From: Chitinophagaceae bacterium
GTDB taxonomy: Bacteria > Bacteroidota > Bacteroidia > Chitinophagales > Chitinophagaceae
Length of the DNA: 45,042 nt
NCBI GenBank assembly: GCA_947447825.1
Contig: CANFLL010000026.1
Coordinates: 1-45,042, forward strand
Reading direction: 5' to 3'
Made by a program: the position numbers and the translations under genes. Every line of letters begins with the position of its first letter. Within the stretch, counting starts at the first letter, position 1. A model generated the notes under the pieces. The model did not search any database. It was not told where the DNA came from and saw only the letters and a list, made by a program, of their open reading frames with translations. Shown one piece after another: positions 1 to 45,042 of the stretch.

Positions 1-51
1 AGAGCTAAAGCGATGCTATCCAACGATGTTTTATTACTGGACTGTTTTTAA
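1..51 (+). CDS. possible C-terminus of the intron-encoded protein (partial)
   Basis: Frame 1 is open from the window edge to a TAA at 49-51, giving 16 residues ending LLLDCF. The stop lies 21 nt before domain V, where the reverse transcriptase/maturase of a group II intron (encoded in domain IV) normally ends. No domain can be recognised in so short a piece, so the call rests on position only. Confidence 0.3.
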   Translation, partial: RAKAMLSNDVLLLDCF

Positions 52-146
52 GCACGTTTGATGATATGATACGAGCCGTATGAAGTGAGAACTTCACGTA
101 CGGTTCTGTGAGAGGCTTGGGCTGAAATGCCCTTGCCTACTCGACT
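1..146 (+). mobile_element. 3' end of a group II intron (domains V and VI)
   Basis: Positions 73-106 form a 34-nt domain V: the arms GAGCCGTATGAAGTG and ACTTCACGTACGGTTC pair around a GAGA-type loop and carry the AGC catalytic triad. Positions 107-145 fold as domain VI: GAG/CTC, AGGC/GCCT and GGGC/GCCC pairs with a likely branch-point A bulged at 139. The 3' splice site should then fall after about 145 or 146, since the branch A usually sits 7-8 nt upstream. The intron body lies outside the window. The flanking 3' exon resembles the hairpin and repeat region near 11.82-12.24 kb, so the intron sits in or beside that repeat. Confidence 0.85.
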
Positions 147-206
147 GTGTCACTTGTGGTTTCGCTAAGATAATCCAATAACAAAAAATAAAAGTACAAT
201 CCTCAG

Positions 207-287
207 CTAGCCCAGGTGTTCGCAATGCTGTTTGTTGATGTTAAGCGAAGCGCATCACGAACTGCTAATAAAGTAGATTTCTAATCC
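207..287 (+). repeat. dispersed stem-loop repeat, copy 1
   Basis: About 80 bp beginning CTAGCCCAGGTGTTCGCAA and ending TTTCTAATCC. Related copies lie at 11939-12018, 12371-12449 and 13217-13297. An imperfect inverted repeat, GTTTGTTGATG (230-240) and CATCACGAAC (253-262), forms the core. The C-to-T change in the left arm keeps a G-U pair. It lies between the intron end and a truncated antitoxin gene. The wider stretch 146-516 also matches the stretch upstream of the intact antitoxin at 12127. Confidence 0.8.
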
Positions 288-396
288 AGTCATAATGTAA
301 AAAATCGCAGATATTTTATTATTGGTGGTTTAAGTATATCATCCACAAACATAGAGAACTTCTGCCATCTCGATAAAACTTCTTAGATTTGACATT

Positions 397-534
397 ATGC
401 ATGTACAATTAGATATAGAATGTAACCAGTTGCTCAAAATTGTGAGGGCATTGCCTTCGGCCAAGCTAAAGCAATTGAAAGAAGAAATTGAAAAAGAATC
501 TAAAATTGCTAATCCAATAAGCACTAACAACTAA
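397..534 (+). pseudogene. truncated PIN-module antitoxin-like gene
   Basis: ATG at 397 opens a 45-residue frame (MHVQLDIECNQLLKIVRAL...) ending at 532-534. Its first ~38 residues match the 74-residue antitoxin at 12127-12351 almost exactly, and about 180 bp upstream also match. Similarity stops near 516, after the codons for the EIEKESKI stretch, so the C-terminal half, normally the toxin-binding tail ending NQWRTK, is missing. No toxin gene follows; the GH127 gene begins 36 bp later. This is best read as a remnant of a duplicated toxin-antitoxin module. A TAGATTTG box at 384-391 looks like a surviving -7 promoter element. Confidence 0.7.
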
Positions 535-570
535 ACTTGAAAAATTCTTAATGAATAATACTTTCAAAAA

Positions 571-2967
571 ATGATGAACTACAAACTACTTCTTTTAATA
601 TTTTGTAGTGTTTGCCTTTCTGCTAACATGCAAGCACAAGAAAAACTATACCCAAACACCTTTCCGTTAAAGAATGTCACTCTGCTTGATGGTCCTTTTA
701 AACATGCGCGTGACCTGAATTTGAAAACATTATTGAAATATGATGTTGATCGTTTACTGGCTCCTTATCGCAAAGAAGCTGGTTTACACCCCAAGGCATC
801 CAGCTATCCTAATTGGATAAAGTTGGATGGGCATATTGGTGGGCATTACCTTTCAGCATTGGCCATCAACTACGCTTCATTGGGCGACACGGCCTGCAAA
901 CGCCGTATGGATTATATGGTTAATGAATTAAAAGCTTGTCAGGATGCCAATGCAGTCAATCATCCTGATTGGGGAATAGGTTATGTGGGTGGTGTTCAGA
1001 ATAGTGGGGAAGTATGGGTAACCTTTAAAACAGGAAACTTTAAAGCCTATAAAACAGAATGGGTTCCTTGGTATAACCTCCATAAAACGTATGCAGGTCT
1101 TCGGGATGCTTGGAATTATGGCGGAAATGAAATGGCAAAGACCGTGTTTTTGTCCTTTTGCGATTGGGGTGTTCAGATAATATCCCAATTAACAGATGCA
1201 CAGATGGAATCCATGCTGCAAACAGAACACGGCGGCATGAATGAGATATTTGCTGATGCTTATCAAATAACAGGTGATGCTAAATACCTTACTGCCGCAG
1301 AACGGTTTTCGCACAAAGTATTCTTGAATAAACTAGGGGCGAAAATAGATAACTTAGATAATGTTCATGCCAACACACAGATACCTAAGATTGTGGGTTT
1401 TCAACGCATTTCCGAGTTAACAAATAACCCTCTTTACGGTACTGCTGGTTCGTATTTTTGGGAAACAGTGACTACTAATAGAAGCCTGGCTATTGGTGGT
1501 AATAGTAGAAGAGAGAGTTTTCCGGCAGCATCGGCTTGCAGCGATTACCTTAATCTTCCAGAAGGGCCAGAGTCTTGCAACTCTAATAATATGTTGAAGC
1601 TAACAGAAGACCTTTTTCGTGCTAATCCTCAAGCAAAATATGCCGATTATTATGAACGTGCATTGTATAACCATATTCTCTCCACCCAGCATCCGGCGCA
1701 TGGTGGCTATGTATATTTTACGCCAGCTCGCCCCCGCCATTATCGAGTTTATTCTGCTCCTAATGAGGCTATGTGGTGCTGCGTGGGTACTGGTATGGAA
1801 AACCATGGAAAGTATGGAGAGTTCATTTATAGCCATTCGCACGATTCGTTGTTTGTGAACTTATTCATTGCTTCCGAACTAAACTGGAGAGAAAAAGGTA
1901 TTAAGGTAATACAACAGACTAACTTTCCAGATGAAGAGCATACCAAACTAACTATTAATGCAAAGAGTCCTACACGTTTCAAACTGTTAATTAGGCATCC
2001 ATCTTGGGTGTTAGCCAATGATATTAAAGTGATGATTGGCACCGAAACTATTAATCTTCAATCTCAACCATCTACCTACATTACGTTAGATCGTACTTGG
2101 AAAAACGGCGAAGTGGTTACGGTACTTTTGCCCATGCACAATACCATCGAGCAAATGCCGAATGTGCCAAACTATATCACCATCATGCACGGACCAATTT
2201 TACTTGGGGCAAAGACAGGTACGGAAGATTTGAAGGGATTAGTGGCAGATGATAGTCGGTGGGGACATATTGCTGGAGGAGCGTTGTTGCCATTGGATAA
2301 AGCACCAATTATCATTAGCGAAAGGAGTGCCATAGCTACCAGTTTAGTGCCTGTTGTGGGTAAATCATTAACCTTTACAGCACCTAATCTGTTTAAGAAT
2401 AAAGCAGATAAGGCATTAGTGCTTGAACCATTTTTTCGCATTCACGATGCTCGTTATATGATGTATTGGATGGCATTGTTCAAAGCTGAATATCAGCAAG
2501 TAGTAGATTCTTTGGCAATCGTTCAAAAAGAAGCTATTGCTTTAGAAGCCCGCACTGTAGATAAGGTGGCACCAGGAGAGCAGCAACCAGAAGCTGATCA
2601 TAAGGTTTTATTAGTAAACTCTGCTAAAGGAAACTTTCAGAATGAATTTTGGCGTACGGCTAAAAGCGGGGGTTATTTTAGTTATGAGTTGCTTACCCAA
2701 AAGCAGCATAACCTCTCGTTGATGGTGCGGTATTGGGGAAATGAAACAGGCAATAGAACGTTCGATATATTGGTAGATGATGTTAAGCTAGTAACCGAAA
2801 ATGTGGTTGGCAAATGGAATAAAGCATCATTTGTAAACGTTGAATATGCCATTCCCAATAGCCTTACAGTAGGAAAGAGTGCTATAACCGTTAAGTTTCA
2901 ACCATCAATTGATAACAAGGATAACCTTGCTGGAGGCGTATTTTTTGTGAGGTTATTGAAAAATTAA
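571..2967 (+). CDS. GH127 family (DUF1680) glycoside hydrolase, likely beta-L-arabinofuranosidase type
   Basis: 798 residues with a Sec signal peptide (residues 1-22, ending ANMQA|Q), so probably periplasmic. Residues ~30-430 are the GH127 (alpha/alpha)6 catalytic domain. The zinc/thiolate site of the family is visible: E334 and C336 (in GPESCNSNNM) and the C403-C404 pair (in MWCCVGTGMENHG), the first Cys of the pair being the nucleophile in characterised GH127 enzymes. A beta-sandwich region follows, and residues ~690-798 resemble a DUF6805 C-terminal module. GH127 enzymes release L-arabinofuranose, or aceric acid in rhamnogalacturonan II; the substrate here is unproven. The PL4 and DUF4450 genes downstream of the island support plant cell-wall polysaccharide use. 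The ATG at 574 is an equally possible start. Confidence 0.9.
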   Translation: MMNYKLLLLIFCSVCLSANMQAQEKLYPNTFPLKNVTLLDGPFKHARDLNLKTLLKYDVDRLLAPYRKEAGLHPKASSYPNWIKLDGHIGGHYLSALAINYASLGDTACKRRMDYMVNELKACQDANAVNHPDWGIGYVGGVQNSGEVWVTFKTGNFKAYKTEWVPWYNLHKTYAGLRDAWNYGGNEMAKTVFLSFCDWGVQIISQLTDAQMESMLQTEHGGMNEIFADAYQITGDAKYLTAAERFSHKVFLNKLGAKIDNLDNVHANTQIPKIVGFQRISELTNNPLYGTAGSYFWETVTTNRSLAIGGNSRRESFPAASACSDYLNLPEGPESCNSNNMLKLTEDLFRANPQAKYADYYERALYNHILSTQHPAHGGYVYFTPARPRHYRVYSAPNEAMWCCVGTGMENHGKYGEFIYSHSHDSLFVNLFIASELNWREKGIKVIQQTNFPDEEHTKLTINAKSPTRFKLLIRHPSWVLANDIKVMIGTETINLQSQPSTYITLDRTWKNGEVVTVLLPMHNTIEQMPNVPNYITIMHGPILLGAKTGTEDLKGLVADDSRWGHIAGGALLPLDKAPIIISERSAIATSLVPVVGKSLTFTAPNLFKNKADKALVLEPFFRIHDARYMMYWMALFKAEYQQVVDSLAIVQKEAIALEARTVDKVAPGEQQPEADHKVLLVNSAKGNFQNEFWRTAKSGGYFSYELLTQKQHNLSLMVRYWGNETGNRTFDILVDDVKLVTENVVGKWNKASFVNVEYAIPNSLTVGKSAITVKFQPSIDNKDNLAGGVFFVRLLKN

Positions 2968-3069
2968 GAATGTGATGAGATTGAGCTAGAAAGTTGATAC
3001 CCTCAATGATTTAAAGTATTAAGCACCCTCCGTTGTATGAATCAATCCAGAAGGAGTGGAATCAATAGT

Positions 3070-4395
3070 CTACTTTTTGGGAATCTCTACAACGAAAGTG
3101 GTGCCTTTGCCAAGTGTGCTGTCTACTTTTATCTTCCCTTTGTGGGCATCTATCACCATTTTCACGTAGCTCATTCCTAAACCAAAGCCTTTAATGTTGT
3201 GTACATTGCCTGTATGTGCTCTGTAGAACTTTTCGAAAATATGCTTCACACTTTCTCTGCTCATCCCAATGCCATTATCTTGAACGGAAACTAGGAAATG
3301 TTTTGAAGAACTGTGTGTAGATACTTTTATCACCACATTTTCATTGCTATATTTAATGGCATTATCTATCAGATTAGAAAACATGTTGGTAAAATGAACT
3401 TCATCAACCAGTGCTAAATCTGATTGTGCATTCAGTTTTAATTCCACAATGCCTTTCTTTTCTTCTAATTGCAAAGCATAATTCTCTAATGTTTTATTAA
3501 TTATATCATGAACATGAACCTCCGAAGTATTTAGTTTCATCTCCTGCCTTTCCTGAACAGCCGCCTGCAGAATTGATTCTACATGTCTATTCATCCTTTT
3601 GTTCTCTTCTTTTATTATACCAGTAAAATAGTTCAACTTAGTTTTATCATTCTGCACTTTCTCATTTTTCAAAGCATCAACAGCCAAAGAAATGGTTGCT
3701 AATGGGGTCTTTAGTTCATGCGTCATATTATTGATAAAGTCACTTTTAATTTCGCTGAGTTTCTTTTGGTTCAGAAGTGTTCGTAGTGTCACAAAAAAGG
3801 CAGTCACTATTACCAATAAAAAGCCGATAGCCCCCAAAATAATCCACCTCAACGATCCCCAAACTTGCTTTGTAAAGTCTGGCACAATCACTATCAGGTG
3901 TTCTGGTGCGCTGATGCCATCCAAATCAGCAGCGGTTTCTGGCCCAATGCCCACAAACAATCGTTTGTTTGCGGTAGTGTCCCAATAGGCTTGCTCAAAA
4001 TTGGGTGTGTGCATTTCAAAGTCTTCAGTACTATTAATGATCGCAAACTCAAACTTTAAAAATTGCAAATCTGCCTTCTTAAATGCTTGAGTAAGTTTTT
4101 TCTGAACATCTTCTAATTTAAACTTCTCATCAACGGTAGGTGGATTAATCAACATAGGCATACCCGAACCCAATGAATGGAAGTTTATTTTGCTACGTAA
4201 TTTAATGCTAGGGGCTGTGGACATATCATTATATAATCCAACGGCAACTGATACGCCTGCCTGATTGATTTTGTTGTTAAACTCGCTTCTTCTTAGCACT
4301 AACAAATTGTCGAGCCAAGATGCTTGTAAAAGTATAAGCCCTAATAAGGAAAGCGTAATTAGTATAACAATAATGGGTAACGTTTTTTTCATCAT
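3070..4395 (-). CDS. membrane sensor histidine kinase (HisKA + HATPase_c)
   Basis: 441 residues. TM1 is at ~7-24 and TM2 at ~181-205, with a periplasmic sensor region between. The dimerisation/phosphoacceptor motif is NNMTHELKTPLATIS with H226. The ATPase domain shows the N box (N341-N345), G1 (DNGIG, from D373) and G2 (GFGLG, 403-407). It autophosphorylates on His in response to an unidentified signal. No response regulator is adjacent, so it is an orphan here. The start is ambiguous between two consecutive Met codons (4395 and 4392). A TATATTTG -7 box only 2 nt upstream of the first ATG makes the second a plausible leaderless start. It is convergent with the GH127 gene. Confidence 0.93.
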   Translation of the reverse strand: MMKKTLPIIVILITLSLLGLILLQASWLDNLLVLRRSEFNNKINQAGVSVAVGLYNDMSTAPSIKLRSKINFHSLGSGMPMLINPPTVDEKFKLEDVQKKLTQAFKKADLQFLKFEFAIINSTEDFEMHTPNFEQAYWDTTANKRLFVGIGPETAADLDGISAPEHLIVIVPDFTKQVWGSLRWIILGAIGFLLVIVTAFFVTLRTLLNQKKLSEIKSDFINNMTHELKTPLATISLAVDALKNEKVQNDKTKLNYFTGIIKEENKRMNRHVESILQAAVQERQEMKLNTSEVHVHDIINKTLENYALQLEEKKGIVELKLNAQSDLALVDEVHFTNMFSNLIDNAIKYSNENVVIKVSTHSSSKHFLVSVQDNGIGMSRESVKHIFEKFYRAHTGNVHNIKGFGLGMSYVKMVIDAHKGKIKVDSTLGKGTTFVVEIPKK

Positions 4396-4397
4396 GG

Positions 4398-4405
4398 CAA
4401 ATATA
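4398..4405 (-). promoter_or_regulatory. Bacteroidota -7 box (TATATTTG) for the histidine kinase
   Basis: On the minus strand TATATTTG ends 2 nt before the first ATG, matching the TAnnTTTG consensus. No good TTTG -33 box is seen at the right distance. The 317-bp divergent interval 4396-4712 holds this box and the promoter of the HAD gene, and nothing else I can identify. Confidence 0.5.
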
Positions 4406-4646
4406 ATTGTTAGAATCTGCTATTAAAATCGCACAAAGAACCTTTACCTACATTTTAACGGAGTATTGAAAATAGTTAAAAGAATAAGAATTTGTGATTT
4501 GAAAAACAGTATTATTCCAAGATAATTAAAGCAGTAAATACGCTGAAATTTTGGAACCTTAATTATAAGTTGAGCTGTGAACTACTGCAATGATGCAATA
4601 TTTATTTGTCCAATTAATCAATTCAATCATTTGTTTATTGTTTTAG

Positions 4647-4678
4647 TTTGAACTACAAACAGCCAAAACCTATATTTT
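4647..4678 (+). promoter_or_regulatory. Bacteroidota-type promoter for the HAD gene
   Basis: TTTG at 4647-4650, a 20-nt spacer and TATATTTT at 4671-4678 match the TTTG-N19-21-TAnnTTTG sigma-ABfr promoter except for the last base. The predicted start of transcription is about 30 nt upstream of the ATG at 4713. Confidence 0.6.
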
Positions 4679-4712
4679 CGCAACAAGGCAATATCAATAA
4701 ATTATCAGCTTA

Positions 4713-5405
4713 ATGGAATATAAACAATTTAGTCACTTTTCTTTTGATCTTTGGTTAACACTCATTCAATCTAATCCTGAATACAAACAAAAGCGAAACA
4801 GGCTGATGATTGATCATTTTAACATCACTTTTGAACCTACAGTTGTAGATGAAACTTACAACAAGTTCGATAAGCTTTTTAATAATATCAACGAAATAAC
4901 TGGTGGAAATCTGGATGCTAAAGAGCTTTGGTTAATATTTTTAGCTGAAATGAATGTTGATGTTAAGTTGCTTAATCTTGAATCCCTGCAAGCGTTTAAT
5001 GAAAAAACAGAAAAATTATTCTTCGAGTTTCATCCAACACTGATAGATGAACGTACACCCCAACTTTTTAAGCGGTTGGTTAGTGAAGGTCATACCATTA
5101 GTTTATTGTGCAATACTGCCTTCACGGAGAGTTCATTTTTAAAGAAGCTTTTGGTTAAACTAGGTATTGATGAATATTTCAGTTTTAAACTTTTTTCTGA
5201 TGAAATGGGTTATTCAAAACCTAACATAAAAGTGTATGAGCAAATGTTTGAGGAAGTTCAAAAGCTACGATCACTCACCAAAAAGGATGTTTTACACATA
5301 GGCGATAATCCCAGAGCCGATTTGTGGGGTGCAAACAATTTTGGTATTGAAGCAAGGTTGCTTTTGCCAGGAGAAACTGTTGTAACGGTGTTTGAGAACA
5401 ACTAA
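4713..5405 (+). CDS. HAD-superfamily hydrolase
   Basis: 230 residues, cytosolic. The four HAD motifs are visible: nucleophile D12 in FDLWLTL, N134-T135 in LLCNTAF, K169 in MGYSKPN, and GDNPRADLWG with D198 and D203. Residues ~20-105 form the helical cap. In motif I the second Asp, the general acid of typical HAD phosphatases, is Trp (D-x-W). Such substitutions occur in dehalogenase-like HAD clades, so phosphatase activity should not be assumed. It is transcribed alone from its own promoter; the substrate is unknown. Confidence 0.88.
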   Translation: MEYKQFSHFSFDLWLTLIQSNPEYKQKRNRLMIDHFNITFEPTVVDETYNKFDKLFNNINEITGGNLDAKELWLIFLAEMNVDVKLLNLESLQAFNEKTEKLFFEFHPTLIDERTPQLFKRLVSEGHTISLLCNTAFTESSFLKKLLVKLGIDEYFSFKLFSDEMGYSKPNIKVYEQMFEEVQKLRSLTKKDVLHIGDNPRADLWGANNFGIEARLLLPGETVVTVFENN

Positions 5406-5518
5406 GAAATATTGTGAAAATATACTGAGCTATTTGAAGTGAAATTCAGGATTTTACCTATCGCCTACTTCTTACTATTTATTTCTCACACCTCTATTGG
5501 GAAGATTTAATTTACTAA

Positions 5519-6298
5519 ATGAACATACATCTACTTATTCAAAACATCATTCAACAGCCTGTGCCAGCATTGCTTGTGGTGTGCAATTTGGTTATTATTG
5601 AAAGTTTATTATCAGTAGATAATGCAGCAGTGTTGGCCACAATGGTGATGGATTTGCCTCAAAAGCAACGGAAAAAGGCATTGAAGTATGGCATTTTTGG
5701 TGCCTATTTGTTTCGGGGTCTTGCTCTTTTGTTCGCCACTTTTTTAGTTCAATTTTGGTATTTAAAACCTTTAGGTGGTTTATACCTCATCTATTTGTTA
5801 GTTGATTGGTGGAAAAATAGAAACGAAGAAAGTGCCGTTGAGTCCACTCATGATAAAAATGATAAGTGGCTCTACAAAACCCTTCACAAATACATTGGTA
5901 CCTTTTGGTCAACCGTATTACTAGTCGAACTGATGGATGTTGCTTTTTCCATAGATAATGTTTTTGCAGCAGTGGCATTTTCAAACAATATTGTTTTGAT
6001 ATGGATAGGCGTATTTATTGGCATACTGGCCATGCGTTTTGTAGCACAGATATTCATATCATTAATGGAAAAATATCCTTTCCTAGAAAGCTGTGCCTTT
6101 GTAGTTATCGGTATTTTAGGAATAAAACTACTCTTATCGGTCATCCCTCATTTCTATCCAGAAGCTACTTTTAGTCACTTACTAGAAAGCCATGAGGCTG
6201 ATTGGCTTACATCTGGGTTAACCATCCTTATTTTCTTAATTCCCTATTTAATTAGGGTTTTATTATATCGGCCTAAGGATAAAGATTTTAATATATAA
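5519..6298 (+). CDS. TerC family integral membrane protein
   Basis: 259 residues with about seven predicted transmembrane segments. Both acidic TerC signatures are present: IIESLLSVDNAAVLATMV (E29, D34, N35) and VELMDVAFSIDNVFAAVAFS (E137, D140, D146, N147). TerC/YkoY proteins are linked to tellurite resistance and, in other bacteria, to metal (Mn) export during protein secretion; the acidic motifs probably bind the metal. It is a single gene with no ter cluster alongside. The precise role in this organism is inferred from the family only. Confidence 0.92.
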   Translation: MNIHLLIQNIIQQPVPALLVVCNLVIIESLLSVDNAAVLATMVMDLPQKQRKKALKYGIFGAYLFRGLALLFATFLVQFWYLKPLGGLYLIYLLVDWWKNRNEESAVESTHDKNDKWLYKTLHKYIGTFWSTVLLVELMDVAFSIDNVFAAVAFSNNIVLIWIGVFIGILAMRFVAQIFISLMEKYPFLESCAFVVIGILGIKLLLSVIPHFYPEATFSHLLESHEADWLTSGLTILIFLIPYLIRVLLYRPKDKDFNI

Positions 6299-6635
6299 AC
6301 CAATGCCGTTTAGTTAAGATAAAAATTAACCGCCAAGTCCTCAGCGTTGTTAACACTAAAAAACGAAGGACAAACTCAAGAGTAGCTTATTTAATGTTTG
6401 AATTTAAAAACGCAGAGGTGGAGCTTATTATCAGATTAAGTTTAACTAAAATGAATTGATGTATAAGCCAATATATTCTAATTGAATAGCCTCGTTAACT
6501 TGATCGTTTATACCATTAAATAATAAAATAGTTGAATACATTATAGTCAGGAATTCAGGAGGTGTACTGCCAATATTTCGTGTTTATTTTCTTTGGCAGA
6601 CAAATTGAATATTTGGCGGCACAACAATAAATATT
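6299..6635. other. intergenic stretch with no recognised feature
   Basis: 337 bp between terC and grpE. I see no open frame, strong hairpin or clear terminator. Around 6606-6616 a weak AATATTTG resembles a -7 box for grpE with one mismatch, but there is no well-spaced -33 element. No CIRCE-like operator is evident. Confidence 0.5.
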
Positions 6636-7199
6636 ATGGAAGAGAAAGAAATACTTGAGAAAAACGACAATATCACAGAAACTGTAGACAATGCTGCTGA
6701 CGAAAATGCAGCTAATTCTGGAAATGTTACAGAGCAAACACCCGAAGTGAGTGAAGTTGAAAAACTTACCAATGAATTGAACGAGCAAAAAGACAAGTAT
6801 TTACGCTTGATGGCCGAGTTTGACAACTTTAGAAGAAGAACCGCTAAAGAGCGTTTAGATTTAATTCAAACTGCTGGTAAAGACATCGTAGTTAGTTTAT
6901 TAGATGTTTTAGATGACTGCGATCGTGCAGAAAAACAACTACAATCAAATGCAGACATTTCAGTGCAAAAGGAAGGCGTTCAATTAGTTTTTAATAAAAT
7001 CAGATCTACATTGCAAAGCAAGGGCGTTAAAGCAATGGAAAGCATCAACACTGAATTTGATGTAGAAAAGCATGAAGCAATCACTGAAATCCCTGCTCCA
7101 AACAAATCTATGATAGGAAAAGTATTAGATGAAGTGATGAAGGGATACTATCTTAATGATAAAATTATCCGTTTTGCTAAAGTAGTAGTAGGCAAATAA
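6636..7199 (+). CDS. grpE: GrpE, nucleotide exchange factor of DnaK
   Basis: 187 residues. An acidic, poorly conserved N-terminus (~1-45) leads into the long coiled-coil with the signature RLMAEFDNFRRRTAKER (~61-77). The C-terminal beta-wing carries EVMKGYYLNDKIIRFAKVVV. GrpE dimers release ADP from DnaK. dnaJ follows 68 bp downstream in the same direction, a common Bacteroidota arrangement; dnaK is not in the window. Confidence 0.97.
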   Translation: MEEKEILEKNDNITETVDNAADENAANSGNVTEQTPEVSEVEKLTNELNEQKDKYLRLMAEFDNFRRRTAKERLDLIQTAGKDIVVSLLDVLDDCDRAEKQLQSNADISVQKEGVQLVFNKIRSTLQSKGVKAMESINTEFDVEKHEAITEIPAPNKSMIGKVLDEVMKGYYLNDKIIRFAKVVVGK

Positions 7200-7267
7200 A
7201 CCAATAGTTAGTGGCTTGCAATGAGCTTTATGCTAGCAATATTTTACAATTACATTTATAGTTTAAA

Positions 7268-8434
7268 ATGAAAAGGGATTATTACGAAATATTAGGTGTT
7301 TCTAAAGGGGCATCTCCTGATGAAATTAAAAAAGCATATCGTAAGGTGGCTATGCAGTTTCACCCAGATAGAAATCCTGGCGATAAATCGGCTGAAGACA
7401 AGTTTAAAGAAGCAGCAGAAGCTTACGAGGTTTTGAGTGATGCCGATAAGAAAGCAAAGTATGATCGTTTTGGTCATCAAGCTTTTGGTCCAGGAATGGG
7501 CGGCGGAGGCGGAAGAGGTGCTTCTAACATGGAAGACATCTTTAGCCAATTTGGCGACATCTTTGGCGATGATTCTTTTGGTAGTTTCTTTGGCGGTGGA
7601 GGCAGAGGTCGTGGCGGGTCTGGCGGTGGCAGACCGCAAGGTCAACGAGGTAGCAATTTACGCATTAAAATGAAGCTTACCCTAGAAGAAATAGCTACAG
7701 GTGTAACCAAGAACGTTAAAGTTAAAAAGAATGTTACCTGTACTACCTGTAGTGGTAGTGGTGCAAAAGATAAAAACAGTGTTACTACTTGTAATACCTG
7801 TCATGGAAGTGGTCAAGTAAAACGTGTTACCAATACCTTTTTAGGTCAAATGCAAACCGTAACTGCTTGCCCTACTTGTCATGGTCAAGGGCAAACAATT
7901 ACGGCAAAATGTACTTCTTGCCGTGGTGAAGGAAGGGTTTATGGCGAAGAAACTATTAGCATAGATATTCCTGCTGGTGTTTCGGAAGGGATGCAACTTA
8001 GCATGAGCGGAAAAGGTAACGCTGGTGAACGTGGAGGTCCTAACGGTGACTTGATTATTCAGATTGAAGAGGAAAGCCATGCAGAATTGCACAGAGATGG
8101 ATTAAATGTTGCTTACGACCTTTATATCTCTTTCCCTGATGCCGCTTTTGGTACGAGTGTAGAAGTGCCAACAATAGATGGTCGTGCTAAAATTAAGATC
8201 CCAGCTGGCACTCAAAGTGGAAAGATATTCCGACTTAAAGGAAAAGGTTTCCCAGAAGTGCAAGGTTATGGAAGAGGCGATCAATTGGTATATGTGAACA
8301 TCTGGACTCCACAAGATTTAAGCAGTGAAGAAAAGTCGATGTTGGAAAAGCTAAACAATAGTTCAAACTTCAAGCCACGTCCCGATAAGAACAATAAGAG
8401 TTTCTTTGAAAGAGTAAAAGAAGCTTTTAACTAA
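7268..8434 (+). CDS. dnaJ: DnaJ (Hsp40) co-chaperone
   Basis: 388 residues, a full-length type I DnaJ. The J domain (1-70) has the HPD motif at 32-34. A Gly/Phe-rich linker (~72-125) follows. The zinc domain has four CxxCxGxG repeats starting at C158, C175, C201 and C215. The substrate-binding C-terminal domain runs from ~225 to 350. It delivers unfolded proteins to DnaK and stimulates its ATPase. It lies directly downstream of grpE, and a strong terminator 24 bp after the stop closes the unit. Confidence 0.98.
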
Positions 8435-8457
8435 TACTTCCACTCCACACATAATTA

Positions 8458-8490
8458 AATGCTACTTCAACAATTGGAGTAGCATTTTTT
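8458..8490 (+). terminator. rho-independent terminator after dnaJ
   Basis: A perfect 8-bp stem, ATGCTACT (8459-8466) with AGTAGCAT (8478-8485), is followed by a run of six T. It closes the grpE-dnaJ unit. Confidence 0.85.
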
Positions 8491-8697
8491 ATGCTTGTAA
8501 TGTTTTTTTAGGTACTACAAAGGGGGCAACCACAATGAACATTAACGTTATCACGAAGAGCACAAGGATTGAAGTTTATAATTTTATAGAACTATCAATT
8601 GTGTTCCATTAGCCTTTTTGTACTTTGTTTTTTCATAGTTTGCTTTGTAGTGAAGTTCCTGAATAGTAAGTTTTTGTAGAATATTTTATTTCTATGT

Positions 8698-8728
8698 TTT
8701 GCAACAAAGTTGCAAGTGTATATATTTG
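8698..8728 (+). promoter_or_regulatory. promoter of the MerC gene with an embedded 17-bp palindrome
   Basis: TTTG (8698-8701), a 19-nt spacer and TATATTTG (8721-8728) are a perfect match to the Bacteroidota promoter. Between and over these boxes lies TTGCAACAAAGTTGCAA (8699-8715), a perfect inverted repeat with 7-bp arms and a 3-bp centre. Overlap with the -33 box and spacer is where a repressor would block polymerase. The form fits a Fur/Zur-class metal repressor, but the regulator is an inference. The predicted transcript starts at ~8732-8733, only 3-4 nt before the ATG. Confidence 0.7.
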
Positions 8729-8735
8729 CCGACTG

Positions 8736-9122
8736 ATGCGATTAAAAATAAATTGGGATGCTTTAGGAATTACGACCTCTGTGGCTTGTGCAATACATTG
8801 TGCACTACTTCCTCTTTTTTTAAGCAGCCTCCCGCTTTTTGGCATCAACATAATTCATAACCAAACGTTCGAATACACCATGATTGCAATAGCCTTTGTG
8901 GTTGGCATCTTTGCTTTGTCTCATGGATACCGTGATTGTCATCATCAGCTACTTCCTTCCATTATTTTCACTATCGGTGTAGGCTTTCTGCTTGCTAAAC
9001 AAATTTGGCATCAGTGGGAACTCTTTTTGCTTCCGCCTGCGGTTATAGCCATCATTTTGGCTCATTACATAAATTTTAAGCTTTCAACCAAACACCACGG
9101 AAATGTAACCAAGCACGAATGA
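8736..9122 (+). CDS. MerC-domain membrane protein
   Basis: 128 residues from the ATG at 8736. An upstream in-frame ATG (8694) lies before the promoter boxes and cannot be on the transcript. The sequence MRLKINWDALGITTSVACA carries the MerC-like start, with the Cys pair spaced CAIHC in the first helix and four predicted transmembrane segments. A His-rich stretch (GYRDCHHQLLP) lies between helices 2 and 3 and a His/Lys-rich tail ends the protein. MerC proteins move mercuric or other soft metal ions. The palindromic operator suggests metal-regulated expression, plausibly zinc or iron; no mer genes are nearby. Confidence 0.8.
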   Translation: MRLKINWDALGITTSVACAIHCALLPLFLSSLPLFGINIIHNQTFEYTMIAIAFVVGIFALSHGYRDCHHQLLPSIIFTIGVGFLLAKQIWHQWELFLLPPAVIAIILAHYINFKLSTKHHGNVTKHE

Positions 9123-9602
9123 AAAAAAGCTGTTTGTAGCAATGTCATATTTAATGATTAAGCTAATAATTCAATCTTCTCCCAATTCGCTTTCGATAGT
9201 TTAAACCGCTCACTTTTCTGTCATCTAGTAGAAATCTCCACTAGTAAATTGCTATAATTTCTTAATCATACATACCCTCTAAACCTACTCTTTCTAATAG
9301 TAAAGTTGGCCTCTTCATAACATCTTTTTGGTCTTCAAACTGTTTAAAATATAAACTGTATTCCTGAAAGGTCGTTAGTTTGCCACAGCCTTGATATACC
9401 TTTTTCTTCACATGGTAAAGACTTATTTTGTATCATTTTGTTTGATTCTTTGTGAAATAGTTATACGCAATTCATTGAATTTCTCCTGCCCCAAAAAGGA
9501 AAGTAAGAATGTCCCCCAATTTGATTGCCTATAAGTGATTGATTTTTAATGAATAATGAGGGCGTCATTTTTACTGCCACAGCCCTCAAAACCCACAGGC
9601 AC
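9123..9602. other. gene-poor stretch with a possible reading-frame remnant
   Basis: No supported gene. On the minus strand a frame from a GTG at 9411 to a stop at 9262-9264 encodes 49 residues ending RPTLLLERVGLEGMYD, preceded by stops. It looks protein-like, perhaps the tail of a decayed gene, but I cannot assign a family. The remainder shows no strong structure until the degenerate repeat array that begins near 9603. Confidence 0.3.
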
Positions 9603-9895
9603 GCTAAGTAATCCGATAGCGTGTTCCTACAACTGTATTTACTCGGTATCAAATCCGATACCGAGCCTGTGGGTTCGCCAGAGTCGCTATCAGATTGGAT
9701 ACTAGGCATAAGCAGTTGTAAAAAGTGGGTATCAGATTGGATGGTAGGCAAAAGGTGTTGTCCGAACCTACTATTCAATCAGAAATGGGCTAAAAGTAGT
9801 TGTAAGAACACGCTATCAGATTGTATACCGAGCCTGTGGGTTTTAGGAAGGTAGCTATCGGGTATCAAAGTAGGCCCAGAGAGTTTTTTTCTATG
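9603..9895. repeat. degenerate 42-bp tandem repeat array
   Basis: About seven diverged units with a 42-bp period start near 9603, 9645, 9686, 9728, 9770, 9812 and 9854. The shared core is GCTATCAGATTGGATACTAG followed by GGC, with a later AGTTGTAAGAAC block. One unit contains its own hairpin, CGGTATC...GATACCG, and the 11-mer GCCTGTGGGTT occurs twice directly and once inverted. Because 42 is a multiple of 3, short frames on both strands show a 14-residue period; these are artefacts of the repeat. Confidence 0.65.
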
Positions 9896-10124
9896 GCTAG
9901 TAAATAAGTAAATGGTCTGTTTGTGTTGTGGGAAATGGGAGGGGATAATGACAGAAATAGAACCTTGTATTTTGATGGTATTGTGATTATTGCACTTCTG
10001 TATAAACAAGTAAAAGCATAAGAATTGGTGGAAGATTTTGTTCCGTTTGGATTGATTGAATTTGATAACTACATATATAGTATTATTGCAGTAGCGATTT
10101 AGGATGGTGGGGCAGGTTTTTAAT

Positions 10125-10243
10125 ACTCGCCGTAGTTGTGTCTTTTTGACCATCAACTACAAGGCAGGTTTTGATAATTAATTAGAAAGGGGCAGCTAAT
10201 ATTCTTCTGATGTTGTTGGTCAAAAGACACAACAACGGCGAGT
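10125..10243. repeat. 119-bp element with ~32-bp terminal inverted repeats
   Basis: The left arm 10125-10157 (starting ACTCGCCGTAGTTGTG) and right arm 10212-10243 (ending CACAACAACGGCGAGT) are reverse complements with two mismatches and one indel. Between them lie 54 bp of AT-rich DNA. The size and termini resemble a MITE or a large hairpin repeat. GGCAGGTTTT occurs just outside the left arm (10111) and again inside (10163). No clear target-site duplication is seen. Confidence 0.6.
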
Positions 10244-10326
10244 GGGAAACACCAACAAAGGCGAAATCTACCTATACTTGAATACTTTGAATTTGGAAGC
10301 ATAGATTCCCTTAGATTTGTATTGAC

Positions 10327-10419
10327 GCTACTGGATAGGTGACCGCATATATTTAATTAAAAGCATAACAATCAACAGGTTAACTAAATATGCGCGGTGA
10401 GAAAAAAGAAACCAGTAGC
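10327..10419. repeat. 93-bp nested inverted repeat
   Basis: The outer arms GCTACTGG (10327-10334) and CCAGTAGC (10412-10419) are perfect. The inner arms 10342-10360 (ACCGCATATATTTAATTAA) and 10380-10398 (TTAACTAAATATGCGCGGT) pair over 19 bp with few mismatches and a 19-nt loop. It lies 12 bp before the inverted 14-mer that opens the two-gene cassette and 73 bp before the first gene. It could be a cruciform, a structured leader or a recombination site. Confidence 0.55.
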
Positions 10420-10431
10420 TCATATATACGA

Positions 10432-10445
10432 GTTGGTGGCAATTC
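10432..10445 (+). repeat. left inverted repeat bounding the two-gene cassette
   Basis: GTTGGTGGCAATTC here is the reverse complement, with one mismatch, of GAACTGCCACCAAC at 11739-11752. The two sites face inward around the AT-rich genes at 10493 and 11126, as expected for a mobile or recombining cassette. Confidence 0.5.
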
Positions 10446-10492
10446 ACAGACATGCACTAAAAAATTGGTAATGTTATCAAAATTCTTATCTA

Positions 10493-11113
10493 ATGCTAAA
10501 TACAGATTCAAGATTATTTCTTAACGGTTGTAGAAATGACCAGTACAGCTATTCCTCAATAAATCACACAAAAGGATATTCAAATGAAATGAGTTTGTTA
10601 TTCTTGGTTGAAGGATATAAAACTAGCACCCTGCTATTGTTGGAAAATCTAACAGACAAGAAAGACACTAATTGGTTAAAAATTGATAGTCAAATCTATC
10701 CAGTATTATTTAACTTCAGACATTTCATAGAATTAATTTTAAAAGATACAATTAGATACTACAAGTTATTCCATAGAGAAATAAACACTTATCAAATTGG
10801 ATTTGAAAAAGAACATTCATTATTAACACTTTGGAAAACACTTTTACCATACTTAATACAAAATACCACAAGTATTCCTTGTGAAGTTTTAAATGCTATT
10901 GAAAATATAATCGAAGAGGTAGAAAGTTTAGACAGGAATTCTTTTTCATTTAGATATCCATTTAATACTGCAGACAATAGAAATAAAAAAGAGATAGTAT
11001 ATTCAATGCCTAGTATGACTATAAATTTAACTAATCTTTCAACCACAATTAAAGAGGCTATTTCTGCACTCGAAGGATTAAATTATAAAGCAGCAGCGTT
11101 GTATGACAATTAA
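10493..11113 (+). CDS. hypothetical protein, HEPN-like alpha-helical
   Basis: 206 residues, no signal peptide or membrane segment. I do not recognise a named family with certainty. The helical stretch YPVLFNFRHFIELILKDTI (~69-87), then EHSLLTLWKTLLPYL, then FSFRYPF resemble uncharacterised HEPN-like proteins of defence and accessory islands, but no clear Rx4-6H catalytic motif is visible. It is very AT-rich compared with the flanking metabolic genes. It lies 12 bp upstream of the exported-protein gene at 11126, and both sit between inverted 14-mers, suggesting horizontal acquisition as a unit. Confidence 0.65.
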   Translation: MLNTDSRLFLNGCRNDQYSYSSINHTKGYSNEMSLLFLVEGYKTSTLLLLENLTDKKDTNWLKIDSQIYPVLFNFRHFIELILKDTIRYYKLFHREINTYQIGFEKEHSLLTLWKTLLPYLIQNTTSIPCEVLNAIENIIEEVESLDRNSFSFRYPFNTADNRNKKEIVYSMPSMTINLTNLSTTIKEAISALEGLNYKAAALYDN

Positions 11114-11125
11114 AAAAATATAGAT

Positions 11126-11731
11126 ATGAATATCATTAAACACAATAAAAACTATTTTACTTTTATTCTTTGTTTGTTCTTTTTCAGTAATCTTTTACTT
11201 AGTCAAACAAAACAAAAAAAGGTTTTGCCAAAAAAAGATATAGATATTTTATATGAAGAATATAAAAATAAAGATTCTATTACAATTTCAAATGTCTATG
11301 GAGAAGTAACATTAAAGGTTGAAATAGAATTAAATAAAAAGGGCAACCCTATATGTATTAAACTATCTGGATATGCCCCCAATCAGCAAATTGCAAAAGC
11401 AATTATTAGTAACCTAAGTAATGCTAAAATTAAATCTAATTACACATTTAGTAGTAGCTATAATACTGAATTTGTTGGAGAATATTGTGTTCTTTCTACA
11501 TACAGCAAAGGCACTCAATATGCAAAGTATGGATGGACATCCGACATAATTGGTAAAGATTTACCACCCCCACCATATGATAATGATACTGGTTGGTGGG
11601 TTACACCCGAATGGAAAAAGGCTAGAAAGGCTACATATTATCGTGCATTATTCGGTATGTGTTTTATTTATTTAGAAGTTGGTGATTTTGATAGAAAAAT
11701 TAATGGTAAATCAGAAGATTTTAAATTTTAA
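11126..11731 (+). CDS. hypothetical exported protein
   Basis: 201 residues. Residues ~10-27 are a hydrophobic signal sequence (FTFILCLFFFSNLLLSQ), so it is probably periplasmic or cell-surface. The mature part begins with a Lys-rich segment, then an alternating beta-like region (LKVEIELNKKGNPICIKLSG) vaguely like TonB C-terminal domains, and a PPPPYDN segment near residue 148. No family is recognised. It probably shares a transcript with the gene at 10493 (12-bp gap). The composition is strongly AT-rich. The right-hand inverted 14-mer lies just after its stop codon. Confidence 0.7.
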   Translation: MNIIKHNKNYFTFILCLFFFSNLLLSQTKQKKVLPKKDIDILYEEYKNKDSITISNVYGEVTLKVEIELNKKGNPICIKLSGYAPNQQIAKAIISNLSNAKIKSNYTFSSSYNTEFVGEYCVLSTYSKGTQYAKYGWTSDIIGKDLPPPPYDNDTGWWVTPEWKKARKATYYRALFGMCFIYLEVGDFDRKINGKSEDFKF

Positions 11732-11738
11732 GATAGAA

Positions 11739-11752
11739 GAACTGCCACCAAC
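11739..11752 (-). repeat. right inverted repeat bounding the two-gene cassette
   Basis: GAACTGCCACCAAC lies 7 bp after the stop of the exported-protein gene and is the inverted partner of 10432-10445 (13 of 14 positions). Confidence 0.5.
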
Positions 11753-11811
11753 AACTAGGTTTTCGTTGCGCCCTGCTAGTCCTCGTCAATCGCTAATATC
11801 TATAAGGGCTT

Positions 11812-11893
11812 CCGCACGTGTTTCACGTGTGGATTCGCTTAGAAAAATTGACAATAGTTTATTGTGGAGAAGCCACACGTGAAACACGTGCGG
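11812..11893. repeat. perfect 21-bp inverted repeat with 40-bp loop
   Basis: CCGCACGTGTTTCACGTGTG plus G (11812-11832) pairs perfectly with 11873-11893. Each arm itself holds two CACGTG hexamers. The right arm leads directly into the stretch shared with the left end of the window. A degenerate single arm of this structure (146-169) sits just after the group II intron there. Confidence 0.75.
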
Positions 11894-11938
11894 TAGCAGC
11901 GAAGATAATAGCAAGTATCCTCTAGCTCAAGTATTCAG

Positions 11939-12018
11939 CTAGTCCAAATGTTCGCAAGGCGTTCGTTGATGTTAAGCAAAGCGCATCACGAACTGCTAAT
12001 GAAGGAGATTTCTAATCC
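11939..12018 (+). repeat. dispersed stem-loop repeat, copy 2
   Basis: The most regular copy: GTTCGTTGATG (11961-11971) pairs with CATCACGAAC (11984-11993) around TTAAGCAAAGCG, leaving one bulged T. It lies 108 bp upstream of the intact antitoxin gene, the same relation as copy 1 to the truncated antitoxin. Confidence 0.8.
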
Positions 12019-12126
12019 AGTCATTATGTAAAAAATTGCAGATATTTTATTGTCGGAGGTTTAAGTGTATCATCCACAAACACAGAGAACTTCTGCCATC
12101 TCGATAAAACTTCTTAAATTTACATT

Positions 12127-12351
12127 ATGCAAGTACAAGTAGATATAGAATTTAACCAGTTGCTCAAAATTGTGAGGACATTGCCTTCAGCCAAGCTAAA
12201 GCAATTGAAAGAAGAAATTGAAAAAGAATCTAAAGTTGATAAGTCCAATACGCTGGAAGAACTACTTCTTAATGGTCCTACTGCAACACCAAAGCAAATC
12301 GACATCATTTATAATAATAGAAAAGCAATAAACCAATGGCGGACAAAATAG
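12127..12351 (+). CDS. antitoxin of a PIN-domain toxin-antitoxin module
   Basis: 74 residues, apparently complete. The N-terminal half (QLLKIVRTLPSAKLKQLKEE) is helical, and the C-terminal tail reads TLEELLLNGPTATPKQ...NQWRTK, a form I associate with small antitoxins preceding PIN RNases in Bacteroidota and cyanobacteria. The stop overlaps the start of the toxin frame by 16 bp, the usual coupling. Because the toxin is broken, this antitoxin is orphaned. A second, truncated copy lies at 397-534. Confidence 0.75.
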   Translation: MQVQVDIEFNQLLKIVRTLPSAKLKQLKEEIEKESKVDKSNTLEELLLNGPTATPKQIDIIYNNRKAINQWRTK

Positions 12352-12407
12352 TATTGGTTGACACTTCATCCACTCCAAATCTTCCCAACACAGTTAATAA
12401 ATCTTAA
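12336..12407 (+). pseudogene. truncated PIN-domain toxin
   Basis: The frame starts MADKIVLVDTS, the first beta-strand of a PIN domain with its first catalytic Asp. It overlaps the antitoxin stop as a real toxin start would. After DTS the sequence turns into stem-loop repeat copy 3 (12371 onward), and the frame ends after 23 residues. The ~130-residue RNase is therefore lost, and the junction coincides with the repeat to within a few bases. Confidence 0.7.
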
Positions 12408-12449
12408 CCGAAGCGCATCACGAACTGCTAATTAAGGGATTTTTAATCT
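12371..12449 (+). repeat. dispersed stem-loop repeat, copy 3 (left arm decayed)
   Basis: Starts with ACTCCAAATCTTC and ends in TTTTTAATC. The right arm CGCATCACGAACTGCTAAT is intact, but the left arm reads CAGTTAATAAATCTTAACC and no longer pairs well. Its first base adjoins the broken PIN toxin frame. Confidence 0.7.
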
Positions 12450-12560
12450 ACATAGGCTACAACCATTAACAGTTGCAAGAAGTCTTACACGAGTCAATAC
12501 AGAAAAAATTTACTTAACCTTTGGTGAAACATATTTAGCTTCGTTGTTATAATAAGGAAA

Positions 12561-12863
12561 ATGGATAAGCTGGGAACATACTTAAAGGACATTGAAAAGC
12601 TTTGTAAAGCATACAATGTGAAGAGCCTGTATGCATTTGGTTCGGTATTGACAGATAACTTTAATGAGCAAAGTGATATTGATTTGGTTGTGGATTTTGC
12701 AGATGTGGAGTTGGAAAATTATGCAGATAATTACTTTGATTTTAAATTTTGTTTACAGGATACCTTGCAAAAGCCTATTGATTTATTAGAGGAGAAGGCA
12801 ATAAAAAATCCTTACTTTAAGCAGTCCATCAACCAACAAAGACAGCTAATTTATGGACAATAA
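12561..12863 (+). CDS. mntA: MntA-type minimal nucleotidyltransferase antitoxin
   Basis: 100 residues. The nucleotidyltransferase signature GSx10DxD is visible: G27-S28, then D39 and D41 in SDIDLVVDF, with a likely third acidic residue D74 in PIDLL. In characterised MntA-HepT systems this enzyme transfers AMP units from ATP to a Tyr beside the HEPN active site, silencing the toxin. It overlaps the hepT frame by 11 bp, so the two are co-translated. Confidence 0.9.
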   Translation: MDKLGTYLKDIEKLCKAYNVKSLYAFGSVLTDNFNEQSDIDLVVDFADVELENYADNYFDFKFCLQDTLQKPIDLLEEKAIKNPYFKQSINQQRQLIYGQ

Positions 12864-13191
12864 CGTAAAACCATGGCTCTATGATATTCTAAATGCTATC
12901 ATGGAAATTGATAGTTTCTTTCTTGATTCTCCTAAAGAGTTTGCGTTTTACCAGAAAGATCTACGAACAAGAAGGGCAGTAGAAAGAAATATAGAGATAA
13001 TAGGAGAGGCTATGAGCAGGATTTTGCGCGAAAATGAATTCATCGTAATAACTAATTCGAGAAAACTTGTCGACGTTAGAAATCGAATCATTCATGGTTA
13101 CGATTCTGTGTCTGATGATATTATTTGGAGCATTGTGATAAAACACCTTCCATTACTTCAGAAGGAAATAGAAACTTTAATAGGAGAATAG
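12853..13191 (+). CDS. hepT: HepT-like HEPN toxin (RNase)
   Basis: 112 residues, all-helical. The catalytic Rx4HxY motif is complete: R76, H81 and Y83 in VRNRIIHGYDS, Y83 being the residue adenylylated by MntA in studied pairs. An upstream RRAVERNIEIIGEA helix is typical of the family. HepT cleaves RNA (tRNA in studied cases) and arrests growth when free of antitoxin. Both genes look intact, so this is probably the one functional toxin-antitoxin pair in the island. Stem-loop repeat copy 4 follows 25 bp after the stop. Confidence 0.92.
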   Translation: MDNNVKPWLYDILNAIMEIDSFFLDSPKEFAFYQKDLRTRRAVERNIEIIGEAMSRILRENEFIVITNSRKLVDVRNRIIHGYDSVSDDIIWSIVIKHLPLLQKEIETLIGE

Positions 13192-13216
13192 AGAAGATTA
13201 TGCTTTGTTCAATTAG

Positions 13217-13297
13217 CTAGTCCAAATCTTCACAACGCCATTCGTTGATATTAATCCCAGCGTATCCCGAACTGCTAACAAAAAAGTTTTCTAACCT
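13217..13297 (+). repeat. dispersed stem-loop repeat, copy 4
   Basis: CTAGTCCAAATCTTCACAAC to CTAACCTC. In the stem, GATG/CATC of the other copies has become GATA (13247-13250) and TATC (13263-13266), a paired change that keeps the base pair. This suggests the folded form was under selection. Confidence 0.7.
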
Positions 13298-13500
13298 CCC
13301 TACACTACAATCTACTTTTAAGGCAAGTCATAACAAAACCTGTCTTGCTAACAGGTTATGATAACAACAATGTTGGCAACCAAAATATTCTCTCCAAATT
13401 AAACCAAACTATCCTTCTACGTTCTATTGCTTTCAGATGCCATACTTATCGGTTGCAGTGTCTGAAGCAAAGTCTTTACTTAACCCTAAATAATACGATT

Positions 13501-15336
13501 GTGCGCTTACAAAAGTCTATTCTATTTTCTTTTTTAATTATTTCCCAAGTATTTGGTTACTGTTTTGCAAATAAGTTTGTGGACAGTATGCTAGTTATTG
13601 GAGCTGATAACATAATACTTAACAATGGTATTGTTACAGCAACGATAGCTAAAAAAAGTGCACACATAATAAGTTACAAGTTTAAAGGCGAAGAATTTGC
13701 AAGGGATGGTTATTACAGCATGGATGGCGGTAAAAGTTATTCGCAACCCAAAAACTGTGTGGTAACTATTAAAACAAATACCAAAAACTTGGTTGATGTA
13801 GTTTTTACTAGCTTATGGCAACCCTCTTACAGAAATCAGGCGGTAGATATTGAATGCCATTATGTAATAGAAAGAGGTAATGCGGGCATATATTGTTATG
13901 CTATTTTGCGTCATCAGGCTAATTATCATAAAACAGGTATAGGGGAGTGGCGTTATGTTTTTAAACTAGCCAAGGATGCCTTTAATCATATCGTTATAGA
14001 CTCTTTACGTAATATGGACTTGCCTAGTTCGGAGGATTTCGCTAAAGCCGAGAGAACAAGCATTCCCGAGTCGGTTAAGATAACCAGTGGTGTGCGTGCC
14101 GGCACTTACGAGTGTAAATATAGTTACAGTGTAGAGTACTACAAGTTGGGGGTTTATGGACAAACAAATACCAATAAAAACATGGGTAGCTGGATTGTAC
14201 TTGGTGGATATGATTATCTGAATGATGGACCAACAAAGGCTGATCTTAATGCAGCCGCTGGTGGAAATTTAATTCACTTTGGGCGGAATCATTACCAAGG
14301 AAGTGGAATCTCTTTGGAGGAAGGAGAGGAGTGGAGTAAGGTATTTGGACCATTTCTTTTGTATGCTAATGCAGATAAAGGTGGAACAAGTGCCTTATGG
14401 AAAGATGCACTTAAAAAGGTATCAGACGAAAAAGCTAAGTGGCCATACAAATGGATTACAGATATTAAGGAATATCCAACTGAATCGGAAAGAGGAAGTG
14501 TAAGTGGAATATTCTCCATTAATGATGCTTTTAAACCAGATGTTAAAGGTGGTAATGCGTGGATAGGTTTGATAGACTCAAGTGTGGCAAATTGGGAGTT
14601 TGATTCAAAGCACTACCAGTATTGGGTTAAAACAGATAAGAATGGCAAGTTTACTATTGATAATGTACGGCCAGGACATTATACTTTACATGCCTTTAGG
14701 GATGGAGAAGTGAATGAATATGCTCAAAAGGACATAGAAGTTGCAAATGGTGATAAAAAGAATATAGGTAAACTAATCTGGACGATAGATCGTACAAAAG
14801 GAAAGCTTTTATGGGAGATTGGTGTGCCAGATAGAACAGCTGCCGAGTTTAAATTTGGTAAGGAGTACTGGAAATCTTTTATCTGGAAAACTTATTGTCC
14901 AGCATTCTCTAACCCTCTAGTTTACAATGTAGGCGTTAGTGATTGGCACAAGGATTGGAACTATGCCCAAAGCTCCTATTGGATTAATGATTCATCTTAT
15001 AAAGCATGGCCTTGGAAAATTAATTTTAATGTTGATAAACCTGCTACCCAAGGTGATGCTACTTTAACCATTGCATTTGCTGCTGCGGAAAGAAGTAGGC
15101 TTACTGTTTTTGTAAACGATGATAGCAAGCCTTTCAATACTTTTTCTCCTATTATCTCTGGAGGAAATACCTTGGTGCGTCAAGGGGTTCATGCAAAGTA
15201 TAGTACATACACTTTAAAAATACCAGTATCCAAACTAAAGTTGGGTGAAAACAATATTACGCTTATTACGAACAATGGCAGAAGTAGGGTAGAGCATATT
15301 ATGTACGATTATATTAGTTTGGAAGTACCTCAATAA
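13501..15336 (+). CDS. PL4 family rhamnogalacturonan lyase
   Basis: 611 residues from the GTG at 13501. This start is preferred over the ATG at 13345 because it gives a clean signal peptide (VRLQKSILFSFLIISQVFG...CFA) while the 52 residues upstream do not look coding. No ATG lies between. The N-terminal domain is the PL4 beta-sandwich. From ~331 (GSVSGIF...) a fibronectin-like domain with FTIDNVRPGHYTLHAFRDG follows. From ~440 (GVPDRTAAEFKFG) a carbohydrate-binding-like C-terminal domain begins. PL4 enzymes cleave rhamnogalacturonan I by beta-elimination. The DUF4450 glycosidase follows 214 bp downstream. Confidence 0.88.
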   Translation: MRLQKSILFSFLIISQVFGYCFANKFVDSMLVIGADNIILNNGIVTATIAKKSAHIISYKFKGEEFARDGYYSMDGGKSYSQPKNCVVTIKTNTKNLVDVVFTSLWQPSYRNQAVDIECHYVIERGNAGIYCYAILRHQANYHKTGIGEWRYVFKLAKDAFNHIVIDSLRNMDLPSSEDFAKAERTSIPESVKITSGVRAGTYECKYSYSVEYYKLGVYGQTNTNKNMGSWIVLGGYDYLNDGPTKADLNAAAGGNLIHFGRNHYQGSGISLEEGEEWSKVFGPFLLYANADKGGTSALWKDALKKVSDEKAKWPYKWITDIKEYPTESERGSVSGIFSINDAFKPDVKGGNAWIGLIDSSVANWEFDSKHYQYWVKTDKNGKFTIDNVRPGHYTLHAFRDGEVNEYAQKDIEVANGDKKNIGKLIWTIDRTKGKLLWEIGVPDRTAAEFKFGKEYWKSFIWKTYCPAFSNPLVYNVGVSDWHKDWNYAQSSYWINDSSYKAWPWKINFNVDKPATQGDATLTIAFAAAERSRLTVFVNDDSKPFNTFSPIISGGNTLVRQGVHAKYSTYTLKIPVSKLKLGENNITLITNNGRSRVEHIMYDYISLEVPQ

Positions 15337-15550
15337 ATAATTTGGCACTTATTATTTTTCTTCCATTTTTTTATTTTTTCTGTGCTATCTGTGGCAATTT
15401 TTATTTATTTTATAATATATTCTTGCCATAGATGCCACAGAGAGAACTATGAATATCTATATTATGCTTTTTCTTGCATTAAAACCAATTGTCGATGAGG
15501 TTTAATATATTGCACTTTCTTTTTTATGGCATTAACAATCGGTTGCTTTA

Positions 15551-18500
15551 ATGAACAACAATAAACGCTCTATTTTTCTCCCTCATTTCTTGCTGGCAGT
15601 ATTGCTTTTCGGTATAAATACAGTTGCTATTTCACAAGATGATACTGGCTTGTGGCATGGTATCAAAAGAACCATTCACTACATCCCTCAAGGTGAAGAC
15701 TTTGTCTGTACCAATGGCACGCATCGGTTTAATAGGGCATTGTATGGCACCAATACAGCCTTTAGGGTAGAGGCGGGCGACTTACCCGAGTTTGCCATGT
15801 ATATGCCGGGCATGGGGGGCAACTTTCAATTGGGATTAATTAGTAATAACACAAGTAAATGGTTGATAAAGGCAAATAATATCAAGGCTATCTACCGTCC
15901 TGGTTCCATGCTGTACGAAGTGAGGGATAGCTTGTTGGGCAATGGTGTATTGTACCTAACCATCCTTGCTTTGGCCGATGCCGAGGGGATGATTATTGAA
16001 GCAAAGTTTACTGATGTAACCAAGCCTATAAAACTATGTTGGGTATATGGTGGAGCTTCGGGTAAAAAGTTTGGTAGAGACGGAGATTTGGGTGCCGACC
16101 CCGAAAGTTCTTTCTACTTGCAACCCAATTATTGCAAGGATAATGCTTTCACAATTACAAACAACTCTTTCTCACTACAATACGGTTCTGGAAGAGTATT
16201 GTCAGAGTCTGAACGCTACGAAATTCAACAGCCCAATAAACCTGCACCACAGGGCGAAAAGCAAAAGGGTAAACAAATAAACGGCATATTTCCTGTATCT
16301 TCAGTATTATCATTGGCTGATGCAACTGCATTAAATACGCCACTAGAAGTGCAAGCTTCTAGTGAAAAGAATGCCCCAATTCTTTTCGGAAAGATAGATG
16401 CGGATGTTAACAAACCTTACTATTTTCAGGTTCAGAATGCCGCTAGCGATGCATTACCCGATTATGCTAGTCTGCCTACTGTTTTCGCTAATGCAGAAGA
16501 AGCCAGAAAGACTATTGCCAATAGAGTGAAAATAAATACGCCAGATGCCTACATTAATACCATCGGTGGTGCATTGAGTATTGCTGCAGATGCAATTTGG
16601 GAGAGTCCTTCATTTATGCACGGTGCAATTGCTTGGCGGATGCGTTTAAACGCTTGGCGTGGACCTTATGCAGCAGATCCGTTGGGTTGGCATGATAGGG
16701 CAAGGTCGCATTTTAGCAGTTATGCAAAATCGCAGGTGTTGAGTCCTTCAAGTGGTCGTGTGGTGGCTGATACTGCCTTGAACCTTGCCCGACAATTGGA
16801 AAAGATGGGTACCTCCATGTTTAGTAGTGGGTATATATGTCGTAATCCGGGTGGTGATTTGCGTCCACATCATTATGATATGAACCTAGTGTTTATTGAC
16901 GAATTACTGAATCATTTTAACTATACAGGCGATGTTGGTTACGTTCGTGAAATGTGGCCTGTACTAGAAAGACATCTGGCATGGGAGAAAAGAAATTTTG
17001 ATGCAGATGGCGATGGATTGTATGATGCGTATGCTGCCATTTGGGCTAGCGATGCATTACAATATAGTGGCGGAGGGGTTACGCATTCTTCAGCGTATAA
17101 CTATAGGGCTAATAGAACGGCTGCCGAGTTGGCTGTATTAATTGGCAAGGATCCTACGCCATACACCCAAGAGGCTGATAAGATATTTAAGGCAATGAAT
17201 GAAAACCTTTGGTTAAAGAATAAGGGGTGGTTTGCAGAATATAAAGACAAGATGGGCTTGCAATTGGTGCATCCTTCTGCAGGGCTATGGTCAATCTATC
17301 ACACCATTGACGCGAATGTGCCAAATGCATTTCAAGCATATCAAATGTTGCGTTATGTAGATACAGAAATTCCGCATGTTCCTGTTAAGTCAAAAGGTTT
17401 TAGTGGAGATGGTTATGTATTATCTACCACCAATTGGCAACCTTATGATTGGAGTTTAAATAATGTGGTTTTATCAGAGAATTTACATACAGCATTGGCA
17501 TATTGGCAAGGCAATAGGAGTGAGGCTGCTTATAAGTTGTGGCGAAGTGCCATGATAGAAAGTATGTATTTAGGAACAAGTCCTGGAAACTTTGTTCAGA
17601 TAGATTTTTATGATGCCGCCCGTGGGGAATTATACCGCGACTTTGCAGATGGAATCGGAATGGCGGCAAGATCATTAACCGAGGGATTGTTTGGCATTAA
17701 TCCAGATGCATTACACAATAAATTAGTCATCAAACCAGGCTTTCCTGCTGATTGGAATTATGCTTCTATCAAAGTGCCTGATATAAGTTTTGATTTTAAA
17801 AGATCCGGCAATACGGATACTTATACAATCGTTCCTACCTATAATCAACCACTTCATCTCCAATTGCAATTAAATGCAGTTAAAGATGGAATTGCTTTGG
17901 TAAAGGTGAATGGCAAAGTTGTAACTTGTAAATCGTTGCAAGATGCTGTTGAAACCCCTATACTATCTATTGATTGTGGCGTGGCTGATGAATATAAGAT
18001 AGAGGTGGTTTGGCAAGGGGAGGTTTTAGAAAGTGCAACGACATCTAAACCCTATTCTGCTAATGAACTTCTTAAGTTCTCATTGGAGAAAGGAAAGTTA
18101 TTGTCTATAAAAGACCCTGAAAATGCTTTAAGAAGAGTAGTTATTGTAGGTAATGATTTTAATGCTACCATCAATGCTGGTGAGGGCAATAAAACTGTCT
18201 TTGCTCAGGTAAAACAAGGTGATTTTACTTGGTGGAAGCCTATATGTTTTAAAGTTATTGCTACTAAAAAGAACTTTGTAAAGGTTGATGAAAAGGGTAG
18301 CTACGATAAGATTGATTTAACTACTTATTTTAATGATAAGGTGACGAACATTTTCAAGAATAAATATCTTAGTCCACGCCCTGCAACCACTACTTTGCAA
18401 TTACCCACACAAGGTATTGGTAACTGGTGCTATCCAACGGTTATGGCAAATATAGATGATGAAGGATTGCGGAAATTGGCCGGTAAAAAGAATGAAATAG

Positions 18501-19030
18501 TGCTGCCTAATTCAGTTCCTTTCTCTACGCCATCCAATGCCGACAATAACAATATAATCTATACCTCCCAATGGGATAATTATCCAAAGGAAGCAAGCGT
18601 GAAACTAAATGGTTGTGCATCTCATGCCTATTTAATGATGGCAGGAAGCACAAATCCTATGCAAAGTAGAATGGTAAATGGATTAGTTATTGCAAAATAT
18701 AAGGATGGTTCTTCCGATACACTTAAATTAATCAATCCAGATACATTGTGGCCTATTGAGCAAGATTATTTAGATGATGGATATGCCTTTACCATCGGTG
18801 CTGTAAAACCTTTGCGTGTGCATTTAAAAACAGGACTCATAACAAACAATTTTAATCATTACACCAGCATTAAAGGTTATAGTAACCGAGCCATAGATGG
18901 TGGCGCAGCTACTGTATTGGACATGCATTTGCAAGCTGGTAAAATATTGGATAGTTTAATAGTTAAAACATTAACTAATGATGTGGTTATTGGGTTAATG
19001 AGTGTTACTTTGGTAAGACCAGTTCATTAA
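15551..19030 (+). CDS. DUF4450-type large (alpha/alpha)6 glycosidase-like protein
   Basis: 1159 residues with a signal peptide (1-29). The N-terminal beta-rich part (~30-310) resembles DUF4450. Residues ~330-720 form a six-hairpin glycosidase-like barrel; the segment around 484-520 (NFDADGDGLYDAY...ALQYSGGGVTHSSAYN) is the type of loop that carries catalytic acids in this fold. The C-terminal ~400 residues are beta-rich. The substrate is not established. The neighbouring PL4 lyase suggests an oligosaccharide from pectin or rhamnogalacturonan. Same strand, 214 bp downstream of PL4; the gap holds a weak inverted repeat CTGTGGCA/TGCCACAG (15389, 15433). Confidence 0.72.
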   Translation: MNNNKRSIFLPHFLLAVLLFGINTVAISQDDTGLWHGIKRTIHYIPQGEDFVCTNGTHRFNRALYGTNTAFRVEAGDLPEFAMYMPGMGGNFQLGLISNNTSKWLIKANNIKAIYRPGSMLYEVRDSLLGNGVLYLTILALADAEGMIIEAKFTDVTKPIKLCWVYGGASGKKFGRDGDLGADPESSFYLQPNYCKDNAFTITNNSFSLQYGSGRVLSESERYEIQQPNKPAPQGEKQKGKQINGIFPVSSVLSLADATALNTPLEVQASSEKNAPILFGKIDADVNKPYYFQVQNAASDALPDYASLPTVFANAEEARKTIANRVKINTPDAYINTIGGALSIAADAIWESPSFMHGAIAWRMRLNAWRGPYAADPLGWHDRARSHFSSYAKSQVLSPSSGRVVADTALNLARQLEKMGTSMFSSGYICRNPGGDLRPHHYDMNLVFIDELLNHFNYTGDVGYVREMWPVLERHLAWEKRNFDADGDGLYDAYAAIWASDALQYSGGGVTHSSAYNYRANRTAAELAVLIGKDPTPYTQEADKIFKAMNENLWLKNKGWFAEYKDKMGLQLVHPSAGLWSIYHTIDANVPNAFQAYQMLRYVDTEIPHVPVKSKGFSGDGYVLSTTNWQPYDWSLNNVVLSENLHTALAYWQGNRSEAAYKLWRSAMIESMYLGTSPGNFVQIDFYDAARGELYRDFADGIGMAARSLTEGLFGINPDALHNKLVIKPGFPADWNYASIKVPDISFDFKRSGNTDTYTIVPTYNQPLHLQLQLNAVKDGIALVKVNGKVVTCKSLQDAVETPILSIDCGVADEYKIEVVWQGEVLESATTSKPYSANELLKFSLEKGKLLSIKDPENALRRVVIVGNDFNATINAGEGNKTVFAQVKQGDFTWWKPICFKVIATKKNFVKVDEKGSYDKIDLTTYFNDKVTNIFKNKYLSPRPATTTLQLPTQGIGNWCYPTVMANIDDEGLRKLAGKKNEIVLPNSVPFSTPSNADNNNIIYTSQWDNYPKEASVKLNGCASHAYLMMAGSTNPMQSRMVNGLVIAKYKDGSSDTLKLINPDTLWPIEQDYLDDGYAFTIGAVKPLRVHLKTGLITNNFNHYTSIKGYSNRAIDGGAATVLDMHLQAGKILDSLIVKTLTNDVVIGLMSVTLVRPVH

Positions 19031-19063
19031 ATGGTGTAATGGAATCATTCCATCCACTTAAAA

Positions 19064-19651
19064 CTAAGCAAACATCTTTTCTGAATCAATAAAAAAGTCT
19101 TTGAAAATGCCCACAGGTATATTATCTCCTTCAAAATAAGTATCAGATAACATAAACTTATCGTTTATCAAATGGTGTACTTGCACAAATAGATATTCAG
19201 GAGACACAATCCAATATTCTCTTACACCATTTTCTTCGTAAAGAGCATATTTCTCTTTCATTTCTTTTTTGGAATTGCCGGGGCTAAGTATTTCTATTAT
19301 CCAATCTGGGCTACCTAAGCAACCACGGTCGTCTAGTTTTTCTAAATCACAAATAATTGAGATGTCGGGTTGTACTACTGATAATATTGCTTGGTCAATT
19401 TCTTTTTTTCTTATGTTAATGAGCCTTACATCAAAAGGTGCTGCAAATATGTTGCAATCTTTTCCACGTAAGTAAATGCCTATTTGGATGCTTAATTCCA
19501 TAGAAATAAGCTGATGTTTCTTCAACGGTGAAGGACTCATTCTTTTAATCCATCCCCTTATCAATTCAACTCTTTCGTCAAACTTCCAAGAAAGGTAATC
19601 TGCGTAAGTGTATTGTTTATTGAAATCAAGTTGATTAATGTCTGTTATCAT
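19064..19651 (-). CDS. Uma2 family (DUF820) PD-(D/E)xK nuclease-fold protein
   Basis: 195 residues, cytosolic, full length for the family. The fold signature is present: VQPDISII with D96, then PDWIIEILSPGN with E120, followed by KKEMKEKYALYEENGVREYWIV. DUF820/Uma2 proteins are abundant in cyanobacteria and some Bacteroidota and have a restriction-endonuclease-like fold, often linked to mobile DNA. A catalytic role here is unproven. It is a single gene convergent with the DUF4450 gene. Confidence 0.88.
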   Translation of the reverse strand: MITDINQLDFNKQYTYADYLSWKFDERVELIRGWIKRMSPSPLKKHQLISMELSIQIGIYLRGKDCNIFAAPFDVRLINIRKKEIDQAILSVVQPDISIICDLEKLDDRGCLGSPDWIIEILSPGNSKKEMKEKYALYEENGVREYWIVSPEYLFVQVHHLINDKFMLSDTYFEGDNIPVGIFKDFFIDSEKMFA

Positions 19652-19842
19652 GACTGCTAATTTTGAGTAAATCTATATGATTTGTTTGCTAATAGAGTGT
19701 TGCTTAAATCACACATCAATTTTACAAATCCATTATGCATTCTACTTAATCAGCCTTTTCTCTGTTTTCAACAAATTAGCAGCTTTAATTTGGCTAGCAT
19801 TGTATCTTATAGACCCTTATTTATTTTCTATTTTTATTTTTT

Positions 19843-20445
19843 CTATAATTCTTCCCTAACCTGAATGTTTACCGCGTGTGGAGCTACTTCATCTCCACCA
19901 AAATATGGATATAGTTTATAGCCTTGTATCAAAGGGGTTTTTGATGTTCGTGGCATATTGGTGGTGTAGCCGTTTATAGTGAAGAAATATTGTTTTTGCA
20001 GGGTATCTATACCAATATTACAATCAATTTGTTGCCCGATAGTTACAGTGGTAAGTTCTTTAATGCTTCTGATGCTGTCATTGTAAGTGTATCCATAAAG
20101 CCTTAAAGAATCCTTATACCAAGACCAACCAACTCTTGCACTAAAAAGATGATGCGATGATAGATTGTCTGAAAAGCCATACAGTTTGTTCACGTCCAGT
20201 TGATTGCCGTTATTCAATGACTTGTAGATGGCAGAACTATCAAATATTGCTGTAAAGTGCAGATGATTTGCTTGAATAAGTACTACATGTGCTGAATCAT
20301 AGCCAAGTGCATAATGTGCTCCTTTGGGAATAGTGTAGGTAATAAATGGTACAATAGGTGTAGGGGTAATAGTTGTAGAACTCTGTTTTTTACAACCTAA
20401 GTGTAATAATAAAATCAAGATGAGGGGGCAAGTAAGTTTGTGCAT
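19843..20445 (-). CDS. hypothetical lipoprotein
   Basis: 200 residues. A lipoprotein signal peptide ends in LHLGC with the lipidated Cys at 18, followed by KKQSSTTITPTP, a typical low-complexity linker. The mature part is beta-rich with many Tyr and Ser, and the C-terminus reads HAVNIQVREEL, as in several small Bacteroidota lipoproteins of unknown function. No enzyme motif is visible. It is a single minus-strand gene divergent from the DUF1800 gene. Confidence 0.8.
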   Translation of the reverse strand: MHKLTCPLILILLLHLGCKKQSSTTITPTPIVPFITYTIPKGAHYALGYDSAHVVLIQANHLHFTAIFDSSAIYKSLNNGNQLDVNKLYGFSDNLSSHHLFSARVGWSWYKDSLRLYGYTYNDSIRSIKELTTVTIGQQIDCNIGIDTLQKQYFFTINGYTTNMPRTSKTPLIQGYKLYPYFGGDEVAPHAVNIQVREEL

Positions 20446-20618
20446 CGTTTATTGTTTATGAAAATAAAAGTAAGGAAAGTTTTTGTGGTTTTGTTGATAT
20501 ATGGAAAATCAAATTGCATCCAATACTGATTGTGTCAATATTATCAATTTGTTTCTCCATTTAAACTTGTATTTTCATTTTAAGTCACTTACAGCATTAA
20601 CGGTTAATTTCCCCCATT

Positions 20619-20626
20619 TAAATTTG
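20619..20626 (+). promoter_or_regulatory. -7 box (TAAATTTG) of the DUF1800-DUF1501 unit
   Basis: A perfect TAnnTTTG ends 5 nt before the ATG at 20632, so the transcript would have almost no leader. A TTTG -33 box is not evident at the right distance. The quasi-palindrome TTAACGGTTAA lies just upstream. Confidence 0.55.
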
Positions 20627-20631
20627 TTGTC

Positions 20632-22659
20632 ATGAAAAAGCAGGTTCAAGCCACAAGTACTTTAGTGTTTCTGATAGGAGCATTTATATTTTTAACAGCT
20701 TACACTTTCACCGAAACGGTTAGTAACAAATATGCTGTCAAATTTCCTTACCGTAAGGCTGGTCTTACTGAAAAACAAGCAGCAGCTCATTTACTTAGCA
20801 GATTTACTTATGGGGCAACACCAAAACAAGTTGACGAAGTAGTGAAGATGGGATTAGAAAATTGGTTCACTAAACAGTTAGATGCCGACTTGCCAGAAGA
20901 CTCATTAAACGTTTTACTTTCGCCTTATGAAGTGTTTTCTAAAACCAATAAAGAAATAGCTAACACCTATTTAGATGGAGGTCAAATAAGAAGAAAGGCT
21001 GTTAAAGAAGGATTGATTCCGCAGGATTCATTGGGCAAACTGGAGTATAAAGAAAGAAAAGGAATGATAGATTCTTTTATGAAAGCAAATGGGTATAAGC
21101 CAGCAGCTGAAGTGGAAAAACAGTTAATTAACCAGAAAATAATCCGTGCTGCCTATTCTAACAATCAATTACAAGAAGTGATGACTAGCTTTTGGTTCAA
21201 CCACTTTAATGTTTCCCTCACAAAGAATGGTACAGTAAGATTTGTTCCTTGCTATGAAAAAGATGTTATTCGCCCCAATGCTTTAGGTAAATTTAGCGAC
21301 ATCTTGTTGTCCACTGCAAAGTCTCCTGCAATGTTAACCTACTTGGATAATTTTTCTAGCGTGGCTAGCGATAATAACAATAATTCAGAAGAAGGGGCCA
21401 AAAGGTTAAGAGCACTGTATGCGCAACAAAAAGTTTTGATTGAAAAAGGTGATTCAGGTGCAGCCTTTAAAGAAGTTTCTCAAAAAATAAAAGGGTTTAG
21501 GAATTCGCAAGGATTAAATGAGAATTATGCCCGTGAAATTATGGAATTGCATACGTTAGGCGTTGATGGTGGATACTCTCAAACCGATGTTACGAGTGCT
21601 GCAAAAGTGTTAACCGGATGGACAATCTTTCCGATGAATGATGACTATGGCGGTGGCGGCATAAAAAAAATGATTGAGAAATTAGGAGAGGAGAAGCTTA
21701 CTCAACAAGGATATGTGCATGATGGAGACTTTTTATTTGCTGTAAACAAACATGATAAAACAGATAAAAAGGTATTGGGCAATGATTTTTCGGGTAAGGA
21801 TGGTTATAATGAAGGACTTAAATTAATCAGCATATTGGCACATCATACCTCCACTGCTCATTTTATCTGCAAAAAATTGGCTGCTCATTTTGTCAATGAT
21901 AATCCTCCACAAACATTGATTGATAAAATGTCTAAAACTTTCTTAGATAAAGATGGAGATATAAAACAAGTATTGGTAACGATGGTAAATGCACCCGAAT
22001 TCTGGAGTAAGACATCTGTAAGAGAAAAGATAAAATCTCCATTCGATCTTACAATTAGTACAGTGAGGGCATTGAATGCAAAGGTTACTCAACCTTATCA
22101 ATTATTTAATTGGATAAACAAAATGGGCGAAAGGATTTATTACTACCAAGCTCCTACTGGTTTCCCCGATAAGGCAAACTACTGGATAAATACGGGCTCG
22201 TTGCTAAACAGAATGAACTTTGGATTGGCAATAGCTTCTCAACGAATTCCAGGTGTTACTTTTAATTTGGCAGCACTAAATGATAACCACGAACCAGAAA
22301 GTGCAGAAGCGGCATTAGCCATTTACTGCAAACTATTAATGCCTGAACGCAATGTAGATGAAACCGTGAAGCGATTAACACCACTGATTAATGCGCCAGC
22401 CATCAGCCAAAAGATAGATGCTGCCGCAGGAAAAGCCACACCGCCGCCAGCACAAGAACAATCCTCCATGATGTCTGATGACAACATGATGATGACCGAC
22501 GCTGGCAGTGGAAATAAGAAAGTATTGAAAGAAAAGGTAAATAAAAAGAATGCTGCCAACTACACCGTACAAGAATTAATGGTGAAGGCAGGCGATAAAT
22601 CGATGCTGTCGCAAGTAACAGGTATCATCATCGGTTCGCCAGAGTTTCAGAGAAAATAA
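20632..22659 (+). CDS. DUF1800 domain-containing protein
   Basis: 675 residues with an N-terminal hydrophobic signal/anchor (~8-27). The DUF1800 signature is clear: HLLSRFTYGATPKQVDEVV near residue 52, MTSFWFNHFNVSL near 184, and NENYAREIMELHTLGVDGGY near 298. An unusual Met/Asp-rich tail segment (SSMMSDDNMMMTD) lies near 612. DUF1800 proteins are secreted and nearly always paired with DUF1501. Their biochemical role is not settled, though roles in polymer metabolism have been suggested. DUF1501 follows directly here. Confidence 0.93.
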   Translation: MKKQVQATSTLVFLIGAFIFLTAYTFTETVSNKYAVKFPYRKAGLTEKQAAAHLLSRFTYGATPKQVDEVVKMGLENWFTKQLDADLPEDSLNVLLSPYEVFSKTNKEIANTYLDGGQIRRKAVKEGLIPQDSLGKLEYKERKGMIDSFMKANGYKPAAEVEKQLINQKIIRAAYSNNQLQEVMTSFWFNHFNVSLTKNGTVRFVPCYEKDVIRPNALGKFSDILLSTAKSPAMLTYLDNFSSVASDNNNNSEEGAKRLRALYAQQKVLIEKGDSGAAFKEVSQKIKGFRNSQGLNENYAREIMELHTLGVDGGYSQTDVTSAAKVLTGWTIFPMNDDYGGGGIKKMIEKLGEEKLTQQGYVHDGDFLFAVNKHDKTDKKVLGNDFSGKDGYNEGLKLISILAHHTSTAHFICKKLAAHFVNDNPPQTLIDKMSKTFLDKDGDIKQVLVTMVNAPEFWSKTSVREKIKSPFDLTISTVRALNAKVTQPYQLFNWINKMGERIYYYQAPTGFPDKANYWINTGSLLNRMNFGLAIASQRIPGVTFNLAALNDNHEPESAEAALAIYCKLLMPERNVDETVKRLTPLINAPAISQKIDAAAGKATPPPAQEQSSMMSDDNMMMTDAGSGNKKVLKEKVNKKNAANYTVQELMVKAGDKSMLSQVTGIIIGSPEFQRK

Positions 22660-22667
22660 CTCGTCAT

Positions 22668-22714
22668 CCGTTTACCGAAGTCCTGTTAACCGTTAACGGT
22701 ACTTCGGTAAACGG
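22668..22714 (+). repeat. intercistronic 14-bp perfect stem-loop
   Basis: CCGTTTACCGAAGT (22668-22681) and ACTTCGGTAAACGG (22701-22714) pair perfectly. The loop contains a further palindromic CCGTTAACGG. There is no T-run, so it is not a classic terminator. Between two co-oriented, functionally linked genes it may set the ratio or stability of the two mRNA parts. Confidence 0.7.
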
Positions 22715-22756
22715 TTGACCTAAATTATCAATTTTTTAATTATAAATTAATTAATC

Positions 22757-24025
22757 ATGTCTTCAAGAAGAGGTTTTCTAAAGTCTGGGGCGTTGGCACT
22801 TTTTGCTTCTAGCATTGGTGGAGTGCCCAATTTTATTGCTCGTGCGGCCAATAGCAACAAGATTGTTTCACCCTATAAAAAGAATAAGAAAATAGTATGC
22901 ATATTTCAGCGTGGTGCAATGGATGGATTAATGGCTGTAACACCATTTACTGATGAAAATTTGCGAGCCGCCCGCCCAAGTTTGTTCATGTCTGCCGCTA
23001 AAAGTTCGGCCACAACGCCTTTAATCGATCTAGATGGTCGCTTTGGTTTGCATCCTTCCATGAAAGTTTTCGAGCCTTTGTTTAGGGAAAAACGCTTGGG
23101 CATTGTTCATGCAGTTGGTTCGCCAAACGCCACTCGCTCGCATTTTGATGCGCAGGATTACATGGAGGCAGGCACACCTTTTAATAAGGGCACAAGTAGT
23201 GGTTGGCTAAACAGGGCTGTGGGATTGTTGGGGCATGATGCTGCCACTCCTTTTCAGGCGGTGAGTATTACTAGTTCTTTGCCTAAATCTTTTTATGGCG
23301 ATAATGCAGCCCTAGCTATTAATAACCTTCAGGATTTTGCCATACAGATGCGTGGCAACCCTATGGCGGCTAATATGGCAGCTAAAAGTTTTGAAGAATT
23401 GTACGATCAAACGTCTTCTTCTTTGCTCAACAAAACAGGAAAAGAAAGTTTTGATGCCGTTAAAATGTTGCAGAAATCAGATACTAAAAACTATAAGCCC
23501 TCAAATGGAGCGGTATATCCACAAAGTCAGTTGGGCAATGCTTTAAAACAAATTGCACAGTTAATAAAACTTGATGTAGGCCTAGAAGTAGCTTTTACAG
23601 AATGTGGCGGATGGGATACGCACTACAATCAAGGGGCAGAAACAGGGGTTTTTGCCAGAAATGTAAATGATTTAAGTGAGTCTATTAATGCCTTCTGGAC
23701 TGATATGTCTGCCTATCAAGATGATGTTACTTTGATGACGATGACTGAGTTTGGACGTACCGTTAAGCAAAACGGAACAGGTGGAACAGATCATGGAAGA
23801 GGAAGTTGCTTGTTTATTTTGGGTAATGATGTTAATGGAGGTATTGTTCATGGAGACATGCCGTCATTGGCTAAAGAAAATTTGGCTGATGGTAGGGATG
23901 TACCTGTAACCACAGATTTTAGAAGTGTGTTTAGTGAAGTAGCTGATACTCACCTCAAGATTCATAATGATACCGTTCTTTTCCCAGAATGGGACGGAAA
24001 GAAGATTGGTGTGATGAAGGCTTAG
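22757..24025 (+). CDS. DUF1501 domain-containing protein (Tat-exported)
   Basis: 422 residues. The N-terminus SSRRGFLKSGALALFA is a twin-arginine signal with RR at 4-5, so the protein is exported folded, perhaps with a cofactor. The body shows DUF1501 hallmarks: CIFQRGAMDGLMAVTP near 48 and TMTEFGRTVKQNGTGGTDHG near 330. The fold is related to the alkaline phosphatase/sulfatase superfamily. It follows the DUF1800 gene by 97 bp, which contains the stem-loop at 22668-22714. A strong terminator follows the stop. Confidence 0.93.
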   Translation: MSSRRGFLKSGALALFASSIGGVPNFIARAANSNKIVSPYKKNKKIVCIFQRGAMDGLMAVTPFTDENLRAARPSLFMSAAKSSATTPLIDLDGRFGLHPSMKVFEPLFREKRLGIVHAVGSPNATRSHFDAQDYMEAGTPFNKGTSSGWLNRAVGLLGHDAATPFQAVSITSSLPKSFYGDNAALAINNLQDFAIQMRGNPMAANMAAKSFEELYDQTSSSLLNKTGKESFDAVKMLQKSDTKNYKPSNGAVYPQSQLGNALKQIAQLIKLDVGLEVAFTECGGWDTHYNQGAETGVFARNVNDLSESINAFWTDMSAYQDDVTLMTMTEFGRTVKQNGTGGTDHGRGSCLFILGNDVNGGIVHGDMPSLAKENLADGRDVPVTTDFRSVFSEVADTHLKIHNDTVLFPEWDGKKIGVMKA

Positions 24026-24075
24026 TAATTTTAAATTTTAAGTTTTAGTCAAAAGCTGATGGGATGGTATGGAAT

Positions 24076-24126
24076 AGAAAGCGGCTGTTGAGAAGAATTA
24101 CTTTCTTAACAGCCGCTTTTGTTTGT
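24076..24126 (+). terminator. rho-independent terminator after the DUF1501 gene
   Basis: AAAGCGGCTGTT (24078-24089) and AACAGCCGCTTT (24108-24119) form a perfect 12-bp stem followed by TTTTG. The 3' flank on the opposite strand is less T-rich, but it may also stop the convergent DUF6261 gene. Confidence 0.85.
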
Positions 24127-24202
24127 ATGATTTTTTTTTATCTACTAAAGAATCATGTCAAAACAAATTGAGCAATTTTTACCTCAGTGTCTTTTCAACT
24201 TA

Positions 24203-24982
24203 TTACTTTACTATTGGGATTGTGGCAACTGCTGCTGCTGCTGCTGCTTTTGCTTTTGCAGCTGCCAATTTTCCTTCTCGGATGGCAAGTAAATCGGCAT
24301 ATTCTTTTCTGCCCGCATTCACTAAAGCCAGTATGTCATTATACTGAGCTGTATCTAAATTATTAGCCATTATAAGTAAGTAGGACGTGAAGTTTCCATA
24401 GGCTAACAACAAATCCTTGCGCAATAATTTGGCATTGAAAACTTCAGTAGTTGCTTTGCCCACCGTGCGACCACCATACAAAGTTTTAAATTTATCATTA
24501 TCTGATTGTAGTCTAATTACATATTTCCCAATGCCCAATAGGGTAACAAAAGGCCCATATTTTGCGTTTACTAAATCTTTTCCAAGGTTGTCAATGCCGT
24601 TGCTTTCTGCCTCGTAATTGAGGTGTTGTAGGTTTTTATAAGTTACAAAAAGTGTTTGCAAACTTGTTGCAGCTTCCTCTTCGGCAGGCACATCCGAAAG
24701 TTTACCCAAATGAATAGCTAGTCCTAAGGCAACAACAGAAGTATCCCTTTTTTCGTCGGCAGTTACCAGTTTATCCGTTTCATCATTTTTTTGCACCTGA
24801 ACCAAAGCTTTGTCATAATCAACCTCCTTATTAGCAAGGCCTGTTAAATAGTTTTTCAATACCACATCAGTAATTTCTGCCGATGGAACAGTGCCAATGT
24901 CTGTTAGGTTTCTTTTTACTACTTGTCCTGCTTCGAGGTTAGAAAGTTTGCGTAAATTCAAATCTGTTAATGCTTTTGCCAT
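24203..24982 (-). CDS. DUF6261 family protein
   Basis: 259 residues, predicted all-helical, no signal peptide. The start MAKALTDLNLRKLSNLEAG and the middle part match the Bacteroidota-specific DUF6261 family, whose function is unknown. The C-terminus ends in a Lys/Ala stretch (AAAKAKAAAAAAVA) encoded by a run of GCT/GCA codons (about 24225-24260), a trinucleotide tract prone to length change. It is a single minus-strand gene. A GGAGAG ribosome-binding sequence precedes the ATG. Confidence 0.85.
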   Translation of the reverse strand: MAKALTDLNLRKLSNLEAGQVVKRNLTDIGTVPSAEITDVVLKNYLTGLANKEVDYDKALVQVQKNDETDKLVTADEKRDTSVVALGLAIHLGKLSDVPAEEEAATSLQTLFVTYKNLQHLNYEAESNGIDNLGKDLVNAKYGPFVTLLGIGKYVIRLQSDNDKFKTLYGGRTVGKATTEVFNAKLLRKDLLLAYGNFTSYLLIMANNLDTAQYNDILALVNAGRKEYADLLAIREGKLAAAKAKAAAAAAVATIPIVK

Positions 24983-25097
24983 GGTGAAAATTTTTAGGAG
25001 AGAAATTATTTTATTTAATAAGACTGCAATCTAACCGAATAAAAGTTAGTAACGAGATATATAACATTGCGTAGGTTATAATTCAACCAAGAACCAC

Positions 25098-25307
25098 GAT
25101 GTATCGGGCAGAACCTGCAGCGGTTCTTGTCAAAACACAGATGCATCGGGTAGAACTTGCTTCGGTTCTTATCAATACACCGATGCATTAGGCAGAACCT
25201 GTAGTGGTTCTTATTAATGCACAGATGCATCGGTCAGAACCTGTAGTGATTCTTATTAACACACAGATGCATCGGTCAGAACCTGTAGTGATTCTTATTA
25301 ATGCACC
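25098..25307. repeat. 42-bp x 5 tandem repeat, each unit with a hairpin
   Basis: Units start at 25098, 25140, 25182, 25224 and 25266. The consensus begins GATGCATCGGxCAGAACCTG and continues TAGTGRTTCTTATTAA. Each unit carries an inverted repeat such as AGAACC-N6-GGTTCT. Frames on both strands are open through it with a 14-residue period because 42 is divisible by 3. I do not regard these as genes: codon use and product are repeat-driven and no start signal is seen. Confidence 0.9.
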
Positions 25308-25455
25308 GATTGATGTATTGACTTGCTATTATTTTTTTAGAAGAAATACTCAAAACATAAAATTGGAATACAACAATAACAGAATAGTAAAAATTAAAGC
25401 ACAAACAAATACTTTATCTAGTTAAAGTAATGAATTTCCTATTTCTGTTGTTTAA

Positions 25456-25593
25456 ATAGATTTATATCCAAAAGGAGATCATACCCATGAAGTGGAAAGA
25501 AAATTTGATTTTAAAGGGAATATAATAGAAGGAAAGTCATCATTGGAAGGGAAAATGCTAAATGTAAAAGAATATAAAATTGAATATTATTAA
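25456..25593 (+). pseudogene. C-terminal relic of a decayed protein gene
   Basis: A frame opening just after a stop and ending at 25591-25593 encodes LYPKGDHTHEVERKFDFKGN then IIEGKSSLEGKMLNVKEYKI EYY. The FDFKGNIIEG phrase resembles RHS/YD-like repeat-bearing secreted proteins or lipoproteins. An upstream frame ending near 25425 has a similar phrase (KLEYNNNRIVKIKAQTN), so one gene appears to have lost its start and been broken by stops or frameshifts. No start codon with a promoter is present. Confidence 0.45.
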
Positions 25594-25916
25594 TACTATC
25601 TTTCTACAAGCGCATTCTTCCGTAGAATTAATTGCATTCACTAGATAAACTTGTTTATAAATTCATTACGCATAAATACACTCAAAATGCCAGTCCCTCA
25701 GCTATTGCGCATTAATTTTCCCTGCTAATGCACGCCCGTATCGTGTTCATGTGCAAATGATGCTGCCACAACTATTACGTATGGCTATTACTTTAATTAC
25801 AAACAATACAAAATATTTTGACTAACATGCTACTCATTGCATAGCCTTTTGCTTAATGCCAATAATATAAAACTTCATACTTTAATATTAATGAATTAGC
25901 TACTTTTCAATGACAC

Positions 25917-25924
25917 TATCTTTG
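25917..25924 (+). promoter_or_regulatory. -7 box (TATCTTTG) for prmA
   Basis: A perfect TAnnTTTG lies 38 nt upstream of the prmA ATG. The -33 region has only TTAG at a 17-nt spacing. Confidence 0.5.
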
Positions 25925-25962
25925 CAACCTTTTATTAATATTAAAAACACACACGAACTCGA

Positions 25963-26808
25963 ATGAACTATACTGAAATTAATATAAATACCAATGATTC
26001 GGCACTAAAGGACTTGTTGATTGCTGAACTAACGCAGATTGCTTTTGAAGGATTTGAAGAAACAGATTGGGGTTTAAAAGCTTTTTTGCCTGATGAAAAC
26101 TTCAATGAAGAAGCTTTGAAAGTAATTACCGAAAAGTATGAAATAGAATATGAAAAAACTAATATTCCCTCTCAGAACTGGAATGAACTCTGGGAAAGCA
26201 ACTTTAACCCGATGACAGTGGATGATTTTGTTGGAGTTAGAGCTTCCTTTCATGCGCCAATTCTAAATGTGGAACATGAAATAATCATTACTCCAAAAAT
26301 GAGTTTTGGAACAGGGCATCATGCTACAACTTATATGATGATGGACTTGATGCGGAACATGGATTTTAAAAACAAGACAGTTTATGATTTTGGATCTGGA
26401 ACAGGTATTTTAGCAATATTAGCTGAAAAGCTGGGTAGCGATTCTGTATTGGCTGTAGATTATGATGATTGGTGCATAGAGAATTCATTGGAGAATGTAG
26501 CGTCTAATACTTGTAAATTTATTACAATAGAGAAGTCTGATAATGCAAACACAGGTGAAACTTTCGATATTGTGCTTGCCAATATTAATAAAAATATCAT
26601 TTTGGACAACATTGTTTATCTGTCAAAAGATATAAAACCAAATGGGTATATCCTGCTTAGCGGATTGCTTCCTGAAGATGAAAAAGATATACTTAATGCA
26701 GCTGAATGTCAAGGTTGGGAACACTTAAAAACTGTTACAAAAAACAATTGGATAGCACTTAAATTTTTAAAGTCATTAAAAAATTTACAAGAGGTAGTTG
26801 TTGCATAA
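25963..26808 (+). CDS. prmA: ribosomal protein L11 methyltransferase
   Basis: 281 residues, cytosolic. The N-terminal L11-binding domain (~1-60) precedes the Rossmann methyltransferase domain. The signatures are MSFGTGHHATTYMMM (113-127), YDFGSGTGILAILA (141-154) with the SAM-binding glycines, and IVLANINKNIILDNI. It trimethylates Lys and N-terminal positions of L11. It has its own -7 box, and plsY follows with a separate promoter. Confidence 0.96.
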   Translation: MNYTEININTNDSALKDLLIAELTQIAFEGFEETDWGLKAFLPDENFNEEALKVITEKYEIEYEKTNIPSQNWNELWESNFNPMTVDDFVGVRASFHAPILNVEHEIIITPKMSFGTGHHATTYMMMDLMRNMDFKNKTVYDFGSGTGILAILAEKLGSDSVLAVDYDDWCIENSLENVASNTCKFITIEKSDNANTGETFDIVLANINKNIILDNIVYLSKDIKPNGYILLSGLLPEDEKDILNAAECQGWEHLKTVTKNNWIALKFLKSLKNLQEVVVA

Positions 26809-26821
26809 TCTATTAATTCAA

Positions 26822-26829
26822 TATATTTG
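26822..26829 (+). promoter_or_regulatory. -7 box (TATATTTG) for plsY
   Basis: A perfect TAnnTTTG lies 27 nt before the plsY start. TTG triplets at 26798-26803 lie 18-21 nt upstream and could be the -33 element. Confidence 0.5.
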
Positions 26830-26856
26830 TAACAGCTTTACAAACTAATTTGCGTA

Positions 26857-27522
26857 ATGAAGGAACTTTTTCTAATAATTTTATCTTATCTAATTGGCTC
26901 AATTCCAACGTCTGTATGGGTGAGTAAATACTTTTTCGAAATAGATATAAGAGACTATGGAAGTGGTAATGCAGGGGCCACCAATACTTACCGAATACTT
27001 GGAAAGAAGTGGGGTACTTTCGTGATGGTTGTTGATATGTTAAAGGGCGTGATAGGTACTTCACTGTATATATTTATGCCATTCTATTTGTCAAATGAGC
27101 ATCAATTACAAAGAACAAATTTCATGATTGGTTTGGGGCTTGCATCTGTTGCAGGTCATATTTTCCCTATTTGGGCAGGGTTTAAAGGCGGAAAGGGAGT
27201 GGCAACTCTGTTCGGAATGGCTGTAGCTATTCAACCTTTAGTGGCACTTTGTTGTGTTGGTGTTTTCTTGGTTGTTTTATACCTTACAAGATTTGTTTCG
27301 CTCAGTTCCATTTTAGCGGGGGTTTCTTTTATGGTATTTATTCTATTTATATTTAATGAAAAGGAACAACTATACAGAATTTTTGCAGTTTTAGTTGCGG
27401 CAATGGTAGTACTTACACATCAGAAAAACATAACCAGAATATTAAAAGGTACGGAAAGTAAAGTTCCAATTTTAAAGTATCGTGACAGGAGAAAGGAGAG
27501 GCGCAATATTAATGATAATTAG
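26857..27522 (+). CDS. plsY: acyl-phosphate:glycerol-3-phosphate acyltransferase PlsY
   Basis: 221 residues with five or more membrane segments. Three conserved family loops are present: SIPTSVWVSK near 15, DYGSGNAGATNTYR (33-46), and GHIFPIWAGFKGGKGVAT. PlsY makes lysophosphatidate from acyl-phosphate and glycerol-3-phosphate in the inner membrane, the first step of phospholipid synthesis. The basic tail (RDRRKERRN) is cytosolic. Confidence 0.96.
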   Translation: MKELFLIILSYLIGSIPTSVWVSKYFFEIDIRDYGSGNAGATNTYRILGKKWGTFVMVVDMLKGVIGTSLYIFMPFYLSNEHQLQRTNFMIGLGLASVAGHIFPIWAGFKGGKGVATLFGMAVAIQPLVALCCVGVFLVVLYLTRFVSLSSILAGVSFMVFILFIFNEKEQLYRIFAVLVAAMVVLTHQKNITRILKGTESKVPILKYRDRRKERRNINDN

Positions 27523-27626
27523 AAATAACTTATAAAAATAGCAAAATACAAGTTGTTTCAAAAGCCAAATTCCTTGTTAAAAATATCAATATATTTTAAT
27601 ATAGATTTTAATAGACTGACATTAAT

Positions 27627-27634
27627 TATCTTTG
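27627..27634 (+). promoter_or_regulatory. -7 box (TATCTTTG) for the YdeI-like gene
   Basis: A perfect TAnnTTTG lies 39 nt upstream of the ATG at 27674; no convincing -33 box. Confidence 0.45.
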
Positions 27635-27673
27635 CAGTTCTAATTAACATCACCTAATTCAATTATTTTAGGC

Positions 27674-28354
27674 ATGTCTAACAGTTTATTTGAAAGTTTA
27701 GAGTTAAAAGATGAAAGAACCCTCCTTATTCAAGGACTCCCATCTTCAATTGAAAAGCAATTTGTAAAGCTATCTTACGCTAAAAACGTAACCCCCTTAC
27801 TTAGATCTAAAAAAATAGATTTTGCACTAGTGTTTGCGGTTAATCAAAACCAACTTAATAACATATTAAGGGAAGTTTTTATTGCGTTGCATCCCAATAG
27901 TAAGTTATGGATTGCATATCCAAAAAAGACCAGTAAAATAGTAAGTGATTTAAACAGGCAAAGTAGTTGGGATTTACTCATTGAAAGCGGATTTGAAAAT
28001 CTGAATTTAATTTCAATAGACAACGTATGGAATGCAGTTCTTTTCAGAAAAAATGGTGTAGCGTCCGCTGAAGTTAAGGAATCATCGCATGTAACAATTG
28101 ATAACGAAGAGGTTGATACAATTGGAACTTCAGTTGATTTTGAAAAGAAATTAGTAGTTCCTCCAGCTGAATTAGAAAAAATATTCAAAAAGCATACAGA
28201 AGCTAGGGACTTCTTTACTTCTCTATCTGAAACAAATCAAAATGAATATGTATCATGGTTATCTGATACAAAGAGAGGGGAAACCAAGAAAAGAAGATTG
28301 GAAACTGTTCTAGAAAAGCTTACTTCTGGTAAGACTACTCCATTAGAAAATTAA
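27674..28354 (+). CDS. YdeI/OmpD-associated family protein with DUF3052-like N-terminus
   Basis: 226 residues, cytosolic. Residues ~1-125 resemble DUF3052-type proteins (PSSIEKQFVKLSYAKNVTPL...). Residues ~165-220 match the YdeI/OmpD-associated domain, with VPPAELEKIFKKHTEARDFF and NEYVSWLSDTKRGETKKRR. E. coli YdeI has been linked to peptide and bacteriocin tolerance, but the molecular function is unknown. It is a single gene closed by a strong terminator. Confidence 0.8.
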   Translation: MSNSLFESLELKDERTLLIQGLPSSIEKQFVKLSYAKNVTPLLRSKKIDFALVFAVNQNQLNNILREVFIALHPNSKLWIAYPKKTSKIVSDLNRQSSWDLLIESGFENLNLISIDNVWNAVLFRKNGVASAEVKESSHVTIDNEEVDTIGTSVDFEKKLVVPPAELEKIFKKHTEARDFFTSLSETNQNEYVSWLSDTKRGETKKRRLETVLEKLTSGKTTPLEN

Positions 28355-28375
28355 TACCATTTAATTATATTGAAT

Positions 28376-28418
28376 AAAAAGGCTGTCTCAAAGATTAAAC
28401 TTTGTAGCAGCCTTTTTT
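28376..28418 (+). terminator. rho-independent terminator after the YdeI-like gene
   Basis: AAAAAGGCTG (28376-28385) pairs with CAGCCTTTTT (28408-28417) and ends in a T-run. An inner AAAG/CTTT extends the stem. The symmetric A/T tracts let it act in both directions, but pgl ends 106 bp further on. Confidence 0.85.
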
Positions 28419-28523
28419 GATTTATCCTGTTTGATTAGTTCTTGAGTTAGACTAACTTAGTATCTTGAAAGTTAATTTCCAATTGTGGTAAATGTTTTGG
28501 TAATAAAAAGCATTTGTAGTTCA

Positions 28524-29243
28524 CTATAAATCAATTGCTGCATCCTTATCAATAAACCAATATAAATTTCCATATGTAGGTTTTATCTTTTGAGATGGAT
28601 ATAATGATGGACGATATTCTCCTTGTAAAACTTCTTTCAATGTAAGTGCCTTTCCTTTTCCTGCGGCTAAAAAACAGATTGTTGAGGCTCTATTTACAAT
28701 CACCGATGTCAAGGTTATTCTATTCATCTTTTGTGCTTCCAAATAAAAAGACATTGCCCACTTGCTTTCTTCAGTTACGGCTATTGAGCCGGGAAAAAGA
28801 GACAGTGTATGTCCATCATCACCCATACCCAGCATTACTATATCGAAACTATTGGTCTTTTCGTCAAAATAAGTATGCAATATTTCCTCATATTGAGTGG
28901 CAGCAAGTTGTGCATCAATATTGGTGTTCATGATATGAATTTGATTGGCAGGGATAGCAACATGATTTAGTAAAGTAGCATAAGCCTGCTTTGCATTATT
29001 CAAATCATCACCAAATGGCACATCTCGTTCATCGCCCCAAAAAATGTGTAGTTTACCCCAATCTATCTTATTTATATACGCATCTGATGCTAATAACTTA
29101 AATAAATCTATTGGTGTACTTCCACCTGACAATGCAATAGTACAGCGATTTTCCTTTCCCAAAACCCGTTCTATTTCGCTCACCAACCAATTGGCAAAAT
29201 CAATAACCAGTTCATTTTTTGTTTCTGAAATATGTAGATTCAT
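28524..29243 (-). CDS. pgl: 6-phosphogluconolactonase
   Basis: 239 residues, cytosolic, DevB/SOL family. Visible motifs are TIALSGGSTPIDLFKLL (~41-57), IFWGDERDVPF (~88-98) and VMLGMGDDGHTLSLFPGS (~138-155). It hydrolyses 6-phosphogluconolactone to 6-phosphogluconate. It is the last gene of gnd-zwf-pgl, 124 bp after zwf, with a stem-loop in the gap that may lower its expression. Confidence 0.95.
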   Translation of the reverse strand: MNLHISETKNELVIDFANWLVSEIERVLGKENRCTIALSGGSTPIDLFKLLASDAYINKIDWGKLHIFWGDERDVPFGDDLNNAKQAYATLLNHVAIPANQIHIMNTNIDAQLAATQYEEILHTYFDEKTNSFDIVMLGMGDDGHTLSLFPGSIAVTEESKWAMSFYLEAQKMNRITLTSVIVNRASTICFLAAGKGKALTLKEVLQGEYRPSLYPSQKIKPTYGNLYWFIDKDAAIDL

Positions 29244-29302
29244 TTTTTTAATCTTTAGTGATGAATATTTAATGATTAATGTTTTGATGCCATTTTATAA
29301 AA

Positions 29303-29329
29303 GAAGGCTTCGCTTTGAGCGAAACCTTC
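29303..29329 (-). terminator. stem-loop between zwf and pgl (attenuator-like)
   Basis: GAAGGCTTCGCT (29303-29314) and AGCGAAACCTTC (29318-29329) form a 12-bp stem with one mismatch and a 3-nt loop. Read on the minus strand it is followed by TTTTAT. It lies after zwf and before pgl, so it could partly terminate the transcript. Confidence 0.6.
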
Positions 29330-29367
29330 CTTTGTTAATCATTATGCATTAAACATTAAGAATTATC

Positions 29368-30885
29368 TTATTCGTCTTTAGGTACCAATGGTAGGGTAAC
29401 CCAGTTATAACCATCTCTTGCAATCAATGCTTCTGCATCTTCTGGTCCCCAAGAATTGGGCGCATAATTAGGGAAATCTACAGCAGGTCTTGTTGTCCAA
29501 GCATCAAGAATAGGCGATACGATGTCCCATGCGGCTTCCACCTGATCGTTACGCATAAACAAAGTAGCGTTGCCTTCCATCACATCTAGCAATAATGTTT
29601 CATAAGCTTCTGGTTCATGCCCATCATAAGATTCTGCATAGCTAAACACCATATCCACAGGATTCAATACCATTGTTTGCCCAGGTTTTTTAGCTTGAAA
29701 ACGCAAACGAATCTCCATTTCTGGCTGAATGCTGATGGTTAATCTGTTTGGTCTCCATGTTTCCGCAGCTTCAACTGGGAAAGCATAATGTGGTGCAGGC
29801 TTAAACTGAATGGTGATTAAAGTGCTTTTTTGGTGTAAATGTTTACCCGTACGCACATAAAACGGTACGCCTTGCCAACGCCAGTTATCAATATAGAATT
29901 TAGCAGCTGCAAAAGTTTCTGTGTTCGATTGTGGTTCAACACCCTTTTCTTTTCTGTAACCTGCCACTTTAAGCCCATTCATCCACCCGTCGCTATATTG
30001 ACCCCTAACCGCATGTGCATGAACATCCTCTGTTTTTAAACGCCTGATAGCATTTAGTACATCTACTTTTTTGTTCCTAATCTCATTGGCTTCAAAAGAA
30101 ACAGGTGCTTCCATTGCCACCATACACAATAGTTGCAGAACGTGGTTTTGCAGCATATCTCGCAATGCGCCAGACTGGTCATAGTAGCCCGCTCTACCTT
30201 CTAAGCCTACTGTTTCGGCCATGGTTATTTGAACATGCTCAATGTAGTTTCTGTTCCAGATAGGTTCAAACAAAGCATTGGCAAAACGCATCGCCAATAT
30301 GTTCTGAACGGTTTCCTTTCCAAGATAGTGGTCAATACGGTAAATCTGTTCTTCTGCAAATAAACTTGTTAGTAAAGCATTCAACTCTTTGGCGCTTTGA
30401 AGATCGTGTCCAAAAGGTTTTTCCACTACAATTCTAACACTTCTTTTGTCGGTACAGATGTTTAGTTTGCCTAAATTAGTAGCAATTTCTGGCACAAGTT
30501 GAGGGGCTACACTCATGTAGAAAATAACATTGGGATGTGTATTCCATTCTCTTTCCCGTTCAACAACAATATCAGAAATCGCATTATAAGCTTCCGCATT
30601 GTCGGCATCCATCTGCAAATAGTTCAGGTACTTTGCAAATGAACCCCAGTTCTTCTCCACTTCATTTCTTCTGGAAAAGTTTATAATACCATCTTTCAAA
30701 CGTTCATGATACTGTTCCGTACTATAGTTACTTCTGCCAATACCATATACTGCAAATTTCTCAGGGAGATAATCGTCAATACATAAATTATAAAGAGCAG
30801 GTGTTAGTTTTCGTAAATTCAAATCGCCACTGCCTCCAAAGATGAAAATGATGGAAGCAGGTGGTTTCTTATTTAGTATAGCCAT
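29368..30885 (-). CDS. zwf: glucose-6-phosphate 1-dehydrogenase
   Basis: 505 residues, full length. The NADP-binding motif [15 protein letters not shown] (16-30, family GASGDLxxRKL), EKPFGHDL (155-162) and the substrate-binding active-site motif RIDHYLGKE (183-191) are all present. It oxidises glucose-6-phosphate to the lactone, producing NADPH. It lies 50 bp downstream of gnd on the same strand and upstream of pgl, so the three enzymes of the oxidative pentose phosphate branch are probably co-transcribed. Confidence 0.98.
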
Positions 30886-30935
30886 TGTGTGTTGTTTAAT
30901 TAATCTTCTAAAATACTTTCAACTCATCATTCAAC

Positions 30936-32348
30936 CTATCCATTCCAATGCGTATGAAAAATTCCCTCCTTATCTATTCTTTGATACGTGTGTGCACCAA
31001 AGAAATCTCTCTGTGCTTGGGTTAGGTTCAGTGGAAGCCTATCGGTAGTGAAAGCGTCAAAATAGTTCAACGCATTTGATAATGCCATGTTAGGGATGCC
31101 TGCTTCTGTGGCGGCAACAACAATGCTTCTCAACCCTTTAATCTTGTCATTTATTAAAGCTGCAATTTCAGTATCTAATAAAATATTAGAGATGCCCGGA
31201 TTGTTGTTTGTTACCTTATAGAAAAGTCCCAACATTGCCGAACGGATGATGCACCCTTGACGCCAAACCTTCACCGCATCTTGCAAAGGGATTTGCATAT
31301 CTAAATCTATGGATGCCTTTTGCAACAAAGCCAACCCTTGTGCATAGCAAATAACGATGGCACTAAACAAGGCATCGTGCATTTGTTGTGTGATTGTTTC
31401 TTTGTCTGTAGCAATATTTTTTTCTGGCGAAAGATATAATCCGGCAGCTTTAACTCTGTCAGTTTTTAGCCCAGAAATACTGCGCATCGTTACTGCCGCA
31501 TCTATAACTGGTATGCCCATGCCCAAATCCATTGCACTTTGGCTAGTCCATTTGCCTGTTCCTTTCGATCCTGCCACATCTAGTATTTTATCCACTAAGT
31601 CAGCATCGCTTGTTTCGTCTTTTTGTAAAAAAACAGCAGCAGTTATTTCTATCAAATACGACTGTAAGTCTCCTTTATTCCAACCTGCAAAAAGAGCGTG
31701 CAATTCTGCGTTACCAATTCCTTTTCCACGTTTCAATATGTCATAAACTTCGCCCAGAATCTGCATGATGGCATATTCAATCCCGTTGTGCACCATCTTA
31801 ACATAATGCCCAGCGGCACCCTTACCCATATAAGCAACGCACGATTCGGGACCTTCTTTTGCCGCAATGGCTTCTAGAACGGGTTGAACATTTTTGTAAG
31901 CACTCGCATCGCCACCAGGCATAATGCTGGGACCTGTTCTTGCACCTTGTTCGCCACCAGAAATACCCATACCCATAAAATGAAATCCAAATGCCTTCTG
32001 CGATTCTATTCTACGCATGGTATCTGTGTAGTGCGAGTTGCCCCCATCAATAATTACATCCTCTTTTTCAAGTAAAGGTTGCAGAGAAGAAAGTACATCA
32101 TCAACAGGTTTTCCTGCTGGTACCAACATAATAATCTTACGAGGTTTGGCAAGCGATGCCACCATTTCTTCCAGCGTGTTCACACCTTTCACGATTGTTC
32201 CTGCTGTTGCACTACTTTCTAAAGCATTGGTTTTGGTTTCATCCTTATCGAAGCCTACTACGGCAAAACCATTGTCTGCCATATTTAGTAAAAGGTTGCG
32301 CCCCATTACACCCAAACCAATCATTGCAAAATCAAATTTCTTTTCCAT
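30936..32348 (-). CDS. gnd: 6-phosphogluconate dehydrogenase, decarboxylating
   Basis: 470 residues, full length. The N-terminal Rossmann motif GLGVMG is at 11-16. The substrate-binding SGGEQGARTGPSIMPGG is at 130-146, and catalytic K184 lies in HYVKMVHNGIEY. It converts 6-phosphogluconate to ribulose-5-phosphate with NADP reduction. It is the first gene of the gnd-zwf-pgl unit. Upstream on the minus strand a TAATTTG resembles a -7 box but is one base short of consensus. Confidence 0.98.
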   Translation of the reverse strand: MEKKFDFAMIGLGVMGRNLLLNMADNGFAVVGFDKDETKTNALESSATAGTIVKGVNTLEEMVASLAKPRKIIMLVPAGKPVDDVLSSLQPLLEKEDVIIDGGNSHYTDTMRRIESQKAFGFHFMGMGISGGEQGARTGPSIMPGGDASAYKNVQPVLEAIAAKEGPESCVAYMGKGAAGHYVKMVHNGIEYAIMQILGEVYDILKRGKGIGNAELHALFAGWNKGDLQSYLIEITAAVFLQKDETSDADLVDKILDVAGSKGTGKWTSQSAMDLGMGIPVIDAAVTMRSISGLKTDRVKAAGLYLSPEKNIATDKETITQQMHDALFSAIVICYAQGLALLQKASIDLDMQIPLQDAVKVWRQGCIIRSAMLGLFYKVTNNNPGISNILLDTEIAALINDKIKGLRSIVVAATEAGIPNMALSNALNYFDAFTTDRLPLNLTQAQRDFFGAHTYQRIDKEGIFHTHWNG

Positions 32349-32550
32349 CTTAAATGCTTAATTGTGCTACACAATATTATTTTGAGGGCGCAAATTAGAC
32401 AATTGAATGCATCGTATTTCTGTTTTTACCTATATCGGCAATTTGAGATTGCTTTCAAACAGGACTTTTAATAGCTTTAGACTCAATTTAAAAAATACAT
32501 TATTTCCTTATTATGATTTAATTGAGTTATACCTGATTAATTGAATAATC

Positions 32551-33750
32551 TTACGCCAACCTTTCTATTATCCATTTTATGGAAAGAATAATTGCAATTA
32601 TTGACCCTGTATTCTTTAGATGAGCGTAATAGGCTTTAGTACTTAAAACTAATAATACAGGCAAAATAACCAGAACCACACACAATTGAGTGGCTTCTAT
32701 TCCTAAGTTAAATCCTAGAATACTGAGCGCCATTTGCTTCATTTGTAAATGCAGGTTAGATAAAACAGTGGCAAAAGCCAGACCATGTACTAGCCCGAAA
32801 CCAGTAGCAATATAAATTTCTTTACCATAAAACATGGGTTTGATACAATGAATGGCGGTGATGAATATGGATAAGGCAATTAATACTTCCACTGGTTTTG
32901 AAGGTAATTGTAGAATTTCCAAGGCACCTAATATTAGTGTGAAAGAATGCCCTATAGTGAAAGCGGTTACAATTTTTAATAACCTCATGAAAGTATATTT
33001 TCTGTTGTTGGCATTAATCCACTTTTTATTAACCACTATTAATGATGCTGGCAATAGCAATACCAATAAAAATAAAAGATGATCGGTACCTTCTGTAATA
33101 TGCTGTACCCCAAGCCAAAACATATTTGAAAACCCTTTCCAGATGCTACCCTTCTCTAAATTAATTTCAAATGGTCTGACAACATTATTTTTTGTGTCTA
33201 AACTGATAACGCCTATCTGTTTATCCTTATTATTAACAATGCCATTTTCCCAGTCTTGGGTAATTGAAACCAATGCACTGTGGGTTACAACCTGATGAAT
33301 AATTACATCATATAAAAGCAATAATTTTTCATTCCTGTTAATTTCAGTATTTGATTCAAACTCTACAGTTGCAAGTGTTTCGCTATAAGTTCCATTGATT
33401 TCAGAATTTGCCGAATCGTAACTTACTGACGTTACTTTTTTATCCCAGATATGATTAGTTTGATCTATTAGTTTTATGTGTGTACCAATGTATTGCTTTA
33501 GCTGATTATTGTTTTCTCTCACAAAGGTTGCTACATCATTGTTCATAGATTTTCCGTACGCCAATTCTAATTCTGATACAGGCAATTTTAACTGTAATAC
33601 AATCTTCTTTTGCTCAATTTTTATCTGAACAATTGAATTAGGCATAGGATGCGCTTCTAGATTTAATGGCATAATTACCACAAAAAATAAAAACAACAGC
33701 CACTTATTAAAAAAGTGGCTGTTTAAGCGGGGGGTGCGAAATAGAACCAT
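32551..33750 (-). CDS. HupE/UreJ family membrane protein with extended N-terminal domain
   Basis: 399 residues. A signal peptide (~15-33) precedes a ~170-residue periplasmic beta-domain, then a HupE/UreJ-like membrane part from ~205 with about six helices. Conserved His/Asp residues of the family are seen: GVQHITEGTDH (H217, D223, H224), GHSFTL (H268), H301 and GLVHGLAFA (H322). HupE/UreJ proteins are implicated in nickel or other metal uptake; the ion here is unknown. Its ATG overlaps the stop of the DUF3500 gene (TAATG), so the two are translationally coupled. Confidence 0.88.
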   Translation of the reverse strand: MVLFRTPRLNSHFFNKWLLFLFFVVIMPLNLEAHPMPNSIVQIKIEQKKIVLQLKLPVSELELAYGKSMNNDVATFVRENNNQLKQYIGTHIKLIDQTNHIWDKKVTSVSYDSANSEINGTYSETLATVEFESNTEINRNEKLLLLYDVIIHQVVTHSALVSITQDWENGIVNNKDKQIGVISLDTKNNVVRPFEINLEKGSIWKGFSNMFWLGVQHITEGTDHLLFLLVLLLPASLIVVNKKWINANNRKYTFMRLLKIVTAFTIGHSFTLILGALEILQLPSKPVEVLIALSIFITAIHCIKPMFYGKEIYIATGFGLVHGLAFATVLSNLHLQMKQMALSILGFNLGIEATQLCVVLVILPVLLVLSTKAYYAHLKNTGSIIAIILSIKWIIERLA

Positions 33751-35363
33751 TACTGCTTGATGAATTTAGTTTGTGTTGATTGACTTTCTGTTTGAAGGGA
33801 TAAAAGGTAAGTGCCGGTATTGAGCTGCGAAACATCAATATTAAATACACTTGAATTGGCAACTGTACTACTTAAGACGAGCCTTCCCCTCAAATCAAAC
33901 ATTCTGTAACTAATATTGCTACCTGATAGGTTCTGCGAAACCGACAACTTGTCTCTGGCTGGGTTTGGATATACTTGAATCAGAACTTCACTTTCAATAT
34001 AAATCCGCATTATGCTAGAATACTGCACAGTGCCATCATTACTTACACTCTTTATCCTGTAATAATTTGTTCCCTTTTGTGGACTGTAATGCAGGTAATT
34101 ATACTTACTGCCTTGCAAATTGTTGGCTGAAAGAATGGAAGCTATCGAGCTGAATGTTTTTCCATCAGTACTGTGTTCTACTTCAAAATGATTGTTATTG
34201 AGTTCATAAGCTGTTTGCCAGTTTATCGAAACAAGGTTGTCATTTACTTTGTAAGCAGATGTTGATTGGAATGTGATAGGCAACGTGACAGTAGTGTCGC
34301 TTCCTACTTGTGATGTATAAATTCCGTTAGTGCTACCTGTTCCACCAAAATCTCTTTTGTGATCTCTCCAAATACTATGATAATGCACCCCCGAAAGAAT
34401 AATTCCTCCTTGAACGGTAAATTCTATCCAAACACCCGGACCATCAATTCTAACATAATCCGTTTTTGTAGTAAGTGCAGTAGTGCCAGAATAAGCGATG
34501 TATGTTGAATCTAATTGATTTTGGTATTGTGCAAGAATGTTTGCGGCATTAACACTATCCACATCTAATACGTATGTTTTAATAGCAGCCATTACCAATG
34601 CTTTTTTTGCTGAGGATAGTGTTCCAACTCGTAAACCAACTTTTGTTGTAGGAAACTGCCAGTCGTGAGAAGTGCCTCCATTTGCTGGTCCAAGAAGAAT
34701 ATCACTAAAAGTTTGAGAAAGCTTTGCAGAAGCTAGTTCTGTTGTCGATAAGGCCGTTAACATAGCTGTAAAAGCAGTAGACTCTTGAGACATAGGTGCA
34801 TAAGTGACCCCATTTGTAGTGAAAGACAATGGCTCTATTGCTTCAAAGTGTGGGGTTGGCCCAACCAAAACACCATTGTTGTAAGTGTTGGCAACTGTTT
34901 TATGGTGACCGGTCATCATAATTTCAAAAGTACCTGTAAGTGTCGGTGTACCAAAAAAAGCTAAGTAGTAATTGCCTGCACCATAAGGCGAACCACCACC
35001 ATGTGCGTAAAGATAGTCATCTGCTAGCCAAAGCTGCACAATTTCATCCCATCCTTCATTTGGAATATTTTGTCCAGCCATTTCCTTTATTAAAACTTTT
35101 GCGGCGGCTAATTGAGTCGAAGTTAATGAACCTAATTTAATACCTAATCTCGAACTCATTGCAGCAGGTAAATTACTCCAAGTTTGTGAGTTTGAATAAG
35201 TGTATGCAAGTTGTAATGTACTAACTTGAGAGGTGGTTAACATTGCCTTTAAACTGTCTGCTAGTTTAACAAGATTTTCAACCGACCCAGTTGTGCCAGC
35301 CGTAGATTTTTCAAAAATAAATGACAAGAGGATTGCAAGAAATAGGTGTCGTGTGTTACGCAT
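33750..35363 (-). CDS. DUF3500 protein with type IX secretion sorting domain
   Basis: 537 residues. A signal peptide (1-22) is followed by the DUF3500 domain (~40-350), with LWLADDYLYAHGGGSPYGAG and FEIMMTGHHKTVAN. A fibronectin-like stretch (~370-450) and a type A T9SS sorting domain (~455-537, VYPNPARDKLSVSQ...LNTGTYLLSLQTES...KFIKQ) follow. It is therefore exported across the outer membrane and probably surface-attached. The function of DUF3500 is unknown; the conserved His and Asp residues in YAHGGG and GHH may bind metal. It is coupled to HupE/UreJ downstream. Confidence 0.88.
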   Translation of the reverse strand: MRNTRHLFLAILLSFIFEKSTAGTTGSVENLVKLADSLKAMLTTSQVSTLQLAYTYSNSQTWSNLPAAMSSRLGIKLGSLTSTQLAAAKVLIKEMAGQNIPNEGWDEIVQLWLADDYLYAHGGGSPYGAGNYYLAFFGTPTLTGTFEIMMTGHHKTVANTYNNGVLVGPTPHFEAIEPLSFTTNGVTYAPMSQESTAFTAMLTALSTTELASAKLSQTFSDILLGPANGGTSHDWQFPTTKVGLRVGTLSSAKKALVMAAIKTYVLDVDSVNAANILAQYQNQLDSTYIAYSGTTALTTKTDYVRIDGPGVWIEFTVQGGIILSGVHYHSIWRDHKRDFGGTGSTNGIYTSQVGSDTTVTLPITFQSTSAYKVNDNLVSINWQTAYELNNNHFEVEHSTDGKTFSSIASILSANNLQGSKYNYLHYSPQKGTNYYRIKSVSNDGTVQYSSIMRIYIESEVLIQVYPNPARDKLSVSQNLSGSNISYRMFDLRGRLVLSSTVANSSVFNIDVSQLNTGTYLLSLQTESQSTQTKFIKQ

Positions 35364-35545
35364 AAAAGTGTTTTTTTAAGTTGTTTAACGGTAGATGCCG
35401 AACAAAAATAAAATGCTGCACTAATTGGCGAAAAGAGCTTTTTAGTCGGTAAAACAGCTTTATTGTATTAAAGCATTGAAAATGATATTTTGAAAATGCC
35501 AATAAACCGACAGGGTGTTTTGTTACGGAGTAAAATAAAACTAAA

Positions 35546-35824
35546 CTACTTCACCTCGTACCCCTTCGGGTTTTTCACGAACTCATCCTTACACCCCTTA
35601 TTGCAAAAAGCGATTATTTTTCCTTGATAAAGAAGCGAATCTGCAATGCCAAACTTTAGCTTCATACCACAAACAGGATCTTTTGTATTGCTGAATTTGA
35701 TGTGAGTGAAGTCTTTTTTGGTACTACTAGTGGTATCCATTACAGGCTTGTTTGTTGGTTGGGGGTTGTTGTTGCAACTAAGAATAGTTACAACAATAAT
35801 AATTAAAAGTATTTTATAATTCAT
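35546..35824 (-). CDS. YHS-domain lipoprotein
   Basis: 92 residues. The lipobox TILSC gives a lipidated Cys at 17. The mature YHS domain has KDPVCGMKL (48-56) and the Cys pair in IAFCNKGCKDEF (C74, C78). YHS domains occur in copper-transporting ATPases and metal-handling proteins and are thought to bind copper or other soft metals through these Cys. It lies 1 bp after the PepSY gene on the same strand, at the end of the proposed copper operon. Confidence 0.88.
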   Translation of the reverse strand: MNYKILLIIIVVTILSCNNNPQPTNKPVMDTTSSTKKDFTHIKFSNTKDPVCGMKLKFGIADSLLYQGKIIAFCNKGCKDEFVKNPKGYEVK

Positions 35825-35825
35825 G

Positions 35826-37415
35826 CTATTTGTTATTTTTCTTTCTAGTTTTAAAATACAAAATCAGTCCAATCACCACCATCGCTATCTGAGATGCAGC
35901 CCAAAACATAGTGCTGAAATCGCGCCATCCTTTTCCTGCAAAGTCCATAAAGTGATGTTTATGAAGGAAGTTGAAACTAAGCGCATCCCAAATATCTGTA
36001 TCATCCGTTTTTTTGGATAGCTTGCCTGTCAGTGTCTCTACATAAAACCGTTCATTATGGTTAGTGGTATATTGCACTTTCCAAACAGGCAGACGCTTAT
36101 CCGTGAAATTATATTCCTTCTCTAGCTTGGTAATTACCGTTGTTGCTTTTATTTCAGTTTCAAGATGATTACTAAATGAGGTAGCCAAAAAATTTGCATA
36201 TTGCTTCTCTCCGTCTATCAAAACACTGCCTTTGTTTGTACTGATGTAAATATTGGATGGAGGAGGAACACTCATATCTTTCATCATATCCTTTCCCTTG
36301 AGAGAAGTTGTTGGCTTTTTGCTTGTTGAATTTGTGGTTACCTGCCAATAATTACTGCCATTAATACGCACCAAGTTGATGTTTGTAATAGGCTGCTTTG
36401 CAACGGACTTAAGTTGAGAGAAGTTGAAATTGATTTGATTGACTGCAAAATTGTTTTGGATAAAATATTTATCTCGAACATCTTCCTTGAACTTAGAAAA
36501 AGCATGAAAACCTCCACTGAAACTAAATAACAAAGTGAATAGTGAAATGAATACAGACGTATATCGATGGTTGCGCCTAGCAGTTACTTTATCATTTCCA
36601 ACAACCTTTTTACTCTTAGTAGTAAAGAAAATGTAAATGCCTATCAAGCTAGTTAGAAAGGTTAAAATGGATAGTATTACTTCTATTACCAATCTTCCAT
36701 TTCCCAAGAAATCCAACCATCCCATATTGTGAATCAATTGAAAGAAAAGAGTAAACGCATACCTGTTGTTATCTATTGCCGTTGCAAACCTATCTTGACC
36801 TGTTTCTACGAAAATCCTTATACCATCTTCTCTGTCAAATTCAACTCTATAGACAGGTAACAATCGATTGATGGAATTATATTCCTTATCAAATGCTTGT
36901 ACATAATCCACACTTTTAACCTTACTTCCTGTTTTGCCATTCAAAATAAAGTTGGTTGCAGCATTGCAACAATCGTGGGATGCAGTAATAGGAATAATAT
37001 TAGTATTAAATGCTTTGTGATTGGAACTATCCTTTTTTTGTCCTTCTAAAAACTGTTTTGCTAAGTATTGTGCGTATAACCAGTCTCCGTTTGCTAGCAA
37101 CTTTCCTGTGAGGGTACTATAGTATTGCAGTTCGATTTTATTATTTAGTTTAACTTGATAAAAATAATCATTGTTAATATGTACAATTCTGAATGTCTGA
37201 AAGCTATCTATTCCATTTTGTGTTAAAGCAGTTTGAAGTGGCACAGTTATTTTATTGCTATCGATTGCAACAGGCATCAACCACTGAGTGGCCACTTTAG
37301 GGCGAATGTTAGTCATTATTGGATGCAAGAATCCACTTATTGCCCAAAGACAAACCGGTATTGCAATTATTAAAGAAATGGTACGATGCCATTTGTATAT
37401 GTTTTTGCGTATCAT
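35826..37415 (-). CDS. PepSY domain-containing membrane protein
   Basis: 529 residues from the Met in MIRKNIYKWHRTISLI. The upstream in-frame ATG at 37448 would prepend 11 residues absent from typical family starts. Four membrane helices are visible: ~8-29, ~245-270, ~280-300 and ~500-520. Two PepSY-like periplasmic regions, each with a YARRLPVW/INRLLPVYRVEFD-type phrase, lie between them. This architecture matches the 'iron-regulated membrane protein' family, which often accompanies TonB receptors and may reduce or move metals at the inner membrane. It follows the receptor by 62 bp. Confidence 0.87.
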   Translation of the reverse strand: MIRKNIYKWHRTISLIIAIPVCLWAISGFLHPIMTNIRPKVATQWLMPVAIDSNKITVPLQTALTQNGIDSFQTFRIVHINNDYFYQVKLNNKIELQYYSTLTGKLLANGDWLYAQYLAKQFLEGQKKDSSNHKAFNTNIIPITASHDCCNAATNFILNGKTGSKVKSVDYVQAFDKEYNSINRLLPVYRVEFDREDGIRIFVETGQDRFATAIDNNRYAFTLFFQLIHNMGWLDFLGNGRLVIEVILSILTFLTSLIGIYIFFTTKSKKVVGNDKVTARRNHRYTSVFISLFTLLFSFSGGFHAFSKFKEDVRDKYFIQNNFAVNQINFNFSQLKSVAKQPITNINLVRINGSNYWQVTTNSTSKKPTTSLKGKDMMKDMSVPPPSNIYISTNKGSVLIDGEKQYANFLATSFSNHLETEIKATTVITKLEKEYNFTDKRLPVWKVQYTTNHNERFYVETLTGKLSKKTDDTDIWDALSFNFLHKHHFMDFAGKGWRDFSTMFWAASQIAMVVIGLILYFKTRKKNNK

Positions 37416-37477
37416 AATTATTACATTTTCGAGAAAGGAGGCAAACAATAGTTTATTATTTGCCTCCTATGTTGATA

Positions 37478-39757
37478 TTATTTTCCGAAATGGTAGGAAA
37501 CGCCCAACGTTGTTTCTCTAGGGTCGCCTAAACTATAACTATAGCCATAAGTTGATTTACTAGCCAAAATAGAATAGTATTTATTGAAAGCATTTAGTGT
37601 GTTTACCCAAACTTCAAAACGAGCTACATTGTAACCTGCCCTGATGTTGAACACATCGAACCCGCCATACTTTCCACTATTCGCATTGTTGAGGTAATAA
37701 CTACTAAGGTGTTGCCATTCTACTCCTATTCTTAATCCTTTAGCAAATGCAGGTTTATAAGTTACCTCTGCATTGCTAATAAAGTGTGGTGCACCTGCAA
37801 TTTCGTTTCCGCTATAGTCAATTCCTTTTTCTACGTCCTTCACAAAAGTGTGTTTGGCATTTGTTGCACTAAAGCGTAGCTGCCATTGGCTTGTTGGCTT
37901 GTATGTAATGCCATATTCTATGCCTTGATGCTTTGTTTTACCTGCGTTCTGATTTTGATAAGTGCCATCATCCTGACGAACAGAAATAATTTCATTTGTA
38001 CCTTCCAATAAGTATAAGCTGTAGTCGGCATATAACTTATTATCCAAAATATTTATCCATCCACCAATTTCATAGTTAAAAAAAGTTTGGGGTTGTAAGT
38101 AAGGCACTTTTACACTATTAAATAGTTCTGTAACCTGTGGAGGAACATACCCCTGACTGTAGTTAGCATAAAAACCAACATGCTTATAATTATAGGTTGC
38201 CCCAATCTTAGGCGTAAACCGATTAAAGTTATTTACTGTAGAAGGTGCACCAGTGGATGCCGAGGGGGATAAATAATTTTGGAAATCATAATGATAATAA
38301 TCGTATCGCAATGCTGTAACAATCTTTAATCCTTTGGCTGGGCTTAACTCATAACTGGCATAAGATGCGATGTTGCTGATTCCTGTTTTATAGTTACTTA
38401 ATAAAGAATCGGTGTTGATGAAGCTGATATATTTACCTGCACTATTTCTTTGAATTTTAATATAATTAGCCACATAAGTACTAGGGCTAACATCCACACT
38501 AATGCCAGCAATCAACTTGCTTTTTAACCAATTAAATCGTTGAACATGCTGCCCGATAAGCATGTAGCTTTTGAATGAACTATTGTTCAATTGTCCATTG
38601 GCTAATGCACTATTACGATAATTATTAGTAACATAGTAAGAAGGATTTTGCTTTACAGCATTATCTCTGTAAGCAGCTGTTAGTTGAGATTCACTGTTGC
38701 TATACCATTGATGTACCAATTGCGATTTTACCCTCAAAGCTGTTACAGTTCGGTTGTTGAAAGTGTATAGTGTGTTGTAATTTTTTTGTGCAAAATGAGC
38801 ACTATCTAAACTGCCACCACCCATTTGGCTGTAATAATCGACGTAGGTAATGCTGTTATTCCAAGATGTTTTATTATTTATTTTATAATCACCTCTTACA
38901 GTAAAGGCTGTTTTATGAAAATCAGTTTGATCAACTGGTCCATTTGTTCTATTTGCATAATAACCGCTAACCAATAATCCGAATTTGCCTAAAGTATTAC
39001 CTGCTTGTGCGTCTATTCTTTTATATCCACCATCAGTACCTTGTACACTGATGTTCGCATTAGCCAAAGCGGGAGGAGCTTGGGTAATTATATTAACAGC
39101 ACCACCAATAGCTTCTGCCCCATACAAGGAAGATGCTGGGCCTTTAATAATTTCAATTTGCTTCGCAGCAACCATGTTCATCTCCAGTAAAGCATTGTGA
39201 TTGTATATACCTGTGGTACGAATGGGTACACCAACTTCTAAATACAGGAACAAACTTCTGGTAGTTAGTGGTTGCCTGATACTCATTTCATGTTGCTCAT
39301 TTTGAAGGTTTACCATAAACACACCACTCACTTTGTTTACAAGATAATCTAACCTATTTGCTTTTGCATCTTTAATTGTTTGCTGACTAATAGTGGAAAT
39401 GGCAATAGGTGCTTCTGTTCTTTTTTCTGCAATACGGCTAGCACTTACAACAACTGCTTCCAAATCGTTGTTGACAGGCGAAACTGAAAAATTAAAACTA
39501 TTGCTATTACCAACTAAAACAGTTCTAGCTTTATAATTGATAGAGCTTATGGTCAATTCTTTAGCATCAGTAGTAAGGGTAAATTTACCTTCTGCATCCG
39601 TAATGGAAGTATGATGCTGTGCATCTGAAACCGTTGCACCACTAACAGGCTCTTTACTAAGCGAGTCATATATTTTGCCTGATATTGTTTTTGTCACTTG
39701 TGCTTTCACTACCGAAAGACTTAGTATCAACGTTAAAATAAATATTACTTTTTTCAT
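37478..39757 (-). CDS. TonB-dependent receptor
   Basis: 759 residues. A signal peptide (1-19) precedes a carboxypeptidase-regulatory-like domain (~22-105), common to Bacteroidota receptors. The plug (~110-225) has IKGPASSLYGAEAIGGAVNI, and the 22-strand barrel ends LGVSYHFGK. It belongs to the metal/siderophore-type receptors by size and is not a SusC (which is ~1000 residues with a SusD partner). Context with MbnP and MbnH-like proteins suggests copper, free or chelated, as the cargo; that is inference. It lies 1 bp downstream of the small membrane protein gene. Confidence 0.93.
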   Translation of the reverse strand: MKKVIFILTLILSLSVVKAQVTKTISGKIYDSLSKEPVSGATVSDAQHHTSITDAEGKFTLTTDAKELTISSINYKARTVLVGNSNSFNFSVSPVNNDLEAVVVSASRIAEKRTEAPIAISTISQQTIKDAKANRLDYLVNKVSGVFMVNLQNEQHEMSIRQPLTTRSLFLYLEVGVPIRTTGIYNHNALLEMNMVAAKQIEIIKGPASSLYGAEAIGGAVNIITQAPPALANANISVQGTDGGYKRIDAQAGNTLGKFGLLVSGYYANRTNGPVDQTDFHKTAFTVRGDYKINNKTSWNNSITYVDYYSQMGGGSLDSAHFAQKNYNTLYTFNNRTVTALRVKSQLVHQWYSNSESQLTAAYRDNAVKQNPSYYVTNNYRNSALANGQLNNSSFKSYMLIGQHVQRFNWLKSKLIAGISVDVSPSTYVANYIKIQRNSAGKYISFINTDSLLSNYKTGISNIASYASYELSPAKGLKIVTALRYDYYHYDFQNYLSPSASTGAPSTVNNFNRFTPKIGATYNYKHVGFYANYSQGYVPPQVTELFNSVKVPYLQPQTFFNYEIGGWINILDNKLYADYSLYLLEGTNEIISVRQDDGTYQNQNAGKTKHQGIEYGITYKPTSQWQLRFSATNAKHTFVKDVEKGIDYSGNEIAGAPHFISNAEVTYKPAFAKGLRIGVEWQHLSSYYLNNANSGKYGGFDVFNIRAGYNVARFEVWVNTLNAFNKYYSILASKSTYGYSYSLGDPRETTLGVSYHFGK

Positions 39758-39758
39758 T

Positions 39759-40058
39759 CTAGTTGTTTTCTTCGTTTATAAATTTGAATAATTCTATTTC
39801 AGTGCTTTTCTCATGGTATTTAATGACCATCATTCGGTAAAACATTTTTATGCTTAAACCTAGTACTATCGTTACCAATAGGAAAACAGTATAAATTAAG
39901 CCTGTTTCAGAAACAGCCCAATGCCCAAATGATTTTCCATAAATTTTGAGAAACCAGAACATGATTACCAACAATCCCACAGTTGATAATTCCTTTAGTA
40001 TCTGGTAATAACGCCAGTATTTCAGCCCTTGGCTGATTAATTTTATTAATAATTTCAT
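39759..40058 (-). CDS. small two-helix membrane protein of unknown function
   Basis: 99 residues from the Met in MKLLIKLISQGLKYWRYYQI. An upstream ATG (40130) would overlap the preceding gene by 20 bp and add an unlikely Arg-rich leader. Two hydrophobic helices (~27-42 and ~55-75) and a charged C-terminus (EKSTEIELFKFINEENN) are visible. No family is recognised. The 1-bp gap to the receptor gene indicates translational coupling, so an accessory role for the receptor is plausible. Confidence 0.72.
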   Translation of the reverse strand: MKLLIKLISQGLKYWRYYQILKELSTVGLLVIMFWFLKIYGKSFGHWAVSETGLIYTVFLLVTIVLGLSIKMFYRMMVIKYHEKSTEIELFKFINEENN

Positions 40059-40110
40059 TGTAAAAATTTTAGTATAAAAATTAAAACTCGTTAGTTGATT
40101 TGTTCTGGTT

Positions 40111-41034
40111 TTAAAACGCCATCGAAACATGAAGCATCAATCTATTATTTGTTTGTACAAATCCATTAGCCAAATTCTGACTAATTGGTGTCTGCCAGCT
40201 ACCACCCACACTTAGTTTATTGAACGCAGCCTCCATGCCAATGCTGCCCAGAACAACTCTCCCACCAGATATGTCTACATTAAATCCTGTATTAAAGTCT
40301 TCATCCGCCTTTTCGTAAACTGCACCAGCATTGGGTGCTAGAGAGAGATTATGCTGTGGACGAAACTTATAATACAACTGTGCAGTAGTACTCAGTTTAT
40401 TGCCATACTGATAATGATGACTATTGCTACTATTCATTTTATAGCTTGCATTTACATTAATGCCTGCATCTTGCAAACGCAAATCGTACATGGCATTCAG
40501 CATATAATCCACACTTCCTGTCCCCAACTGAAACAGGTTAGTGTTCTGAGTACTTCCTTGTTTCTCCGCAGGATTATATTCACCCGTGGGTAGCTTAATT
40601 CCTCCTCCTATCCAAAGAGATTGTGATAAACGCTTAGAGGTACATACCGTTATGTCTTGTTTAAATGCCAGAAAATAACCTGCAAATGCAATGTCACCTA
40701 TTCCTTCTTTGTGGGTTACATTTCCTTGGTTCAGTCGCTCATTAAAGCTGTAAGGAATAGAAGCCATAAGCCTAAAACGTTTACCTAAATTCCATCCTCC
40801 CCACAATTCTGCCGAACGATAAGACTCTGTTGTAGTCAGATAACTCTCTAATCCGCCCACGCCTACATGCGTTTTCAGCGAATTGTAACGATACCTAAAG
40901 CCTATAATCTTCTTTTTAAAGTCGGGGAGTATACCATTATAGTAGCTACTCACACCACAACCACATATATCGCAAGCCATAGTTTTGGAAACAAACAAGT
41001 AAACAAAAATTAATATTAAAAGACTTTTTTTCAT
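40111..41034 (-). CDS. outer-membrane beta-barrel-like protein with N-terminal CDICGCG motif
   Basis: 307 residues. The signal peptide ends MA|C at residue 21, and the mature protein starts CDICGCGVSSYYNG: three Cys in seven residues, a compact soft-metal site. The rest is alternating aromatic beta-strand ending in LMLHVSMAF, with a C-terminal Phe as in outer-membrane barrels. The signal could also be a lipobox. I infer a copper-binding outer-membrane channel or transporter-like protein from the motif and the neighbouring MbnP and diheme peroxidase. The reported activity of this family is unknown to me. Confidence 0.82.
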   Translation of the reverse strand: MKKSLLILIFVYLFVSKTMACDICGCGVSSYYNGILPDFKKKIIGFRYRYNSLKTHVGVGGLESYLTTTESYRSAELWGGWNLGKRFRLMASIPYSFNERLNQGNVTHKEGIGDIAFAGYFLAFKQDITVCTSKRLSQSLWIGGGIKLPTGEYNPAEKQGSTQNTNLFQLGTGSVDYMLNAMYDLRLQDAGINVNASYKMNSSNSHHYQYGNKLSTTAQLYYKFRPQHNLSLAPNAGAVYEKADEDFNTGFNVDISGGRVVLGSIGMEAAFNKLSVGGSWQTPISQNLANGFVQTNNRLMLHVSMAF

Positions 41035-41046
41035 GTTATTTTTTTA

Positions 41047-41153
41047 TAACCACTAACCACTAACCACTAACCACTAACCACTAACCACTAACCACTAACC
41101 ACTAACCATTAACCACTAACCACTAACAACTAACAACTAACCACTAACCACTA
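41047..41153 (-). repeat. heptanucleotide tandem repeat (about 15 x CCACTAA)
   Basis: About 15 near-perfect CCACTAA units (TTAGTGG on the transcribed strand), with variants CCATTAA and CAACTAA near the right end. It fills almost the whole gap between the diheme peroxidase (stop 41156) and the CDICGCG gene (start 41034), ending 13 bp before that start. Such arrays change length by slippage and could alter promoter spacing or leader length, making downstream expression variable. Confidence 0.93.
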
Positions 41154-41155
41154 CT

Positions 41156-42190
41156 CTACTGTTCCGAGAATCGTTTGTCAAGCAAAAAGCTTCTATCACT
41201 AAGTGTCTTTAAAAATGCTAAGAGCTTTGTTTTATCATCAGCCGATAAAGAAATTCCCAACCTTCCATTTTGTTGTAGCAATGGGTCTAGGTTAGGTGTA
41301 TTCCGCACACCACTATTGTAAAACTCAAGCACACCATCCAAATCAAAGAATCTTCCATCGTGCATATAAGGTTCGGTATAAAAAATGTTTCGTAGGCTAG
41401 GTACTTTAAATTTATACCTGTCAGCGCTATCCAATGTTACCAAATAACGTCCTTCATCATTCAATCCACTCACTGGCAATCCATTATTCCTAAACGAATA
41501 GTCGGTAAACAATGGTTCTTTATGGCAGCCAGCACATTTCTGCTGAAAGAGAGTATATCCTGCTTTTTCGGTAGCAGTAAACGCCGCCCCTTCACTACGC
41601 ATTACGCTGTCGTACTTCGAGTGGCTGCTCACACACATTGCCATAAACTGCGCCATCGCCTTTAAAAATCGGGTGCCAGTTATTTCAGGTGTGCCAAAAG
41701 CCTTCTGAAACAGTGCCGGATAAGTAGTAGTCTTATAAAGCTTCGCCAATACATTGCCAATGGTATCATCCATTTCCACATGATTAGCGATAGGTGCAAG
41801 CGGTTGTAAATCCAAATCGAAAATGCCTCCATCCCACATAAAAGAAGTACTCCATGCCAAATTCATAATTGGCGGACTATTCCGTTTACCCAATCTATCA
41901 TAAATGCCATGACTAACACTGTGTCCTGGATGAACAAAAGCCGATGTTTGAATATGACAACTACCACAACTGATGGTATTGTTGTGAGACAATATGGGGT
42001 CGTAAAAAAGCTTTCTCCCCAACTCAAAACCTGCTTGAGTAACGTTATTTGTTGAAAAATGATACACAGGCGCAGGAAAGTTAGCAGGTTGCAGAAAGCC
42101 AACAAAGGGAGCATCAATCTCTTTCTTGCAGGCATAAATGCCCACAAGAAAGAAGATGATGGCTATAATAGTATTGCGTTTAATACTCAT
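41156..42190 (-). CDS. diheme cytochrome c peroxidase, MbnH/MauG-like lipoprotein
   Basis: 344 residues. A lipobox (GIYAC, Cys 21) anchors it in the periplasm-facing membrane. Two c-type heme motifs are visible: CGSCH (75-79) and CAGCH (219-223). Conserved family blocks GRKLFYDPILS, PIMNLAWSTSFMWDG and FKVPSLRNIFYTEPYMHDGR are present. Bacterial CcpA/MauG relatives either reduce peroxide or oxidise a partner protein. MbnH oxidises a Trp of MbnP to kynurenine, and an MbnP-family gene lies 83 bp upstream on the same strand. I therefore favour the MbnH-like role, but sequence alone does not exclude a peroxidase. Confidence 0.88.
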   Translation of the reverse strand: MSIKRNTIIAIIFFLVGIYACKKEIDAPFVGFLQPANFPAPVYHFSTNNVTQAGFELGRKLFYDPILSHNNTISCGSCHIQTSAFVHPGHSVSHGIYDRLGKRNSPPIMNLAWSTSFMWDGGIFDLDLQPLAPIANHVEMDDTIGNVLAKLYKTTTYPALFQKAFGTPEITGTRFLKAMAQFMAMCVSSHSKYDSVMRSEGAAFTATEKAGYTLFQQKCAGCHKEPLFTDYSFRNNGLPVSGLNDEGRYLVTLDSADRYKFKVPSLRNIFYTEPYMHDGRFFDLDGVLEFYNSGVRNTPNLDPLLQQNGRLGISLSADDKTKLLAFLKTLSDRSFLLDKRFSEQ

Positions 42191-42273
42191 TTGCAGCTTG
42201 AGTTTTACGTTTTACGTTATAAGTTGTACGTACAACCTGTAACTTAAAATTCAAAATTTAAAACAACAAAAAG

Positions 42274-43086
42274 TTAGTTCTCCGTATGGTCATGCCTAAA
42301 CATTCCACTTGTAAAGTTGGCAGCAATGTTAGCACTATAAGCATCCGTCATCACCATTGGGTGTGCGGCAATACTAACAGTATTAGCACCAGAGAACATC
42401 TTTAGCACGTCCACCATTAAATGAATATTCGTTTCCTTACCAGCTTTCACTTTAGGCGCACCTCTAGCAGTCAAATCGAGTGTGATGGTTTTAATGTTGT
42501 TGATGGTAGGTGTTGTTTTTCCGCCAAATAAACCAATATGGTAATAAAAACTATTACCGCCCATGCCGCCCATTGATGGAACTTGTGGCGATGTGCCCTC
42601 TAGTTTGTAAAATATATACCCACTATTCCATGTCCAGTACATGTCAGCAGCAGCACCCGTTACATCAAGATCTCCAGTGCGTTTGCTAGCATCTAGTGTA
42701 TTGCGAACACTATCAACACCCAAAACAAAGGTTACTGACTTGTATTCTCCTTCTGGAATATCAAAAGATGGCTCATAAGTACTAGAATCACCTTCTACCA
42801 CCAAATGGTAACTACTGTCTTGAGGAACTGTATAAACAGTACCATTCACATTTGTAAAAGAGAAATTACTTACAAAATATTTAAGCTTGGTAATGCTAGT
42901 AATAGAGTCCCCATTGGCAGTTTTGTATTTGCCAGTATTTAGTTGCAAATCCTGAGAGCCTGCTACGTTGTCAAACTCCACCGAAAGTTCTGCTTTCACA
43001 CTACTATTAAAGGAGGTTGTGCTATCTTTTTTACAAGAAACAAAGAATAAAGAAGCTGTTATAATTAATAAGAAAATACGTTTCAT
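42274..43086 (-). CDS. MbnP-family copper-binding lipoprotein
   Basis: 270 residues. The lipobox FFVSC gives Cys 18. The mature protein has the MbnP pattern: LKYFVSNFSFT (68-78), PEGEYKSVTFVLGVDSVRNT (111-130) and MYWTWNSGYIFYKLEG (149-164). The Trp pair W151/W153 includes the likely target for oxidation by the MbnH-like partner. A Gly/Met stretch (SMGGMGGNSF) and a C-terminal HDHTEN could add copper ligands. MbnP proteins bind copper in methanotrophs and also occur outside methanobactin operons. The two genes are adjacent, MbnP first. Confidence 0.85.
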   Translation of the reverse strand: MKRIFLLIITASLFFVSCKKDSTTSFNSSVKAELSVEFDNVAGSQDLQLNTGKYKTANGDSITSITKLKYFVSNFSFTNVNGTVYTVPQDSSYHLVVEGDSSTYEPSFDIPEGEYKSVTFVLGVDSVRNTLDASKRTGDLDVTGAAADMYWTWNSGYIFYKLEGTSPQVPSMGGMGGNSFYYHIGLFGGKTTPTINNIKTITLDLTARGAPKVKAGKETNIHLMVDVLKMFSGANTVSIAAHPMVMTDAYSANIAANFTSGMFRHDHTEN

Positions 43087-43146
43087 ATACTTTTTAATAT
43101 GTTATTTAATGATAAGATAATCCACAATACACGCTGAGTTAAGAGG

Positions 43147-43238
43147 GGGCGCATAAAAGTTTTTCGCTTTATAAATTATGTTGCGAATGTAGAGACGCAT
43201 ATCAATGCGTCTTAAAAGCGCAAATCTTTTATGCACCC
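43147..43238 (-). repeat. 92-bp nested hairpin repeat upstream of the MbnP gene
   Basis: The outer arms 43147-43170 (GGGCGCATAAAAGTTTTTCG on) and 43213-43238 pair over about 24 bp with few mismatches. Inside lies a perfect hairpin AGACGCAT-ATCA-ATGCGTCT (43193-43212). The inner element looks like REP-type hairpins found in many Bacteroidota intergenic regions. It lies between the 48-residue protein gene and the MbnP gene. Confidence 0.7.
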
Positions 43239-43265
43239 ATAAACAGCGCGAATTGTAGAAGATTA

Positions 43266-43412
43266 TTAATGAATGATGTTGTTATATAATTTTATTAGCC
43301 CAGCATAATTAAGTGCTGCAATCAGAGAAGCAATCACCACCAATATGAGTGTGATGCTTACACGCACACGCTTAATTACGGCTGGATTATACCAATCTTG
43401 TTGGTGTTCCAT
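43266..43412 (-). CDS. 48-residue single-helix membrane protein
   Basis: The ATG at 43412 is preceded by AAAGGG, a strong ribosome-binding sequence. The product MEHQQDWYNPAVIKRVRVSI plus a hydrophobic helix (TLILVVIASLIAALNYAGLI) ends LYNNIIH. The basic KRVRV before the helix suggests the N-terminus is cytosolic. No family is recognised. It sits in the same orientation between the Cys-rich protein gene and the MbnP gene, so it may be part of the copper cluster. Confidence 0.6.
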   Translation of the reverse strand: MEHQQDWYNPAVIKRVRVSITLILVVIASLIAALNYAGLIKLYNNIIH

Positions 43413-43700
43413 ACCCTTTAAATGATTAATGTTAAGTGATTAATGATTGATCGAATGTAGAAATTCAAAAGTTGAGAGTATTAGGTTCAATACATGACGC
43501 AACATGCTCATTTCATAACATAATACATCATGAATAGAAATTGATACCTGAAAGAAAAAAATAAAATAAATAAGTAGACAATGAATTAAAAACTCACAGC
43601 CTGTAAAGAATACCCAAAGACTCTTGACTTAGAACTTATTACTTTCAACTTTCGACTTTCAACTCCCGACTTTCAACTTAAAATCTAAAACCTAAAACAA

Positions 43701-44075
43701 CTAAGCACTGGGTGGGTGGAAAATAGAATAGGATATGTCAATTGGTTTGCCATCATTTGAGGATTGATAGGCAATTTCTAACTCCCTTGAAATAGGAGTG
43801 GGGATATGATAAAAAAAAGATTTAGATGATAATACTTCAGACTCTTTACTTGCTTTGCGCTCACTACTTTGCTTGTCCTCGTTAGTGTCCTTATTTAGGC
43901 GTTTACGCAATTGACACTTACCCGCACAGCAACTTTTAGGCTTAGTTCTGTTTTCGCAAAGATTGGTGGCAATATATTTTTGATTAGCGTAGAAACTACA
44001 AACAATAACGGCCTTACTAAACATCTGTGCCGTAAAGGCAAAGAGAAATAGTATTGCAATAAATTGTTTAATCAT
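43701..44075 (-). CDS. small exported Cys-rich protein (CCxGKC), first gene of the copper cluster
   Basis: 124 residues from the ATG at 44075. A longer upstream frame is an artefact of the satellite. A signal sequence (1-20, MIKQFIAILFLFAFTAQMFS) is followed by ATNLCENRTKPKSCCAGKCQ, with C40, C49, C50 and C54 forming a tight thiol cluster, then a Lys/Glu-rich linker and the tail ISYSIFHPPSA. Similar small proteins with a C-x8-CCxGKC pattern are, to my knowledge, seen beside Bacteroidota copper or TonB loci; metal binding is inferred from the Cys spacing. A TACATTTG -7 box ends 4 nt before the ATG. Confidence 0.8.
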   Translation of the reverse strand: MIKQFIAILFLFAFTAQMFSKAVIVCSFYANQKYIATNLCENRTKPKSCCAGKCQLRKRLNKDTNEDKQSSERKASKESEVLSSKSFFYHIPTPISRELEIAYQSSNDGKPIDISYSIFHPPSA

Positions 44076-44079
44076 GCCG

Positions 44080-44087
44080 CAAATGTA
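44080..44087 (-). promoter_or_regulatory. -7 box (TACATTTG) of the copper cluster
   Basis: On the minus strand TACATTTG, a perfect TAnnTTTG, ends 4 nt before the ATG at 44075, so the transcript would be leaderless or nearly so. The -33 region falls inside the satellite array and has no TTTG. Confidence 0.6.
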
Positions 44088-44088
44088 T

Positions 44089-45042
44089 GTGTTTGAACCA
44101 TAATATTGTAAGAGTGAACCATGAATTTGCAAGAGTGAACCTTGATTGTGTAGGATCGAACCATGAAATTGTAGGAGTGAACCATGAATTTGCAAGAGTG
44201 AACCGTGATTGTGTAGGATCAAACCATGAATTTGTAAGAGTGAACCCCAACTAGTGTAGGAGTGAACCTTGATTGTGTAGGATCGAACCGTGAAATTGTA
44301 AGAGTGAACCCCAACAAGTGTAGGAGTGAACCTTGAATGTGTAGGATCAAACCATGAAATTGTAAGAGTGAACCCCAACTAGTGTAAGAGTGAACCTTGA
44401 TTGTGTAGGATCGAACCATGAAATTGTAAGAGTGAACCCCAACAAGTGTAGGAGTGAACCTTAACTAGTGTAGGATCGAACCATGAAATTGTAAGAGTGA
44501 ACCCCAACAAGTGTAGGAGTGAACCCCAACAAGTGTAGGAGTGAACCTTGAATGTGAAGGATCGAACCATGAAATTGTAAGAGTGAACCCCAACTAATGT
44601 AGGAGTGAACCTTGATAGTGTAGGATCGAACCATGAAATTGTAAGAGTGAACCCCAACAAGTGTAGGTGTGAACCTTGATTGTGTAGGATCGAACCATGA
44701 AATCGTAAGAGTAAACCCTCAACAAGTGTAGTAGTGAGCCTTGATTGTGTAGGATCGAACCATGAAATTGTAAGAGTGAACCCCATCAAGTGTAGGAGTG
44801 AACCTTGATTGTGTAGGGTCGAACTATGAAATTGTAAGAGTGAACCCCAACTAGTGTAAGAGTGAACCGTGATTGTGTAGGATCGAACCATGAAATCGTA
44901 AGAGTGAACCCCATCAAGTGTAGGAGTGAATCTTGATAGTGTAGGATCGAACCATGAAATTGTAAGAGTGAACCTCAACTAGTGTAGGAGTGAACCTTGA
45001 TAGTGTAGGATCGAACCATGAAATTGTAAGAGTGAACCTCAA
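44089..45042 (-). repeat. higher-order satellite array (~21-bp monomers in ~64-bp trimers)
   Basis: At least 950 bp, running off the window. Monomers are A (ATGAAATTGTAAGAGTGAACC, 21 bp in this orientation with minor changes), B (CCAACAAGTGTAGGAGTGAA plus CC, 22 bp) and C (TTGATTGTGTAGGATCGAAC plus C, 21 bp). In most of the array the order is A-B-C, about 64 bp. Nearest the promoter (44100-44240) B is replaced by an A-like monomer, ATGAATTTGCAAGAGTGAAC. All minus-strand frames are open because 64 is not a multiple of 3, giving spurious ORFs. Confidence 0.93.

Follow-up and report, generated by a model that had tools for sequence, protein, structure and literature searches.

CruR is a copper leader of Bordetella, in which an arrest motif governs Rho termination. 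The CruR peptide contains a CXXC motif and a C-terminal RAPP motif located 45 residues apart, with a rut region richer in C than in G and a 162-nt gap (PMC9426467); its arrest in vitro was described in the available part of PMC12992588. The cruR-headed operons of other bacteria also include MbnPH-like genes (PMC9426467, PMC12914433). According to the same part of PMC12992588, RAPP/RGPP leaders of TonB-related genes are called universal in Gram-negatives, and those of copper-related genes are reported absent from Bacteroidota. Another leader is CutF from Rhodobacter capsulatus, which the accessible sections of PMC9973294 describe as having a signal peptide, a CxxxC motif and a PP-rich end, with stalling strengthened by copper. 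In the CutF-like catalogue of these sections, OEP was the commonest neighbour, and Bacteroidota proteins account for 19% of list D (40% normalised). A published screen for arrest peptides used an unannotated small ORF, a targeting segment, a conserved C-terminal end and a spacer over 30 residues (PMC10987492). In the open-licence literature searched, Bacteroidota copper uptake and its control were not found as a studied subject, and no paper was found for ‘FHPP’ with ‘Bacteroid’.

In the window, a stretch of 45,042 nt from a Chitinophagaceae genome, the initial annotation had proposed a nine-gene, methanobactin-independent copper locus on one strand; all nine ORFs were confirmed, lying on the minus strand between 35546 and 44075 (Table 1). 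The families named by Pfam were YHS, PepSY_TM, TonB receptor (plug and barrel), CCP_MauG and MbnP. Four proteins reached the cut-off of no family, namely the Cys-rich product of the first gene (the leader), the CDICGCG (CDIC) protein and both small membrane proteins. A comparison of gene neighbourhoods had been suggested as a check, and the order leader-MbnP-MbnH-CDIC indeed recurs in relatives. In the best-ranked 80 of 381 named MbnP loci, the leader also lies upstream of MbnP in 76 (all with PP) and is lacking in 4; this set was found with leader-linked MbnPs and therefore leans towards linkage. Together, the two results put the neighbourhood far beyond chance. The leader was missing at 7 of 20 inspected MbnP loci, namely 19 high scorers (three near contig ends were skipped) and the second MbnP copy of the window genome, which is among the seven. 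The next two same-strand genes after the YHS gene (DUF3500 and HupE/UreJ_2, 32551-35363) were rejected as members, for they were absent from all 80 other leader loci compared; the conserved unit thus ends at YHS.

Table 1. Features of the locus, listed in the direction of transcription
Feature	Coordinates	Strand	Basis or remark
Leader gene, 124 aa, ATG at 44075	43701..44075 including stop (43704-44075 without stop)	-	Proposed copper-sensing arrest peptide
Cys block codons, C40 to C54	43914..43958	-	Family alignment
Last 135 nt of leader, 34 C to 14 G	43704..43838	-	Proposed Rho-loading RNA
FHPP codons, proposed arrest site	43710..43721	-	Sequence and family conservation
Post-leader spacer, 288 nt	43413..43700	-	Proposed termination zone
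48-aa membrane protein	43266..43412	-	Conserved in two relatives
MbnP-family lipoprotein, WxW (W151, W153)	42274..43086	-	Pfam, profile, model
MbnH-like MauG-type diheme lipoprotein	41156..42190	-	Pfam, alignment
Heptamer repeat, 15 copies	41047..41153	.	Between MbnH and CDIC genes
CDICGCG outer-membrane barrel protein	40111..41034	-	Predicted model and alignment
Small membrane protein	39759..40130	-	Probable start 24 codons into ORF
TonB-dependent receptor	37478..39757	-	Pfam
PepSY_TM membrane protein	35826..37448	-	Pfam; proposed periplasmic copper reductase
YHS-domain lipoprotein	35546..35824	-	Pfam

The 48-residue ORF, initially called as a membrane protein, is genuine, with homologues at the matching position in two relatives, L233 (81% identity) and L237 (50%); none was seen in L234-L236. 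In a genome of the same genus (G047), the receptor is preceded by a homologue of the 123-aa small membrane protein that is 99 aa long and shares 76% identity with it. The true start of the small membrane protein is thus probably the later one given in Table 1. No PF05114 match, as for an MbnB-type enzyme, was found anywhere in the assembly (completeness 97.4%). This bears out the earlier statement that methanobactin biosynthesis genes are lacking, and a methanobactin or RiPP reading was rejected on this ground. Genes for SCO1 and YHS proteins are met again in related loci. The proposal of a methanobactin-independent copper locus holds in so far as the locus is conserved, lacks methanobactin synthesis and consists of copper proteins or their analogues; it is unsupported for the Cys-rich protein as a structural component. 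As judged from homology, a copper-acquisition locus is well supported at this place.

The MbnP protein matched PF20243 with 167.8 bits (cut-off 27), and all six PDB matches of its predicted model with E up to 0.001 were to 7l6g, a solved MbnP, in agreement with the initial family assignment. The WxW motif aligned with 7l6g in a profile search of the PDB; a single-sequence search gave an unrelated chance match only. Both Trp residues, candidate precursors of kynurenine, are at the positions first given for them, and W151 was kept in 37/37 MbnPs of the compared loci; the invariance of H183, H222 and H267 was confined to a closer set of 12. The neighbouring protein, already described as a diheme MbnH/MauG-like lipoprotein, belongs to CCP_MauG by Pfam and has two CxxCH motifs. 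These heme motifs were kept in 33/33 MbnH-like proteins and Tyr291 in 32/33. The Tyr291 aligns with a Met of 4aal, which we take to be an axial ligand; by alignment, MbnH is a MauG-type diheme enzyme with Tyr replacing the distal Met. In concept, the MbnP-MbnH pair resembles the methanotroph proteins CorA/CorB and MopE. Compared with the known pair, the predicted MbnP fold, the aligned WxW and the adjacent MauG-type gene are similar; whereas the genome here has no MbnB-type enzyme, both proteins score below the NCBI equivalog cut-offs (MbnP 48.4 against 140 for TIGR04052; MbnH 197.4 against 362.85 for TIGR04039), and the genes are joined by those of the CDIC barrel, the receptor, PepSY and YHS.

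The predicted model of the CDIC protein matched the COG4313/FapF barrels 4rl8 and 5o67 (target-normalised TM 0.62-0.68, first ranks); whereas the identity is 13-17%, and the N-terminal CxxC (CDICGCG) is a difference. Because of its resemblance to these outer-membrane barrels, the modelled protein could be an outer-membrane channel. TonB receptors, such as the one encoded next in this locus, are common in Bacteroidota. The PepSY_TM assignment (43.7 bits, cut-off 28.8) is accompanied by five His residues kept in 18/18. A role in copper transfer across the inner membrane had been suggested for this protein; however, the available part of the work on Bordetella CrpH (PMC13038864), also a PepSY protein, points to reduction in the periplasm and not to transport. 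The candidate ligands C52, M54, C74 and C78 of the YHS protein were kept in 10/10.

The Cys-rich exported protein was first taken as a structural copper-binding component; instead, its anatomy and position point to a regulatory arrest leader. It is composed of a hydrophobic N-terminus, a Cys block, a variable linker and a C-terminal FHPPSA. The leaders matched no Pfam or NCBIfam family, and the leader family is so far nameless. The family-level search gave 118 matches including that of the own genome, and the best-scoring 80 of the other 117 were fetched; one adjacent second copy in G060 was skipped. Two more were dropped, L118 because its contig ends within the leader and L126 because of a run of unknown bases. 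The remaining 78, the window's own and 40 phylum-level leaders, hand-picked for lineage spread among the matches listed, make up the 119 complete leaders analysed. The residues C40, C50 and C54 are invariant in 79/79 aligned family-level leaders. Pro-Pro occurs at most 15 residues from the stop in 119/119 leaders, compared with 14/390 other ORFs of 80-200 aa in the same loci. Its usual form is FHPP (85/119), distant leaders retain PP alone with FH lost, and PP is present in all 20 leaders whose detecting match ended before the motif. All four Pro codons occur at both PP positions in family-level leaders; conservation thus concerns the peptide. The distance from the Cys-x3-Cys block to PP is 63-74 residues, about 67 (SD 1.8, n=117), and the mean pairwise identity is 0.08 in the linker versus 0.43 in the Cys block. 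A simple, crude hydrophobicity test found a hydrophobic N-terminus in 101/119 leaders, yet also in 175/390 controls.

The leader family is present in 89 of 117 genomes searched in the same taxonomic family and 120 of 296 searched in the phylum, with no match in the other 28 and 176, respectively. The operons headed by leaders contain TonB receptor/PepSY, MbnP-MbnH or CDICGCG-barrel genes; Pedobacter cryoconitis and a Chitinophaga are examples of bacteria with such loci. The next ORF is on the same strand for 111/117 leaders, and the gene before the leader is on either strand (61 and 47); the gap after the leader has a median of 125 nt, against 40.5 nt for later gene pairs. The first genes after the leader (n=114) include 51 receptors, 25 MbnP and 8 PF13557 barrels, and more rarely 5 YtkA, 3 SCO1 and 2 MauG; this census leaves out L101 and L144, in which the contig ended before any further gene, as well as L086, L229 and L232, in which none lay within 1300 nt.

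In the last 135 nt, C exceeds G in 118/119 leaders versus 137/390 size-matched ORFs. Most of this bias (0.092 of 0.116) is explained by amino-acid choice; it is also partly synonymous choice, with an excess at synonymous positions. An intrinsic terminator in the leader spacer was rejected, since no such site was found on the minus strand in 40000-45042, and a riboswitch was rejected since a search of 32000-45042 against Rfam, with E allowed up to 1, found nothing. Folding is somewhat more stable in the leader spacers than in controls (mean z -2.26 versus -1.64, p 0.007; about -3.5 in the window). This excess is only moderate, and an mRNA hairpin was set aside as the main device, surviving within a rival explanation. 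The genome has a rho gene, and the C-over-G RNA is rut-like as in CruR; their role in termination is putative.

We consider it rather likely that the locus is an operon for copper uptake without methanobactin, controlled by an arrest leader of the CruR kind. This model builds on the observed gene content, conservation, C-terminal PP, spacing, operon-head position, nucleotide bias and candidate ligands, together with the predicted MbnP and barrel folds. The first gene would most likely be a copper-sensing switch rather than a copper carrier. The leader would be translated by the ribosome, and its hydrophobic N-terminus may target it to Sec. Entry of the FHPP Pro-Pro into the ribosome would arrest the nascent chain; the CxxxC block, 63-74 residues distant, would by then have left the tunnel and probably have reached or passed the periplasmic side of Sec. 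At low copper, the stalled ribosome would mask the C-rich, G-poor leader end, Rho would not load, and the operon would be transcribed; copper on the Cys block would release the arrest, the leader would be completed, and Rho would terminate in the spacer to stop uptake. The arrest, copper as ligand, the action of Rho, the direction of control and the transport steps are all proposed parts of the model. Several observations count against it: the motif differs from RAPP/RGPP, similarity to DUF2946 was not found, many genomes and some MbnP loci lack the leader, most of the C-over-G bias comes from amino-acid choice, hydrophobic N-termini also occur in controls, the spacer folding would suit a hairpin as well, TonB receptors are common in the phylum, MbnP and MbnH score below the equivalog cut-offs, and only one of four plasmid MbnH loci has a leader-like head. 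During uptake, a copper site might arise on MbnP when MbnH oxidises a Trp of its WxW. Copper complexes might cross the outer membrane by way of the receptor, and perhaps also of the CDIC barrel, and PepSY might reduce Cu(II) in the periplasm. YHS (with SCO in relatives) would then pass copper on, probably to heme-copper oxidases.

An unlikely alternative is control of the opposite sign, as in CutF: the copper-bound nascent leader would prolong the stall, act on a hairpin in the spacer and turn on genes of copper handling or tolerance. The CxxxC motif is that of CutF, whose copper-strengthened stalling, signal peptide and PP-rich end are given in the available sections of PMC9973294, and the stable spacer folding is what a hairpin mechanism predicts. 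However, receptors and MbnP as first genes fit scarcity, and OEP, the commonest neighbour in the CutF-like catalogue, is not among the 18 families listed in the first-gene census. The C-over-G RNA and the long gaps also match CruR better, and the available part of PMC9976891 describes Bacteroidia ribosomes as not using Shine-Dalgarno sequences, which makes Shine-Dalgarno masking less likely. Less likely again is an ordinary exported copper chaperone with FHPP as a partner-docking tail and no translational control. The conserved Cys block and the hydrophobic N-terminal stretch in 101/119 leaders agree with a chaperone; whereas a linker of 8% identity but fixed length, PP kept even without FH, a place that is always at the operon head and followed by a long gap, and a C-over-G bias with a synonymous component would be unexpected. 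A locus for another metal or metallophore (iron, nickel, cobalt), with MbnP/MbnH as passengers, is the least probable of these. It is opposed by the joint recurrence of MbnP, MauG-type MbnH, SCO1, YHS and Met/His-rich proteins behind one leader family. In its favour, receptors for siderophores, B12 and PQQ are among the solved proteins nearest to the receptor in sequence, and receptor/PepSY_TM pairs also serve iron siderophores (PMC13038864, in the part available).

Beyond this locus, the CruR-like reading may extend to the phylum. The chances seem evenly balanced that Bacteroidota possess a widespread, independently evolved FHPP arrest leader, which reads copper during its own export and runs a modular regulon, convergent with CruR. 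The modules would be receptor/PepSY, MbnP-MbnH, CDIC barrel and SCO/YHS; the length of the hypervariable linker would be kept for the protein and its C-over-G composition for the Rho-loading RNA. If this is true, the Bacteroidota gap in the RAPP/RGPP survey, as described in the available part of PMC12992588, would be closed by leaders whose motif is another one. The family would also provide a simple genomic marker for copper-uptake operons and a new arrest motif for ribosome research, and MbnP/MbnH beyond methanotrophs would be tied to copper nutrition.

Among the known leaders, the RAPP-type arrest peptides (SecM, ApdA, ApdP and the RQH family) are similar in that the leader is a small unannotated ORF with a conserved C-terminal end and a spacer over 30 residues, the crude test giving a candidate N-terminal targeting segment in 101/119; whereas its downstream genes are not sec or yidC, and its motif is FHPP. 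The CutF shares the CxxxC, the PP near the C-terminus and the leader position; however, it precedes an oxidase gene, its action with copper is positive and its spacing is 45, and the commonest catalogue neighbours are efflux genes (OEP), a family unlisted among the first genes of leader loci. Most leaders are under 150 aa, with PP in the last 15 residues and a same-strand next gene within 1000 nt, as in the CutF-like filters, and the family may be among the Bacteroidota proteins of list D.

Homology of the leader to DUF2946, the family of CruR, was rejected: the DUF2946 profile matched nothing in the genome and none of 40 leaders at E up to 10, and hhalign of the leader profile with one DUF2946 protein showed no similarity. 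Four plasmid MbnH loci were inspected, and a leader-like head was found only in Ideonella, a beta-proteobacterium (H6), with the order DUF2946 (ending RGPPALA)-MbnP-MbnH-receptor; the gene after the receptor is not PepSY by Pfam. The Diaphorobacter (H1) and Pseudoalteromonas (H3) loci have no annotated DUF2946 head, and in Hymenobacter (H2, a Bacteroidota plasmid) the small ORF before the MbnH-like gene has neither Cys block nor PP end. Compared with CruR of Bordetella pertussis (cruR-crtA-crpH), the leader is likewise a small ORF that heads operons of putative copper uptake. It shares the conserved Cys residues, a Pro-Pro near the C-terminus, the near-fixed spacing, the C-over-G RNA and the long gap, and is followed by TonB receptor and PepSY_TM genes; whereas it has CxxxC instead of CXXC, FHPP instead of RAPP and a spacing of about 67 instead of 45, and belongs to another phylum. 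By sequence comparison, the likeness of the leader to CruR is a parallel without detectable homology.

The window is one entire contig (45,042 bases) of a 4.65 Mb assembly that is 97.4% complete, and the nine open reading frames named by the initial annotation are all present in it, on one strand. Pfam assigned the MbnP, CCP_MauG, TonB receptor, PepSY_TM and YHS families within the locus. The gene neighbourhood of the MbnP family is also conserved. The leader loci L233 and L237 keep the order leader, 48-residue membrane protein, MbnP, MbnH (the diheme lipoprotein) and CDIC (the CDICGCG barrel protein), and the MbnP of L233 is 92% identical to that of the window; L234-L236 keep the leader, MbnP, MbnH and CDIC. 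By MbnP, the nearest named relatives are metagenome assemblies of Chitinophagaceae. Named MbnP loci numbered 381; of the best 80, 76 have the leader upstream and all 76 leaders end in PP, in a set that leans towards linkage because it was found with leader-linked MbnPs. The leader was upstream on the same strand at 13 of 20 MbnP loci chosen mainly by MbnP score; the other seven, including the second MbnP of the window's genome, had no leader upstream.

The DUF3500 and HupE genes after the locus recur at none of 80 other leader loci, so the unit stops before them. The window joins MbnP-MbnH-CDIC with receptor-PepSY-YHS, modules that are mostly separate at other loci. At L083, a leader locus in a genome of the same genus, the leader heads small membrane protein, receptor, YHS and SCO genes with no MbnP nearby, which suggests that the window operon arose by fusion of two units, each headed by a leader. 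The observation of the nine-gene locus is confirmed and extended, and copper acquisition is its likely function.

Features of the window and their coordinates
Feature	Coordinates	Strand	Description
Nine-gene locus	35546-44075	minus	read from 44075 to 35546
Leader gene	43701-44075	minus	124 aa, first gene
Genes after the locus	32551-35363	minus	DUF3500 protein with Por-secretion C-terminal tail, then HupE/UreJ_2 membrane protein
Heptamer array	41047-41153		TAACCAC, fifteen near-perfect copies, fills the MbnH-CDIC gap
Tandem repeat	25098-25310		42-bp unit, five copies
Tandem array	44094-45042		64-bp unit, 21-bp sub-period, from ~18 bp before the leader start codon to the contig end

The leader, which is the Cys-rich exported protein of the initial annotation, matches no Pfam or NCBIfam family, and single scans of 40 members gave none in common. 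A search with the leader was positive in 89 of the 117 genomes searched within the family, the window's included; a profile of 40 members was positive in 120 of 296 genomes across the phylum, and the other 176 had no match at its threshold. The 119 complete members comprise 78 of 80 fetched at the family level, the window leader, and 40 hand-picked for lineage spread among the matches listed. All 119 have Pro-Pro in the last 15 residues, whereas only 14 of 390 other 80-200-aa ORFs at the same loci do; the motif is FHPP in 85, FRPP in 11, FKPP and FQPP in 3 each, and other types in fewer each. This conservation is not a product of the search model: the PP end was kept in all 20 members whose detecting match ended before the motif. 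All four Pro codons occur at both positions. PP stands 63-74 residues after the last Cys of CxxxC (SD 1.8; 117 members with both placeable), whereas the 32-residue linker shows a mean pairwise identity of 8%, against 43% for the Cys block (1452 pairs). The closest relatives keep the first ~80 residues and the SYSIFHPP end, with the linker changed. By a crude hydrophobicity test, the basis on which export is predicted, the N-terminus is hydrophobic in 101/119 leaders versus 175/390 controls.

At 111 of 117 leader loci, the first ORF past the leader with a length of at least 80 aa shares its strand, and at L135, one of the six exceptions, MbnP still follows on that strand; the gene before the leader may be on either strand (61 and 47). 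The leader is followed by a gap with a median of 125 nt, versus 40.5 nt between later neighbours (p ~5e-16; n = 111 and 446). By Pfam, the first genes (n = 114) include 51 receptors (plug), 25 MbnP, 8 PF13557 barrels, 5 YtkA, 3 SCO1/SenC and 2 MauG. Clustering of the following genes at 119 loci gave receptors (58), CDIC (42), MbnP (34), MbnH (32), PepSY (18), a BNR lipoprotein (15), YHS (10) and SCO1 (10). The BNR-repeat lipoprotein, which has Cys pairs, follows the receptor at L108 and 14 other loci, often where others have PepSY. At L105, L124 and L129, the first gene encodes a lipoprotein with Met and His motifs, with no MbnP nearby.

C exceeds G in the last 135 nt of 118/119 leaders versus 137/390 size-matched ORFs (leader means: C 0.267, G 0.151; 34 C to 14 G in the window). 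The bias comes mostly from amino-acid choice (0.092 of 0.116); synonymous positions still show a C excess (p 1.6e-10; p 1e-15 against other genes). The excess spans about the last 120 nt of the leader and the first 30 nt past the stop, and a Rho gene was found in the window's genome. Folding is somewhat more stable in the leader spacers than in control gaps (p 0.007; 97 spacers versus 80 of the 215 controls), a result compatible with a variant of the control that uses a hairpin. Because the 64-bp array begins just upstream of the leader start, the operon promoter must lie in or beside a satellite-like repeat. Slippage in the heptamer array might possibly vary expression; L235 has three heptamer copies in its MbnP-MbnH gap.

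The predicted MbnP model (mean pLDDT 86) had six PDB matches at E <=0.001, every one a chain of 7l6g, the MbnP of Methylosinus trichosporium (TM 0.51-0.60), and the WxW motifs align. W151 is invariant in 37/37 MbnPs; H183, H222 and H267 are invariant in 12 closer sequences. The score is below the NCBI equivalog cut-off, so the protein is a divergent family member. The copper-repressible methanotroph surface protein CorA was reported to bind copper through two His, water and a Trp-derived kynurenine (PMC3912023); the MbnP sequence was described as without marked similarity to CorA (PMC3621798). MbnH, also below its equivalog cut-off, keeps both CxxCH motifs in 33/33 and Tyr291 in 32/33, aligned where a solved peroxidase has Met. 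The CDIC model is a barrel (mean pLDDT 80) resembling FapF and COG4313 barrels. Five His are kept in 18/18 PepSY proteins. CrpH of Bordetella was reported to support heme-copper oxidases, and its authors speculate on a copper reductase (PMC13038864).

Like CruR, the Bordetella copper leader, the leader stands at the head of its operon, carries a conserved pair of Cys and a PP motif near the C-terminus at a nearly fixed spacing, has C>G RNA, and is followed by a long gap with receptor and PepSY genes downstream (PMC9426467; PMC12914433). CruR was reported to arrest in vitro at two Pro codons (PMC12992588), its rut site was mapped to an unstructured C>G part of the leader, and homologues were also found ahead of MbnPH-like genes (PMC9426467). 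In Ideonella dechloratans, a DUF2946 gene ending RGPPALA is followed after 197 nt by MbnP, MbnH and a receptor; the gene after the receptor is not PepSY by Pfam, and three other plasmid MbnH loci inspected have no DUF2946-type or leader-like head. A search found no sequence similarity between the leader and DUF2946/CruR families, and therefore the claim is one of like working, not of CruR-family membership. The ~67 residues from Cys block to PP are more than the approximately 47 allowed for tunnel and membrane by the authors of the work on CutF, the Rhodobacter capsulatus copper leader (PMC9973294); on this geometry, the Cys block of an exported leader would lie on the periplasmic side during the proposed arrest.

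A published catalogue of CutF-like proteins with PP ends includes Bacteroidota members (PMC9973294), and the FHPP family may lie inside it. A survey of RAPP/RGPP leaders did not find those of copper-related genes in Bacteroidota, while it described the leaders of TonB-related genes as universal among Gram-negative bacteria (PMC12992588). Ahead of sec genes, arrest candidates specific to Bacteroidota and with a C-terminal Pro were described (PMC10987492). Searches of open-licence literature gave no paper on FHPP leaders or MbnP operons in Bacteroidota. The new element at the locus is the leader, with putative arrest and copper response, kin in kind to the known copper-responsive leaders.
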